From Saprospiraceae bacterium (GTDB lineage Bacteria > Bacteroidota > Bacteroidia > Chitinophagales > Saprospiraceae), in the NCBI GenBank assembly GCA_020630735.1, contig JAHDIP010000017.1:1-47899 (forward strand): a stretch of 47,899 bases of DNA, read 5' to 3'. Below the pieces are notes generated by a model. That model searched no databases. It saw nothing but the letters and a program-made list of their open reading frames with translations, and had not been told where the DNA came from. Within the stretch, counting starts at the first letter, position 1. The number at the start of each line of letters is the position of its first letter. The translations under genes were made by a program, and so were the position numbers. Positions 1-47,899 of this stretch are shown piece by piece.

Positions 1-56
1 AAACTACGCTTAGCGGATTGGGTTGTTTTTTGGACTTAAAGTAAATTTTTAAACAA

Positions 57-968
57 ATGAAAAACCAAATTACATACATTTTTATGTTGATAAGTATGTT
101 GATATCTTGTCAACATATCGAAAACACTCCTTCAGTTACTAAAACATCATCAATTTCAAAAACGAATAATTCTTTAATAGACTACCAGCGATTGATGAAA
201 ATCAATTCTCCTTTCGAAAAGTCAGTTGAACTTTATGCAATAGAGTATACAAGTGATGGTTTAAGCATTACGGGGTACATAGCCAAGCCAAAAGGAGATT
301 CGACGTTTCCGGCTATTATTTATAATAGAGCAGGATTTGCAGATGCTTCAACGATTGCTCGACAAGAGCTTAACTATATTGCACAGATTGCATCTAAAGG
401 GTATGTTGTTCTAGCCTCTCAGTATCGAGGCAATATATTTAGTGATGGGAAAGATGAATTTGGTGGAAAGGATATTAATGATGTACTTAATTTAATTGAT
501 CTCGCAGAAAGTTTACTCTATGTTAATAAAGATAAGATTGGAATGCTTGGGTTTGCTAGAGGAGGTATGATGACACTAAAGGCAGCAAGAATGAATAAAA
601 AACTCAAAGCAATAGCTGTAGTAGGAACTCCATCAGACTATTTATTAGTAGCTCAAAATCGACCTAAGATATATCATACATTCTACAAAAAAATATTGGG
701 AGACATAGATACAAATAAAGAAGCATATATTGATCGGTCGGCTAATAATTGGGCTGAAGAAATAGATACTCCAGTTTTGTTACTGCATGCATCTAACGAT
801 AATCGAGTAAAACTTAGTCATTCCGAAAACTTAGCAGCAGCTTTTAAAAAGCATAAGATAGAACACAAATTAGTCATCTATGAAATAGACAATGGTTCAG
901 TAGAAAATAATTTACAAAATCTTCGAGATACCGAACTTCTTGCATGGTTCGGAGAAAAACTGAAGTAA
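57..968 (+). CDS. Lipoprotein alpha/beta hydrolase of the prolyl-oligopeptidase (S9) type, probably catalytically inactive
   Basis: The protein has 303 residues. It starts with a short lipoprotein signal peptide whose lipobox is LISC (Cys18), so it is probably anchored in the periplasm or outer membrane. The rest follows the S9/dienelactone-hydrolase fold: a strand with GYVVLASQYRG (oxyanion region) near residue 120, then the nucleophile-elbow region IGMLGFARGG. In active family members the elbow is GxSxGG; here the serine position is Ala167. The acid region (LLLHASNDNRV) keeps an Asp, but the C-terminal segment, where an HG or HGF motif with the catalytic His normally lies, reads EIDNGSVENN and has no His. 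Two of three triad residues therefore appear to be lost, while the fold is intact and the frame open. It may be a binding or scaffold pseudo-enzyme. The fold assignment is solid; the function is unknown. Confidence 0.8.
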   Translation: MKNQITYIFMLISMLISCQHIENTPSVTKTSSISKTNNSLIDYQRLMKINSPFEKSVELYAIEYTSDGLSITGYIAKPKGDSTFPAIIYNRAGFADASTIARQELNYIAQIASKGYVVLASQYRGNIFSDGKDEFGGKDINDVLNLIDLAESLLYVNKDKIGMLGFARGGMMTLKAARMNKKLKAIAVVGTPSDYLLVAQNRPKIYHTFYKKILGDIDTNKEAYIDRSANNWAEEIDTPVLLLHASNDNRVKLSHSENLAAAFKKHKIEHKLVIYEIDNGSVENNLQNLRDTELLAWFGEKLK

Positions 969-987
969 GAGAATAGGTGATAACATC

Positions 988-1545
988 TTAAACCTTCTCA
1001 CTCACCAAGACAAAAGCTGGTGGCACATTGATAGGAGCAAAATTTACATCAACATTTCCAAAAACCGTTTTGTACATTTTTTTTGTCAATAAAGAATAGT
1101 GAACTTGAATGTAGAGACCGCCTTTCTTTAAATGTTTGCGAGACGCTCTTACTATATCGTAAGATAGTTCTTTTGGAAGGGAAACGAATGGTACAGCAGA
1201 AACAATATAGTCCGCTTGACCAGCTCCCTCTTTAGCAAGATATTCGCCAATCTTTTCCGCAGAATCTTCGACGACAATTAAGCGGTCATCATTGATCGCC
1301 CGTAGTTTTTTGCAAAAATTATGGTTGACTTCAAAAGAAAGCAATTTGCAATCTGGTGCCATACTATTTAAAATGTGTTCTGTAATGACGCCATCTCCTG
1401 CACCTAACTCAACAATTAATTTAGCATTGTCAAAGTCAATGTGTTTGATCATTTTTTTGCATAAAAAATCAGAACTTCTGGTAAATGTACCTACAGTTTT
1501 AAGGCTTTTAATACTTTCTTTAAAAAAGGCTACTTTATTATTCAT
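988..1545 (-). CDS. Phospholipid N-methyltransferase-like SAM-dependent methyltransferase
   Basis: The product has 185 residues and a class I (Rossmann) SAM methyltransferase fold. Motif I is VELGAGDGVIT near residues 45-55, followed by LLSFEVN (acidic ribose-binding position) and an ADYIVSAVPFVSLP segment resembling the motif IV region of the PmtA / rRNA adenine dimethylase-related group (COG3963). The N-terminal FFKESIKSLKTVGTFTRSS is typical of bacterial phospholipid N-methyltransferases, which convert phosphatidylethanolamine to methylated forms at the membrane. The substrate cannot be decided from sequence alone; small rRNA-methylase-like enzymes share this layout. The gene converges with the hydrolase at 57-968, with only 19 bp between the stop codons. 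Confidence 0.75.
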   Translation of the reverse strand: MNNKVAFFKESIKSLKTVGTFTRSSDFLCKKMIKHIDFDNAKLIVELGAGDGVITEHILNSMAPDCKLLSFEVNHNFCKKLRAINDDRLIVVEDSAEKIGEYLAKEGAGQADYIVSAVPFVSLPKELSYDIVRASRKHLKKGGLYIQVHYSLLTKKMYKTVFGNVDVNFAPINVPPAFVLVSEKV

Positions 1546-1573
1546 ATCGGTTTTTTAGATAAATGAGGTAGTA

Positions 1574-1630
1574 AGGCAAATTAAAATAATAAATTCCCCA
1601 ACTTGGATAGATATTAACTTTAATTTGCCT
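1574..1630. repeat. Inverted repeat with 12-bp perfect arms
   Basis: AGGCAAATTAAA at 1574-1585 is exactly complementary to TTTAATTTGCCT at 1619-1630, with a 33-base spacer. It lies downstream of the OmpA/SPOR gene and upstream of the methyltransferase start (both minus strand). There is no T-tract, so it is not a typical intrinsic terminator. It could be an mRNA-stabilising 3' structure or a regulator site. Confidence 0.5.
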
Positions 1631-1719
1631 AAGAGCTTGTAGAATTGTTAAGTATAACTTGTCAAGTACGTTTGTATTGGTTTTCAAATAAGAGAAATTT
1701 AAAGATGCTCTAAAAAACA

Positions 1720-3957
1720 TTATTTTTCTCTTGATTGATACTGTATAAAGTTCCAAAGATCAGAATACTGACCTGCTTTGGACATTAATTGAGCTTTAGA
1801 TGGTCTAAAGCCATCAATATACGCAATAACTTTGGCTTCAGTGATTCCCTTTTTTTCCAATTCCTTTCGAAGTTGATCAGCAGACGAAAAGGTTTTATAT
1901 AATCCTAACGTATAAGAATACACTCTAGTATTCGGTGAAGACTCGATCATTGCATTTGGATAAGTAGTGATAACCTCACCATTATACATTTGCTTGATAG
2001 CAGCCACCTCTACTTTATAGGAAATACCTTTGATTGAACTATTATAGTAGTTCCATTTTGTGTCGGACATATAGCTTCCTACTGTTGGTGTATCCAGCTT
2101 AACACGCACTGGAAAGTTTTCAGTATTAAATATTTCGAGGTCAATTCTTCGATTAATTCGTTGTCCTTGTGGATTTATTTCCCCGTTGATATTATTTTTA
2201 GCTAAAGGATAATTAGATCCGCATCCTTTTATAAGAATATTGGAAGGACTTACACCATTATCAATGAAATACCCTGCAACCTTCTCTGCACGTTTAATCG
2301 AAAAGTATAAGTCAAATTTTGCGGGACCAGTTTCATCGGAATTACTAGTTAAGAGTACTTTTAGGTCAGGATACTCAAGCAATAAACGTAACACTTTATT
2401 AAGTTCCATAATGTTTTTAGAACTCAATATATCATCGTCTGTATTATAAAAAATTGGCTTAAACGAATAATCTTTAATTTCATCTTCTGTAAACGTTCTA
2501 GTAGGAGTAGATGAACTATTACCACCTGGGTTGAATATCGAACTTTCACCGCTAAATGTTTCTTCTGCAGATTCTGCAGAAGAAGCGATGCTACTAGTTG
2601 TTCTAGCTTCTAAAAGATTAAACGCAATAGGGTTCGAACGTAGACTTTGTTCTTTTTGCTCTGTTTTAAAGTAAGCGGTATAGATGTCACTTTCACCCAT
2701 ACTCGTTTTTCTATCAGAAGAAAAATAAGCTTTTAGTCCATCCTTAGCCATTTTGTAATATAGATCATCTCCAGCAGAATTTATTGGAACACCTAGATTG
2801 ACGGCTTTATTCCATTCTTTCTTAGAATCAATATATTTTGACTTAAAAATATCGAAACCACCAATACTGTTTAGATTATTGGAACTGTAGTAAAGGGTAC
2901 GACCGTCTTTTGCTAAAAAAGGAGTTGTTTCATCATACTCTGTATTTACTGCTGCTCCAAGATTACGAGGAGCAGTCCAATTTCCATTAGAAAAAACCAT
3001 TTCATATAAATCGCTACCACCATAGCCCCCTTCCCTACGAGAAGAAAACAGCATGATTGTATCATTGAAGAAGAAAGGAGTACCATCTCCATTTTCGGCG
3101 ATCATAGGACTTACAAATTTATGCTTTATCATACTGCGTTCTTCCGATACTTTGAATGTATCTACATAAATTTCACTACTGAAAAGATTATTGCTTTTGG
3201 AGTAAAAAAGTACCTTGCCCGATTCATTAAATGCTAAAGCAACATCATTCATTGCACTATTAAGTAGGCTGCTCATAGCTTCAGTAGCCATCCAAGCACC
3301 ATTAATAATTTTTGAGGAATAAAGGTCGGTTGTGTAATGGCCAAATTGGAAATCAGCTTCTCCTTTTTCATTACGAAGCCCACCCATATTACCTAACCTA
3401 GAAGACGAAAAGTAAATTTTATTTTCGTAATTAGGGCTTAAGATTGGATTAAAATCATTTCCTTTTGAGTTTACGTTTTCTCCTAGATTTTCAACAATAG
3501 CTAACTTATCAAGAGAGCTTAGGCGCATACCTGTAGCGCAGCGCATGATAGATGCTTTTGCACTATTTCTGTATTGATGACTTTTTGTTGACTTCAAAAA
3601 TAATTTGTAGTAATTGATTGCTCGACGAAAATTTAATTCAGCATGATTACTCTTTGCCAAATAATAAAAAACGGTGGGTTCTGGATTTTTTTCGTTTTCT
3701 AAGATATAATTAAAATACTTGATTGCTTGACGAGTATTATTTGTTTCGAAAAAACAGATGCCAATTTTTTCTTTTACTTCATTACTACTTGGTTTTTTCC
3801 GATGATATTCAAGGTAAGCATTGAGCGCTTTATTATAATTGGCAGCTTCAAAATATTGATCTCCCAAATTTTTAAGAGCTTTTATGGGTTGTTGTGCCTG
3901 AAGAGTACCCACAAAACAGCAGAGTAGGAAAGCTAGTAAGCAAATTTTATTGTTCAT
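1720..3957 (-). CDS. OmpA-family outer-membrane-associated protein with TPR, PD40 and C-terminal SPOR-like domain
   Basis: I start it at the ATG at 3957 (745 residues) because this gives a clean signal peptide (MNNKICLLAFLLCCFVGTLQAQ); an upstream GTG at 3975 would add six residues. In order: signal peptide; TPR repeats (about 25-140); PD40/WD40-like propeller strands with SSxRxGxxGGxDLY-type blades (about 165-440); a Ser/Thr-rich linker; an OmpA C-terminal peptidoglycan-binding domain (about 500-620) that keeps the diaminopimelate-contacting Asp (SNSDETG) and Arg (SIKRAEKV); and a last ~80 residues resembling a SPOR domain (YKVEVAAIKQ ... YTLGLYKTFSSADQL ... KVIAYIDG). The first four modules match proteins such as PorE of the type IX secretion apparatus, but this domain set is common in Bacteroidota and not specific. 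An envelope-anchoring role is inferred. Confidence 0.88.
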   Translation of the reverse strand: MNNKICLLAFLLCCFVGTLQAQQPIKALKNLGDQYFEAANYNKALNAYLEYHRKKPSSNEVKEKIGICFFETNNTRQAIKYFNYILENEKNPEPTVFYYLAKSNHAELNFRRAINYYKLFLKSTKSHQYRNSAKASIMRCATGMRLSSLDKLAIVENLGENVNSKGNDFNPILSPNYENKIYFSSSRLGNMGGLRNEKGEADFQFGHYTTDLYSSKIINGAWMATEAMSSLLNSAMNDVALAFNESGKVLFYSKSNNLFSSEIYVDTFKVSEERSMIKHKFVSPMIAENGDGTPFFFNDTIMLFSSRREGGYGGSDLYEMVFSNGNWTAPRNLGAAVNTEYDETTPFLAKDGRTLYYSSNNLNSIGGFDIFKSKYIDSKKEWNKAVNLGVPINSAGDDLYYKMAKDGLKAYFSSDRKTSMGESDIYTAYFKTEQKEQSLRSNPIAFNLLEARTTSSIASSAESAEETFSGESSIFNPGGNSSSTPTRTFTEDEIKDYSFKPIFYNTDDDILSSKNIMELNKVLRLLLEYPDLKVLLTSNSDETGPAKFDLYFSIKRAEKVAGYFIDNGVSPSNILIKGCGSNYPLAKNNINGEINPQGQRINRRIDLEIFNTENFPVRVKLDTPTVGSYMSDTKWNYYNSSIKGISYKVEVAAIKQMYNGEVITTYPNAMIESSPNTRVYSYTLGLYKTFSSADQLRKELEKKGITEAKVIAYIDGFRPSKAQLMSKAGQYSDLWNFIQYQSREK

Positions 3958-4114
3958 ATTGTTTTTGATTTCCACAATCTCAAGTACTGATAGAAGTTAT
4001 TCTTTAATCATATTGTACCTGAAATCAAATAATTCGAATACAAGTACTAATAGTACTATTTTGGTGAAAATTATTATTAATATTCACGAACTCTTACGAA
4101 TTTATAATTGAGTC

Positions 4115-4216
4115 TATACCCACTGGTATTCGGTTTTAGGATCGTCATTAGTAGCTATTGTTTAATCTTCAGTAGCTTTAAACATTTGGCAATCCGAAAA
4201 CCACTTAGTTTTGAGT
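4115..4216 (-). repeat. Dispersed ~105-bp repeat (family C), copy 1 of a tandem pair
   Basis: Starts TATACCCACTGGTATTCGG and ends with CCGAAAACCAC, TTAG and TTTTGAGTATA. It is clearly related, base by base over its whole length, to the next 105 bp and to blocks at 7263-7357 and 32869-32975. The stretch 3976-4114 before it has no gene or strong structure that I can recognise. Confidence 0.75.
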
Positions 4217-4322
4217 ATATACCTACTGGTATTCAGTTTAAGGATCATCATTGGTAGCTATCCTTTGATTCTCAGTAGCTTTAATCGTTTGATAATCCCA
4301 AAACCACTTTGGTTTCAGTATA
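4217..4322 (-). repeat. Dispersed ~105-bp repeat (family C), copy 2 of a tandem pair
   Basis: Head-to-tail with copy 1. Diagnostic segments are TACCTACTGGTATTCAG, AAGGATCATCATTGGTAGC, TCAGTAGCTTTAATCG and ACCACTTTGGTTTCAGTATA. The ends (TATAC...GTATA) are short inverted repeats, and the terminal AAACCACTTTGGTTT can fold into a small hairpin. No open frame is shared between copies. Confidence 0.8.
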
Positions 4323-4380
4323 TTAGAGTCCATGTCAAGCTTTTTTGCTGTACTAAATTGTTGCAATGAACTCTATTATA

Positions 4381-4422
4381 AAGAGAAAATAATCGCCAAG
4401 CCAGTGGCGATTATTTTCTCTT
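4381..4422 (-). terminator. Intrinsic terminator of the E2 gene
   Basis: Perfect 18-bp stem (AAGAGAAAATAATCGCCA with its exact complement) around the 6-base loop AGCCAG, lying 37 bp past the stop codon of the acyltransferase gene. The stem base is A/T-rich in both directions, so it may act bidirectionally. Confidence 0.85.
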
Positions 4423-4458
4423 AAGTATCCTCTTATCATCAAACAGATGAGGTATAAT

Positions 4459-5802
4459 TTATATTTCAGTATTTACATCAAATGCTTCTAAGTAATCACC
4501 TACACGTCTTAAAAACGAACCACCTAAAAATCCATCAACTACCCTATGGTCGTAAGATAGAGATAAGAACATCATATGTCTAATCGCGATGACATCACCA
4601 TATTCTGTTTCTATAACCGCAGGTCTTTTGCGGATAGCACCTACAGCCATAATCGCTACTTGTGGTTGATTGATAATAGGCGTACCCATTACATTACCAA
4701 ATGTACCAACATTGGTTAGTGTAAATGTACCGCCTTGGATTTCTTCTGGTTTTAATTTATTTGCTCTTGCACGTGTGGCCAAATCATTCACAGATTTTGT
4801 TAAGCCTACAAGATTTAAATGATCTGCATTTTTGATAACAGGAACAATTAAGTTACCCGTTGGTAAAGCAGCAGCCATTCCAACATTGATATCTTTTTTT
4901 ACGATAATATTGGTACCATCAACTGATACATTTACCATCGGAAAATCTCGTAAACCTTTTACAACTGCTTCCATGAAAATAGGCGTAAATGTTATTTTTT
5001 CACCATATTTTTCTTGAAATGTTTTTTTGATTTTATTTCTCCAATTTACAATATCAGTTACGTCAGCTTCTATAAAAGAAGTAACGTGAGGAGAAGTATG
5101 TTTCGACATTACCATATGGTCTGCGATGAGTTTTCGCATACGACCCATTTCAACAATCTCTACATTGCCGTTGGCGCTTGCACCATTGGCACTATGACTA
5201 GCTGTTGCTACTTGTGGAGTAGGCGGTGCCATCGTCGTTGTAGCAGTTTGAACAACTACTTGAGGCTGGCCAGAACCTCTAGAGCCTACATAGGCTAAAA
5301 TATCTTTTTTGGTCACTCTACCATTTAGACCAGAACCAGGAATAGTATCTAATTCTGCTTGGTTGATATTTTCTTTCTGTGCAATATTTCTAACTAATGG
5401 AGAATAAAAACGAGTACCGTTTGACTTTGAAACAGCAACAGCAGGTTGTGGTGCTATATTTACTGCAGCTACGGGTTGTGGTTGAGGAGCTGTTGTTTGA
5501 CCATTTTTAGAAGGTGCTTCTGTTGCAACAGCAGGTGAGGCTTCAGGGGCAATATCTTCGCCTTCAGTAGCAATAATGGCTATTACCTTTCCGATACCAA
5601 CTACATCGTTTTCTTGAAATAATATTTTGGCGATTGTTCCACTAATAGGCGAAGGAACCTCACTATCAACTTTATCTGTTGCAATTTCCAATATAGGCTC
5701 ATCAACTTCTACACTATCACCAACATTTTTTACCCATTTCAGTATGGTTGCTTCCATTATACTTTCGCCCATTTTGGGCATAATTAATTCTACTTGTGCC
5801 AT
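4459..5802 (-). CDS. Dihydrolipoamide acyltransferase (E2) of a 2-oxoacid dehydrogenase complex
   Basis: The product has 447 residues. Domains in order: one lipoyl domain (1-75) with the lipoylation motif EIATDKVDSEV (Lys44); an Ala/Pro/Gln-rich flexible linker; an E3/E1-binding peripheral domain (FYSPLVRNIAQKENI ... LNGRVTKKDILAYV, about 130-175); a second linker; and the acyltransferase core, ending in LSYDHRVVDGFLGG with the catalytic His/Asp pair. It transfers an acyl group from lipoamide to CoA in the pyruvate, 2-oxoglutarate or branched-chain complex. The Bacteroidota proteins of this shape are usually annotated as branched-chain or generic E2; the substrate cannot be fixed here because no E1 or E3 gene is adjacent. 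It is followed by a strong terminator and seems to be a single-gene unit. Confidence 0.92.
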   Translation of the reverse strand: MAQVELIMPKMGESIMEATILKWVKNVGDSVEVDEPILEIATDKVDSEVPSPISGTIAKILFQENDVVGIGKVIAIIATEGEDIAPEASPAVATEAPSKNGQTTAPQPQPVAAVNIAPQPAVAVSKSNGTRFYSPLVRNIAQKENINQAELDTIPGSGLNGRVTKKDILAYVGSRGSGQPQVVVQTATTTMAPPTPQVATASHSANGASANGNVEIVEMGRMRKLIADHMVMSKHTSPHVTSFIEADVTDIVNWRNKIKKTFQEKYGEKITFTPIFMEAVVKGLRDFPMVNVSVDGTNIIVKKDINVGMAAALPTGNLIVPVIKNADHLNLVGLTKSVNDLATRARANKLKPEEIQGGTFTLTNVGTFGNVMGTPIINQPQVAIMAVGAIRKRPAVIETEYGDVIAIRHMMFLSLSYDHRVVDGFLGGSFLRRVGDYLEAFDVNTEI

Positions 5803-5901
5803 TTTTTATATTTTTCTCTCCAACAAAGCAAGAGGATTATTAAAATTAAGAGTTTTGATAAAAAACATATTAAAAATTATCAGCTCACAAAATTACAGCA
5901 A

Positions 5902-7143
5902 TTATCTTGCTAATAAAAATTTTCTGACCATATTAAGCGCTTGAACGCTTGTGTAGTGGATGTTTTTGAGTCTGTCTTTTCCAAGTTGGAGTTTTTTAGT
6001 TTCTATTTTGGTTGCATCTCCGACGGCTAACCAGATAGTTCCTACTGGTTTATCGGGGGTGCCACCAGTAGGTCCGGCAATACCAGAAACCGAAATAGCT
6101 ATATCTGTTTTTAATAGTTTTAGTGCCCCAATTACCATTTCTTTTACAGTTTGTTCGCTAACTGCGCCATATTTTTCAAGGGTTTCGGATTGTACGCCTA
6201 GCTGTCTTTGTTTGACTTGATTGGAATAGGCTATTATACTGCCAATAAAATAGGCAGAGGAACCAGAAATTGAAGTAATCATATGAGCTAAATAACCTCC
6301 AGTACAACTTTCAGCAGTACTCAGTGTTTTTCCTTTTTCTTTAAGCAAATCACCTACAGCAGCTTCTAGTGTTTGATTATTGAAACCAAAGATAAGTTCG
6401 GGAATTAATGCTTCAATTTCTTTAGATTTTTCTTCTAAGTTTTTGCGAATAATTTCTTCGTCTTCTCCTGTAGCTGATAATCGTAAACGAACCTGACCTA
6501 TATTGGGTAAGAAAGCTAACTTCATATTAGAAGGTAAGCTATCTTCTACTGGTCGTACCGCATCAGCAATAATAGATTCGCCTTCTCCAACAGTTAAAAT
6601 TGTTTGATGGACAATAGGAGCCAAAGGAAAACGCTCTTTCAGTTTGGGTAGTACTTCGTACTCCATCAAATACTTCATTTCATAAGGTACTCCAGGAAGA
6701 GATACTAAAACAGTATTTTGTTCTTCAAACCACATACCTGGGGCTGTACCTTTTTTGTTTAAAAGTAAATTTACATTATCAGGCATGTAACACTGTTCTT
6801 TGTGTGCTTCAGTAGCTGTTCGCCCGAAGCGTTCAAATAGCCGCACGATACGGTCATAGGTACCTTGGTCGAAAGACATTCCGACTCCAAAATAATCAGC
6901 AATTGTTTTCTTGGTAATATCGTCTTTAGTTGGTCCCAATCCTCCCGTCATAATGACGATATCGGATTGAGCCATTGCTTGTTCAATAGAGGTTGTAATC
7001 GCTTTTTTTGTATCGCTAGTAGAGATTATTCCAGAGACATTGATGCCCTGCAAATTTAGTTGTTGGGCAATCCAAGCAGAGTTTGTATCCACTATTTGAC
7101 CAATTAATATCTCGTCGCCTACGGTAATAAGTGTTGCCTGCAT
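5902..7143 (-). CDS. cinA: CinA-family protein, nicotinamide-nucleotide amidase / competence-damage protein
   Basis: The product has 413 residues, full length for the two-domain CinA. The N-terminal MoCF-like (COG1058) domain begins ATLITVGDEILIGQIVDTNSAW and carries TGGLGPTKDDITK; this half is associated with ADP-ribose pyrophosphatase activity. The C-terminal CinA domain (from about residue 250) has LSTAESCTGGYLAHMI and SGIAGPTGGTPDKPVGTIW, the amidase signature for deamidating nicotinamide mononucleotide in NAD salvage. It lies 99 bp upstream of the E2 gene on the same strand; read-through is possible, but I see no evidence for a functional link. Confidence 0.95.
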   Translation of the reverse strand: MQATLITVGDEILIGQIVDTNSAWIAQQLNLQGINVSGIISTSDTKKAITTSIEQAMAQSDIVIMTGGLGPTKDDITKKTIADYFGVGMSFDQGTYDRIVRLFERFGRTATEAHKEQCYMPDNVNLLLNKKGTAPGMWFEEQNTVLVSLPGVPYEMKYLMEYEVLPKLKERFPLAPIVHQTILTVGEGESIIADAVRPVEDSLPSNMKLAFLPNIGQVRLRLSATGEDEEIIRKNLEEKSKEIEALIPELIFGFNNQTLEAAVGDLLKEKGKTLSTAESCTGGYLAHMITSISGSSAYFIGSIIAYSNQVKQRQLGVQSETLEKYGAVSEQTVKEMVIGALKLLKTDIAISVSGIAGPTGGTPDKPVGTIWLAVGDATKIETKKLQLGKDRLKNIHYTSVQALNMVRKFLLAR

Positions 7144-7262
7144 TTTTGATTTTTAAGAAAAGATTATTTATTCTAACTATAACGGAAATAATAATTTTAA
7201 GTTGATAGAGAAGTATATTAAGCATCAAATGCTTTTCAAATTATGTAAGAAGTAAAGTCTTC

Positions 7263-7357
7263 TATACTGAAACCAAAATGGTTTTCGGATTGCCAAATGA
7301 TTAAAGCTACTGAAAATCAAACAATAGCAACCGATGATGATCCGATAACCGAATATT
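7263..7357 (+). repeat. Dispersed ~105-bp repeat (family C), copy 3
   Basis: Opposite orientation to the copies at 4115-4322. It begins TATACTGAAACCAAAATGG and continues TTTTCGGATTGCCAAATG, TTAAAGCTACTGAAAATC and CCGATGATGATCCGATAACC; its far end is truncated or diverged at about 7357. It occupies the intergenic space between birA (stop at 7374) and cinA. Short open frames inside it are by-products of the repeat. Confidence 0.8.
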
Positions 7358-7373
7358 TACGGCGACATAATAA

Positions 7374-8135
7374 TCAACAAAACGAAATTTCTTTTAAGCC
7401 AAAAGCTTCTTCACCATCAGCATGTCTGATTAATAATTTTCCTATGGCAGAAATACCTGTAATACTACCTTCAAATGAACTGCCATTTGCTCGTTGAAAA
7501 AGGGATTTTTTTTGATATCTATACAAGTTTTTTAAATAGTCATCGTTCAGTTTTTGGTTAAACCCTGAACGAAGTTGTATATATCTTACTTCTACGCATT
7601 TGCATAGAGAAGCAACCAAATCATCTAAGATAAAATCTTGATGTGTTACTAATTTTAAAGAGGTAGCATTAGAAGCATTTGTTGAGTAGTTTACTTGGTT
7701 TACATTCACTCCAATTCCGATGATACTAGAGCGTAAATAACTCGATGAGAGCGAATTTTGTATTAAAATACCTGATACTTTGTTGTTTTCGATGTAAATA
7801 TCGTTTGGCCACTTGACTTTCACCGTTTTATCCGTGTATTTTGTAATAAAGTCATAAACGGCAAGTGAAATTACCTGATTAAGGATGAATTGACGACGAG
7901 CTTCGATAAATGTAGGGTAGAGAATAATGCTTAAAGTTATGTTTTTGTCAGGTTCACTTTCCCATTTACTGCCAATTTGTCCACGCCCTTGGAGCTGTTT
8001 ATAGGTCGAAATGACAGTTCCTTCACTTGGTTTATTTTTTGATACTAAATTAAGTGCGTATGCATTCGTCGATGCTAGTTCTGGAAAGTGCAATAGAACT
8101 TTTCCGATAAAAAGCGTGTTTTGTATAGTACCCAA
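7374..8135 (-). CDS. birA: Biotin--[acetyl-CoA-carboxylase] ligase (BirA, short form)
   Basis: The product has 253 residues. It carries the biotin-ligase catalytic core: FPELASTNAYAL near the N-terminus, the biotinyl-AMP loop KQLQGRGQIGSKWESEP, VKVKWPNDIYIENNKVSGIL (with the conserved KWPNDI lysine) and IIGIGVNVNQ. It activates biotin with ATP and transfers it to the carrier lysine of biotin-dependent carboxylases. The N-terminal winged-helix repressor domain of the E. coli protein is absent, so it is an enzyme only, as is usual in Bacteroidota. The gene is divergent from rsfS, with 92 bp between the starts. Confidence 0.95.
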   Translation of the reverse strand: MGTIQNTLFIGKVLLHFPELASTNAYALNLVSKNKPSEGTVISTYKQLQGRGQIGSKWESEPDKNITLSIILYPTFIEARRQFILNQVISLAVYDFITKYTDKTVKVKWPNDIYIENNKVSGILIQNSLSSSYLRSSIIGIGVNVNQVNYSTNASNATSLKLVTHQDFILDDLVASLCKCVEVRYIQLRSGFNQKLNDDYLKNLYRYQKKSLFQRANGSSFEGSITGISAIGKLLIRHADGEEAFGLKEISFC

Positions 8136-8227
8136 GCAACAAATATTTTTTGTATCTTTATATGTTTAAAATGAAAACACCTAAGATATTGATTGATTTT
8201 ACCTAACAAAAATAAGAAAAACATAAT

Positions 8228-8617
8228 TTGAATTCACAAGATAAGGAAGTAAAAGAAAAAGAATTGTCAGTAGAAGAGTTGAATGACTTGATTATTGATA
8301 GTATTCAAGATATAAAAGGTAAAAGAATAGTAAAACTTGATTTAAGACATTTAGAAGATACTCCTACCGACTTTTTCATTATATGCGAAGGAGAATCTAA
8401 TACACAGGTTAAGGCTATTTCAGATAATATTTACAGACGTATAAAACAGGAAGGAGGGACATTGCCTGTGCATTTAGAAGGGCAGCAAAATGCTCTTTGG
8501 GTATTGCTAGATTATTTCGAAACAGTCGTTCATGTGTTTTATCGAGATACTAGAAAATTCTATGAATTAGAAGATCTGTGGGGTGATGCGATATTCACTG
8601 AGTATGAAGAAATGTAA
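8228..8617 (+). CDS. rsfS: Ribosomal silencing factor RsfS (Iojap family)
   Basis: The product has 129 residues and the Iojap/RsfS fold: IKGKRIVKLDLRHLEDTPTDFFIICEGES near the N-terminus, then VKAISDNIYRRIK and the C-terminal WVLLDYFETVVHVFYRDTRKFYELEDLWGDA. The protein binds uL14 and blocks subunit joining when nutrients are scarce. The start appears to be TTG at 8228: no in-frame ATG lies before the conserved domain, and the frame closes soon upstream. It lies 102 bp before ftsH, a common neighbourhood in Bacteroidota. Confidence 0.93.
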   Translation: MNSQDKEVKEKELSVEELNDLIIDSIQDIKGKRIVKLDLRHLEDTPTDFFIICEGESNTQVKAISDNIYRRIKQEGGTLPVHLEGQQNALWVLLDYFETVVHVFYRDTRKFYELEDLWGDAIFTEYEEM

Positions 8618-8652
8618 GTTTTGTGCGAAATATTCGTACCATCGTCGATAAA

Positions 8653-8674
8653 ATAAAACGATTTGACGTTTTAT
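8653..8674 (+). terminator. Weak hairpin between rsfS and ftsH
   Basis: ATAAAACG and CGTTTTAT form an 8-bp stem around ATTTGA. There is no clear T-tract after it, so it may only attenuate read-through from rsfS into ftsH. Confidence 0.4.
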
Positions 8675-8719
8675 ACGTTATAATAATTAGAAAGTAGTTT
8701 TTTTGCATAACATAGAACA

Positions 8720-10687
8720 ATGGAAAATAAAAATAATAAACCTAATAACTCATCTCGATTCCATCCTTATTGGATCTATGGTTTATTAGCGCTGTTCCTA
8801 ATAGGTCTCAATATTTATAGTATGAACATTTCTCCGAATGACCCTGTTTCTTGGAGTCGTTTCGAAAAAATGGTCGAAGCTGGAGATATTGATAAAGTTA
8901 TCATTGTAAAAAACAAAGATATAGCTCAAATTTACCTTAGAGGATCTAGTGTCGATAAATACCCAGATGCCAATACATCAAAAATAGGATCTCCTGCACA
9001 TTTCTCATATGAAATTGGTTCAATAGATCGATTTGATGAAAAACTGGAACGATTAGAGTCAAAAACACCAGTTGATAAGCGTATAAAAGTAAATTATACT
9101 ACTGATTCCAATTGGGCAGGAATCATTATTAGTTGGGTCTTACCAATATTGATTATCGTTGGTATTTGGTTATTCATCATGCGCCGTGTAGGTGGTGGTG
9201 CTGGTGGTCCTGGTGCTCAAATCTTCAATATTGGAAAATCTAAAGCTACCTTATTTGATAAAAATACAAAGGTTAATGTTACCTTCCAAGACGTAGCTGG
9301 ATTAGATGAAGCAAAAGAGGAGGTTATGGAAATTGTCGATTTCCTTAAAAATCCTAAAAAATACACCGCTCTCGGTGGAAAGATACCGAAAGGAGTTTTA
9401 CTCGTAGGTCCTCCTGGTACAGGAAAAACCTTATTGGCAAAAGCCGTAGCTGGTGAAGCTGGTGTTCCATTCTTTTCAATCTCTGGTTCTGATTTCGTAG
9501 AAATGTTTGTCGGAGTAGGTGCATCGAGAGTACGTGACTTATTTAAACAAGCTCGTGAAAAAGCACCTTGTATTGTCTTTATTGATGAGATTGACGCAAT
9601 CGGGCGTGCTAGAGGTAAAGGAGCTTTCCAAGGTGGAAATGATGAGCGTGAAAATACACTGAATCAACTTTTAGTTGAGATGGATGGGTTTAGCACTGAC
9701 AAAGGAGTTATCTTAATGGCAGCTACCAACCGACCAGATGTATTGGATACTGCCTTACTTCGTCCAGGACGTTTTGATCGACAGATCGGAATTGATCGTC
9801 CAGATCTTAAAGGTAGAGAAGCTATCTTTAAGGTACACGTAAAAACAATTAAAATTAGTCCTGAAATTAATGCTTCTGCATTAGCTGAAATGACACCAGG
9901 TTTTGTTGGTGCTGATATCGCTAATATCTGTAATGAAGCGGCTCTGATCGCAGCTCGTCGAAACAAGACAGAAATTGATATGGGCGACTTTAATTATGCA
10001 CTTGATCGTTTGATTGGTGGTCTTGAGAAGAAAAATAAAATTATATCGCCTGACGAAAAACGAATCATTGCTTATCACGAAGCAGGTCATGCTGTTTGTG
10101 GTTGGTTTCTTGATCATGCACACCCATTAGTGAAGGTAACAATTGTTCCTAGAGGGGTAGCTGCATTGGGATATGCACAATACTTACCGAAGGAGCAATA
10201 CTTGTATCGTACAGAACAACTATTAGATCAGATGTGTATGACTTTTGGTGGTCGTGCAGCTGAAGATTTAATTTTCAATAAAATCACAACAGGTGCTCAA
10301 AACGACCTTGAACAGGTGACCAAGATGGCTTATGCGATGACGACTGTTTACGGTATGAACGAAAAAGTTGGTCAACTATCGTTTAATGACCCTCAAGGAA
10401 ATTATCAATTCAAAAAGCCTTATTCTGATGAAACGGCAAATATGATTGACCAAGAGGTAAGATCATTAGTTGATAAGCAATATGATAGAGCAAAAGATTT
10501 ACTAGAAGAAAGAAGAGATGAATTAGAAATATTAGCTAATGCTCTTTTAGAAAAAGAAGTACTGCTAAAGTCTGATGTGGAACGATTGATTGGCGCTCGC
10601 CCAGCTGATATAGCAGCGAAGCAAAAGAAGAATGGAACGGTGGAACACAACGCTTTAGAAGATTTAGATATTGATGAGCAAAAATAA
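8720..10687 (+). CDS. ftsH: ATP-dependent zinc metalloprotease FtsH
   Basis: The product has 655 residues, normal for the family. The first transmembrane segment is at about 17-35, then a periplasmic region, and the second is at about 135-154. The AAA+ domain has Walker A GPPGTGKT (230-237), Walker [16 protein letters not shown] and the second region of homology ([22 protein letters not shown]). The M41 protease domain has the zinc motif HEAGH (453-457). It degrades misfolded membrane proteins and short-lived regulators at the inner membrane. Nothing is unusual apart from a Gly-rich linker after the second membrane helix ([10 protein letters not shown]), which is common in this phylum. It ends at a strong bidirectional terminator. 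Confidence 0.98.
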
Positions 10688-10704
10688 TATTGATCACTTC
10701 AAGC

Positions 10705-10750
10705 AATAAAAAAAATCCCTAGCCAATATTGACTAGGGATTTTTTTTATT
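10705..10750. terminator. Bidirectional intrinsic terminator between ftsH and the ALDH/deoC operon
   Basis: Perfect 18-bp stem whose outer 8 pairs are A:T and inner core is ATCCCTAG/CTAGGGAT, around a 10-base loop (10723-10732). T-tracts follow on both strands, which fits the convergent genes on each side. Confidence 0.93.
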
Positions 10751-10765
10751 CATTATTTTAAACGT

Positions 10766-11746
10766 TTAGTAAGCACCACCTCCGCCAGTCATATCGTGTG
10801 CAATTGGATGCCAAGTTGTTTTTGTCTCCAATGTATCTTGAATTAAGTATGGACTTTCTGCATTTGCAGCATATAGATTGGTTTCAGAACGAACGATGAT
10901 TCGTTTTAAATTATCTACAGCATGGAGTTGGATCGTTTTTAACTCTTCAGATTTTTTACCGTAATAGACCATACCATTTACGTCCATGTGGCTAGAAAAA
11001 TGACTTGCCAACTCACTTCTAATGCCTGTAAGAATATTAACCACTCCTCCAGGCACATCAGAAGTATGTAACACTTCTGCAAAAGAGATAGCACAAGTTG
11101 GTTGATCGTGCGAAGCAAGTACAACACAACTATTACCTCCACAAATAATTGGTGCAATAGTCGTGATCAGACCAAGTAGACCTTTATCCTCGGGAGCAAA
11201 AGCTGCAATAACGCCCATCGGTTCTAAAATAGAAAAGTTGAAGTGTGAAGAAGCTACAGGGTTAACGGTGCTGAAAAGTTGTTGGTATTTATCAGCCCAA
11301 CCTGCATAGTAAATGAGTCGATCAATAGACGCCTCTACTTCCTTTTCTGCTGCTGCTTTTGTTACACCAAAAGACTGTAACTCCTCAATGAACTGTGCTT
11401 TACGCCATTCGAGCATTTCAGCTATTCGATACAAAATTTGGCTACGATTATAAGCGGTACGATTAGCCCAGCCACCTAAGGCTTTGCGAGCAGCGACCAC
11501 AGCATTTCTAAAGTCCTTTCTAGAACCTCTACAAACATTAGCAATCAAACTATTATTTTTTGTTTTGATTTTATAATAACGTCCAGATTCAGTGCGAGGA
11601 AACTTTCCTCCAATATAAAGTTTATATGTTTTTTGAACAGGAATACGCTTAGCCAGAACAGCACCATTACTAGCGGCACCATTGCTTTTGCCATTACTGG
11701 AAGCTTTGCTTTTCACTGTTGTTTTTTTATTTCTTGTCTTAGCCAT
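10766..11746 (-). CDS. Truncated, catalytically dead aldehyde-dehydrogenase-like protein
   Basis: The product has 326 residues. After a basic, Ser/Asn/Gly-rich tail (1-35) it matches the first half of the ALDH fold of the adjacent enzyme: YKLYIGGKFPRTESGRYY, RKALGGWANRTAYNRSQILYRIAEML, IYYAGWADKYQQLF and VPGGVVNILTG. The catalytic residues are gone. The oxyanion-region WN is replaced (FAPEDKG), the cofactor-binding VLKPAE is VLASHD, FTGST is VYYGKK, and the chain ends before the catalytic Cys region. The combination resembles the second, truncated ALDH domain of ALDH16-type proteins, here as a separate gene 12 bp downstream of the active ALDH. A structural subunit is the likeliest role (inference). 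The intact frame and operon position argue against a decaying pseudogene. Confidence 0.8.
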   Translation of the reverse strand: MAKTRNKKTTVKSKASSNGKSNGAASNGAVLAKRIPVQKTYKLYIGGKFPRTESGRYYKIKTKNNSLIANVCRGSRKDFRNAVVAARKALGGWANRTAYNRSQILYRIAEMLEWRKAQFIEELQSFGVTKAAAEKEVEASIDRLIYYAGWADKYQQLFSTVNPVASSHFNFSILEPMGVIAAFAPEDKGLLGLITTIAPIICGGNSCVVLASHDQPTCAISFAEVLHTSDVPGGVVNILTGIRSELASHFSSHMDVNGMVYYGKKSEELKTIQLHAVDNLKRIIVRSETNLYAANAESPYLIQDTLETKTTWHPIAHDMTGGGGAY

Positions 11747-11758
11747 TGCTAGAAAATT

Positions 11759-13234
11759 TTAATTCAATTTTAAATAAGGTGCTAAACCATGCAAGCCTCC
11801 TTCTCTACCAAATCCACTTTCTTTGAATCCACCAAAAGGTGAAGTAGGATCAAATTTATTATAGGTATTTGCCCAGATCACACCTGCTCGTAGTTTACTC
11901 GTCATACGGAAAATTTTAGATCCTTTGTCCGTCCAAACACCAGCAGAAAGACCGTAGTAAGTGTTATTTGCTTTTTCTAAAACTTCTTCGATTGTTCGGA
12001 AGCTTTGAACAGCTAATACAGGACCAAAAATTTCTTCTTGTACGATTCGGTGAGATTGCGAAGTATTAGTAAACAAGGTTGGTTTACACCAGAAACCTCC
12101 ATTGGAAGGGATTGGGCAAGAGCTTTCGTAAAAGTCTGCTTCTGTTTTTCCAATCTTGATATATTTTTTGATTGTCTTTAATTGTTCAGAAGAATTAATA
12201 GCACCGATGTCTGTATTCTTATCCAATGGATCACCAATAATAAGTGTCTCCATTCGAGCCTTTAGTTTTTTGATGACAATATCCTCAACAGACTCTTGTA
12301 CAAATAGTCGAGAACCCGCACAACATACATGACCTTGATTGAAGTAAATACCATTAATGATTCCTTCTACAGCTTGGTCGATTGTAGCGTCTTCTAAAAT
12401 AATATTAGCAGCTTTACCTCCCAATTCTAAGGTTGCTTTTTTGTCTGTTCCCGCAATTGCTTTTTGGATAATCTTACCAACATTTGTAGAACCAGTGAAT
12501 GCAATTTTATTGATGTCAGGATGGTTGACAATAGCAGCACCTGTAGCACCTGCACCTGTAACGATATTGACCACCCCAGGAGGCAAACCAGCTTCTTGAA
12601 TTAGTTCGGCTAATTTCAATGCAGTTAGAGAAGTTGTTTCTGCTGGCTTCAATACGACTGTATTTCCTGTAGCTAAAGCTGGCGCAATTTTCCAAGCGGC
12701 CATTAGTAGCGGAAAGTTCCAAGGAATTACTTGTCCAGCAACACCAAGCGGTTTCGGATTTCGATTAGGGAAAGCATAATCTAATTTGTCTGCCCAACCT
12801 GCGTAATAGAAAAAGTGTGCTGCTGCTAATGGAATGTCAACTGACTTCGATTCTCTGATTGCTTTACCGCCGTCCATTGTTTCGATTACTGCAAATTCTC
12901 TTGCCCGTTCTTGCAACATACGAGCAATTCGGTAAATATATTTTGCTCGTTCCTTAGCAGGCATTTTTGACCAGTATTTATCGTAGGCTGTTCGAGCAGC
13001 TTTTACAGCTTTGTCTACGTCTTCTTGACTAGCTTCAGCTATACTAGCAATTTTTTTTCCTGTTGCAGGATTAATAGTTGGGAAATACTTTCCCTTTTTA
13101 GGTTTTACAAATTCGCCACCAATGAACAATTCATACTGATCTTTTAGTTCAATATGGTCTTTACTCTCAGGAGCACTTGCATACTCCCATTTGGTATTGA
13201 ATTTGAGATGATTTTCTTTTGTCTTTATTGCCAT
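11759..13234 (-). CDS. NAD(P)-dependent aldehyde dehydrogenase
   Basis: The product has 491 residues with all canonical ALDH motifs: VIPWNFPLLMAAWK (Asn173), the cofactor-binding VVLKPAE (Lys196), IAFTGSTNVGK, the general base in LELGGK (Glu270), and the catalytic Cys304 in FNQGHVCCAGSR. The gene sits 12 bp after deoC and before the truncated ALDH-like gene, all on the minus strand. DeoC splits deoxyribose 5-phosphate into glyceraldehyde 3-phosphate and acetaldehyde, so acetaldehyde oxidation to acetate is the most economical substrate guess (inference from context). Confidence 0.93.
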   Translation of the reverse strand: MAIKTKENHLKFNTKWEYASAPESKDHIELKDQYELFIGGEFVKPKKGKYFPTINPATGKKIASIAEASQEDVDKAVKAARTAYDKYWSKMPAKERAKYIYRIARMLQERAREFAVIETMDGGKAIRESKSVDIPLAAAHFFYYAGWADKLDYAFPNRNPKPLGVAGQVIPWNFPLLMAAWKIAPALATGNTVVLKPAETTSLTALKLAELIQEAGLPPGVVNIVTGAGATGAAIVNHPDINKIAFTGSTNVGKIIQKAIAGTDKKATLELGGKAANIILEDATIDQAVEGIINGIYFNQGHVCCAGSRLFVQESVEDIVIKKLKARMETLIIGDPLDKNTDIGAINSSEQLKTIKKYIKIGKTEADFYESSCPIPSNGGFWCKPTLFTNTSQSHRIVQEEIFGPVLAVQSFRTIEEVLEKANNTYYGLSAGVWTDKGSKIFRMTSKLRAGVIWANTYNKFDPTSPFGGFKESGFGREGGLHGLAPYLKLN

Positions 13235-13246
13235 TATAAAAATGAA

Positions 13247-14155
13247 TTAGTCTTTTGAAAAATAATCTTTCGATTGATAAACACCAGATTGTTGTTTTAC
13301 AATTTGTAGTAAAACATCATTGGCAAGGCTACTTGCACCAAAACGGAAGTACTTATTTGTTAGCCAATCTTCACCAAGTGTTTCTCTAACCATTACGAGA
13401 TATTGAACAGCTTGCTTTGCAGTACGGATGCCACCAGCAGGTTTCATACCGATGATCTCTCCTGTATTGTAATAGTGATCTCTAATTGCTTCAAGCATCA
13501 CCAAGGTAACAGGCATTGTTGCCGCTGGGCTAATTTTGCCAGTAGACGTTTTGATGAAATCTGCTCCTGCTAGTATCGCTATATCGCTTGCCTTTCTGAC
13601 ATTATCTAAGGTAGAAAGTTCGCCTGTTTCTAAAATTACCTTTAGACGGGCTTTGCCACAAGCTTCTTTTACCGCTGCAATTTCATCAAAAATATAATTG
13701 TGTTCACCTCGTAAAAAACGACCACGAGAAATCACCATATCTACTTCGTCTGCTCCTTCACTTACTGCAAATTTTGTATCCTGAATTTTGATGTCCATGG
13801 TAGATTGACCACTAGGGAAAGCTGTAGCTACAGATGCAACATTTACACCTGATCCTTTTAGAGCTTCTTTAGCCACTCGTACAAAAGTAGGATATACACA
13901 AATAGCTGCTACTGTAGGTAAACCAGGATAGGTATCATGTAAGTGCATCGCTTTGTAACATAATTGTCTAACCTTCGAATCGGTATCTTTACCTTCTAAT
14001 GTAGTAAGATCAATCATGCTAAGTGCCAATTTCAGGGCTTCTACTTTAGAGCCTTTTTTGATACTTCTAGACATAAAACGTGCGGCACGTTCTTGTACAC
14101 CTATTTGGTCGACTGTTGGGGAGTTGAAAAAATGAACGGTTCTTTTAACTGCCAT
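13247..14155 (-). CDS. deoC: Deoxyribose-phosphate aldolase
   Basis: The product has 302 residues, about 40 longer than the E. coli enzyme through an N-terminal extension (1-45). The core is typical: ICVYPTFV, the proton-relay Asp in DEVDMVISRG (Asp139), the Schiff-base Lys202 in DFIKTSTGK, and the second lysine in MKPAGGIRT. It is the class I aldolase of deoxynucleoside catabolism. First gene of a three-gene minus-strand operon with the ALDH pair (12-bp spacings), which couples cleavage to aldehyde removal. A possible -7 box (TAAATTTG on the minus strand, 14173-14180) lies just upstream, but without a convincing TTG at the right distance. Confidence 0.95.
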   Translation of the reverse strand: MAVKRTVHFFNSPTVDQIGVQERAARFMSRSIKKGSKVEALKLALSMIDLTTLEGKDTDSKVRQLCYKAMHLHDTYPGLPTVAAICVYPTFVRVAKEALKGSGVNVASVATAFPSGQSTMDIKIQDTKFAVSEGADEVDMVISRGRFLRGEHNYIFDEIAAVKEACGKARLKVILETGELSTLDNVRKASDIAILAGADFIKTSTGKISPAATMPVTLVMLEAIRDHYYNTGEIIGMKPAGGIRTAKQAVQYLVMVRETLGEDWLTNKYFRFGASSLANDVLLQIVKQQSGVYQSKDYFSKD

Positions 14156-14221
14156 ATATTTAATTTTTTTTACAAATTTACAAAAACAAATTGATATGCT
14201 TTTATCAAATATGTACTGTGC

Positions 14222-14386
14222 TTAGTAACGGTCAAATAATAACTTCCCGATTTGTGGCTGGTATTTTAGAGTTAATATTTCGTCGAAAATACTCGTGATA
14301 GCTGGGCTATCACTGCGTTTTTCTCCTTATCTAAACTCAAAAATTCTATAGCCAAAATGCGGAACTTATTTTTTACCCGTTACTTA
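14222..14386. mobile_element. MITE-like element (family A), copy 1, with TTA target duplication
   Basis: A 159-bp element (14225-14383) begins GTAACGG and ends CCGTTAC, and its two halves are imperfect inverted complements throughout, centred on the perfect hairpin GTGATAGC/GCTATCAC (14295-14302 with 14306-14313). It is flanked by direct TTA repeats at 14222-14224 and 14384-14386. A second copy in inverse orientation is at 47717-47891. It carries no coding frame. It fills the space between thiL and deoC, and its hairpin could also affect transcript ends. Confidence 0.85.
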
Positions 14387-14416
14387 GACAAATAAAAATT
14401 TGCTTTTAGTTAAGCT

Positions 14417-15472
14417 TTATTGATTGCCAAAATGTTTCCAGCCTTGAGCTTGAAGGTTATGTAGTCTACCGCCTGTACCTTTGGTGTGTATTTTTATACC
14501 ATCTTTAGCAGGGACAATTTCACCCATGATATAGATGTCTGGGAGGAATTTTATTTTATCAACATCTTTTGGGTTGATGGTAAATAACAGCTCATAATCT
14601 TCACCACCACTGAGGGCGCAACTAATCGGATCTAATTTAAAATCTAATGCTTTCATTTCTGCATCAGGGTGAATAGGCACTCCACTCTCTTCGATCAATG
14701 CACCAACGCCAGATTCTTTACAGATATGAAAAATCTCGGAAGCAAGTCCATCAGAAATATCAATCATAGCAGAAGGAATAAGATTAACTTTATCAAAAAG
14801 TTCGATCATATCTTTTCGAGCTTCAGGTTTGAGTTGTCGACCGATGAGATAGTTTTGACCATCTAGTTCTGGTTTTATACCAGGACTAGATAAGTAAATT
14901 TGTTTCTCTCGTTCTAAAATTTGAAGACCTAAGTATGCAGCACCTAAGTCACCAGTTACACAAATTAAATCTCCTACTCTTGCGGTATTTCGATAAGTCA
15001 ATTTTTCTTCCTCTCCTTGACCAATTGCAGTTACACTTATCAATATGCCTTTGGTAGAAGAAGTTGTATCACCACCAATCAAATCGACGTTGTATTTGTC
15101 GCAAGCAGCTCTGATACCTTCATATAATTCTTCGAGTGCTTCTACTGAAAAGCGGTTCGAAAGCGCAAGCGATACCGTTACTTGTTTTGGTATAGCATTC
15201 ATCGAATAGATGTCTGATAAGTTGACAACTATTGCTTTGTATCCTAAATGCTTTAGTGGGGAATACATCAAATCAAAATGGATGCCTTCAATCAATAAGT
15301 CGGTAGAGACAACCGTTTTAAATTTTCCGTTATCAATAACAGCTGCATCATCTCCTACACCTTTGATGGAAGATTTATTTTTAAGGGTAAAGTTTTTGGT
15401 CAAGTGTTCGATAAGACCAAATTCACCAAGAGTATTTACGTCTGTTCTTTTTGTCTGCTTCTTTTCTTCCAT
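14417..15472 (-). CDS. thiL: Thiamine-monophosphate kinase
   Basis: The product has 351 residues of the PurM/ThiL (AIR-synthase-like) fold. The N-terminus has the metal/ATP-binding KGVGDDAAVIDNG, followed by VSTDLLIEGIHFDL and VNLSDIYSMNA (DxxAM-type segment), VDLIGGDTTSS, and SGGEDYELLFT near the C-terminus. It phosphorylates thiamine monophosphate to thiamine pyrophosphate. It stands alone here without other thi genes. A possible -7 box (TACTTTTG on the minus strand, 15512-15519) lies about 40 bp upstream, but no TTG sits at normal spacing. Confidence 0.93.
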   Translation of the reverse strand: MEEKKQTKRTDVNTLGEFGLIEHLTKNFTLKNKSSIKGVGDDAAVIDNGKFKTVVSTDLLIEGIHFDLMYSPLKHLGYKAIVVNLSDIYSMNAIPKQVTVSLALSNRFSVEALEELYEGIRAACDKYNVDLIGGDTTSSTKGILISVTAIGQGEEEKLTYRNTARVGDLICVTGDLGAAYLGLQILEREKQIYLSSPGIKPELDGQNYLIGRQLKPEARKDMIELFDKVNLIPSAMIDISDGLASEIFHICKESGVGALIEESGVPIHPDAEMKALDFKLDPISCALSGGEDYELLFTINPKDVDKIKFLPDIYIMGEIVPAKDGIKIHTKGTGGRLHNLQAQGWKHFGNQ

Positions 15473-15648
15473 TAGTTGTATAATAAATTATTTAATTTTT
15501 TCTTCAAAACACAAAAGTAAAACAATTTCAGCATTTACTTTTAAGATCAAAAAAATAGTCTAATAATTGTTAAAGTGTGAAAAATTAAAACTTATAATTA
15601 TATTTACCGTCGTAAACATAATTTCAAAAAACTCAAAAGACTATTTCT

Positions 15649-16002
15649 ATGAGTAAATTCGATGAAGCTTTAGAGACTTATCAAAAGCAAATGACCGAAA
15701 AAATCGGCATGAAAAAAGTAGATAAAAAATTACTTCATGCTGTGGCAAAAGGATTAGGTCCATCTATCTATCGTGCAGATGCTTCTAAAGTATCTTGCTC
15801 TAACAAGGATGAAATGGATCGAGTTAAGAAAAATTTCTTGATTAAAAAATTAGGGTTGAAAGATACACCAAAACTTGACGAAGCATTAAAAGATGTTTGT
15901 AAAGAAATGGGGTCTTCTAATCGCAATAAATATCGAGCAGTGTTTTACTACATGCTAGTTAAGAAATTTAGAAAAACTTCTGTCTATGCTGACAAAATGT
16001 AG
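15649..16002 (+). CDS. DUF2853 family protein
   Basis: The product has 117 residues, all helical and basic (MSKFDEALETYQKQMTEK at the start; RAVFYYMLVKKFRK near the end). I recognise it as DUF2853, a small cytoplasmic family of unknown role found in Bacteroidota and Proteobacteria. It is a single-gene unit divergent from thiL, with a hairpin terminator immediately behind it. No motif points to an enzymatic activity. Confidence 0.8.
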   Translation: MSKFDEALETYQKQMTEKIGMKKVDKKLLHAVAKGLGPSIYRADASKVSCSNKDEMDRVKKNFLIKKLGLKDTPKLDEALKDVCKEMGSSNRNKYRAVFYYMLVKKFRKTSVYADKM

Positions 16003-16029
16003 AGCGTAAAAACTTTATATCTAAAATAG

Positions 16030-16060
16030 AAGGCTTGATCAACTGATTAAGCCTTTTGTT
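16030..16060 (+). terminator. Terminator of the DUF2853 gene
   Basis: AAGGCTTGATCA pairs with TGATTAAGCCTT (one G-U pair), followed by TTTTGTTTTTT on the plus strand. The stem overlaps the last codon of the convergent pseudouridine synthase gene, so the two genes share this stretch. Confidence 0.8.
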
Positions 16061-16730
16061 TTTTCAAAAAATCAAATGCATTCCAAACTACTTCATCTGG
16101 TGGTGTTATTATAAGTTCTTCTTGCTCTTTTGTCGTTGGATGTTTAAAGGCCAACTTCCAGGCATGCAAATGAATTGACCGATCTTTATTTCCTCTTTTG
16201 AACCCATATTTTACATCGCCCTTTATCGGAGAACCAATAGCTGATAGTTGTGCTCTAATCTGATGATGCCTTCCTGTTTCGATTTCTACTTCAAGTAAAT
16301 GATAGTTGTCGATACTGTCTATTACTTTATATGTTAGTATAGCTTCTTTAGAGTGAGGTGTTTTTTCTTCGGAGAGATATGAACGATTTGTTTTTTGATT
16401 TTTTTTCAAGAAATGAATTAGCTTATCTTCTGATTGTTTTGGCTTATTTTTGACAACAGCTAAATACGTTTTCTTAATAGAGCGGTCTTGAAATTGAGCA
16501 TTGATAAATGCTAATGCTTTTTTTGTTTTAGCAAATAATACAATACCACTTGCAGGACGATCTATACGATGTATAAGGTATAGACTAGACTTGCAATAAA
16601 TCTCTGCCAGATTGAGTAAGGACTTATCGTCTGTCTTATCTTCTTGAACGGGTAACGTTGGTGGTTTATTAAAAGCGATTAGCTGCTTGTTTTTATATAA
16701 AACTAATTCGCCAATGTTTTCTACTTGCAT
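16047..16730 (-). CDS. RluA-family RNA pseudouridine synthase
   Basis: The product has 227 residues. It contains the RluA signature LIHRIDRPASGIVLFAKT, with the catalytic Asp57 in HRID, then KKTYLAVVKNKP, VEIETGRHHQIRAQLSAIGSPIKGDVKYG and IHLHAWKLAFKHP. It has no S4 domain, so it is a short catalytic-domain form that isomerises uridine in rRNA or tRNA; which site is modified cannot be told. The leader contains the hairpin at 16804-16853. Confidence 0.92.
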   Translation of the reverse strand: MQVENIGELVLYKNKQLIAFNKPPTLPVQEDKTDDKSLLNLAEIYCKSSLYLIHRIDRPASGIVLFAKTKKALAFINAQFQDRSIKKTYLAVVKNKPKQSEDKLIHFLKKNQKTNRSYLSEEKTPHSKEAILTYKVIDSIDNYHLLEVEIETGRHHQIRAQLSAIGSPIKGDVKYGFKRGNKDRSIHLHAWKLAFKHPTTKEQEELIITPPDEVVWNAFDFLKKQKA

Positions 16731-16785
16731 AGTTTGTTTTGATTAGTAAGTTGAGAATATAAACTACTGTCTCAATTTAAAAAGT

Positions 16786-16853
16786 TATACCCATTAGTAT
16801 TCGGTTTCAGATTAGTGTAAGGAACAACCTTACACTTTAGTCAGCACTGAAAC
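16786..16853. repeat. Family C repeat end fused to a long hairpin
   Basis: Positions 16786-16810 match the end of the family C repeat (TATACCCATTAGTATTCGG then TTTCAG). From there GTTTCAG (16804-16810) pairs with CTGAAAC (16847-16853), and AGTGTAAGG (16814-16822) with CCTTACACT (16828-16836). This may be a decayed or rearranged repeat copy now acting as a leader hairpin of the pseudouridine synthase gene. Confidence 0.5.
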
Positions 16854-16897
16854 GGCAAATGACAGGCTTGAATTTTCATTTTTATTCTAAAATGTTC

Positions 16898-17095
16898 TTA
16901 GTTAATTTCTTCATAATCTGTATCTTCTACAATCGGATCTTCCTGAATTTCTTTTTTCCCTTCTTCCAAACGTTGCTTTATCGTGATGTGATAAAGGATA
17001 TAAAGAAGTGCAGATATCGTAAAAAGTTTAAATAACATATAAAAGAGGTTTGAAATGAACGCTTGGCTACCTTTGGTGTATAAAGTAAAAAGCAA
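16898..17095 (-). CDS. Small single-pass membrane protein, DUF4834-like
   Basis: The open frame gives 65 residues from a TTG at 17095, or 46 from the first ATG at 17038. A hydrophobic helix (MLFKLFTISALLYILYHITI) is followed by a charged tail ending in DYEEIN. Short membrane proteins with this layout and a D/Y-x-E-E-I tail occur widely in Bacteroidota (DUF4834), and the match is by general appearance only. It may share a transcript with the downstream pseudouridine synthase gene. I am unsure of the start and give no function. Confidence 0.5.
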   Translation of the reverse strand: MLFTLYTKGSQAFISNLFYMLFKLFTISALLYILYHITIKQRLEEGKKEIQEDPIVEDTDYEEIN

Positions 17096-17308
17096 AATTA
17101 AATACTCAACTACAAGTTAGTAGGTATTTGGTTATTTAATCGTTATTCGACAATAGAAATATTGACTTTAAGCCCTGATTTTTGGAAAAAAAGTTAACAA
17201 AAATAATTATCAAAACAATAAGTTGGTCTTTTTCGTATAGTAAATACGAATAATTTGTTGATAAGTGCAAAATATAAGGCTTTTAACGCTTAACTCGCCA
17301 CGAAAACT

Positions 17309-17330
17309 AAGTAATAATTTATTACTTTTG
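17309..17330 (+). promoter_or_regulatory. Candidate promoter -7 box overlapping a palindrome, upstream of the DUF2723 gene
   Basis: TACTTTTG (17323-17330) fits the Bacteroidota -7 consensus TAnnTTTG and overlaps the perfect palindrome AAGTAATAA-T-TTATTACTT (17309-17327), as an operator might. No clear TTG sits at -33. Another palindrome, TTCGTAT/ATACGAA, is at 17232-17250. The rest of 17096-17407 shows no gene or other structure I can support. Confidence 0.4.
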
Positions 17331-17407
17331 CAAATTGTATTCAGAACAGGGAGCGTTGAAGTATAAATTCTTTGACAAACATTCCATATAGAATTAAATT
17401 TAACTAA

Positions 17408-20400
17408 ATGAATTCTTATAAACAATTAAGAAAAATAGCTGGCTGGTCGGTCTTTGCCATTGCTTTGGTCGTCTTTTACTTTTCTGCTGAACGAGTAGGA
17501 AGTTTGTGGGATTGTGGTGAGTTTATCACAGGAGCATTAAAACTTCAAGTTGTTCACCCACCTGGAGCAGCTATCTTTTTATTAATCGGTCGTGTATTTA
17601 CCTTCTTGGCACAAACCTTTTCAGATAATCCTGAAAATATTTCTTTTGCAGTCAATATGCTGTCGGGAATATGCACTGCATTTACAGCAATGTTTATTTG
17701 TTGGGTAACTATTATTTTAGGGCGAATGGCTTTGGTGGGAAGAGATGGTGAACCAGATACTAGCCAATCTATTGCTTTAGCTGGTGCTGGAGTTGTTGCA
17801 GGATTGTCCACGGCTTTTTGTACTTCTATTTGGTTTTCGGCAGTAGAGGGAGAAGTATATGCGATGTCTACTTTCTTTACAGCTCTTACACTTTGGGCTG
17901 TCATTAAGTGGTATGAATTGCCAGATACTAAAAAGGCAGATCGTTGGTTATTATTTGCGGTATATTCTGCTGGGCTTTCAATAGGTGTTCACTTATTAAG
18001 TATTTTGACATTTCCAGCGTTAGCACTTTTATACTATTTCAAAAAGTATAAGGAGCATACCTTGATAGGGATGGGACTAGCAGCAGCGGCAGGTGTTGGT
18101 ATAATTGTTTTTATTCAAAAAATTGTAATTGTAGGTATTCCAACCTTATGGAGTCAATTAGAATTACTGATGGTGAATAGTTTTGGCTTGCCTTTCCATA
18201 GCGGTATTTTTCCATTAGTATTGATTATTGCAGGTATTTTTGCTTTTGGTCTTCGCCTTGCACATACGAGGAACAGTGCCTTAATTCAAAATTTAGTGAT
18301 TGGAGCTTTTTTGATCGTAATTGGTTTTTCAACGATAGGTGTTGTTGTTATTCGAGCAAATGCTAATACGCCAATTAATATGAACAATCCTAGTGATCCG
18401 ATGCGTCTGATTCCTTACTTGAATCGTGAACAATACGGAGAGCGTGCCTTAGTAAGAGGACCTTACTATGATGCAAAACCTGTTGACTCTAAAGTAACTA
18501 AACGTTACGGTCAAGTAAAGAGAAAATTAGCGAATGGTAAAACGAAAGATGTATATGAAATAGTAGATCATAAGGTTTCGTATGTTTATAACAATAGAGA
18601 TAAAATGCTCTTCCCGCGATTGGGAGATTACTCGCAAGGGCGACCCGCTTTATACAAACGCTGGATTGATCGTAAATCAGGAAAACCTAGCTTTGGGGAT
18701 AATATAAGTTTCTTATTTAATTATCAACTGGGCTGGATGTATTGGCGCTACTTTATGTGGAACTTTGCAGGGCGGCAAAATGGTGACCAAGGCTTTTACT
18801 CTTGGGATGTATCGAGTGGTCATTGGTTATCAGGCATCGGACCATATGATAGTGCTCGACTGTATAACCAAACCGAAATGCCCGAGTCGATGCTAAAGCA
18901 TAAGGCTCGAAATAAGTATTATATGCTACCATTCTTATTTGGTTTGCTTGGTTTGTTTTTCCATTTGAAGAGTAGACCTAAAGATTTTATTGGTCTATTG
19001 ACACTTTTTATAATAACGGGTATTGGTATTATTATATATTCAAACCAACCACCGAATGAACCCCGGGAGCGGGATTACGTACTCGTAGGTTCCTTCTTTA
19101 CCTATTGTATTTGGATAGGAATGGGGGTATTAGCTTTATTCCAATTATTGCGAGAACGGCTAAATTTTGGAAGTAATATTGCTGCTCCATTGGCATCGGT
19201 AGTTGTTTTATCAGCACCACTTATTATGGGCTTTCAAAATTTTGACGACCATAGTCGTATGCACCATACAGGAGCTCGTGACTATGCAAGCAATTTCTTA
19301 GAATCTTGCGATCCAAATGCGATTATTTTTACTTATGGAGATAATGATACTTATCCTCTTTGGTATGCTCAAGAAGTAGAAGGTATCCGAACGGATGTGC
19401 GGGTAGTTAACTTAAGTCTTATAGCAGTGGATTGGTATATTGATCAACTGCGTAGAAAGGTAAATGATTCTCCTCCGTTGAAAATGACTATTGGTGCTGA
19501 AGCTATAAGAGGATTCAAACGAAATCAAATTCCGTTTTATAATCCAGGAGGTAAAGACCCTGGAGAGATAGCCTTGAAAGATGCTCTTCGTTTTATTGGT
19601 GAAGATCACCCATTGGCTTATGGAGCTAATCGTAAATTAGAAAGTTATTTGCCATCACAAAATTTATATATTCCTGTAAACAAACAGAAGCTTATTTCTA
19701 CAGGTGAGATTAGTCCTACTGATTCTTTAGTTGTTGATAAAATGCGATTCAAAATAAAGAATACTCAATTATTGAAAGGAGATGTAGGAGTGCTTGATAT
19801 CATTGCTTCTAATATTTGGGAGCGACCAATTTATTTTGCAGTTACCTGTCGTCAAGAGTCACTACTTGGTTTAGATGATTATATGCAATTAGAAGGCTTA
19901 AGTTTGAAAATTGTACCTTATAAATCAAAAGGAGATCCGCAATATGGTATGATGGGAAATGGTAGAGTAAACACAGACAAGGTGTACAAAAATATCATGG
20001 AGAAGTACCGTTGGGGGAATTTTGACAAACATGAATTGTACGTTGATCGAAGTTATGGTCCTAGTGTACAGAGTCATCGTGTAGCGATTATGCGGACGAC
20101 TTTAGAAATGGTAAAAAAAGGAGACAACCAAAAAGCAATAGACCTTGTAGAGAAATATTTCGAAGGCTTCCCTCATATGAATTTTCCGTATGATTATAAT
20201 GCGTATTACATGATTCGTATTTTAATTCAAGCTGGAGCTTACGAAAAAGCTAAGAAGCATATGAAAATTTTAGCTGATGAAACAGCAGACCATCTCAACT
20301 TCTATTATTCACTTGACCCTGATGATTTGGAGTCTGGATTCCAACAAGATTTTGCGCTAGCGATGCGAACGCAACAAGATTTAATATCAGCAGCTAAGCA

Positions 20401-20467
20401 AGCGAAAGATACAGCGTTTGAGAAAGAACTGACAGAATTGTTTAAGCCATATGCACTCAAAAATTAA
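17408..20467 (+). CDS. DUF2723 (TMEM260-like) multi-pass membrane glycosyltransferase
   Basis: The product has 1019 residues. The N-terminal half is a polytopic membrane domain of about a dozen helices. It starts with the DUF2723 hallmark LWDCGEFITGALKLQVVHPPGAAIF (around 33-57), in which an acidic residue in the first outward loop plays the part of the catalytic Asp of GT-C enzymes. It ends with GMGVLALFQLL and VVVLSAPLIMGFQNFDD. The second half (from about 600) is soluble, probably periplasmic, with FTYGDNDTYPLWYAQEVEGIRTDVRVVNLSL and a helical C-terminus. The eukaryotic relative TMEM260 is a protein O-mannosyltransferase; transfer of a lipid-linked sugar to exported protein is inferred here. 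rpiB follows after 11 bp, so the two are probably co-transcribed. Confidence 0.88.
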   Translation: MNSYKQLRKIAGWSVFAIALVVFYFSAERVGSLWDCGEFITGALKLQVVHPPGAAIFLLIGRVFTFLAQTFSDNPENISFAVNMLSGICTAFTAMFICWVTIILGRMALVGRDGEPDTSQSIALAGAGVVAGLSTAFCTSIWFSAVEGEVYAMSTFFTALTLWAVIKWYELPDTKKADRWLLFAVYSAGLSIGVHLLSILTFPALALLYYFKKYKEHTLIGMGLAAAAGVGIIVFIQKIVIVGIPTLWSQLELLMVNSFGLPFHSGIFPLVLIIAGIFAFGLRLAHTRNSALIQNLVIGAFLIVIGFSTIGVVVIRANANTPINMNNPSDPMRLIPYLNREQYGERALVRGPYYDAKPVDSKVTKRYGQVKRKLANGKTKDVYEIVDHKVSYVYNNRDKMLFPRLGDYSQGRPALYKRWIDRKSGKPSFGDNISFLFNYQLGWMYWRYFMWNFAGRQNGDQGFYSWDVSSGHWLSGIGPYDSARLYNQTEMPESMLKHKARNKYYMLPFLFGLLGLFFHLKSRPKDFIGLLTLFIITGIGIIIYSNQPPNEPRERDYVLVGSFFTYCIWIGMGVLALFQLLRERLNFGSNIAAPLASVVVLSAPLIMGFQNFDDHSRMHHTGARDYASNFLESCDPNAIIFTYGDNDTYPLWYAQEVEGIRTDVRVVNLSLIAVDWYIDQLRRKVNDSPPLKMTIGAEAIRGFKRNQIPFYNPGGKDPGEIALKDALRFIGEDHPLAYGANRKLESYLPSQNLYIPVNKQKLISTGEISPTDSLVVDKMRFKIKNTQLLKGDVGVLDIIASNIWERPIYFAVTCRQESLLGLDDYMQLEGLSLKIVPYKSKGDPQYGMMGNGRVNTDKVYKNIMEKYRWGNFDKHELYVDRSYGPSVQSHRVAIMRTTLEMVKKGDNQKAIDLVEKYFEGFPHMNFPYDYNAYYMIRILIQAGAYEKAKKHMKILADETADHLNFYYSLDPDDLESGFQQDFALAMRTQQDLISAAKQAKDTAFEKELTELFKPYALKN

Positions 20468-20478
20468 AGAGAGACACG

Positions 20479-20922
20479 ATGAATAAAACAATTGCTATAG
20501 GAGCAGATCACGCAGGTTTCCCATATAAAGATACCATTATTACTTTTCTGAAATCAGAAGGCTTTGATGTATTAGATATGGGAACAAACTCTGATGCATC
20601 CGTTGATTATCCTGACTTTATTCATCCTGTAGCAGAATGTATTGAGTGTGGAGATGCAGAGACGGGTATCATTATGTGTGGTAGCGGAAACGGGGTAGCT
20701 ATGACGGCTAATAAACATCAAAAAATCCGAGCAGCCATTTCTTGGAATGAGGAGTTAGCGACACTGGCGAGGCAACATAATAATGCTAATGTATTGGCGA
20801 TTCCTGTACGGTTTGTGAGCGAAGAAATGGCTCTGAAAATGGTTGAACAGTTTATTAAAACAGAATTTGAAGGCGGTCGTCATGAGCGTCGAGTTAATAA
20901 AATAAGGATAAGCGGTAAATAA
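20479..20922 (+). CDS. rpiB: Ribose-5-phosphate isomerase B
   Basis: The product has 147 residues of the RpiB/LacAB fold: IAIGADHAGFPYKD at the start, SVDYPDFIHPVAE, the catalytic Cys67 in GIIMCGSGNGVAMTANK, and EGGRHERRVNKI at the end. It interconverts ribose 5-phosphate and ribulose 5-phosphate in the pentose phosphate pathway. The absence of an adjacent sugar operon and the Cys67 context point to RpiB rather than a LacA/LacB subunit. Confidence 0.93.
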   Translation: MNKTIAIGADHAGFPYKDTIITFLKSEGFDVLDMGTNSDASVDYPDFIHPVAECIECGDAETGIIMCGSGNGVAMTANKHQKIRAAISWNEELATLARQHNNANVLAIPVRFVSEEMALKMVEQFIKTEFEGGRHERRVNKIRISGK

Positions 20923-20953
20923 ATTTCGCTTAGTTTTTAGCCCTAATGATTAG

Positions 20954-20989
20954 AATGAATCTTTATGTAAATAAACATAAAGATTCATT
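20954..20989 (+). terminator. Terminator behind rpiB
   Basis: AATGAATCTTTATGT pairs perfectly with ACATAAAGATTCATT (15 bp, 6-base loop) 31 bp after the rpiB stop. The following T-tract is short (TCTGATTT), so efficiency is uncertain. Confidence 0.65.
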
Positions 20990-21038
20990 TCTGATTTATG
21001 TTTAATATTGAAACGATCAGACGTTTCTCAAACTATGA

Positions 21039-22670
21039 ATGATGAAAAAGGTTTTACTATTCTTTGCATTTCTAATGACAGCTCAGGTTGCTTATCTCCA
21101 ATCGGTACCTTCTCGACCAACTAATATTGTTGATGAAATAGATGAAGTTGCTTTAATTGCTGACCCTATCGAATCTATAGCTGCTACTATCACTAGTGCT
21201 GACTTAAAAAAACACTTAACGATACTTGCCTCGGATGAATTCGAAGGGCGCGAGACGGGAACAGAAGGAAATAAAAAGGCGGCACGCTATATTGCTAATC
21301 AATTTGAGCAATTTGGTTTACCAAAAATAGGTGAAGAAGATACCTATTTTCAAAATGTTATTTTCTTGACAGAACGTTGGGATGAAGTAGGAATGAATAT
21401 TAATGATCAGGATTATAAACACCTTTGGACATACTATACGTTTCCGAATTATAACAGTCACCAACCTTCAATTACAGCAGATGAAGTTATATTCTTAGGT
21501 TATGGAATAGATGACGAAAAATATAGCGATTATAAAGGCGTAAATGTAAAAGATAAAGTACTATTGGTTTATCCAGGTGAGCCTGTTAATAAAGACAGTA
21601 TTTCGTGGGTGACGAAAAGCAAAAAACAATCAGAATGGTCTTATGACTTTATGAAAAAATTTAAAGCTGCAAAGAAACATGGTGCTAAAGCAATTTTGAT
21701 TATTGATCATAATTTACAGAAAAACCTTAACCAATTCAGAAGCTACTTATTAAGCCCACAATTGACGCTTGGAAAAGGAGAAGAACCTGAATTGAACTTT
21801 GCAAATAATGTTTTCATTTCTTCAGATATTGCAAAAACGATTATCGGAGACCAGTTTAAAAAAATAGTAAAAGCTCGAAAGTGCATTCAGAAAAAAGGAC
21901 GTTCTAAAAGTGTAAAACTTCCGTGTAAATTTTCACTTGTACAAAAGAAAAATACGAGCAAGCTTGTTGGCGAAAATGTACTTGGTTATATCGAAGGTTC
22001 TGATCCTCAAATGAAAGATGAAGTGGTTATCGTTACTGCTCATTATGACCACTTAGGTAAGCGAGGTTCTGGAATTTATAACGGTGCCGATGATAATGGC
22101 TCAGGTACATCAACTGTACTGGAAGTGGCTCAAGCGTTAGCCGAAGCAAAAAAACAAGGTTTAGGTCCACGTCGTAGTGTTTTGGTAATGCCTGTAACTG
22201 GAGAAGAAAAAGGACTTTTAGGTTCACAGTTTTATACAGAAAAACCAGTATTCCCTATCGCTAATACTGTCGCTAATATTAATGTCGATATGGTCGGGCG
22301 TGTAGATGAAAAATATAAGGATAATCCGAACTATATCTATGTAATCGGTTCCAATCGTTTAAGTACAGAACTACATGAAATAAATGAAACAGCTAATAAA
22401 GAATATACTAATTTGGTATTAGATTATACTTACAATGCGGAAGATGATCCTAACCGATATTATTATCGTTCGGATCATTATAACTTTGCTTCAAAAGGAA
22501 TACCTGCTATATTTTATTTCAACGGAACTCACAAAGATTATCACCGTACTTCTGATACAGTCGAAAAGATTAATTTTGAAAAAATGGAGATTATCGCCAA
22601 ACTTGTTTTTCATACAACTTGGGAACTAGCCAATAGAGATAAACGAATAGAAGTAGATGTGAAACAGTAA
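21039..22670 (+). CDS. Secreted M28-family zinc aminopeptidase with inserted PA domain
   Basis: The product has 543 residues. A signal peptide (MMKKVLLFFAFLMTAQVAY) precedes the M28 fold, which is interrupted by a protease-associated region (about 125-285, including VKDKVLLVYPGEPVN). The zinc ligands are visible: His335 in VTAHYDHLG, the bridging Asp in NGADDNGSGTS (351-352), the general base and ligand in TGEEKGLLGS (389-390), Asp in NVDMVGR, and His in YYRSDHYNFASKGIPAIF. It would trim N-terminal residues from peptides in the periplasm or outside the cell. There is no type IX sorting domain at its C-terminus. Confidence 0.9.
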   Translation: MMKKVLLFFAFLMTAQVAYLQSVPSRPTNIVDEIDEVALIADPIESIAATITSADLKKHLTILASDEFEGRETGTEGNKKAARYIANQFEQFGLPKIGEEDTYFQNVIFLTERWDEVGMNINDQDYKHLWTYYTFPNYNSHQPSITADEVIFLGYGIDDEKYSDYKGVNVKDKVLLVYPGEPVNKDSISWVTKSKKQSEWSYDFMKKFKAAKKHGAKAILIIDHNLQKNLNQFRSYLLSPQLTLGKGEEPELNFANNVFISSDIAKTIIGDQFKKIVKARKCIQKKGRSKSVKLPCKFSLVQKKNTSKLVGENVLGYIEGSDPQMKDEVVIVTAHYDHLGKRGSGIYNGADDNGSGTSTVLEVAQALAEAKKQGLGPRRSVLVMPVTGEEKGLLGSQFYTEKPVFPIANTVANINVDMVGRVDEKYKDNPNYIYVIGSNRLSTELHEINETANKEYTNLVLDYTYNAEDDPNRYYYRSDHYNFASKGIPAIFYFNGTHKDYHRTSDTVEKINFEKMEIIAKLVFHTTWELANRDKRIEVDVKQ

Positions 22671-22688
22671 AGTAGTGGTATCGCTTAA

Positions 22689-22735
22689 AACAAAAAATGG
22701 TCAATCGAAATATATTCGATTGACCATTTTTTGTT
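22689..22735. terminator. Bidirectional terminator behind the M28 peptidase
   Basis: A perfect 21-bp stem runs from 22689-22709 to 22715-22735 around ATATA, with core ATGGTCAATCG and A/T-rich base giving T-tracts on both strands. It would stop the peptidase transcript and also any minus-strand RNA from the structured block to its right. Confidence 0.9.
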
Positions 22736-22757
22736 CCTTCAAAAAGAAGAAAAAAAA

Positions 22758-22806
22758 GGTGAGATAAGGACCAGTTTTACCCCCCAATAAACTGGTCTTA
22801 CTCACC
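22758..22806. repeat. Stem-loop A of the paired G6/C6 hairpins
   Basis: GGTGAG (22758-22763) pairs with CTCACC (22801-22806), and GACCAGTTT with AAACTGGTC. The loop on the plus strand is TACCCCCCAATA (C6 at 22780-22785). The core is almost identical to stem-loop B, while the outer stem differs and stays complementary. Confidence 0.8.
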
Positions 22807-22925
22807 ACTTAAGGCCACTTCTGACCTAAAGATTTTTGCATATTTATCCCTTCACGATACTGATTCACACAGTGGGGGGAATCATACGGGGGGTAGCAAA
22901 AATCATTTTTTAAAGTTCTTTAGTT

Positions 22926-22976
22926 AAGAGAGTATAAGACCAGTTTTACCCCCCAATAAACTGGTCTCACTCTCTT
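22926..22976. repeat. Stem-loop B of the paired G6/C6 hairpins
   Basis: AAGAGAGT (22926-22933) pairs with ACTCTCTT (22969-22976), and GACCAGTTT with AAACTGGTC. The loop C6 is at 22949-22954. It has the same core and loop as stem-loop A but a different outer stem, a compensatory difference on both arms. Confidence 0.8.
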
Positions 22977-23136
22977 TATAAGACCTTTCGGTCTTATTAT
23001 CTTCAGCCTCCTAAAAGGCATTGCTTCAATTTAATATCGGGGGGATATTCTTTATGAAAAGAGAATAAATAAGTATTCTTTTATAGCTTATAATTGTTTT
23101 CTCATTTCTATTTAAGTATATCCAAGAACTATGCCA

Positions 23137-23388
23137 TTAAGAAAAAACAACATCTGTTGAAACTGCTTCTTTTGTACTTGCTATAGTTACGTCAGATCCC
23201 GATGCTTTAGCAATAGAAAGTTGCTTAAGCATGTTCTTATATTCATTATAATCAGTAAAATTTCCACAAGAAATGATCTCCTTATTAACATCTTCTACAA
23301 AGACCTGAAAGCACAAGTGATCTCCTTTATAGAAGAACTTGTAAAAGCACTTTTTGATCATTGATCCGTTTATAATAGTATCATTCAT
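23137..23388 (-). CDS. Small protein of unknown function
   Basis: I start it at the ATG at 23388 (83 residues); the open frame extends to a TTG at 23409. The sequence (MNDTIINGSMIKKCFYKFFY at the start, then DHLCFQVFVEDVNKEI and DYNEYKNMLKQLSIAKASG) suggests a short alpha/beta cytoplasmic protein. I do not recognise a family. It is the nearest gene upstream of the candidate structured RNA on the same strand, so the RNA could be its 3' untranslated region. The start lies next to the inverted repeat at 23391-23418. Confidence 0.55.
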   Translation of the reverse strand: MNDTIINGSMIKKCFYKFFYKGDHLCFQVFVEDVNKEIISCGNFTDYNEYKNMLKQLSIAKASGSDVTIASTKEAVSTDVVFS

Positions 23389-23390
23389 TA

Positions 23391-23418
23391 TAGTAGTATT
23401 TAAGAACAAATACTATTA
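23391..23418. promoter_or_regulatory. Inverted repeat at the start of the small gene
   Basis: TAGTAGTATTT (23391-23401) and AAATACTATTA (23408-23418) are complementary with one mismatch, just upstream of the chosen ATG. This could be an operator or a leader hairpin. Between it and htpG (23419-23668) I see only the candidate sigma-54-like site. Confidence 0.4.
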
Positions 23419-23528
23419 AGCAAGAATGAAGCCATTCTATTTGTAAAATAAATATTATTTAAAATAAAATATGTTTTAGTAATTTTTGACAGTATAAATA
23501 GCCTTCGAAAATGGTTTATTCCGTCATT

Positions 23529-23545
23529 TTGGCAGAAAAAAGGCA
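23529..23545 (+). promoter_or_regulatory. Possible sigma-54-type (-24/-12) promoter upstream of htpG
   Basis: TTGGCAGAAAAAAGGCA has GG (23531-23532) and GC (23543-23544) separated by exactly 10 bases, and a TTGGCA -24 block. The -12 block lacks the usual TTGC. It lies 124 bp before the htpG start. Short motifs of this kind occur by chance. Confidence 0.25.
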
Positions 23546-23668
23546 ATGGCATAGCATTTGAAAAATGAATAAATACAAACGTTTGAGCTTTAGGTTAGTT
23601 ATAAACTGCCAAATTGCCAATAGTTGAAAAAATATTTTTAAATAATTATTAAAACAAAAAATAGGAAC

Positions 23669-25531
23669 ATGCAAAAAGGTAATATTTCTGTACAAACGGA
23701 GAATATTTTCCCGATTATCAAAAAATTTCTTTATTCAGATCAAGAAATCTTTTTACGTGAGTTAATTTCTAATGCAGTAGATGCTACCTCAAAACTCAAA
23801 ACGTTATCTTCTAGAGGCGATTATAAGGGCGAACTAGGTGATACGAAAATTGAAGTAATTCTAGATAAAGAGCAAAAGACACTGACGATAAAGGATAAAG
23901 GGATCGGAATGACGGAGAGCGAAGTAGAAAAATACTTAAACCAAGTGGCTTTCTCTAGTGCTGAAGATTTTATTAAGAAATACAAAGACGAAGCTAGTAT
24001 CATTGGGCACTTTGGTCTAGGATTTTATTCTGCCTTTATGGTAGCTGAAAAAGTAGAAGTTAGAACGAAGTCGTATAAAAAAAGCGCTGGAGTAACGTGG
24101 ATATGTAGTGGAGATCCTGAGTATACGATCGAAAAGAATGATAAAAAAGATCGTGGTACTGAGATTATACTTCATGTATCTGACGATGCTGTAGAGTATT
24201 TAGAGCAAGGAAGAATCAATGAGTTGCTGACTAAATATTGTAAGTTTTTACCTGTAGAAATAAAGTTTGGTACGAAGACAGAAACTGTCTACGAAGGAGA
24301 AGGAGATGATAAAGAAGCAAAAGAGCATGAGATTGATAACATTATCAATAATACAATGCCTGCTTGGAAGAAGTCTCCACGTAGTCTAAAGGATGATGAT
24401 TATAAAGCATTTTACAATGAGCTTTATCCGTTTAGTCAACCACCATTATTTTGGATACACCTTAATATAGACTTTCCATTTAATCTAACAGGGATTTTAT
24501 ACTTTCCAAAATTGAACAATAGTGTTGAGGTTCAAAAAAATAAAATCCAGTTATATAGCAATCAAGTATTTGTAACGGATGATGTGAAAGCAATTGTTCC
24601 TGAATTTTTAACCTTATTGCATGGTGTTATTGATTCTCCAGATATTCCGTTGAATGTTTCTAGAAGTTACTTACAAAGTGACCAAAATGTTAAGAAGATT
24701 TCTAGCTATATCACTAAGAAGGTAGCCGAAAAGCTAAATAATTTATTTAAGAAGAAGCGTGATGAATTTGAAGAGAAATGGCAAGACTTAAGTGTATTTG
24801 TGAAGTATGGAATGCTTTCGGAAGAAAAATTCCATGATAAGGCTGTAAAGTTTGCGATGCTTAAAAACGTTGAAGGAAAATTAGCTACTATTGAGGAATA
24901 CAAAGAGAAAATAAAAGCAACTCAAACCGACAAACATGGCAAGATTGTCATGTTGTATACAAATAATGTAAACGAGCACTATAGCTTTATCGAATCGGCT
25001 AAAAATAAAGGATACGATGTTTTAGAAATGGATACAGTAATAGATAATCACTTCGTTCAACATCTAGAACACAAATTGGGCGATGTTACTTTTGTACGTG
25101 TCGATTCGGATACTCCTGATAATTTGGTGCAGAAAGATGAAGTAGTGGAGTCGGTACTGAATGAAAAAGAAGAAACAAAAGTGAAGGAAATTTTTGAGGC
25201 TCAAATGCCTGCAGCAGGAGCTTCAATTATGTTGAAGCCACTATCGCCTGATGATCAACCAGTAATTATTACTCGTCCAGAGTTTATGCGTCGAATGAAA
25301 GAAATGCAAGCCCTTCAGGGAATGTCATTTGGTGATATGCCAGATTCGTACAATGTAGTTATTAATACAAACCATGAATTAGTAGCGAATAAATTACTGA
25401 AAATGAAGAGTAAAGAAAAGAAAGATGACTTCGCGAAGTATCTATATGAGTTAGCGATGCTAAACCAAGGTATGCTAAAAGGAGCTGACTTAACAGCCTT
25501 TATCAATCGAAGTATAAACTTTTTAAAATAA
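23669..25531 (+). CDS. htpG: Molecular chaperone HtpG (Hsp90 family)
   Basis: The product has 620 residues. The N-terminal GHKL ATPase domain has FLRELISNAVDATSKL (catalytic Glu and Mg-binding Asn), IKDKGIGMTESEVE, and IGHFGLGFYSAFMVAEKV (lid and G-box). The middle domain has GILYFPKLNNSVEVQKNKIQLYSNQVFVTDD and SPDIPLNVSRSYLQSD with the conserved catalytic-loop Arg. The C-terminal dimerisation domain ends LTAFINRSINFL. There is no MEEVD tail, as in all bacterial forms. It assists folding of client proteins in the cytoplasm. It is a single-gene unit. Confidence 0.97.
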   Translation: MQKGNISVQTENIFPIIKKFLYSDQEIFLRELISNAVDATSKLKTLSSRGDYKGELGDTKIEVILDKEQKTLTIKDKGIGMTESEVEKYLNQVAFSSAEDFIKKYKDEASIIGHFGLGFYSAFMVAEKVEVRTKSYKKSAGVTWICSGDPEYTIEKNDKKDRGTEIILHVSDDAVEYLEQGRINELLTKYCKFLPVEIKFGTKTETVYEGEGDDKEAKEHEIDNIINNTMPAWKKSPRSLKDDDYKAFYNELYPFSQPPLFWIHLNIDFPFNLTGILYFPKLNNSVEVQKNKIQLYSNQVFVTDDVKAIVPEFLTLLHGVIDSPDIPLNVSRSYLQSDQNVKKISSYITKKVAEKLNNLFKKKRDEFEEKWQDLSVFVKYGMLSEEKFHDKAVKFAMLKNVEGKLATIEEYKEKIKATQTDKHGKIVMLYTNNVNEHYSFIESAKNKGYDVLEMDTVIDNHFVQHLEHKLGDVTFVRVDSDTPDNLVQKDEVVESVLNEKEETKVKEIFEAQMPAAGASIMLKPLSPDDQPVIITRPEFMRRMKEMQALQGMSFGDMPDSYNVVINTNHELVANKLLKMKSKEKKDDFAKYLYELAMLNQGMLKGADLTAFINRSINFLK

Positions 25532-25545
25532 ACGCATAGTTTCTA

Positions 25546-25824
25546 TTACAAAAGCGGTCGTTCTGATTGAAGTTGTTTAAGAATGTGTTCTGTTTTTAGT
25601 TGTAAGTGCTTGATTTTTAAGACAAAGCTCCTTTTCTTTTGTGTAGCCTTAGCTACAGAAATTAAAATAGCTGAAGTGAATGAGCGTTCCTATTAGGTCG
25701 AGTACGATAGTACTCGAAGCGAATGAACCGCAAAAGCGGTTGGGATTGCCCTAAATCAATGACTTGCAAATAAACCATCAATTCATTTTTAAACAACTTC
25801 ATTATTAGGATGACCGCTTTTTTA
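25546..25824. mobile_element. MITE-like element (family B) with ~36-bp imperfect terminal inverted repeats
   Basis: The left arm AAAGCGGTCGTTCTGATTG (from 25551) and AAGTTGTTTAAGAATG (to 25585) is repeated inverted at 25784-25820, with a few substitutions and a 2-bp length difference. The element is about 273 bp, flanked by TTA on both sides (25546-25548 and 25822-25824), and contains internal hairpins (TCGAGTAC/GTACTCGA; AACCGC/GCGGTT; GTAGC/GCTAC) but no coding frame. It fills the space after htpG. No second copy is in this window. Confidence 0.7.
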
Positions 25825-25834
25825 TAAACGTATT

Positions 25835-26383
25835 TTATTCCTTTGGCGAACTATGGTAAATAGCAATAAAGAGAAAAGCCATTTTCATTGGCAAGGTAAT
25901 ATCTTCATCTAGTTCATCTATAATCACCCATTCGCGTGGGTCATTTTCCCATTCGGTATAAATTTCGAAGTAACCATATTTATCTTCTTTAAGTAGCCAC
26001 TCGTTTAGGTTATTTCCCCACTTACTTTTTAGTGTAACAGATTTGGTATTGTTGGTGATGCGCCATTCTCGGACATCATTTTTCCAAAGCATACGAGCCG
26101 TAATGATTTCTCCATTGCCACGTATTTCCCATTGGCTAGGATCATCTTTCCACTTCATACGAATACTTCCGATTTCTTCATCTATTCGATAATCCCATTC
26201 TGTCCAATCGTTTTTCATTTGCCAACGCATGATTAGGTCGCCTTCGATCTCTTCATCGTCTGTATAGATTGTCCATTCTCTAAATTCATCACTCCATTTG
26301 GTACCAACCCCAGTTAGCACTTCTTGAGCATTCAGTTGGAGACAAAGGAAGGAAAGTAGTAAAAGGTTTAATAAGTTTTTCAT
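25835..26383 (-). CDS. Secreted protein of six Trp-rich tandem repeats
   Basis: The product has 182 residues. A signal peptide (MKNLLNLLLLSFLCLQLNAQ) is followed by six repeats of 22-25 residues with the pattern (K/R/L/E)-W-x-(N/D)-(N/D)-x-x-(E/Q)-W-x-(I/L), for example KWKDDPSQWEI, LWKNDVREWRI, KWGNNLNEWLL and EWENDPREWVI. Alternating polar and apolar residues suggest short beta strands, perhaps a small propeller or solenoid. I do not recognise a named family. It is preceded on the same strand by the DUF3127 gene, but a good terminator separates them. Confidence 0.75.
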   Translation of the reverse strand: MKNLLNLLLLSFLCLQLNAQEVLTGVGTKWSDEFREWTIYTDDEEIEGDLIMRWQMKNDWTEWDYRIDEEIGSIRMKWKDDPSQWEIRGNGEIITARMLWKNDVREWRITNNTKSVTLKSKWGNNLNEWLLKEDKYGYFEIYTEWENDPREWVIIDELDEDITLPMKMAFLFIAIYHSSPKE

Positions 26384-26485
26384 TAGAAATAAATCTGTTA
26401 CTAGAATAATGTTTAAAATAAGAAAAATATTGCTTAAGTTATGTTATGGAGGCGTTAAGTCGTTTTATGTTCTATACAAGATACG

Positions 26486-26525
26486 AAAAAAAAGCGCCCC
26501 TATCCAGTATATGAATAAGAGCGCT
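26486..26525 (-). terminator. Intrinsic terminator of the DUF3127 gene
   Basis: On the minus strand an 11-bp stem (AGCGCTCTTAT with ATAGGGGCGCT, including two G-U pairs) precedes eight T residues. It lies 34 bp after the stop codon. Confidence 0.85.
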
Positions 26526-26559
26526 ATTTGGGGGTCTGAAAATTCTTCTAGTTTGCTAC

Positions 26560-26943
26560 TTAGAACGGTAAATCATCGTCTATGCTATTATCTGCTGCAG
26601 GTTCGTCACCAGCAGTAGGGAATGAGCTAGTAGCAGGAGCAGCAGCCGTTTGGGCATTTGCGCCTCCGACAGTTTCTAAACGCCAAGCATCTAGATTAGT
26701 GAAATAGCTGACATTTCCATCTTTTTTGTATTCTCTACCTTTTAGAGAGAAGGTTACTTTTACTTGGTCTCCTTCATTAAATGGTTCTAATTTTTCACAA
26801 TTGCCTTGTACCAGTTGGAATTTAATTAACTGAGTATATGCGCCGTCTTCAGCTTCAAGAACAAATTCACGTTTTTTAAAGGTATCTGTTACTTGAGCAA
26901 CGTCGAATTTTTTGTATAATTTACCTTCTATTTCGAATGCCAT
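26560..26943 (-). CDS. DUF3127 OB-fold protein with SSB-like C-terminal tip
   Basis: The product has 127 residues. The N-terminal 95 form a small OB-like beta domain (MAFEIEGKLYKKFDVAQVTD, FKKREFVLEAEDG, VKVTFSLKGREYKKDG, YFTNLDAWRLE) that I recognise as DUF3127. A low-complexity Ala/Pro/Thr linker then leads to the acidic tip DDDLPF, the same as the tail by which single-stranded-DNA-binding proteins recruit partners such as RecQ, PriA or RecO. It probably works with DNA or DNA-repair factors (inference); its nucleic-acid binding is not established by the sequence. A good promoter lies upstream. Confidence 0.85.
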   Translation of the reverse strand: MAFEIEGKLYKKFDVAQVTDTFKKREFVLEAEDGAYTQLIKFQLVQGNCEKLEPFNEGDQVKVTFSLKGREYKKDGNVSYFTNLDAWRLETVGGANAQTAAAPATSSFPTAGDEPAADNSIDDDLPF

Positions 26944-27005
26944 ATTTTGTAAACTTTAAATTTTTTAATAATAAATAAGCTTGTCTACCTATTTAAAAAC
27001 ACCTT

Positions 27006-27033
27006 CAAAGATACAAAAAAGCTTGTGGTACAA
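27006..27033 (-). promoter_or_regulatory. Promoter of the DUF3127 gene
   Basis: On the minus strand TTG (27031-27033) is followed by a 17-base spacer and TATCTTTG (27006-27013), a full match to the Bacteroidota TAnnTTTG -7 element, 63 bp before the ATG. Confidence 0.65.
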
Positions 27034-27071
27034 TCGGTTATTTACTCTTTTTTATTGATGGGAAAGGCAAT

Positions 27072-27548
27072 TTATTTTGGAGTTGTTAAGCAGTCAATAA
27101 GTGTCTTTAAGGCAATAAATAGCAATTCTTTACCTTCTCGAGTAACTATACCCTCTTCGTCATCGCCTAATGCATCTTCCACAAAGGCTAATAAATCTTC
27201 TTGATCATAGTCTTCAAAAAAAGGATCGATTCGTTTATGAAAGCGACGCTCTGTAGAAGCATTTAAAATACTCCAATTTTCTTCTTCTGTATCGCCTAAT
27301 TGTTTTTCGCTTACAACAGCTACATCAGGATTGGCAACCATAACAGATTTATAAATGATGAGTGCCAGAAATGCTAGATAATCTTGTTCTGCTTTTGTGA
27401 GCAAACTAAAACCATTAGAAATGAGATAGGCAGCTATAGCTGGTTGGTGCTCTAAAAAAACTTTTTCTTCTTCTGGATTATATTGGTTGATATCCAAATC
27501 GCTAGCGACGGTGTCAATTATATTTTCATCAACAAATTTCATATACAT
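27072..27548 (-). CDS. Acidic protein of unknown function
   Basis: The product has 158 residues (or 156 from the second Met). It is helical and rich in Asp/Glu (DQEDLLAFVEDALGDDEEG), with a hydrophobic middle (YLAFLALIIYKSVMVA) that looks like a buried helix rather than a membrane span. I do not recognise a family. It starts 2 bp after the stop of the giant OmpA-like gene, which indicates co-translation in one operon. Confidence 0.7.
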   Translation of the reverse strand: MYMKFVDENIIDTVASDLDINQYNPEEEKVFLEHQPAIAAYLISNGFSLLTKAEQDYLAFLALIIYKSVMVANPDVAVVSEKQLGDTEEENWSILNASTERRFHKRIDPFFEDYDQEDLLAFVEDALGDDEEGIVTREGKELLFIALKTLIDCLTTPK

Positions 27549-27550
27549 TA

Positions 27551-30500
27551 TTAATCTAGTAATTCTATAATTTTTAGTTCTACTCGTTGGTTTTTCTTTC
27601 TGCCTTCGAGTGTCTCATTCGAAGCTATAGGCTTCGTTTTTCCATAACCATGGTATTGAATACGTTTATTAGGAATACCCTTTTGAATAAAATAGTTAGC
27701 CACCTCTTTTGCTCGATCGTGCGAGAGTTGGTTAGCAAAGTCGTGACTACACCATCCATTACTATGACCACCAACTTCAATCACTAAGTTCGTATTTTTT
27801 TTCAAAAAATCAACTACTCTATTCAATTCAGTATTTGATAAGTTTTTAAGTGAAGCTTTATTGGCATCAAAGAAAACATTGTTCATAGGTATTACTTGAC
27901 CCACTTTTATAGGAAGCAATAAAATGTCCATCTCGAGTTCCTGATATTTCAGATTTTCCGTCAAAAGAGGTTTAGGTTTTACCGTCTGTATTGGGGTAGT
28001 GGTATTTGTTTTTTTCTTTTCTTCCTGAATTTGGGTTTCGATTTTTTCTTCCAATGTTTTTCGTAGTTGTTTCTCTTTATCTTTTTTAAGGAGGTAATCA
28101 AACTCTCTGTTTATTTCTTTTTCGAGCGGTTCTCTAAGTTCAGAACGTAAGTCTTCTTGTACTTCTTCTTTTATTGTCTTTCTGATATCTTGTTTTATTT
28201 TAGAAACAATTTCATCTTCTTCATTTGTAGAAATAACTTTTTTAATATCTTTTCTTATCTGTTGGGTTATATCTTCTTCAAAGTTTTTTCTTACGTCTTC
28301 TTTTATCGTATTCCTAAAACGCTTTTTTGTATGGTTATCTAGAGCTTGTTCCTGTTCTTTAGCAAGGTCATCGAAGAGCGCCTTAAAAAGCTCTAGTTTT
28401 ATTTGATTCGAAAATTCTTTTTCTAGATCGTCTTGTACTTCTTGTTTGTATTGTTCAAATGCTTCATCAGTAAGATCTTGTTCATTGTTTGGACTAGTTG
28501 CCGAAGAAGGATTGGTGATAGACGAATCTGTTTTTGGAGGTGTTTCGGTCGTTTCCTTCTTTTTGAATTTTTCGAAACGCTTTTTCATATCAGAAAGCTC
28601 TTGATCTTCTGTAGGGTCTTCAGGATTCATTACCGAAGACGGAGCATTATTATTAGGCGTATGGTGTTTTTTAAATTTCTTTTTCATAGCATCAAGTTCA
28701 ACATCACTATTACTTGTAGAACTATTAGTGACACTCGTTTCGTCTTTCTCCTCCTTTTCCTCTTTAAGAATTTTGATATACTGCTTTTTTAAAGCATTCA
28801 ACTCAGGATCAGATCGGTGTAGTTTCCTATTTGGAGGATTACTCGATTGTAAGTCAGACGTTTTATTCCGTTTTTTTTCGATTGTACCAATTTCTTTGTT
28901 TAGTTTGTTCAGGCTAAGTTGTAGTTTTTCTATTTCAGGATCAGTTGTTTTTTTTGATGAATTAGACTGAAAGGAAGCAGGATCGCCATCAGAATCAAGC
29001 ACTTCTAGTTCAAGACCAGAAAGTTCCATATTTTCACTTACGGAAAAATATCCATCGACTTCAGCATACATGCCTATATCTTCACCAAAGGGCAAAATAA
29101 GTTGATATTCGCCATCCTCTTTTGCATTCAAACTACGGTTATCATTTTCATTGTCTAGTTGTTGATATTTTAGTTTAGCAGAAATAGGTTGCTGCGTCTC
29201 AGCATCAATAATACGACCAGTGATTAGAGTGACAGGTTCAGGTTGTATCTCTTTGGGTAAACGAATACGGTATAAGTCTGACATTCCTTGAGTGTTGTCA
29301 GAAGCGAAGTAAGCGTATTCGCCAGATGCTGGAATGGTATAGTTATAGTCATTATGCTTTGTATTGATATTAGGGCCAAGATTTTGTGGTTTTGTCCAGT
29401 TGGTCCAAGTGTCATCTTTTCTCCTACTCATAAACATATCATAACCACCATAGCCAGGGTGTCCGTTGCTAGAGAAGTAAATTGTTTTTCCATCGGCAGC
29501 CAAAAAAACACTATTTTCAGAAGCGACACTATTAATAGTTGACCCCATATTTTTGGGTTCGCTCCATTCTTCATTGCTACCTTTAAAAGAAACATAAAGA
29601 TCTCTTTCTCCAAAACCTTCCTTTCGTTCGACAGACATTAAAATAATATTACCATCAATGTTGACATGGTAATTAACAAATTTATTGTCATTATAATGAT
29701 TTTTGATTTTTAGTGTTTTAGGACGTGTCCAAACTCTACCTTTTTTGTAGGAAACCGAAATGCCATCCTTCGCATTACTTCGATAGTCATTAGCAAGGTA
29801 TAAGATATCTCCAGCGGGATTCATGGAGACAACAAAGTTGTGGTCTTTGTCGTTGAGAGGAGGACCAATATTAACAGCTCTACTCCACGAAAAATCAGGC
29901 TCTCGAAAAGCTACCCAGATGTCATCGTGATTTTCTTCACCAATATTTTGTGGGTGGTATTTTCTAGCAAAATACAATGTTTGACCATCAGGCGAAATAA
30001 TTGGTAAACGTTCAGGAACGGTAGAGTTGACCTGGACGGATAGACGTTCTGCTTTTTCTACATCCGATTCATATTCTAGTACATCAATTTCTTTAGCCTT
30101 AATGGGGACACTACTAGAAGAAATAGCAATAGCATCTATTTGGTTGCTGCCTTCTATTGCTTTTGTATTCAGCTCAAGTTTCAGTTCTTTTACCTTATAA
30201 CCTGTTCGATCAAAAGTATGTCGAAACAATTGTTTTTGACCTGCGAATTTGGGATTCTTATTTTCGTAAATTTTATATTTTTTTCCATTAGTATCAAATA
30301 AATAAATCCGAGCAATAGCTCCAGCATTGAGACTTTCAGCTACGGCTACTTGTTGGATACTCATAGCTTGCTTAAACTCTACTCGTATAAACTCACCAGT
30401 ATTGGACGCTTCTTTTTTTGGTACCCAAGCCATTTGGGTAAGCCTAGTATTGAAGATAGCATTCGGTACACCAAGCACTTGATTGGCAGAGTAATCTTTG

Positions 30501-30610
30501 TCACCAAATTGACTAGAAAAAGCGACAACTTTTGAAGCCCATTGTGTTGTTTGAGCAATGCTAGTAGATGCACTATATAAAAGTGCTATTAAAATGAATA
30601 AACGGTTCAT
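27551..30610 (-). CDS. Large OmpA-family protein with discoidin-like, PD40 and coiled-coil regions
   Basis: The product has 1019 residues. After a signal peptide (MNRLFILIALLYSASTSIAQ) come a beta-rich, discoidin-like domain (about 20-165); PD40/WD40-like blades (about 190-460, e.g. DGKTIYFSSNGHPGYGGYDMF); a CarboxypepD_reg-like beta domain (about 465-540); a long Glu/Lys-rich, largely coiled-coil region (about 560-880); and a C-terminal OmpA peptidoglycan-binding domain (about 905-1019). In the OmpA domain the usual diaminopimelate-contacting Asp is Asn951 (GHSNGW), while Arg966 (SHDRA) is kept. It probably spans from peptidoglycan to the outer membrane. It sits downstream of a LytTR regulator gene with 73 bp between, and upstream of the acidic protein. 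Confidence 0.88.
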   Translation of the reverse strand: MNRLFILIALLYSASTSIAQTTQWASKVVAFSSQFGDKDYSANQVLGVPNAIFNTRLTQMAWVPKKEASNTGEFIRVEFKQAMSIQQVAVAESLNAGAIARIYLFDTNGKKYKIYENKNPKFAGQKQLFRHTFDRTGYKVKELKLELNTKAIEGSNQIDAIAISSSSVPIKAKEIDVLEYESDVEKAERLSVQVNSTVPERLPIISPDGQTLYFARKYHPQNIGEENHDDIWVAFREPDFSWSRAVNIGPPLNDKDHNFVVSMNPAGDILYLANDYRSNAKDGISVSYKKGRVWTRPKTLKIKNHYNDNKFVNYHVNIDGNIILMSVERKEGFGERDLYVSFKGSNEEWSEPKNMGSTINSVASENSVFLAADGKTIYFSSNGHPGYGGYDMFMSRRKDDTWTNWTKPQNLGPNINTKHNDYNYTIPASGEYAYFASDNTQGMSDLYRIRLPKEIQPEPVTLITGRIIDAETQQPISAKLKYQQLDNENDNRSLNAKEDGEYQLILPFGEDIGMYAEVDGYFSVSENMELSGLELEVLDSDGDPASFQSNSSKKTTDPEIEKLQLSLNKLNKEIGTIEKKRNKTSDLQSSNPPNRKLHRSDPELNALKKQYIKILKEEKEEKDETSVTNSSTSNSDVELDAMKKKFKKHHTPNNNAPSSVMNPEDPTEDQELSDMKKRFEKFKKKETTETPPKTDSSITNPSSATSPNNEQDLTDEAFEQYKQEVQDDLEKEFSNQIKLELFKALFDDLAKEQEQALDNHTKKRFRNTIKEDVRKNFEEDITQQIRKDIKKVISTNEEDEIVSKIKQDIRKTIKEEVQEDLRSELREPLEKEINREFDYLLKKDKEKQLRKTLEEKIETQIQEEKKKTNTTTPIQTVKPKPLLTENLKYQELEMDILLLPIKVGQVIPMNNVFFDANKASLKNLSNTELNRVVDFLKKNTNLVIEVGGHSNGWCSHDFANQLSHDRAKEVANYFIQKGIPNKRIQYHGYGKTKPIASNETLEGRKKNQRVELKIIELLD

Positions 30611-30683
30611 ATGTAAACTCTCTTTACAAGGTGTAGTAGGTTTTTTAAGAGTAAGACATTATTCTTTGGATGATACGAAGTTT

Positions 30684-31433
30684 TTAATTCATATTGGCCA
30701 ATAGATGAAGCAATGCTTCTCTCTTTCTATTGGATACTTCAATTGTCAAGCCATCTGTTGTTTCAATTAAACCTTGTTTGCCTTTTATAAATTTTCGGAC
30801 ATACTTCAGGTTAATCAAATGTGATTTGTGTGCTCTAAAAAAGTTTTTGTCCCGCAAAATATCTTCGTAATGTTTTAATGTTTTAGTGATTAAAACAGAT
30901 GTTCCATTTAGTAGGTGTACGGTTGTATAATTATCCTGTGCTTCGCACCGAACAATATCATCAAAGTTTACAAAAATAAAACCATTAGTGGTGTTAAGTG
31001 CTATTTTGTTAATTTGCCTTGATGATAAGGCAATTTTTAATAATGCTAAACGTTTGGCACGACTTGGTTTGCCTTGAATATTGTACACTTTTTCAACAGC
31101 ACTAATTAGGGCATCAATATCAATCGGTTTTAAGAGATAATCTATAGCCGAAAATTTGAAAGCAGGAAGTGCATACTGATCATAGGCTGTTGTAAAAATT
31201 ACCTCAAACGGTATATCGTCATCATAATATTCAAGTAAGGAAAAACCACTCTCAATTGGCATTTGGATATCTAGAAATAAGATGTCAGGCGTTTTTTCTT
31301 TTAATAACTCTAAAGCTTCTTGTACTGATTGTGCCATGCCAATGATTTCGACGGAATCACAATATTCTTCACATAAAGCTTTTAGCATTCTCCTACTTTT
31401 GGCTTCATCGTCAACAATGATCGCTTTCATCAT
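30684..31433 (-). CDS. LytTR-family response regulator
   Basis: The product has 249 residues. The receiver domain (1-125) has the acidic pocket VDDEAKS, phospho-acceptor Asp55 (LFLDIQMP), a Thr in TTAYDQYA and Lys in YLLKPID. The C-terminal LytTR DNA-binding domain (about 145-249) has VNFDDIVRCEAQDNYTTVHL and FFRAHKSHLINLKYV. Such regulators answer to LytS-like or 7TMR-type kinases; none is adjacent, so it is an orphan here. The leader contains a terminator/antiterminator-like structure (31489-31550). The downstream OmpA/PD40 gene is a candidate target, or part of the same transcript. Confidence 0.93.
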   Translation of the reverse strand: MMKAIIVDDEAKSRRMLKALCEEYCDSVEIIGMAQSVQEALELLKEKTPDILFLDIQMPIESGFSLLEYYDDDIPFEVIFTTAYDQYALPAFKFSAIDYLLKPIDIDALISAVEKVYNIQGKPSRAKRLALLKIALSSRQINKIALNTTNGFIFVNFDDIVRCEAQDNYTTVHLLNGTSVLITKTLKHYEDILRDKNFFRAHKSHLINLKYVRKFIKGKQGLIETTDGLTIEVSNRKREALLHLLANMN

Positions 31434-31488
31434 TTATTGTTTGAGTATAATAAAAATGCTAAGATACGGCTTTTAGTAGAAAAGGCTT

Positions 31489-31550
31489 AAAAAAGAAAGG
31501 GCTTAACTGCTTTTGCGATAGTTAAGCCCCCGTTGATCCTCTGGGGTTAA
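31489..31550 (-). promoter_or_regulatory. Attenuator-like leader of the LytTR regulator gene
   Basis: On the minus strand TTAACCCC (31543-31550) can pair with GGGGcTTAA (31522-31530, one bulged C). Alternatively GGGCTTAACT (31520-31529) pairs perfectly with AGTTAAGCCC (31499-31508), followed by TTTCTTTTTT. The two stems share GGGCTTAA and exclude each other, the classic antiterminator/terminator arrangement, about 56 bases before the start codon. Confidence 0.55.
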
Positions 31551-31570
31551 GAGAATGTGTGTATGTTTTC

Positions 31571-31606
31571 TTATAGTAGGGTAATGAAAGCCGTTTTAGA
31601 TTTCAT
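31571..31606 (-). CDS. Possible 11-residue leader peptide 2
   Basis: Minus-strand ATG-to-TAA frame of 11 codons, MKSKTAFITLL, located just upstream of the attenuator-like stems. Its ATG overlaps the stop of leader peptide 1 (ATGA). Such short frames arise by chance; the overlap and position are the only support. Confidence 0.2.
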   Translation of the reverse strand: MKSKTAFITLL

Positions 31607-31638
31607 AGCTTTATATTAGATGTGTAGGTTGCTTTCAT
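31603..31638 (-). CDS. Possible 11-residue leader peptide 1
   Basis: Minus-strand frame MKATYTSNIKL, whose TGA overlaps the ATG of the next short frame by four bases (ATGA). If real, the two would be translationally coupled. There is no database support to hand. Confidence 0.18.
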   Translation of the reverse strand: MKATYTSNIKL

Positions 31639-31713
31639 TGCTGGTGTAAAATTAAACTTTCTGAAATCAAAAATCCTCGAAAAAATTCGCTAATTCTGGG
31701 AATAATACATTTT

Positions 31714-31736
31714 TTTTTCCCATATATAGGGAAAAA
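31714..31736. promoter_or_regulatory. Palindrome 45 bp before the HTH regulator
   Basis: TTTTTCCC-ATATATA-GGGAAAAA is a perfect 8-bp inverted repeat in the divergent region upstream of the HTH gene. It could be an autoregulatory operator. Apart from this and the leader structures, 31434-31781 holds nothing else I can support. Confidence 0.4.
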
Positions 31737-31781
31737 CGCCCTTATTTTTGACTATTTTTCCGATTTTTGAGAAAAAATGCC

Positions 31782-32801
31782 ATGATGAAAAAGAAAACTA
31801 AATCACTTCAGTATTTACTTTTCAAGCAAATTAAGCGAAAAAGTAGTGATCCAAAAGAGTGTGCTAACGAAATAGCTAGCCTTCTCGGATTAGCTACAAG
31901 TAGTGTTTATCGCCGAATAAATTGTGAATCGAACATCAATATGGATGAATTGATGAAACTTGTAAAATACTATAATATCTCTCTTGATAATTTATTATTT
32001 ACGAATACTTCTAATGTTTCTTTTGATTTTGAGGCATTAGAAAGACCTATTCAGTCTATTGATGGTTTTATACAAAACATAGAAGATGATTTATTATTTA
32101 TGCGACAACATAAAGATATGAAGATTAGTTATGCGAGTAAGGACATTCCAATATTTCATTTTTTTAACTTTAAAGAACTTACTCTATTTAAGTTTTTTAT
32201 TTGGGGTCGAACTATTTGGGAATTACCTGACTTACAAGATAAAAAATTTAGCCTCAAAAAATTTAGTGTAGGAAAAAAAGTGTTGAACCGTACACGTTCA
32301 ATTTTGGAACTCTACAATAAAATAGAAGGTACAGAAATATGGTCAACGAGTATACTAGACAATACCTTGAGTCAAATAAATTATTATGTTTACAGTGAGT
32401 TATTTGAAAAACCTGAAGAAGCTTTACTTCTTTGTAAACAGCTAAGAACCTTGTTGGACCATTTATACGAAATCGCCCGTTTGGGGAAAAAGTTTTCGTA
32501 TGGAGTTGAACCTGAAGAAAAAGGAACATTTTCATTATATCAGAACGAACTCACATTGATCAATAATACTATTCTAGCTGAGAGCAGTAGATTTAACGCG
32601 GTTTATCTAACCGTAGATACTCCTAATTTTATGAAGAGTGATGATGATAAATTATGTAATTATAAGAAGGAATGGTTTGAGAAAATAAAACGCCGTTCAC
32701 AATTAATATCTGTAGAAGCAGAAAGAAGTAGAGTGCGCTTTTTTAATCAACTAAATAAACGCTTGAATATTGCAGAAGCGAATATTAGAAGTACAATTTG
32801 A
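31782..32801 (+). CDS. DNA-binding regulator with N-terminal helix-turn-helix and unknown C-terminal domain
   Basis: I start it at the ATG at 31782 (339 residues); the open frame runs back to a TTG at 31767. The first 75 residues look like a Cro/cI-type HTH: ECANEIASLLGLATSSVYRRINCESNINMDELMKLVKYYNISLDNLLF. The remaining 260 residues are helical with aromatic patches (FHFFNFKELTLFKFFIWGRTIWELPD) and no family I recognise; a basic C-terminus (RSRVRFFNQLNKRLNIAEAN) follows. The layout is that of large Bacteroidota XRE-like regulators with a sensor region. Divergent from the LytTR gene; target unknown. Confidence 0.7.
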   Translation: MMKKKTKSLQYLLFKQIKRKSSDPKECANEIASLLGLATSSVYRRINCESNINMDELMKLVKYYNISLDNLLFTNTSNVSFDFEALERPIQSIDGFIQNIEDDLLFMRQHKDMKISYASKDIPIFHFFNFKELTLFKFFIWGRTIWELPDLQDKKFSLKKFSVGKKVLNRTRSILELYNKIEGTEIWSTSILDNTLSQINYYVYSELFEKPEEALLLCKQLRTLLDHLYEIARLGKKFSYGVEPEEKGTFSLYQNELTLINNTILAESSRFNAVYLTVDTPNFMKSDDDKLCNYKKEWFEKIKRRSQLISVEAERSRVRFFNQLNKRLNIAEANIRSTI

Positions 32802-32820
32802 GGGAAGAACTACAAAAGAA

Positions 32821-32851
32821 ATCCCGAACCTTCTAATCGAAAATTCGGGAT
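32821..32851 (+). terminator. Hairpin behind the HTH regulator
   Basis: ATCCCGAA (32821-32828) pairs with TTCGGGAT (32844-32851), 20 bp after the stop. It lacks a proper T-tract, so it is a weak terminator at best. Confidence 0.45.
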
Positions 32852-32868
32852 AACGTATGTTTTATAGG

Positions 32869-32975
32869 ATATACCTACTGGTATTTAGTTTAAGGATCAT
32901 CATCGGTAGCTATCTTTTGATTCTCATTAGCTTTAATCGTTTGACAATCCGAAAACCCACTTTGGTGTCAGTATA
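32869..32975 (-). repeat. Dispersed ~105-bp repeat (family C), copy 4
   Basis: Nearly identical to the block at 4217-4322: ATACCTACTGGTATTTAG, AAGGATCATCATCGGTAGC, TTAGCTTTAATCGTTTGAC and CCACTTTGGTGTCAGTATA. It lies between the HTH gene and pckA, directly after the pckA stop, and may serve as part of the pckA 3' untranslated region. Confidence 0.8.
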
Positions 32976-32980
32976 GTTTG

Positions 32981-34591
32981 TTACACCTTTGACGTAAGAT
33001 TAGGTGCAGCAGCTAAAGTTTCATCATTTGCTTTATCAGCATACTTTTCGAAGTTCTTGTTGAAAGCAACAGCAAGAGAATGAGCTTTTGCATCATAAGC
33101 AGCTTTATCAGCCCAAGTACCTTTAGGACTTAGTACGTTGTCTGGCACATTAGGACAAGAGCCAGGCATCATAAGACCAAATACATTATGCTTGATATAT
33201 TCTACATTGTCTAACTGCCCATTAAGAGCAGCAGTGATCATTGCTCTAGTATATTTTAATGACATTCTGTTACCAACACCATAAGCACCTCCAGTCCAGC
33301 CAGTATTAACTAACCAAACATTTACATTATGTGCTTGCATTTTCTTCCCTAACATCTCTGCATATTGTGTAGGATGTAGTGGTAAAAACGGTGCACCAAA
33401 ACAAGCAGAGAATGTTGTTTGTGGTTCAACGACTCCTTCTTCTGTACCTGCTACTTTGGCAGTATAACCAGAGATAAAATGATACATGGCTTGACCAGGA
33501 GTCAATTTAGAAATAGGAGGTAATACACCAAAAGCATCACAAGTCAAAAAGAAAATATTTCTTGGATGTCCACCTTTAGATACAGGAAGTGCATTTTCGA
33601 TGTGATATATAGGATAAGAAACTCTTGTATTTTGAGTGATTTCTGATTTAGAAAAGTCAGGTGTTCGAGTTCCTTCTTCAAAACCAATATTTTCTAAGAT
33701 TGCTCCATGTTTGATAGCAGCATAAATTTCTGGTTCTTTTTCAGGCGTAAGATCAATTGTTTTTGCATAACAACCGCCTTCAAAGTTGAAAACGCCTGTA
33801 TCTGACCAACCATGTTCGTCATCACCAATCAACCCACGATTTGGGTCAGCAGAAAGTGTTGTTTTACCTGTTCCAGATAAACCAAAAAATACAGCAGTAT
33901 CACCATCTTCGCCAACGTTGGCAGAGCAGTGCATAGAAAGTACGTCTCTATTTTTAGGCAATACATAATTGAGTACAGAGAAGATTCCTTTTTTGATTTC
34001 GCCAGTATAGCCAGTTCCACCAATTATAATTTGCTTTTTCGTGAAATTAATTATTGCAAAATTATGCTGACGTGTACCATCTACACTTGCATTAGCCATA
34101 AAGCCAGGAGCGCAGAGGATGACCCATTCAGGAGAGAAGTTAAGTACTTCTTCTTTAGTAGGGCGCAAAAACATATTATTAGCAAACTGATTACTCCAAG
34201 GATATTCAGATACCAAACGAATATTAAGTCGATAATTATTATCAGCACAAGCATAAGAGTCTCTTACGAATACTTCTTTGCCATCAAAGTACTTGATAAT
34301 TTTGTTGTAAAGTCCATCAAATTTACCTGCATCAAAAGGCATATTGATGTCGCCCCAATCTACAGAGGTAGCAGTAATGTCATCTTTTACGATAAAGCGA
34401 TCCTTAGGTGAACGTCCAGTAAATTCTCCAGTATTGATGCAAACTGCACCACTACTTGTAATAATTCCTTGTCCTCTTTTAACGGTTTCTTCTACTAATA
34501 CTTCTGGTGGTAAATTCCAATGTGCAGTGACATTTGAAATGCCTAATTCTGTTAAACTAGCATTAGGATTTTTTAGTCCTGTCTCTTTCAT
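32981..34591 (-). CDS. pckA: Phosphoenolpyruvate carboxykinase (ATP)
   Basis: I start it at the ATG at 34591 (536 residues, normal for the family; a TTG at 34615 would add eight). Motifs are all present: GEFTGRSPKDRFIVKD, the oxaloacetate region, the PEPCK-specific segment GGTGYTGEIKKGIFSVLNY, the kinase-1 P-loop GLSGTGKTTLS (237 onward), the metal-binding IGDDEHGW and NVWLVNTGWTGGAYG. It converts oxaloacetate and ATP to phosphoenolpyruvate and CO2, the entry step of gluconeogenesis. It is a single-gene unit with a long AT-rich upstream region and a strong leader hairpin (34600-34659), which suggests post-transcriptional control. Confidence 0.97.
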   Translation of the reverse strand: MKETGLKNPNASLTELGISNVTAHWNLPPEVLVEETVKRGQGIITSSGAVCINTGEFTGRSPKDRFIVKDDITATSVDWGDINMPFDAGKFDGLYNKIIKYFDGKEVFVRDSYACADNNYRLNIRLVSEYPWSNQFANNMFLRPTKEEVLNFSPEWVILCAPGFMANASVDGTRQHNFAIINFTKKQIIIGGTGYTGEIKKGIFSVLNYVLPKNRDVLSMHCSANVGEDGDTAVFFGLSGTGKTTLSADPNRGLIGDDEHGWSDTGVFNFEGGCYAKTIDLTPEKEPEIYAAIKHGAILENIGFEEGTRTPDFSKSEITQNTRVSYPIYHIENALPVSKGGHPRNIFFLTCDAFGVLPPISKLTPGQAMYHFISGYTAKVAGTEEGVVEPQTTFSACFGAPFLPLHPTQYAEMLGKKMQAHNVNVWLVNTGWTGGAYGVGNRMSLKYTRAMITAALNGQLDNVEYIKHNVFGLMMPGSCPNVPDNVLSPKGTWADKAAYDAKAHSLAVAFNKNFEKYADKANDETLAAAPNLTSKV

Positions 34592-34599
34592 GTTGCATT

Positions 34600-34659
34600 C
34601 TAGTTGAAAAACCAAAATTGCTGATTATGTTTAAAGAGGTCCGCATAATCAGCAACTAG
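34600..34659 (-). promoter_or_regulatory. Leader hairpin of pckA with an alternative pairing
   Basis: On the minus strand TTGCTGATTATG and CATAATCAGCAA (34644-34655 and 34618-34629) form a perfect 12-bp stem followed by TTTTGGTTTTT, terminator-like and ending only about 25 bases before the ATG. The flanking CTAGTTG (34653-34659) can instead pair with CAACTAG (34600-34606), which encloses the T-tract. The rest of the gap to 35028 has no gene I can support. Confidence 0.5.
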
Positions 34660-35028
34660 GGCTTAGGTTTTAAAAATGATTTTCTTGTTCGTTAAAGACA
34701 CATAATGCCTTAGTATATTCTAAATTAGATTTGTTCTTATTTTAATCGAGGTTATTAAAAAACAGAAACGAAGTAGCTGTTTTAAATGAGATCATCCTAA
34801 ATAAATCTTTATTATTTTACAATGAACTCTGTATTTATGACATTTTTATGGTCAGTGATTGTGTGTGTTTTTATAAGTTTATTACTTGAAACTTAATGAA
34901 GGATATACTTCAGACAAGAAAGAATCCTCTAACACACTTTAATTGAGACGTTAAAGTTACGGAAGTTGAGACAATTTTTTTTAAATATAATGTTTTTGTA
35001 AATGTAAAAACTTAAAGTAACAAACTAC

Positions 35029-35061
35029 ATAAAGGACAAATATAAAATATTAATCCTTTAT
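35029..35061 (-). terminator. Hairpin behind the TonB receptor operon
   Basis: ATAAAGGA (35029-35036) pairs with TCCTTTAT (35054-35061) about 60 bp after the receptor stop. AT-rich, with a short stem; a plausible but weak terminator. Confidence 0.4.
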
Positions 35062-35123
35062 AATCAGTTATTTAGAAGCTTTTTAAGTAATTATGTGTTT
35101 TTTGATATTAGAGAAAAAAAAAT

Positions 35124-37685
35124 TTAAAATTCTCCACGAAGAGCGAAGATAAAGTTCCGTCCTGGGGCACTAATACCAGAGGCAAAGGGGCGGTAATGTA
35201 AATCCATAATATTTTCTATGTCGAAATTGATGCTCATTCGTTTAGCAAATTGATAGGAAGCATATAAGTTAAATGTTTGCCAAGCAAGACTACCAACTCC
35301 TTCTATTGCATGTTCTTCATTATCAGCATCATTAAGGGCATAATCTTCCCAAGCTTTTTTGCCATTAAATCGAACGATTCCCTCAATTCTTAATTTATTT
35401 TTATTGTAAGCTAGCTTGAATTGCCCATATACTGGAGGTATATGCGAAAGCGGTTTTTCGGTATCATCTACAAGTATTGATCGACCTCTGGTATAATTTA
35501 TACTAGACTTTATTTGCCAAACGGAATTGATATTGTAAAGGAAATTTCCTGAAAGACCAAAAACTTTTCCATTAAGTGCATTTACATTTTGCTGGACTCT
35601 ATGTGGTTCTCCTTCGACTACAAGTAGGGTGTCGCCGTTAGTCAAAGAACCGATTTGTCTTACAATAGCATCTTTGAGATAAGTATAAAATCCAGTGGCA
35701 CTGATTTTTACAGATCTACCTTCACTATGACCAGAGGAATTGATCTTTGCCCCAAACTCTTTCGCAATGGTTAATTCTCCATTTGTTGCATGTTCGGGCT
35801 GTAGGTCTTTATTTGGAGCAGTTACAAAATAGTTTTTAGCTCTAATTTTTGAAAAGTCATCAATATTAGGAGAGCGAAAAGCTGTAGAAACTAACATCCT
35901 GACTTGAAGTCTATTTTTAGGGTTCCAAGTCAATCCAGTACCCCAAGTTATAGCTGTATTGTTGGTAGAAATACCTGGATCAATATAAGAATCAGGCCAA
36001 GTAATAACTGGGTCATCTGCTTCAAATTGAGACAATAAATTGACATTCGAAAATCGAAGACCTGCATTAAAATTTAATGTAGAATTACTATTTTTTCCAC
36101 GATAATAAACGTATCCAGCATAAGTAGACATTGTACTTCCTCCACTTGGATAACGACTTACTTCATCGTTGATTATTTTTTCATTCTTAATATTGATCCG
36201 TCCTGCTTTTGAATATACTAGATTATAGTTGCCTTCTAAACCATAAGATAAGTTATGCCGTTCAGCGTCATCAAAAGCTTTTTTGAAATCAGCTGTGAGA
36301 CTGGCTACATGAACATCAACTTTACTGAAGCTTCTATATAGTTTTGCGACCTTTCGTTGAAGCCTATCCTCATCTATGCGTTGGTATGCAGCAATGAAGG
36401 TAGCTTTATCATAAATGGCAGTAGGTTTTAAACTCTTAATTTTTAAGGATGTTAAAAGCCTTTTTTGAGGGCCATAATTCCATTCTGCCCATTTGAGTTT
36501 AGCAGCATTTTCTAAGGTATCTACCAATATATCATAGCGAGGTACATTGGTAGAGGTAGAATATTGTGTATTAAAAACAAAGCTCAGGTGATCTTTAGGT
36601 TGAAATTTAATTTTCTGCATTAGATCGAACTGACTATAAGCTGTACCCACTTGTATATTAGGGTCTGAATTTTCTAAAGTAACATCTTCGCCATCTATAC
36701 GCTGTACATAGTACCTTCTTTTTCCAAAATCTGGATATTCTTCTGGTCTGTTGTCACCAGCTCTTAAGTCTCCGTAATTTGAGTAGGTTGCACTAGATAT
36801 AGATCCCCATTTCTTGGTGCCATAATCCACATCAACATGTAGCGATTTTTCCATATTAGCACTCGAAAAGCGCGTATATGCATTCGTTAATAGATTATAA
36901 TTATCGCTACTTATATTGGCATCTCCAAACAATAATTTTGGTTCTCTTGATCGGAAATGAACTACTCCTCCTAGTGCGTCACTACCATAGACTAATGAAC
37001 CTGGACCATAAATAACTTCAACTTGTTCCAGCATAGCATTATCAACAGTAATAGCATTTTGCAAATGTCCGTTTCTATAGATTGCATTATTCATTCGTAC
37101 ACCATCCAAAACTAATAATACTCGATTGGCTTCAAAACCTCTAATGACAGGACTACCACCACCCATTTGTGATTTTTGGATATAAACTCCTCCATCGTTA
37201 TTGATAGCATCAACAGCTGTTTGCCCATTAAGAAAAGCTATTTCTTCTTTTCCTATTTTTTGTACAACGTAAGGTATTTCAGAAATGGGGTCGTCTGGTC
37301 GACCAATAACAACAATACTGTCTAAAAGTACATTATCTACGTACATTTTTACCTTGGCGCCTAACTTCCGAATTTGGTAGAAAGGTAACTTTAAGTCACG
37401 ATAACCTAGATATGAAAAGTTGATTTCATCACGATAGGCTAAGTCCGAAAGAACACAGGTTCCATCAAAATCGGAAGTTGCCGTAAATGAATAATCATCG
37501 GTATAAATAGTAACTCCTATAATAGGTTCACCTGTATCACCATCGACAATAGTTATAGTCATATCTGTTTGTGAAAATAAGCTAGTGGGATTGATAGACA
37601 GCGCTATAGTTATTATCAAGGATAATAGAAGAGAAGTATAGTTGAAGCTATTTTTTAGTAAAAATTTTAGTCTAATATATATCAC
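35124..37685 (-). CDS. TonB-dependent outer-membrane receptor, haem/haemoglobin-receptor-like
   Basis: The product has 853 residues, with GTG as the start at 37685, 2 bp after the kinase stop. It has a signal sequence (to about residue 39, SLFSQ), a CarboxypepD_reg-like N-terminal domain (about 42-120; ITIVDGDTGEPIIGVTIY), a plug domain (about 130-250; MGGGSPVIRGFEANRVLLVLDGVRMNNAIY and EVIYGPGSLVYGSDALGG), and a 22-strand barrel ending in ...APGRNFIFALRGEF. The plug wording and the DLQPEHATNGEL stretch in the barrel resemble haemoglobin/haem and lactoferrin-type receptors. The ligand is inferred, not shown. Third gene of the DUF3089 - kinase - receptor operon. Confidence 0.9.
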   Translation of the reverse strand: MIYIRLKFLLKNSFNYTSLLLSLIITIALSINPTSLFSQTDMTITIVDGDTGEPIIGVTIYTDDYSFTATSDFDGTCVLSDLAYRDEINFSYLGYRDLKLPFYQIRKLGAKVKMYVDNVLLDSIVVIGRPDDPISEIPYVVQKIGKEEIAFLNGQTAVDAINNDGGVYIQKSQMGGGSPVIRGFEANRVLLVLDGVRMNNAIYRNGHLQNAITVDNAMLEQVEVIYGPGSLVYGSDALGGVVHFRSREPKLLFGDANISSDNYNLLTNAYTRFSSANMEKSLHVDVDYGTKKWGSISSATYSNYGDLRAGDNRPEEYPDFGKRRYYVQRIDGEDVTLENSDPNIQVGTAYSQFDLMQKIKFQPKDHLSFVFNTQYSTSTNVPRYDILVDTLENAAKLKWAEWNYGPQKRLLTSLKIKSLKPTAIYDKATFIAAYQRIDEDRLQRKVAKLYRSFSKVDVHVASLTADFKKAFDDAERHNLSYGLEGNYNLVYSKAGRINIKNEKIINDEVSRYPSGGSTMSTYAGYVYYRGKNSNSTLNFNAGLRFSNVNLLSQFEADDPVITWPDSYIDPGISTNNTAITWGTGLTWNPKNRLQVRMLVSTAFRSPNIDDFSKIRAKNYFVTAPNKDLQPEHATNGELTIAKEFGAKINSSGHSEGRSVKISATGFYTYLKDAIVRQIGSLTNGDTLLVVEGEPHRVQQNVNALNGKVFGLSGNFLYNINSVWQIKSSINYTRGRSILVDDTEKPLSHIPPVYGQFKLAYNKNKLRIEGIVRFNGKKAWEDYALNDADNEEHAIEGVGSLAWQTFNLYASYQFAKRMSINFDIENIMDLHYRPFASGISAPGRNFIFALRGEF

Positions 37686-37687
37686 AT

Positions 37688-38854
37688 TTAACCCTTGGGG
37701 AGTTTTATTGTAAATGTAGTTCCCTCGTTAACTATAGATTCTTTTACAAAAATCTTGCCAGAATGGTAGGATTCTATAATGCGTTTGGCTAGTGATAAGC
37801 CGAGTCCCCAACCTCGTTTTTTGGTTGTAAATCCTGGTTGAAAGACCGTTTTATGTTTTGATGATGGAATTCCTTTTCCTGTATCCATTATATCCATTAC
37901 TACAAAATCTTTTTCCTCATATACGATAGCACTTATTTCTCCAGTGCCATCCATAGCGTCTAAGGCGTTTCTGAGGAGGTTTTCGATGACCCAGTCAAAT
38001 AAAGGAGGATTGATGTTAACAAGGACTTCTTCTTTTTCTTCAACCTTAGGAAAATCGAATTTTACTTTACGAGAAGCTCGTCGTTGCATATACGTTTTGC
38101 ATTTGTCGAGTTCTTCATAAATGTTAATTTTTTCGAGTGCAGGAGAAGAGCCAATTTTAGAGAAGCGATCGGCAATCAGTTCAAGTCGTGTTACATCATT
38201 ACGCAATTCGCCCAATACATCCTGCGTCATTTTATCTTCCTCATTCATCATCTTTAGGTGTTCAATCCAACCAATAATAGCTGTAATGGGTGTGCCTAAT
38301 TGATGGGCGGTTTCTTTAGCCATACCTACCCACACTAAGTTTTGTTCCGATCGACGAGCAGAACTAAAACCAATATAGCCCAATGCGATAAAAGAAACAA
38401 TCAATACAAATTGTAATAAAGGGAAATATTTGAGTAAAGTAAGTAAAGTAGAGTTTTTGTAGTAAATATTTTGTGCAAAACCTTTGATAGGTTCATAACC
38501 TTCTGCCCTCATTTCCGCCAATTCTTGTTCGAGAAAAACTAAGTTGGTATCATTTTCTTCTCCAAAATTACGGGCAGCATTTACTTTGCCTGCTTCACTA
38601 GCAAGCAATACAGGTATGGTTTTGTTAGAAGCAATCAACTCATAGTGTAGGGTAAAATCACAATTATCAAAATCTTCCGAATCACCATCATTTAGCATCT
38701 CTTGAGCTTTGACCCAAAGCTCAACTTTGTTTCGTTCTTCATCAGCCAACTTACTAGCAAGGTAATTGGTATATACCAATGAAATGATAATAATGAGCAG
38801 CCCTGCTATCGCTAAATAAAGTTTCCACCTTGTTTTTTGTGTGTAAATATCCAT
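37688..38854 (-). CDS. Membrane sensor histidine kinase
   Basis: The product has 388 residues. TM1 is at about 12-31, a ~110-residue periplasmic domain follows, and TM2 is at about 143-165. The dimerisation helix has WVGMAKETAHQLGTPITAI with the phospho-accepting His184 (the HQLGTP form common in Bacteroidota). The ATPase domain has NLLRNALDAMDGTGEI (N box), DTGKGIP (G1), and GWGLGLSLAKRIIESY (G2). No response regulator gene is adjacent. It starts 16 bp after the DUF3089 gene and ends 2 bp before the receptor start, so all three are probably one transcript; it could sense the receptor's substrate status (inference). Confidence 0.9.
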   Translation of the reverse strand: MDIYTQKTRWKLYLAIAGLLIIIISLVYTNYLASKLADEERNKVELWVKAQEMLNDGDSEDFDNCDFTLHYELIASNKTIPVLLASEAGKVNAARNFGEENDTNLVFLEQELAEMRAEGYEPIKGFAQNIYYKNSTLLTLLKYFPLLQFVLIVSFIALGYIGFSSARRSEQNLVWVGMAKETAHQLGTPITAIIGWIEHLKMMNEEDKMTQDVLGELRNDVTRLELIADRFSKIGSSPALEKINIYEELDKCKTYMQRRASRKVKFDFPKVEEKEEVLVNINPPLFDWVIENLLRNALDAMDGTGEISAIVYEEKDFVVMDIMDTGKGIPSSKHKTVFQPGFTTKKRGWGLGLSLAKRIIESYHSGKIFVKESIVNEGTTFTIKLPKG

Positions 38855-38870
38855 TGGATATATTGTATAT

Positions 38871-39908
38871 TTATCGTAAGTAAGACTCTACTCTCTCTTC
38901 AGCATTTTTGCGAACATTCAAGTAGTAGAAATTAAAATCAGCGATATGGTAGTTTTTCATTCGAATAAAAACACTACCAGGAAATTTTGGTTTGGTAGCC
39001 CAAAGTAAGCCATTGTGTACTTGAGCATCTACCAATTCATCGTAAAATCCTTTGTCAAAGTTTCGGAGTACAGCTCCCTCATTCATATCTTTACTCGCAT
39101 AAGTATCGTCAATAGTCCACGTTAAAGGATTCGTAACAATAAAGTTATTTTCTTCATTATGGTTGTTAGGGTAGTGTCCTTTTTGATAGGTCCTCCAAGA
39201 ACAAAAACAACCTACATCAGCTGCTTTTTTGCAAGGAGGTATGGTCTTGAAATAATCAGATGGAGCTGGCATACCTACCAAATAAGCAACAACTAGTTTA
39301 TCTTGTAATTCTTTTCCATCAAAAAACTCTCGTACTAAGTTTCCTGCATGCAAGGTTCCTTGGCTATGTGCTGCGATGATAATTGGACGATCATTATTAT
39401 AATGTTCTAAATAATATTCAAAAGACGATTTGATATCATTATAAGCTATATCAAAAGCACGTTTTGATGATACTTTATCTTCAGAATAAAAGGCCTTTAA
39501 AACTCCTTGCCGATAGCGAGGAGCATAAATTTTTCCAACAGAATTGAAGATAGATGCTTGATGTAAAATGGTTGTTTCATCCGTTTGCTTATTGACTTTA
39601 GGATCGTCTATTGCAGCATTCCAATTGATGTCATTGCGTTCTCCAAAATAAGTCGTTGGATGCAAGAAAAAAACATCTACCTCAGCAGTAGCTTGTTTGT
39701 CCTTTAGGTTATTAGTAGGTGTCCTATCAGCATTGTCTTTTTTTGTTGGTAAAGCTGCCCAATTATCACTATCGGCGTAGTCAGGTATGGCAGGAATTTG
39801 TTGTTCATTAAAACTAGACAAAGCTTTAGGTGCTGTACAAAATTGAAACAGAAAAATAGCGAGTACTATCCAAATGATATTTTTAATTGTTGGGGAAACT
39901 TTTTTCAT
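38871..39908 (-). CDS. DUF3089 lipoprotein alpha/beta hydrolase
   Basis: The product has 345 residues. A signal peptide with Cys in LFQFCTAPKA suggests a lipoprotein. The DUF3089 core includes VDVFFLHPTTYFG, the nucleophile elbow AAHSQGTLHAGNLV (AHSQG, Ser about residue 173), GMPAPSDYFKTIPPC, and NPLTWT. Family members are putative lipases or esterases; the substrate is not known. First gene of the operon with the kinase and TonB receptor, which hints that it processes the ligand taken up by the receptor (inference). Confidence 0.85.
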   Translation of the reverse strand: MKKVSPTIKNIIWIVLAIFLFQFCTAPKALSSFNEQQIPAIPDYADSDNWAALPTKKDNADRTPTNNLKDKQATAEVDVFFLHPTTYFGERNDINWNAAIDDPKVNKQTDETTILHQASIFNSVGKIYAPRYRQGVLKAFYSEDKVSSKRAFDIAYNDIKSSFEYYLEHYNNDRPIIIAAHSQGTLHAGNLVREFFDGKELQDKLVVAYLVGMPAPSDYFKTIPPCKKAADVGCFCSWRTYQKGHYPNNHNEENNFIVTNPLTWTIDDTYASKDMNEGAVLRNFDKGFYDELVDAQVHNGLLWATKPKFPGSVFIRMKNYHIADFNFYYLNVRKNAEERVESYLR

Positions 39909-39957
39909 AAAATGAGCTAACTTAAGGTGTAATGAGTATTATACAATTTATTCTATT

Positions 39958-40030
39958 TTGAGCATTAAATGGTTTTCGAATTACCAAAAGTTTAAAGCTT
40001 CTGAGAATCAAAAGGTTGTTCCTAACGATG
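39958..40030 (+). repeat. Degenerate copy of the ~105-bp repeat (family C)
   Basis: TGGTTTTCGAATTACCAAAAG, TTTAAAGCTTCTGAGAATC and GTTCCTAACGATGA match the family C order, with many substitutions and a lost right end. It appears to be an old copy. The rest of 40031-40155 holds nothing I can support. Confidence 0.55.
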
Positions 40031-40155
40031 AACATAAAATAGAGCACCGATAGGGATAAATCCTTGCAATTCAAAACCACAAGATACATAAATAACGTCT
40101 CTATACGTTTTTATGATGCAAAAGCAGATAAAAATCGTTAAAAAATTAAAACGAT

Positions 40156-40188
40156 TTGGCAGATTCTAAAAACTTCGCTGTAATTTTG
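40156..40188 (+). promoter_or_regulatory. Promoter of trhO
   Basis: TTG (40156-40158), a 22-base spacer, and TAATTTTG (40181-40188) fit the Bacteroidota -33/-7 pattern, with the ATG 18 bp further on, giving a very short leader. Confidence 0.6.
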
Positions 40189-40205
40189 CGATTCATAAAA
40201 AAAAT

Positions 40206-41255
40206 ATGAAAAGAAAGCATTTATACAATAAGGTAGACAAAGAGGTACTAAAAAAACAATTGCAAGAAAGTGACGAAAAAAGGATCACGCTTTCTTTCTA
40301 TCAGTATGCCCATATTGCAAATCCTCAACTATTTAGAGATCATTTGTATTTGGAATGGGACGAATTGGGTGTTTGTGGAAGGGTGTATGTTTCCCAAGAA
40401 GGTGTCAATGCTCAAATATCTGTACCTGAACATCAGTTTGAACAGTTTAAAAAGCAAATCAATAGCATTTCTTTTTTAGAGGGAGTACGTCTGAATATTG
40501 CGATTGAAGATGACGGTAAATCGTTTTATAAACTAAAGATTAAAGTCAAAGAAAAAATCGTAGCCGATGGCCTGGATGATAAGGCTTTTGATGTAACAAA
40601 TAAAGGGGTACACCTCAATGCTGAAACGTTTAACAAACTAGCGGAAGATCCCAATACTATAATCGTAGACATGCGCAATCATTACGAAAGTGAAGTTGGG
40701 CATTTCGAAGATGCTATTTTACCAGATGTAGAAACATTTAGGGAAGCATTACCATTAGTTGAAAAAATGTTAGAGGATGATAAGGACAAAAATATAGTGA
40801 TGTATTGTACAGGTGGTATTCGATGCGAAAAAGCCAGTGCTTATTACAAATACAAAGGCTTCAAAAATGTCTATCAACTAGAAGGAGGAATTATTGAGTA
40901 TGCTCGCCAAGTGGCAAAAAAAGGCTTAGAAAATAAATTCAAAGGTAAAAATTTCGTTTTCGATGAGCGAATGGGAGAACGCATTAGTAAGGAAACAATT
41001 GCTAAATGTCATCAATGTGGGGCTTCGTGTGATACTCATGTAAATTGTGCCAATGATGCTTGCCATATTCTTTTTATTCAATGTGAGAGCTGTGCAGCTA
41101 AATACGAGAGTTGTTGCTCAAAAAAATGTAGTGATTTCAATAAACTACCAGAAGAAGAACGTGAAGTATTGAAAAAAACGGAAGCTTTTAATGGTACTAA
41201 ATTTGGCAAAGGACGCTACAAAGCTCATCACAAAGATGACGGTTTGATGGAATAG
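40206..41255 (+). CDS. trhO: tRNA uridine(34) hydroxylase, rhodanese family (TrhO/YceA)
   Basis: The product has 349 residues, the usual length of TrhO. The N-terminal acylphosphatase-like domain has [22 protein letters not shown] and [15 protein letters not shown]; the rhodanese domain has [21 protein letters not shown] and the catalytic Cys in [19 protein letters not shown]; the C-terminal part is Cys-rich ([26 protein letters not shown]), possibly a metal-binding tail. The enzyme makes 5-hydroxyuridine at tRNA position 34 in a prephenate-independent pathway. It has its own promoter and is probably a single gene. Confidence 0.93.
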
Positions 41256-41383
41256 TGATAAGACCAAATTCGATAGAAAAAAGACGTTTTTTGAATTTAC
41301 CGCTGTCCTATTGCTATTTACATTAAAAAAAACTATAATTTGGGGTTTAATTAAAAAACGTCAAAACAAAGCTTTTCATCCAA

Positions 41384-43423
41384 ATGGCAAAGCGTCAAAA
41401 ACCTAAAAAAGGACTTAAAAAAGAGTCCAAAATTCCAAAAGCAAGTACCAAAGGCTTATCAAATCTGCCTGCTTTTTTCAGTGATACGCAATTACATTGT
41501 ATCTTGATCATGGTACTTAGTTTTTTGTTGTATGGAAATACGCTCCTACACGACTTTGCACAAGATGATGCGATAGTTATTACAGATAATGAATTTACCG
41601 AAAAAGGGTTTGCAGGTATTCCCGATATTTTAAAGTATGATACCTTCAGAGGTTTTTTCAAAGTAGACGGAAAAGAAAGTTTAGTAACAGGTGGTCGTTA
41701 TCGGCCGCTAAGTTTAGTAATGTTTGCCTCAGGCGTTTCACTATTTGGACAAACGCCATTTGTTTTTCATCTGATGAATATTCTCTTGTATGGACTTACA
41801 GGAATTATTTTGTATCTATTATTGCTCAAAATGCTTTCGCCAAAACAACAAGATACTTATGCCGTTTTTATAGCATTAGTTACTACCTTTTTGTTTTTAG
41901 TGCACCCCATTCATACCGAAGTAGTTGCTAATATCAAAGGACGAGATGAAATACTGACCCTATTAGGGAGTTTAGCTGCTCTTTACTATTCACTTCGAGC
42001 ATACTACGAAAGTAAACCAGAATACACAGCCATAGCAACAGTAGTATTTTTCTTAGGTCTAATGTCCAAAGAAAATGCGGCGATGTTTATTTTTATCGTT
42101 CCGCTTACGTATTACTTTTTTACCAAAGCAGATATCGGTACAATAATTAAACAAACAGCACCATTTGTAGGAGCAACTGTTTTATTTATTCTTATTCGTT
42201 CATTCGGTGTAGGTATTCCGCTAATCGGAGGAGAAGCGCCCAGAGAATTGATGAATAATCCATATATGGTGATTACCAATGATAGTGTTTTTCCTGCCAC
42301 TTATGCTTATATGGGGATAGGCGAAAAAATGGCCACGATATTTTATACACTTGGTAAATACATCCAATTGTTATTTGCGCCGATTACTTTGACACACGAC
42401 TACTACCCTCGTCATGTAGAGGTGATGAATTGGACAAACTGGCAAGTAATTGTAAGTTTCTTACTGCATATGGCTTTGGGTATTTATGCTGTATTACGAG
42501 CATTCAAAAAAGACCCATTAGCTTATGGTATCTTATTTTACTTATTGAGTTTGGCAATAGTATCCAATATCTTTTTTGCTGTAGGTACCAATATGGCAGA
42601 GCGTTTTATGTTTATGCCTTCTGTAGGTTTTTGCTTTATAATTGCCATATTGGGGTATCGTTTTATTCAAATGAAAACCAAAGTAGAAGTAGTCAATATA
42701 AAATCTCTTTATCCAATATTTGCTATTATTGGAATAGTAGGCTTACTTTTTTCTGCAAAAACGATTCATCGAAATATGGCTTGGAAAGATAATTTTACCT
42801 TGTTTTCAACAGATATTCATGTCTCAAAAAATAGTGCAAAATTGCGTAACTCTATGGGAGGTGATTTGGTAACGCTATCTGCTAAAGAACAAAATGAGCA
42901 GAAACGAACAACTATGTTGACAGAAGCAGTAGGGCATCTCAATGAAGCAGTTAAAATACACCCCAACTATAAAAATGCTTATCTCCTTTTGGGAAATGCA
43001 AATAATTATCTGAAACAATACGAAGCATCTATTAGTAACTACAACAAAGCACTTCGTTTAGATCCATACTACCAAGATGCTAAAAACAATCTTGGTATAA
43101 CATATCGAGATGCAGGACGTTATTATGGTGAGAAAAAAGGTGATATTCAAAAATCTATTCAATATTTACAAAAAGCTTATGAAGCTCGCCCTACCGAATA
43201 TGAAACTGTTCGATTATTAGGTGTTGCTCACGGAATGAAAAGAGAAATGAATAAAGCTGTCGAATACTTCAAAAAAGCCACTGAAATAGAACCCAATAAC
43301 GCAGACGCCTTTCTTAACCTTGGTAATGCTTACATGAATGCAGGTAACGAAACTGAAGGTGCGAAATATCGGCAGCGTGCTTTCCAAATGGATCCAGATG
43401 TTGAAAAGAAACGGGCGAGGTAA
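41384..43423 (+). CDS. TMTC-like membrane glycosyltransferase with C-terminal TPR repeats
   Basis: The product has 679 residues. A basic N-terminus precedes about ten transmembrane helices (to about 470). The first outward loop carries FAQDDAIVITDNEFTEKGF, the acidic DD motif of GT-C mannosyltransferases, followed by GGRYRPLSLVMFAS and LVHPIHTEVVANIKGRDE. At least three TPR repeats follow (about 520-670; NYKNAYLLLGNANNYLKQY, ADAFLNLGNAYMNAGNE). TMTC1-4, the eukaryotic relatives, mannosylate cadherins. With the DUF2723 gene at 17408 this gives two GT-C-type enzymes. The following gene starts 57 bp later, so an operon is possible. Confidence 0.85.
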   Translation: MAKRQKPKKGLKKESKIPKASTKGLSNLPAFFSDTQLHCILIMVLSFLLYGNTLLHDFAQDDAIVITDNEFTEKGFAGIPDILKYDTFRGFFKVDGKESLVTGGRYRPLSLVMFASGVSLFGQTPFVFHLMNILLYGLTGIILYLLLLKMLSPKQQDTYAVFIALVTTFLFLVHPIHTEVVANIKGRDEILTLLGSLAALYYSLRAYYESKPEYTAIATVVFFLGLMSKENAAMFIFIVPLTYYFFTKADIGTIIKQTAPFVGATVLFILIRSFGVGIPLIGGEAPRELMNNPYMVITNDSVFPATYAYMGIGEKMATIFYTLGKYIQLLFAPITLTHDYYPRHVEVMNWTNWQVIVSFLLHMALGIYAVLRAFKKDPLAYGILFYLLSLAIVSNIFFAVGTNMAERFMFMPSVGFCFIIAILGYRFIQMKTKVEVVNIKSLYPIFAIIGIVGLLFSAKTIHRNMAWKDNFTLFSTDIHVSKNSAKLRNSMGGDLVTLSAKEQNEQKRTTMLTEAVGHLNEAVKIHPNYKNAYLLLGNANNYLKQYEASISNYNKALRLDPYYQDAKNNLGITYRDAGRYYGEKKGDIQKSIQYLQKAYEARPTEYETVRLLGVAHGMKREMNKAVEYFKKATEIEPNNADAFLNLGNAYMNAGNETEGAKYRQRAFQMDPDVEKKRAR

Positions 43424-43480
43424 AACTTGTACCTGTTTGTATAGAAAGCCAATCATTTTAAAAAATTGTAAATACAACTC

Positions 43481-46417
43481 GTGAAGACACAACTACTCAC
43501 ATTATTTTTGATAGCATTTTTTTCCATTAGTGCTAATGACTCTTTTGAACAAATTACAGAAGCAGAACAGCAACAAGCGGAAACGGATTGGGTAAATGCT
43601 ACCTTTAATGCAATGTCTGAAGACGAGCGTCTTGGGCAATTGTTTATGATTCGGGCGCATTCTGACAAAGGGGCTGATCATATAGCAAAAGTTGAAGGGT
43701 TGATTAAAGATTACCATGTAGGCGGTCTGTGTTTTTTTCAGGGCACACCAGAAAAACAAGTAGAGCTACTAAATAAATATCAAAAGCTGACAAAGCGAAT
43801 TCCTCTAATGGTATCGATGGATGCAGAATGGGGATTAGGTATGCGACTTAAAAAAAGTACCATCAGTTTCCCTAGACAACTCATGTTGGGAGCTATTCAG
43901 GACAATCGCTTGATTTACGATATGGGAAAAGAGATCGCTCGACAGTGCCGACGAGTAGGGGTACACGTCAACTTTGCTCCTGTCGCAGATGTCAATAATA
44001 ACCCTAGTAATCCAGTAATAAATACTCGTTCTTTTGGAGAAGATCGCTACAATGTTGCGACCAAAAGTTATATGTATGCTAAAGGCTTGCAAGATGGTAA
44101 TGTGATGGCTTGTGCCAAACATTTTCCTGGACATGGTGATACGGATGTCGATTCTCATTACGATCTTCCTGTAATCACACATGATGCTTATCGTTTGGAT
44201 AGTATCGAAATGTTTCCGTTTCGCTTGTTGGCGGAGCATGGTATCCAAAGTATGATGGTAGCACATTTGCATGTTCCTACTTTAGATGCTACTAAAAATT
44301 TACCGACAACCTTATCTCAAAATGCAGTAACGAATGTACTGAAAAACGAAATGGGTTTTGAAGGTCTAATCTTTACTGATGGCTTGGGTATGAAAGGAGT
44401 GACTAAGCATTATAAAAGTGGTGAAGTAGAGGCTAAAGCTTTAGTCGCTGGCAATGATGTATTGTTGCTGCCACAAGATGTTCCTGCGGCTTTTCGAATT
44501 ATCAAAGAATACATTGCCGCTGGAAAACTGACTACAGCTCGAATTCACGAAAGTGTTAAAAAAGTATTGCGTTATAAGTATCGTTTAGGTTTGACTTCTT
44601 TTACTGATATTCCATTAACAAACTTGAGAGAAGACCTCAATTCGCCCCAAGCTCAAGTACTAAAAAGACGCCTTATTGCAAATGCCTTGACCTTGGTTCG
44701 AAATAGAGACAATCGAGTACCTTTTAAGGATGTTCAAAATACAACGTTTGCGACATTAAGTATTGGCTCAACGAGGCTAACAACCTTCCAAAAAACATTA
44801 GATAAATATGCTCCGATGGAGCATTATAATACTGCTAAAGATATTTCTTCCTCAAAGCAAGCAGAACTAACTCGTCGTTTAAAAGAAAAAGATTTCGTTA
44901 TTATAGGCATTCATGATATGAGTAGCTATGCAAGTAAAGATTTTGGATTGAATGCGAGTATAAAAAACTTTATCAAAACTTTAGCAAAAGAAACCAATGT
45001 AGTCCTTACCGTTTTTGGAAATCCTTATTCTCTTAAATACTTTGATGAAGTCAATTGGTTACTAGAGGCATATGATGAAGATGAAATGACAGAAGACTTG
45101 GCTGCTCAAGCATTATTCGGTGCGTTTAGTATTAGTGGTCGTTTGCCTGTTACAGCTTCTGATGCTAGTCAGTTTAATAATGGTCAAACGACAGGAAGTT
45201 TATTTCGGTTACAATATGGTTTGCCAGAAAGTGTGGGGATGAACTCTAAAAAACTCAATCAGATTGATGGTTTGATGCAAGATGCAATAAATATCAAAGC
45301 AACACCAGGTGGAGTAGTAATGGTCGTGAAAGACGGAAAGGTTATTTTTGAGAAAGGATATGGTCATCATAGCTATGCTAAAAAACGAGCAGTCAATTCA
45401 TCAGATATTTATGACATGGCTTCTATTACGAAAATTGCAGCATCCACTATTTCTGTCATGAAATTGCAAGATGAAGGCAAGTTGAGTATCTACCAACCAA
45501 TGAGTGATTATTTGACCGAACTAAAATCAACGAATAAAAATGGCTTGAAGATCGAAGATATTATGGCACATCGGGCAGGTCTGAAAACGTGGATTAAGTT
45601 TTACGAAAAAACGTTGTCAGGTAAAAAAAGTCCTCGACCATCTTCTAAGTTTTACGCCAAAAAGCAAACCGAAAAATTTAATATTCCAGTTACCCAGAGT
45701 TTGTTTATGCTCAATGATCATGCAGATGCGATGTGGCAAGAAATTAAAGAATCAGAACTACGACCAACAAAAGAATACAAATATAGCGATTTAGGTTTTT
45801 ATCTTATTAGTGATATGGTGAAACGCTTGTCAGGCAAAAGCCTTGACCAATATGTGCTTGACGAGTTTTATCAACCATTAGGTTTATCAACAGCGATGTT
45901 TAATCCTTGGAAAAAATTTGATCGAACATCTATTCCGCCAACCGAAGAAGATAAGTATTTTCGTCGCCAAAAAGTACAAGGATATGTACATGATATGGGA
46001 GCTGCAATGCTTGGAGGGGTAAGCGGACACGCAGGTTTGTTTACCAATGCAAACGACCTTGCTATTATAATGCAAATGCTGTTGAATAATGGTTATTACG
46101 GAGGAAAACAATATTTGAATGCTCAGACAATACGAACATTTACATCACGTCATCCAAGCTGTACACGTAGAGGCATCGGTTTTGATATGCGAGAAATAGA
46201 GACATCTAAGTCTCAAAATATGTCTCCTAAAGCATCATTTAGTACTTTTGGGCATTTAGGTTTTACAGGAACGTGTACTTGGGCTGACCCAGAGCATAAT
46301 TTGATTTACATCTTCTTTTCTAACCGTACTTATCCTTCGATGAATAATTACAAACTGAATAAAGAAGACTATCGCCCACGCATTCAAAGTATTATTTACG
46401 AAGCACTTGAATACTAA
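43481..46417 (+). CDS. Glycoside hydrolase family 3 N-acetylglucosaminidase-like protein fused to a serine beta-lactamase-fold domain
   Basis: The product has 978 residues from a GTG start. A signal peptide is followed by the GH3 module (about 35-370) with KHFPGHGDTDVDSHYDLP (NagZ-type His/Asp, near 213-226) and the nucleophile Asp300 in IFTDGLGMKG. A GH3 C-terminal domain (about 390-570) comes next. The last 350 residues are a class C beta-lactamase/serine hydrolase: SxxK (Ser648-Lys651, SITK), a Tyr motif (Tyr768-Ser-Asp in YKYSDLGF) and HLGFTG. This fusion is frequent in Bacteroidota and probably acts on peptidoglycan muropeptides in the periplasm. The exact bonds cut are not deduced. Confidence 0.9.
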   Translation: MKTQLLTLFLIAFFSISANDSFEQITEAEQQQAETDWVNATFNAMSEDERLGQLFMIRAHSDKGADHIAKVEGLIKDYHVGGLCFFQGTPEKQVELLNKYQKLTKRIPLMVSMDAEWGLGMRLKKSTISFPRQLMLGAIQDNRLIYDMGKEIARQCRRVGVHVNFAPVADVNNNPSNPVINTRSFGEDRYNVATKSYMYAKGLQDGNVMACAKHFPGHGDTDVDSHYDLPVITHDAYRLDSIEMFPFRLLAEHGIQSMMVAHLHVPTLDATKNLPTTLSQNAVTNVLKNEMGFEGLIFTDGLGMKGVTKHYKSGEVEAKALVAGNDVLLLPQDVPAAFRIIKEYIAAGKLTTARIHESVKKVLRYKYRLGLTSFTDIPLTNLREDLNSPQAQVLKRRLIANALTLVRNRDNRVPFKDVQNTTFATLSIGSTRLTTFQKTLDKYAPMEHYNTAKDISSSKQAELTRRLKEKDFVIIGIHDMSSYASKDFGLNASIKNFIKTLAKETNVVLTVFGNPYSLKYFDEVNWLLEAYDEDEMTEDLAAQALFGAFSISGRLPVTASDASQFNNGQTTGSLFRLQYGLPESVGMNSKKLNQIDGLMQDAINIKATPGGVVMVVKDGKVIFEKGYGHHSYAKKRAVNSSDIYDMASITKIAASTISVMKLQDEGKLSIYQPMSDYLTELKSTNKNGLKIEDIMAHRAGLKTWIKFYEKTLSGKKSPRPSSKFYAKKQTEKFNIPVTQSLFMLNDHADAMWQEIKESELRPTKEYKYSDLGFYLISDMVKRLSGKSLDQYVLDEFYQPLGLSTAMFNPWKKFDRTSIPPTEEDKYFRRQKVQGYVHDMGAAMLGGVSGHAGLFTNANDLAIIMQMLLNNGYYGGKQYLNAQTIRTFTSRHPSCTRRGIGFDMREIETSKSQNMSPKASFSTFGHLGFTGTCTWADPEHNLIYIFFSNRTYPSMNNYKLNKEDYRPRIQSIIYEALEY

Positions 46418-46426
46418 AAAGAAAAC

Positions 46427-47644
46427 ATGAATTTACCATTAAAAATAGCGAGGCGATATCTATTTGCTAAAAAGTCTACTAATGCGATCAATATCATTTC
46501 TGGTATTACCATCTTTGGTATATCGGTAGGTACGGCTGCTTTGGTGTTAGTGCTTTCTGTTTTTAATGGGTTTGAAGATTTGATAACCGGTCTATTTGGA
46601 GCTTTCAATCCTGATGTGAAAGTTATACCTGCAAAAGGAAAAGTATTTGAAGTGGATACATTAAAATTGGCAGAAATTAAAAATTTAGCTGGTGTTGACA
46701 TTGTTGCTCAATCACTAGAAGAAATTGCTTTTTTTGAATACAAAGGCAGCCAAGATATTGGTATCATAAAAGGTGTTGATCAACATTATCATCAGGTAAC
46801 AAATATTGATTCGATGATACGGGAAGGTAAGTATGAGTTTGGAGATGGTGCACGAAACTTAGCAGTACTTGGAGTCGGCATGCGCAATAAACTTTCGGTA
46901 AATGTAAACGATTTTCTTGGTGCGTTGAGTGTCTATATGCCAAAGCGAAAAGAGGTGGGACCTATCGCCAAGCCATTTAAGCAAAAAACGATTTACCCTG
47001 GAGGTACTTTTGTGATCCAACAAGATTTCGATAATCAATATGTCTTATCCTCGCTAGGATTTGTAAGAGATTTATTGGGATATCGAAACAAAGTGAGTGC
47101 CTTTGAAATAAAATTTAAAGAAGGTGCAGATCAAGAAGGAACGATTCAGAATATTCAACAAATTTTAGGAGCCGATTTTTTAGTCAAAAGTCGCTACCAG
47201 CAAGACGAAGCTTTTTTAAAGTTGATGAACATTGAAAAATGGATGAGCTTTGCCATTTTGAGTTTAACACTTGTCTTAGTAGCTTTCAATATGATAGGCG
47301 CCTTGTGGATGATTGTTTTGGAGAAAAAACAAGATATAGCTATACTAAAATCAATGGGAGCTGATAATAGCAAAATTCGAAATATATTTTTTAGTGAAGG
47401 ACTTTTGATTTGCTTAGTAGGATTAGTGATTGGTTTTGTCTTAGCAATTATTTTTTATTTAGCACAAACCTACTTTGGCATTGTTCCTATTCCCGCAGGA
47501 TTTGTAGTCGATGCTTATCCGATAAGTATGCGATTCCCTGATTTTGTACTGGTAGCGATTACCGTCGTCTTAATTGGTTTAGTTGCTTCTATTCCTCCTG
47601 CTATTCGGGCTACGAGGGTACCTGCTTTGATTCGAAATGATTAG
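46427..47644 (+). CDS. FtsX/LolC-LolE-type ABC permease
   Basis: The product has 405 residues with one N-terminal helix (SGITIFGISVGTAALVLVLSVFNG), a ~230-residue periplasmic domain, and three C-terminal helices (FAILSLTLVLVAFNMIGALWMIV; ...CLVGLVIGFVLAIIFYL; ...VLVAITVVLIGLVASIPPAIRATR). This MacB/LolE architecture extracts lipoproteins from the inner membrane in Gram-negative bacteria. No ATPase (LolD) gene is adjacent. It starts 10 bp after the GH3 fusion gene, so the two are co-transcribed. Confidence 0.88.
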   Translation: MNLPLKIARRYLFAKKSTNAINIISGITIFGISVGTAALVLVLSVFNGFEDLITGLFGAFNPDVKVIPAKGKVFEVDTLKLAEIKNLAGVDIVAQSLEEIAFFEYKGSQDIGIIKGVDQHYHQVTNIDSMIREGKYEFGDGARNLAVLGVGMRNKLSVNVNDFLGALSVYMPKRKEVGPIAKPFKQKTIYPGGTFVIQQDFDNQYVLSSLGFVRDLLGYRNKVSAFEIKFKEGADQEGTIQNIQQILGADFLVKSRYQQDEAFLKLMNIEKWMSFAILSLTLVLVAFNMIGALWMIVLEKKQDIAILKSMGADNSKIRNIFFSEGLLICLVGLVIGFVLAIIFYLAQTYFGIVPIPAGFVVDAYPISMRFPDFVLVAITVVLIGLVASIPPAIRATRVPALIRND

Positions 47645-47713
47645 CATAGTCGATGGGCTAGAGTGAAGGTTAAAATGAAAAAAGTGTAAGTTGTTTTGGT
47701 CCAAGCACTTATC

Positions 47714-47894
47714 TTAGTAACGGATAAAAAATAAGTTTTGCATTTTGGCTATAGAATTTTTGAGTTTAGATAAGGAATTAGCCTAGTAGCAAAGAGCATG
47801 CAGTGATAGCACAGCTAGCACGAGTATTTTCGACGAAATATAAACTCTAAATTACCAGCCACAAATCGGGAAGTTATTATTTGACCGTTACTTA
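47714..47894. mobile_element. MITE-like element (family A), copy 2, inverted, with TTA target duplication
   Basis: The 175-bp element (47717-47891) is the reverse complement of copy 1 with a few insertions: GTAACGGATAAAAAATAAG, CATTTTGGCTATAGAATTTT, then CGAGTATTTTCGACGAAATA and AATCGGGAAGTTATTATTTG. It is flanked by TTA on both sides (47714-47716, 47892-47894). In element orientation the flank is TAA here and TTA in copy 1, so the trinucleotide belongs to the target and not to the element. Confidence 0.85.
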
Positions 47895-47899
47895 ATTAA

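Follow-up and report, generated by a model that had tools for sequence, protein, structure and literature searches.

A conserved structured RNA with six-G hairpin loops beside htpG in Saprospiraceae, a candidate stress RNA

In the window (the whole stretch of DNA analyzed, 47,899 bases), runs of at least six G or C occur five times, and all five lie in one intergenic element, flanked by an M28 peptidase gene (21039-22670, plus strand) and a small open reading frame (23137-23388, minus strand), with htpG farther on. When the 309-base segment holding the runs was shuffled 20,000 times, it never contained more than two. What does such an element encode, and what could read its homopolymer runs? 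An earlier note on this DNA had described hairpins at 22758-22806 and 22926-22976, a GNRA-capped hairpin at 22978-22997, and C6 segments at 22874-22879, 22888-22893 and 23039-23044, and each of these lies where it had been placed. The rarity of such runs, likewise claimed there, is borne out by the five being the sole ones in the window, and the claimed exact complement to the hairpin loop is confirmed, as one C run lies within UACCCCCC, which is fully complementary to the loop GGGGGGUA. The parts of the locus are as follows (R1 is the covariance model introduced below).

22689-22735, no strand assigned: perfect bidirectional terminator of 21 bp, separating the M28 peptidase gene from the RNA (sequence)
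22749-23110, minus strand: predicted non-coding RNA of about 360 nt, its extent drawn from the promoter-like box and the U-tract
22750-22757, minus strand: U8 tract after hairpin A1, putative intrinsic-terminator tail (sequence)
22758-22806, minus strand: hairpin A1, terminal, loop UUGGGGGGUA (R1 match of 89.3 bits, E 1.9e-16 in its own genome)
22810-22829, minus strand: hairpin B1, GGUCAGAAGUGGCC (fold, covariation)
22831-22839, minus strand: 3' arm of stem P1, GCAAAAAUC (pairing across 25 modules)
22874-22879, minus strand: C run 2 (sequence, C-run enrichment)
22888-22893, minus strand: C run 1, inside UACCCCCC, the exact complement of loop GGGGGGUA (sequence)
22896-22904, minus strand: 5' arm of stem P1, GAUUUUUGC (pairing across 25 modules)
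22926-22976, minus strand: hairpin A2, loop UUGGGGGGUA, without a U-tract (fold; R1 match of 80.9 bits)
22978-22997, minus strand: hairpin B2, GACC-GAAA-GGTC, GNRA loop (fold)
23033-23049, minus strand: hairpin AATATC-CCCCC-GATATT, whose loop holds the 5'-most C run, 23039-23044 (fold)
23122-23136, minus strand: sigma54-type -24/-12 box TGGCATAGTTCTTGG, a putative promoter from which the RNA is predicted to start near 23110
23137-23388, minus strand: small ORF of 83 amino acids, upstream of the RNA in the same direction, an optional companion (homologues in 29 of 90 regions)
23523-23535, no strand assigned: partial palindrome CTGCCAAAATGAC, possible regulator, operator or activator site beside the htpG box (related palindrome in 64 of 72 regions)
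23547-23561, plus strand: sigma54-type box of htpG, TGGCATAGCATTTGA (TGGYAY-N5-TTG pattern)
23669-25531, plus strand: htpG (Hsp90), divergent neighbor (Pfam PF00183)

The element is built of repeatable units, in which a P1 stem around C runs is followed by hairpin B and then by hairpin A. Hairpin A1 was not listed by a consensus terminator scan, which admits loops of 3-8 only.

Fold, coding strand and distribution

The minus strand from 22680 to 23110, a stretch that takes in the terminator at 22689-22735, folds at -140.1 kcal/mol, versus -91.9 kcal/mol for shuffled sequences (z -8.8). Related copies were compared in alignment A1, which holds 69 copies out of 71 rows, those of L027 (Deltaproteobacteria) and L032 (Neomarinimicrobiota) having been left out as chance matches of the DNA pattern. 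Among the 26 pairs of the two hairpins, 22 showed changes on both sides. Cells with such double changes numbered 207 versus 50.0 after shuffling, and 95.3% of all cells were paired, compared with 85.8% for shuffled partners and 38-49% for slid versions; these loci are related, so that counts over them are not independent. The hairpin B helix (helix 1 of the alignment) was changed on both sides in 8 of 8 pairs. The outer stems of the two hairpins in the window, whose difference had been read as compensatory, belong to these covarying stems.

Two signs distinguish the strands. Of 1,779 cells, 221 form G-U on the minus strand versus 9 A-C cells, which would be G-U on the plus strand only. T runs of at least five follow the last hairpin in 61 of 91 cases, compared with 10 for the opposite strand and 15% after shuffling (fixed-window count); for inner hairpins the figure is 24 of 58, the remaining 34 having none. 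The two signs agree and favor the minus strand, as had been judged from the GNRA hairpin and the terminal T-tract. Comparison among copies thus supports both fold and strand, and on this basis we take the element to be a conserved structured RNA encoded by the minus strand.

Transcription in the opposite direction would give an RNA with C6 loops resembling the actinobacterial 6C RNA, since both loops read UACCCCCCAA on the plus strand, which itself folds better than shuffled sequence (22740-23110, z -5.7). This reading was rejected as hardly credible: the G-U asymmetry, the U-tracts and the promoter-like boxes all favor the minus strand, and the 6C covariance model was not among the six Rfam matches found in the window up to E 1, while no Rfam family reached its gathering score. 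6C RNA of Actinobacteria is a small RNA whose hairpin loops carry a six-base C run, and the function of this homopolymer is stated as unknown (PMC4046766). Both are small RNAs whose hairpin loops expose six identical bases in a row. They differ in that the 6C loops are C runs and the strand transcribed here has G6 (the A loops of the minus strand are G6, not C runs), and the present RNA further differs in its tandem arrays, its htpG linkage, its sigma54-type box and its phylum. Given the opposite base, the other phylum and the missing Rfam match, 6C RNA is the closest analogy in form and is not proposed as kin.

A DNA search matched 7 of 60 genomes, the own genome included. Scanning named genomes for the pattern yielded 49 stretches, all in MAGs, and 47 of these have Saprospiraceae, Saprospirales or broader Bacteroidota names. 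The earlier note had suggested searching related genomes with a covariance model of the stems. Such a model, R1, built from hairpins B and A, matched 129 of 398 Saprospiraceae genomes and 44 of 112 genera. In a 395-genome sample of the class (at least six family members in the sample, stricter Infernal filters), its three matches were all Saprospiraceae. R1 misses some carriers. Among 24 R1-negative genomes, htpG was found in 23 (G019 gave no match), and 21 were usable, having at least 900 nt upstream of htpG (L137 and L146, with less than 400 nt, were set aside); G6-loop hairpins facing away from htpG were present in 9 of these 21, and none was found in the other 12. The claim of a structured minus-strand RNA conserved in relatives is therefore upheld by covariance-model matches, covariation and G-U asymmetry alike.

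No known class had come to mind in the earlier note, and Rfam 15 agrees, as no family reached its gathering score either in the window or in ten other loci. The window gave six weak matches with E of 1 or less, five of them overlapping the perfect terminator; the best was Qrr (31.3 bits, E 0.0016, gathering score 50), over a stretch that includes this terminator. Among the matches listed for the open-licence literature, to which most subscription papers do not belong, no description of the RNA and no RNA regulator in Saprospiraceae was found. Together, these observations point to a lineage-specific RNA family, carried by many Saprospiraceae next to htpG, and to an undescribed stress RNA. What is new is a structured RNA family without an Rfam 15 match that position and promoter type tie to the protein-folding stress regulon.

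The two hairpins, nearly identical and 169 bp apart, could also be the ends of a non-autonomous mobile element of the IS200/IS605 or REP type, as had been proposed alternatively. We rejected this outright, its probability being negligible. Dispersed copies were not found, as the element occupies one place in its own genome by DNA search (a second row was the terminator palindrome read backwards), and the two R1 matches in that genome both lie in the element. Among the matches listed, those of any one genome are grouped in one place; the exceptions are G016, G140, G208 and G308, each with matches on two contigs. The neighbor gene is mostly the same, and no phage or plasmid match was obtained.

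Several contigs end in or just after arrays (C1 and C62 of G016, with L003 and L009; L102; L097). Since arrays break contigs in this way, array copy numbers are lower bounds, and tandem units are probably undercounted.

Linkage to htpG, promoter-like boxes and the small ORF

Among 72 unique arrays, htpG is divergent from the RNA in 63. Nine of these 63 arrays had been fetched by htpG itself (its upstream regions were found by tblastn), so that the fair linkage count is 54 of 63. In the nine arrays without htpG, three hold merely 130-815 nt upstream; the real exceptions, without htpG in 1.4-2.5 kb upstream, are L094, L104, L105, L106, L111 and L122, which suggests that the locus can move or that htpG can be replaced. 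In two of them, L104 and L105, the small ORF is still present. The left neighbor of the RNA varies between loci. The 72 unique arrays differ from the 72 htpG-linked loci used in the counts below, because the two sets were made non-redundant by different hairpins.

Promoter-like boxes face both ways, toward the RNA and toward htpG. For the RNA, a -24/-12 core on its own strand (TGGYM-N7-YG[CGA], within 320 nt before the first hairpin) was present in 44 of the 72 loci and missing in 28, versus means of 3.2 (maximum 10) and 3.7 (maximum 8) in mononucleotide and dinucleotide shuffles. The same pattern occurred on the other strand in 17 of 72, some of which should be the box of htpG itself, as short regions include it. 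A stricter form, TGGYA-N8-GC (GG-N10-GC), was found in 19 of 72 loci versus 1.2-1.4 in shuffles and 2 on the other strand; the box at 23122-23136 ends in GG, not GC. On the htpG strand, TGGYAY-N5-TTG was found in 69 of 72 loci (dinucleotide shuffles: mean 0.5, maximum 4). A palindrome near CTGACAAAATGACG accompanies it in 64 of 72 regions (dinucleotide shuffles: mean 1.0, maximum 5). A regulon-wide role of this site is not supported in the own genome, where CTGHCAAAWTGDC is matched exactly at two places, of which the second lies within a coding ORF.

RpoN (PF04552) is encoded in 59 of 60 genomes, the own genome included, and both an upstream -24/-12 box and a genomic RpoN are thus found, as for sigma54-dependent small RNAs. 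The Proteobacteria have trans-acting RNAs of this type in Qrr, CrcZ and GlmY/GlmZ, which resemble the present one in being small intergenic RNAs behind a -24/-12 promoter and with a 3' terminator. Homology to Qrr is not accepted, its score of 31.3 bits lying below the gathering score of 50.

A precedent is given by Flavobacterium psychrophilum, where mapped starts with sigma54-type promoters lie ahead of htpG, dnaK, groESL, clpB and lon, and also of a putative regulatory RNA, Rfp36 (PMC9723704). The likeness is that htpG lies behind a -24/-12 promoter and that a putative regulatory RNA shares this promoter class; Rfp36 is at another locus than htpG and is set beside the present RNA by description only (same source). 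The source also places the start of two lipoprotein genes (TSS 2117336) 118 bp from that of htpG (TSS 2117454). The boxes, RpoN and this precedent together suggest that the RNA belongs to the protein-folding stress regulon, and we infer that it would be produced under protein-folding stress together with htpG.

The earlier note had left open whether the RNA stands alone or is the 3' part of the small gene. As a 3' UTR, the hairpins would protect or regulate the 83-aa message, or be processed from it. In the window, the stop codon of the ORF directly abuts the -24 box at 23136, and homologous ORFs of the same orientation were found upstream in 29 of 90 regions (L104 and L105 had been added since the ORF had been seen there, and L153 and L154 are one genome), making the ORF a frequent companion and not a necessary part. 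Each of the two also occurs alone, the RNA for example in L052, L054 and L091-L093 and the ORF, with no hairpin, in L153, and a promoter-like box lies between them. Box and separate occurrence favor a stand-alone RNA, the first of the two options, and make the 3' UTR distinctly unlikely.

The ORF family has the consensus LITKFxYKxNxLCFQILL...EFxDYxEYKK. The 83-aa protein has no Pfam or NCBIfam match near the curated cut-off. Its AlphaFold model (pLDDT 83.5) consists of strands and one helix, with no Foldseek match at E of 0.001 or less and second-look Z scores of up to 6.2 among varied folds. A role as RNA-binding partner was considered and found no support. A type III toxin-antitoxin layout as in ToxIN, with tandem RNA repeats upstream of the toxin gene and a terminator between them, was not found either, as the repeats here lie downstream of the small ORF and the ORF is present in 29 of 90 regions. 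In L153, where the ORF lies upstream of htpG and no G6 hairpin was found, a stem and then T8 follow the ORF.

The six-G loop and its possible partners

In the 72 htpG-linked loci, with one to four G6 hairpins per locus, 116 of 118 hairpins have exactly six Gs, and in 108 of 118 TA follows directly. The hairpin finder accepted five to seven Gs, then T or A, then A, T or C; the T or A after the G run is therefore partly imposed. Since G6 is part of both the first search pattern and R1, a less biased test of the loop comes from the R1-negative genomes, and there all 13 hairpins had six Gs, in stems whose sequences differ widely. Such constancy of a loop over changing stems marks a contact surface. 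An exact six-G loop kept in this way is an unusual constraint and raises the question of what reads GGGGGGUA.

If the element were nothing but an elaborate, duplicated transcription terminator, with G6 favored for some folding reason, the U-tracts after 61 of 91 last hairpins would be accounted for. We consider this quite improbable, because no T run of five follows 34 of the 58 inner hairpins, the B hairpins covary, P1 with its C runs recurs, and we know of no terminator requirement for exactly six Gs followed by TA, as seen in 108 of 118 hairpins.

The C runs provide a candidate partner. Outside the G6 hairpins, the RNA strand holds 51 runs of at least five C versus 5.1 expected (maximum 13), an approximately tenfold enrichment, and only 2 G runs versus 4.7 expected. 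The C runs are present in 27 of 72 loci and absent in 45, and their presence follows hairpin number, with 7 of 9 loci that have at least three hairpins, 11 of 24 with two and 9 of 39 with one. Between hairpins (33 runs; one outlier, L030, at 889 nt from the next hairpin, was omitted), they lie 105 +/- 16 nt before the next G6 and 87 +/- 32 nt after the previous one, and the tighter distance to the next G6 suggests that they form part of the following hairpin's unit.

In 25 aligned modules (of 48 extracted, chosen by eye for a shared layout), the C runs sit within the P1 stem (GAUUUUUGC / GCAAAGAUC). There, 91.6% of cells are paired, compared with 88.9% when shuffled and 48-60% when slid; some covariation is seen, two of five measures not exceeding shuffling in these 25 modules. 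Two of the C6 runs had been placed in hairpin loops. Such stems can be drawn for some copies, the window included, but over 65 related C runs the placement does not exceed chance, a closing stem of at least four pairs being found in 39 (shuffled flanks: mean 31.9, maximum 43). The bases next to the C runs do not carry the complementarity on into the UA that follows the six Gs.

The enrichment, although confined to 27 of 72 loci, makes a G6:C6 contact plausible; it could not show as covariation, because the loop is invariant. From these sequence patterns, a contact in cis appears likely as a feature of array-bearing forms, and not a universal one. In a stronger version, G6 loops and C6 tracts, several of each in one molecule, would join within and between copies through G:C loop contacts of six bases, so that a self-assembling stress RNA formed a multivalent network or scaffold made alongside Hsp90 upon protein misfolding; we regard this as unlikely. 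If C tracts do read GGGGGGUA, this would be an example from nature of programmed RNA-RNA assembly.

Most single-hairpin loci lack C runs, and the conserved function of G6UA must then rest on a shared partner, either an RNA in trans or a protein. Were it a protein, the repeated G6UA hairpins could titrate or scaffold it, with the C runs only tuning the fold. Titration of an RNA-binding protein is the mode of CsrB/RsmZ, whose GGA loops bind CsrA, and of CrcZ. The present RNA resembles CsrB/RsmZ in carrying several copies of one loop motif and differs in the motif, which is GGGGGGUA and not GGA, the repeated loops being G6, mostly followed by TA. Such a sponge would fit the multivalent like loops (one to four per htpG-linked locus), the constancy of the loop over changing stems, and the 30 of 39 single-hairpin loci without C runs. 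It leaves unexplained why C runs are enriched tenfold on the RNA strand, and there is no candidate protein, the small neighbor being encoded in 29 of 90 regions only. We therefore hold the protein sponge to be possible but doubtful.

The reading that we favor, with modest confidence, is a sigma54-transcribed stress RNA, divergent from htpG, that acts in trans through multivalent G6UA loops on a C-rich partner. Comparison across loci supports its RNA fold, its strand, the family, the htpG linkage, the six-G loop and the promoter-like boxes. Stress would activate sigma54 promoters at both ends of this intergenic region, with Hsp90 made in one direction and the RNA in the other. The RNA would start near 23110, at the sigma54-type promoter facing away from htpG, fold into one to several B-A units, and end at the last hairpin (A1 here) and its U-tract, near 22749. 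Several like G6UA loops, each with an exposed GGGGGGUA, would be offered to the partner, and we infer that these loops contact it in trans; in array-bearing species, part of the contact may be made in cis, with C runs on the same molecule or on a second copy of it.

As for trans targets, UACCCCCCAA was found in three genomes at ten places outside arrays, with no common gene or position seen. Pairing of G6 with the anti-Shine-Dalgarno end of 16S rRNA was dropped as a candidate, since selection for that complement would keep GGAGGU, not six Gs. In the minimal form, seen in L126 and L152, the box TGGTATCAAAATTGC lies 61 nt before a single G6 hairpin, and the RNA would then be near 100 nt.
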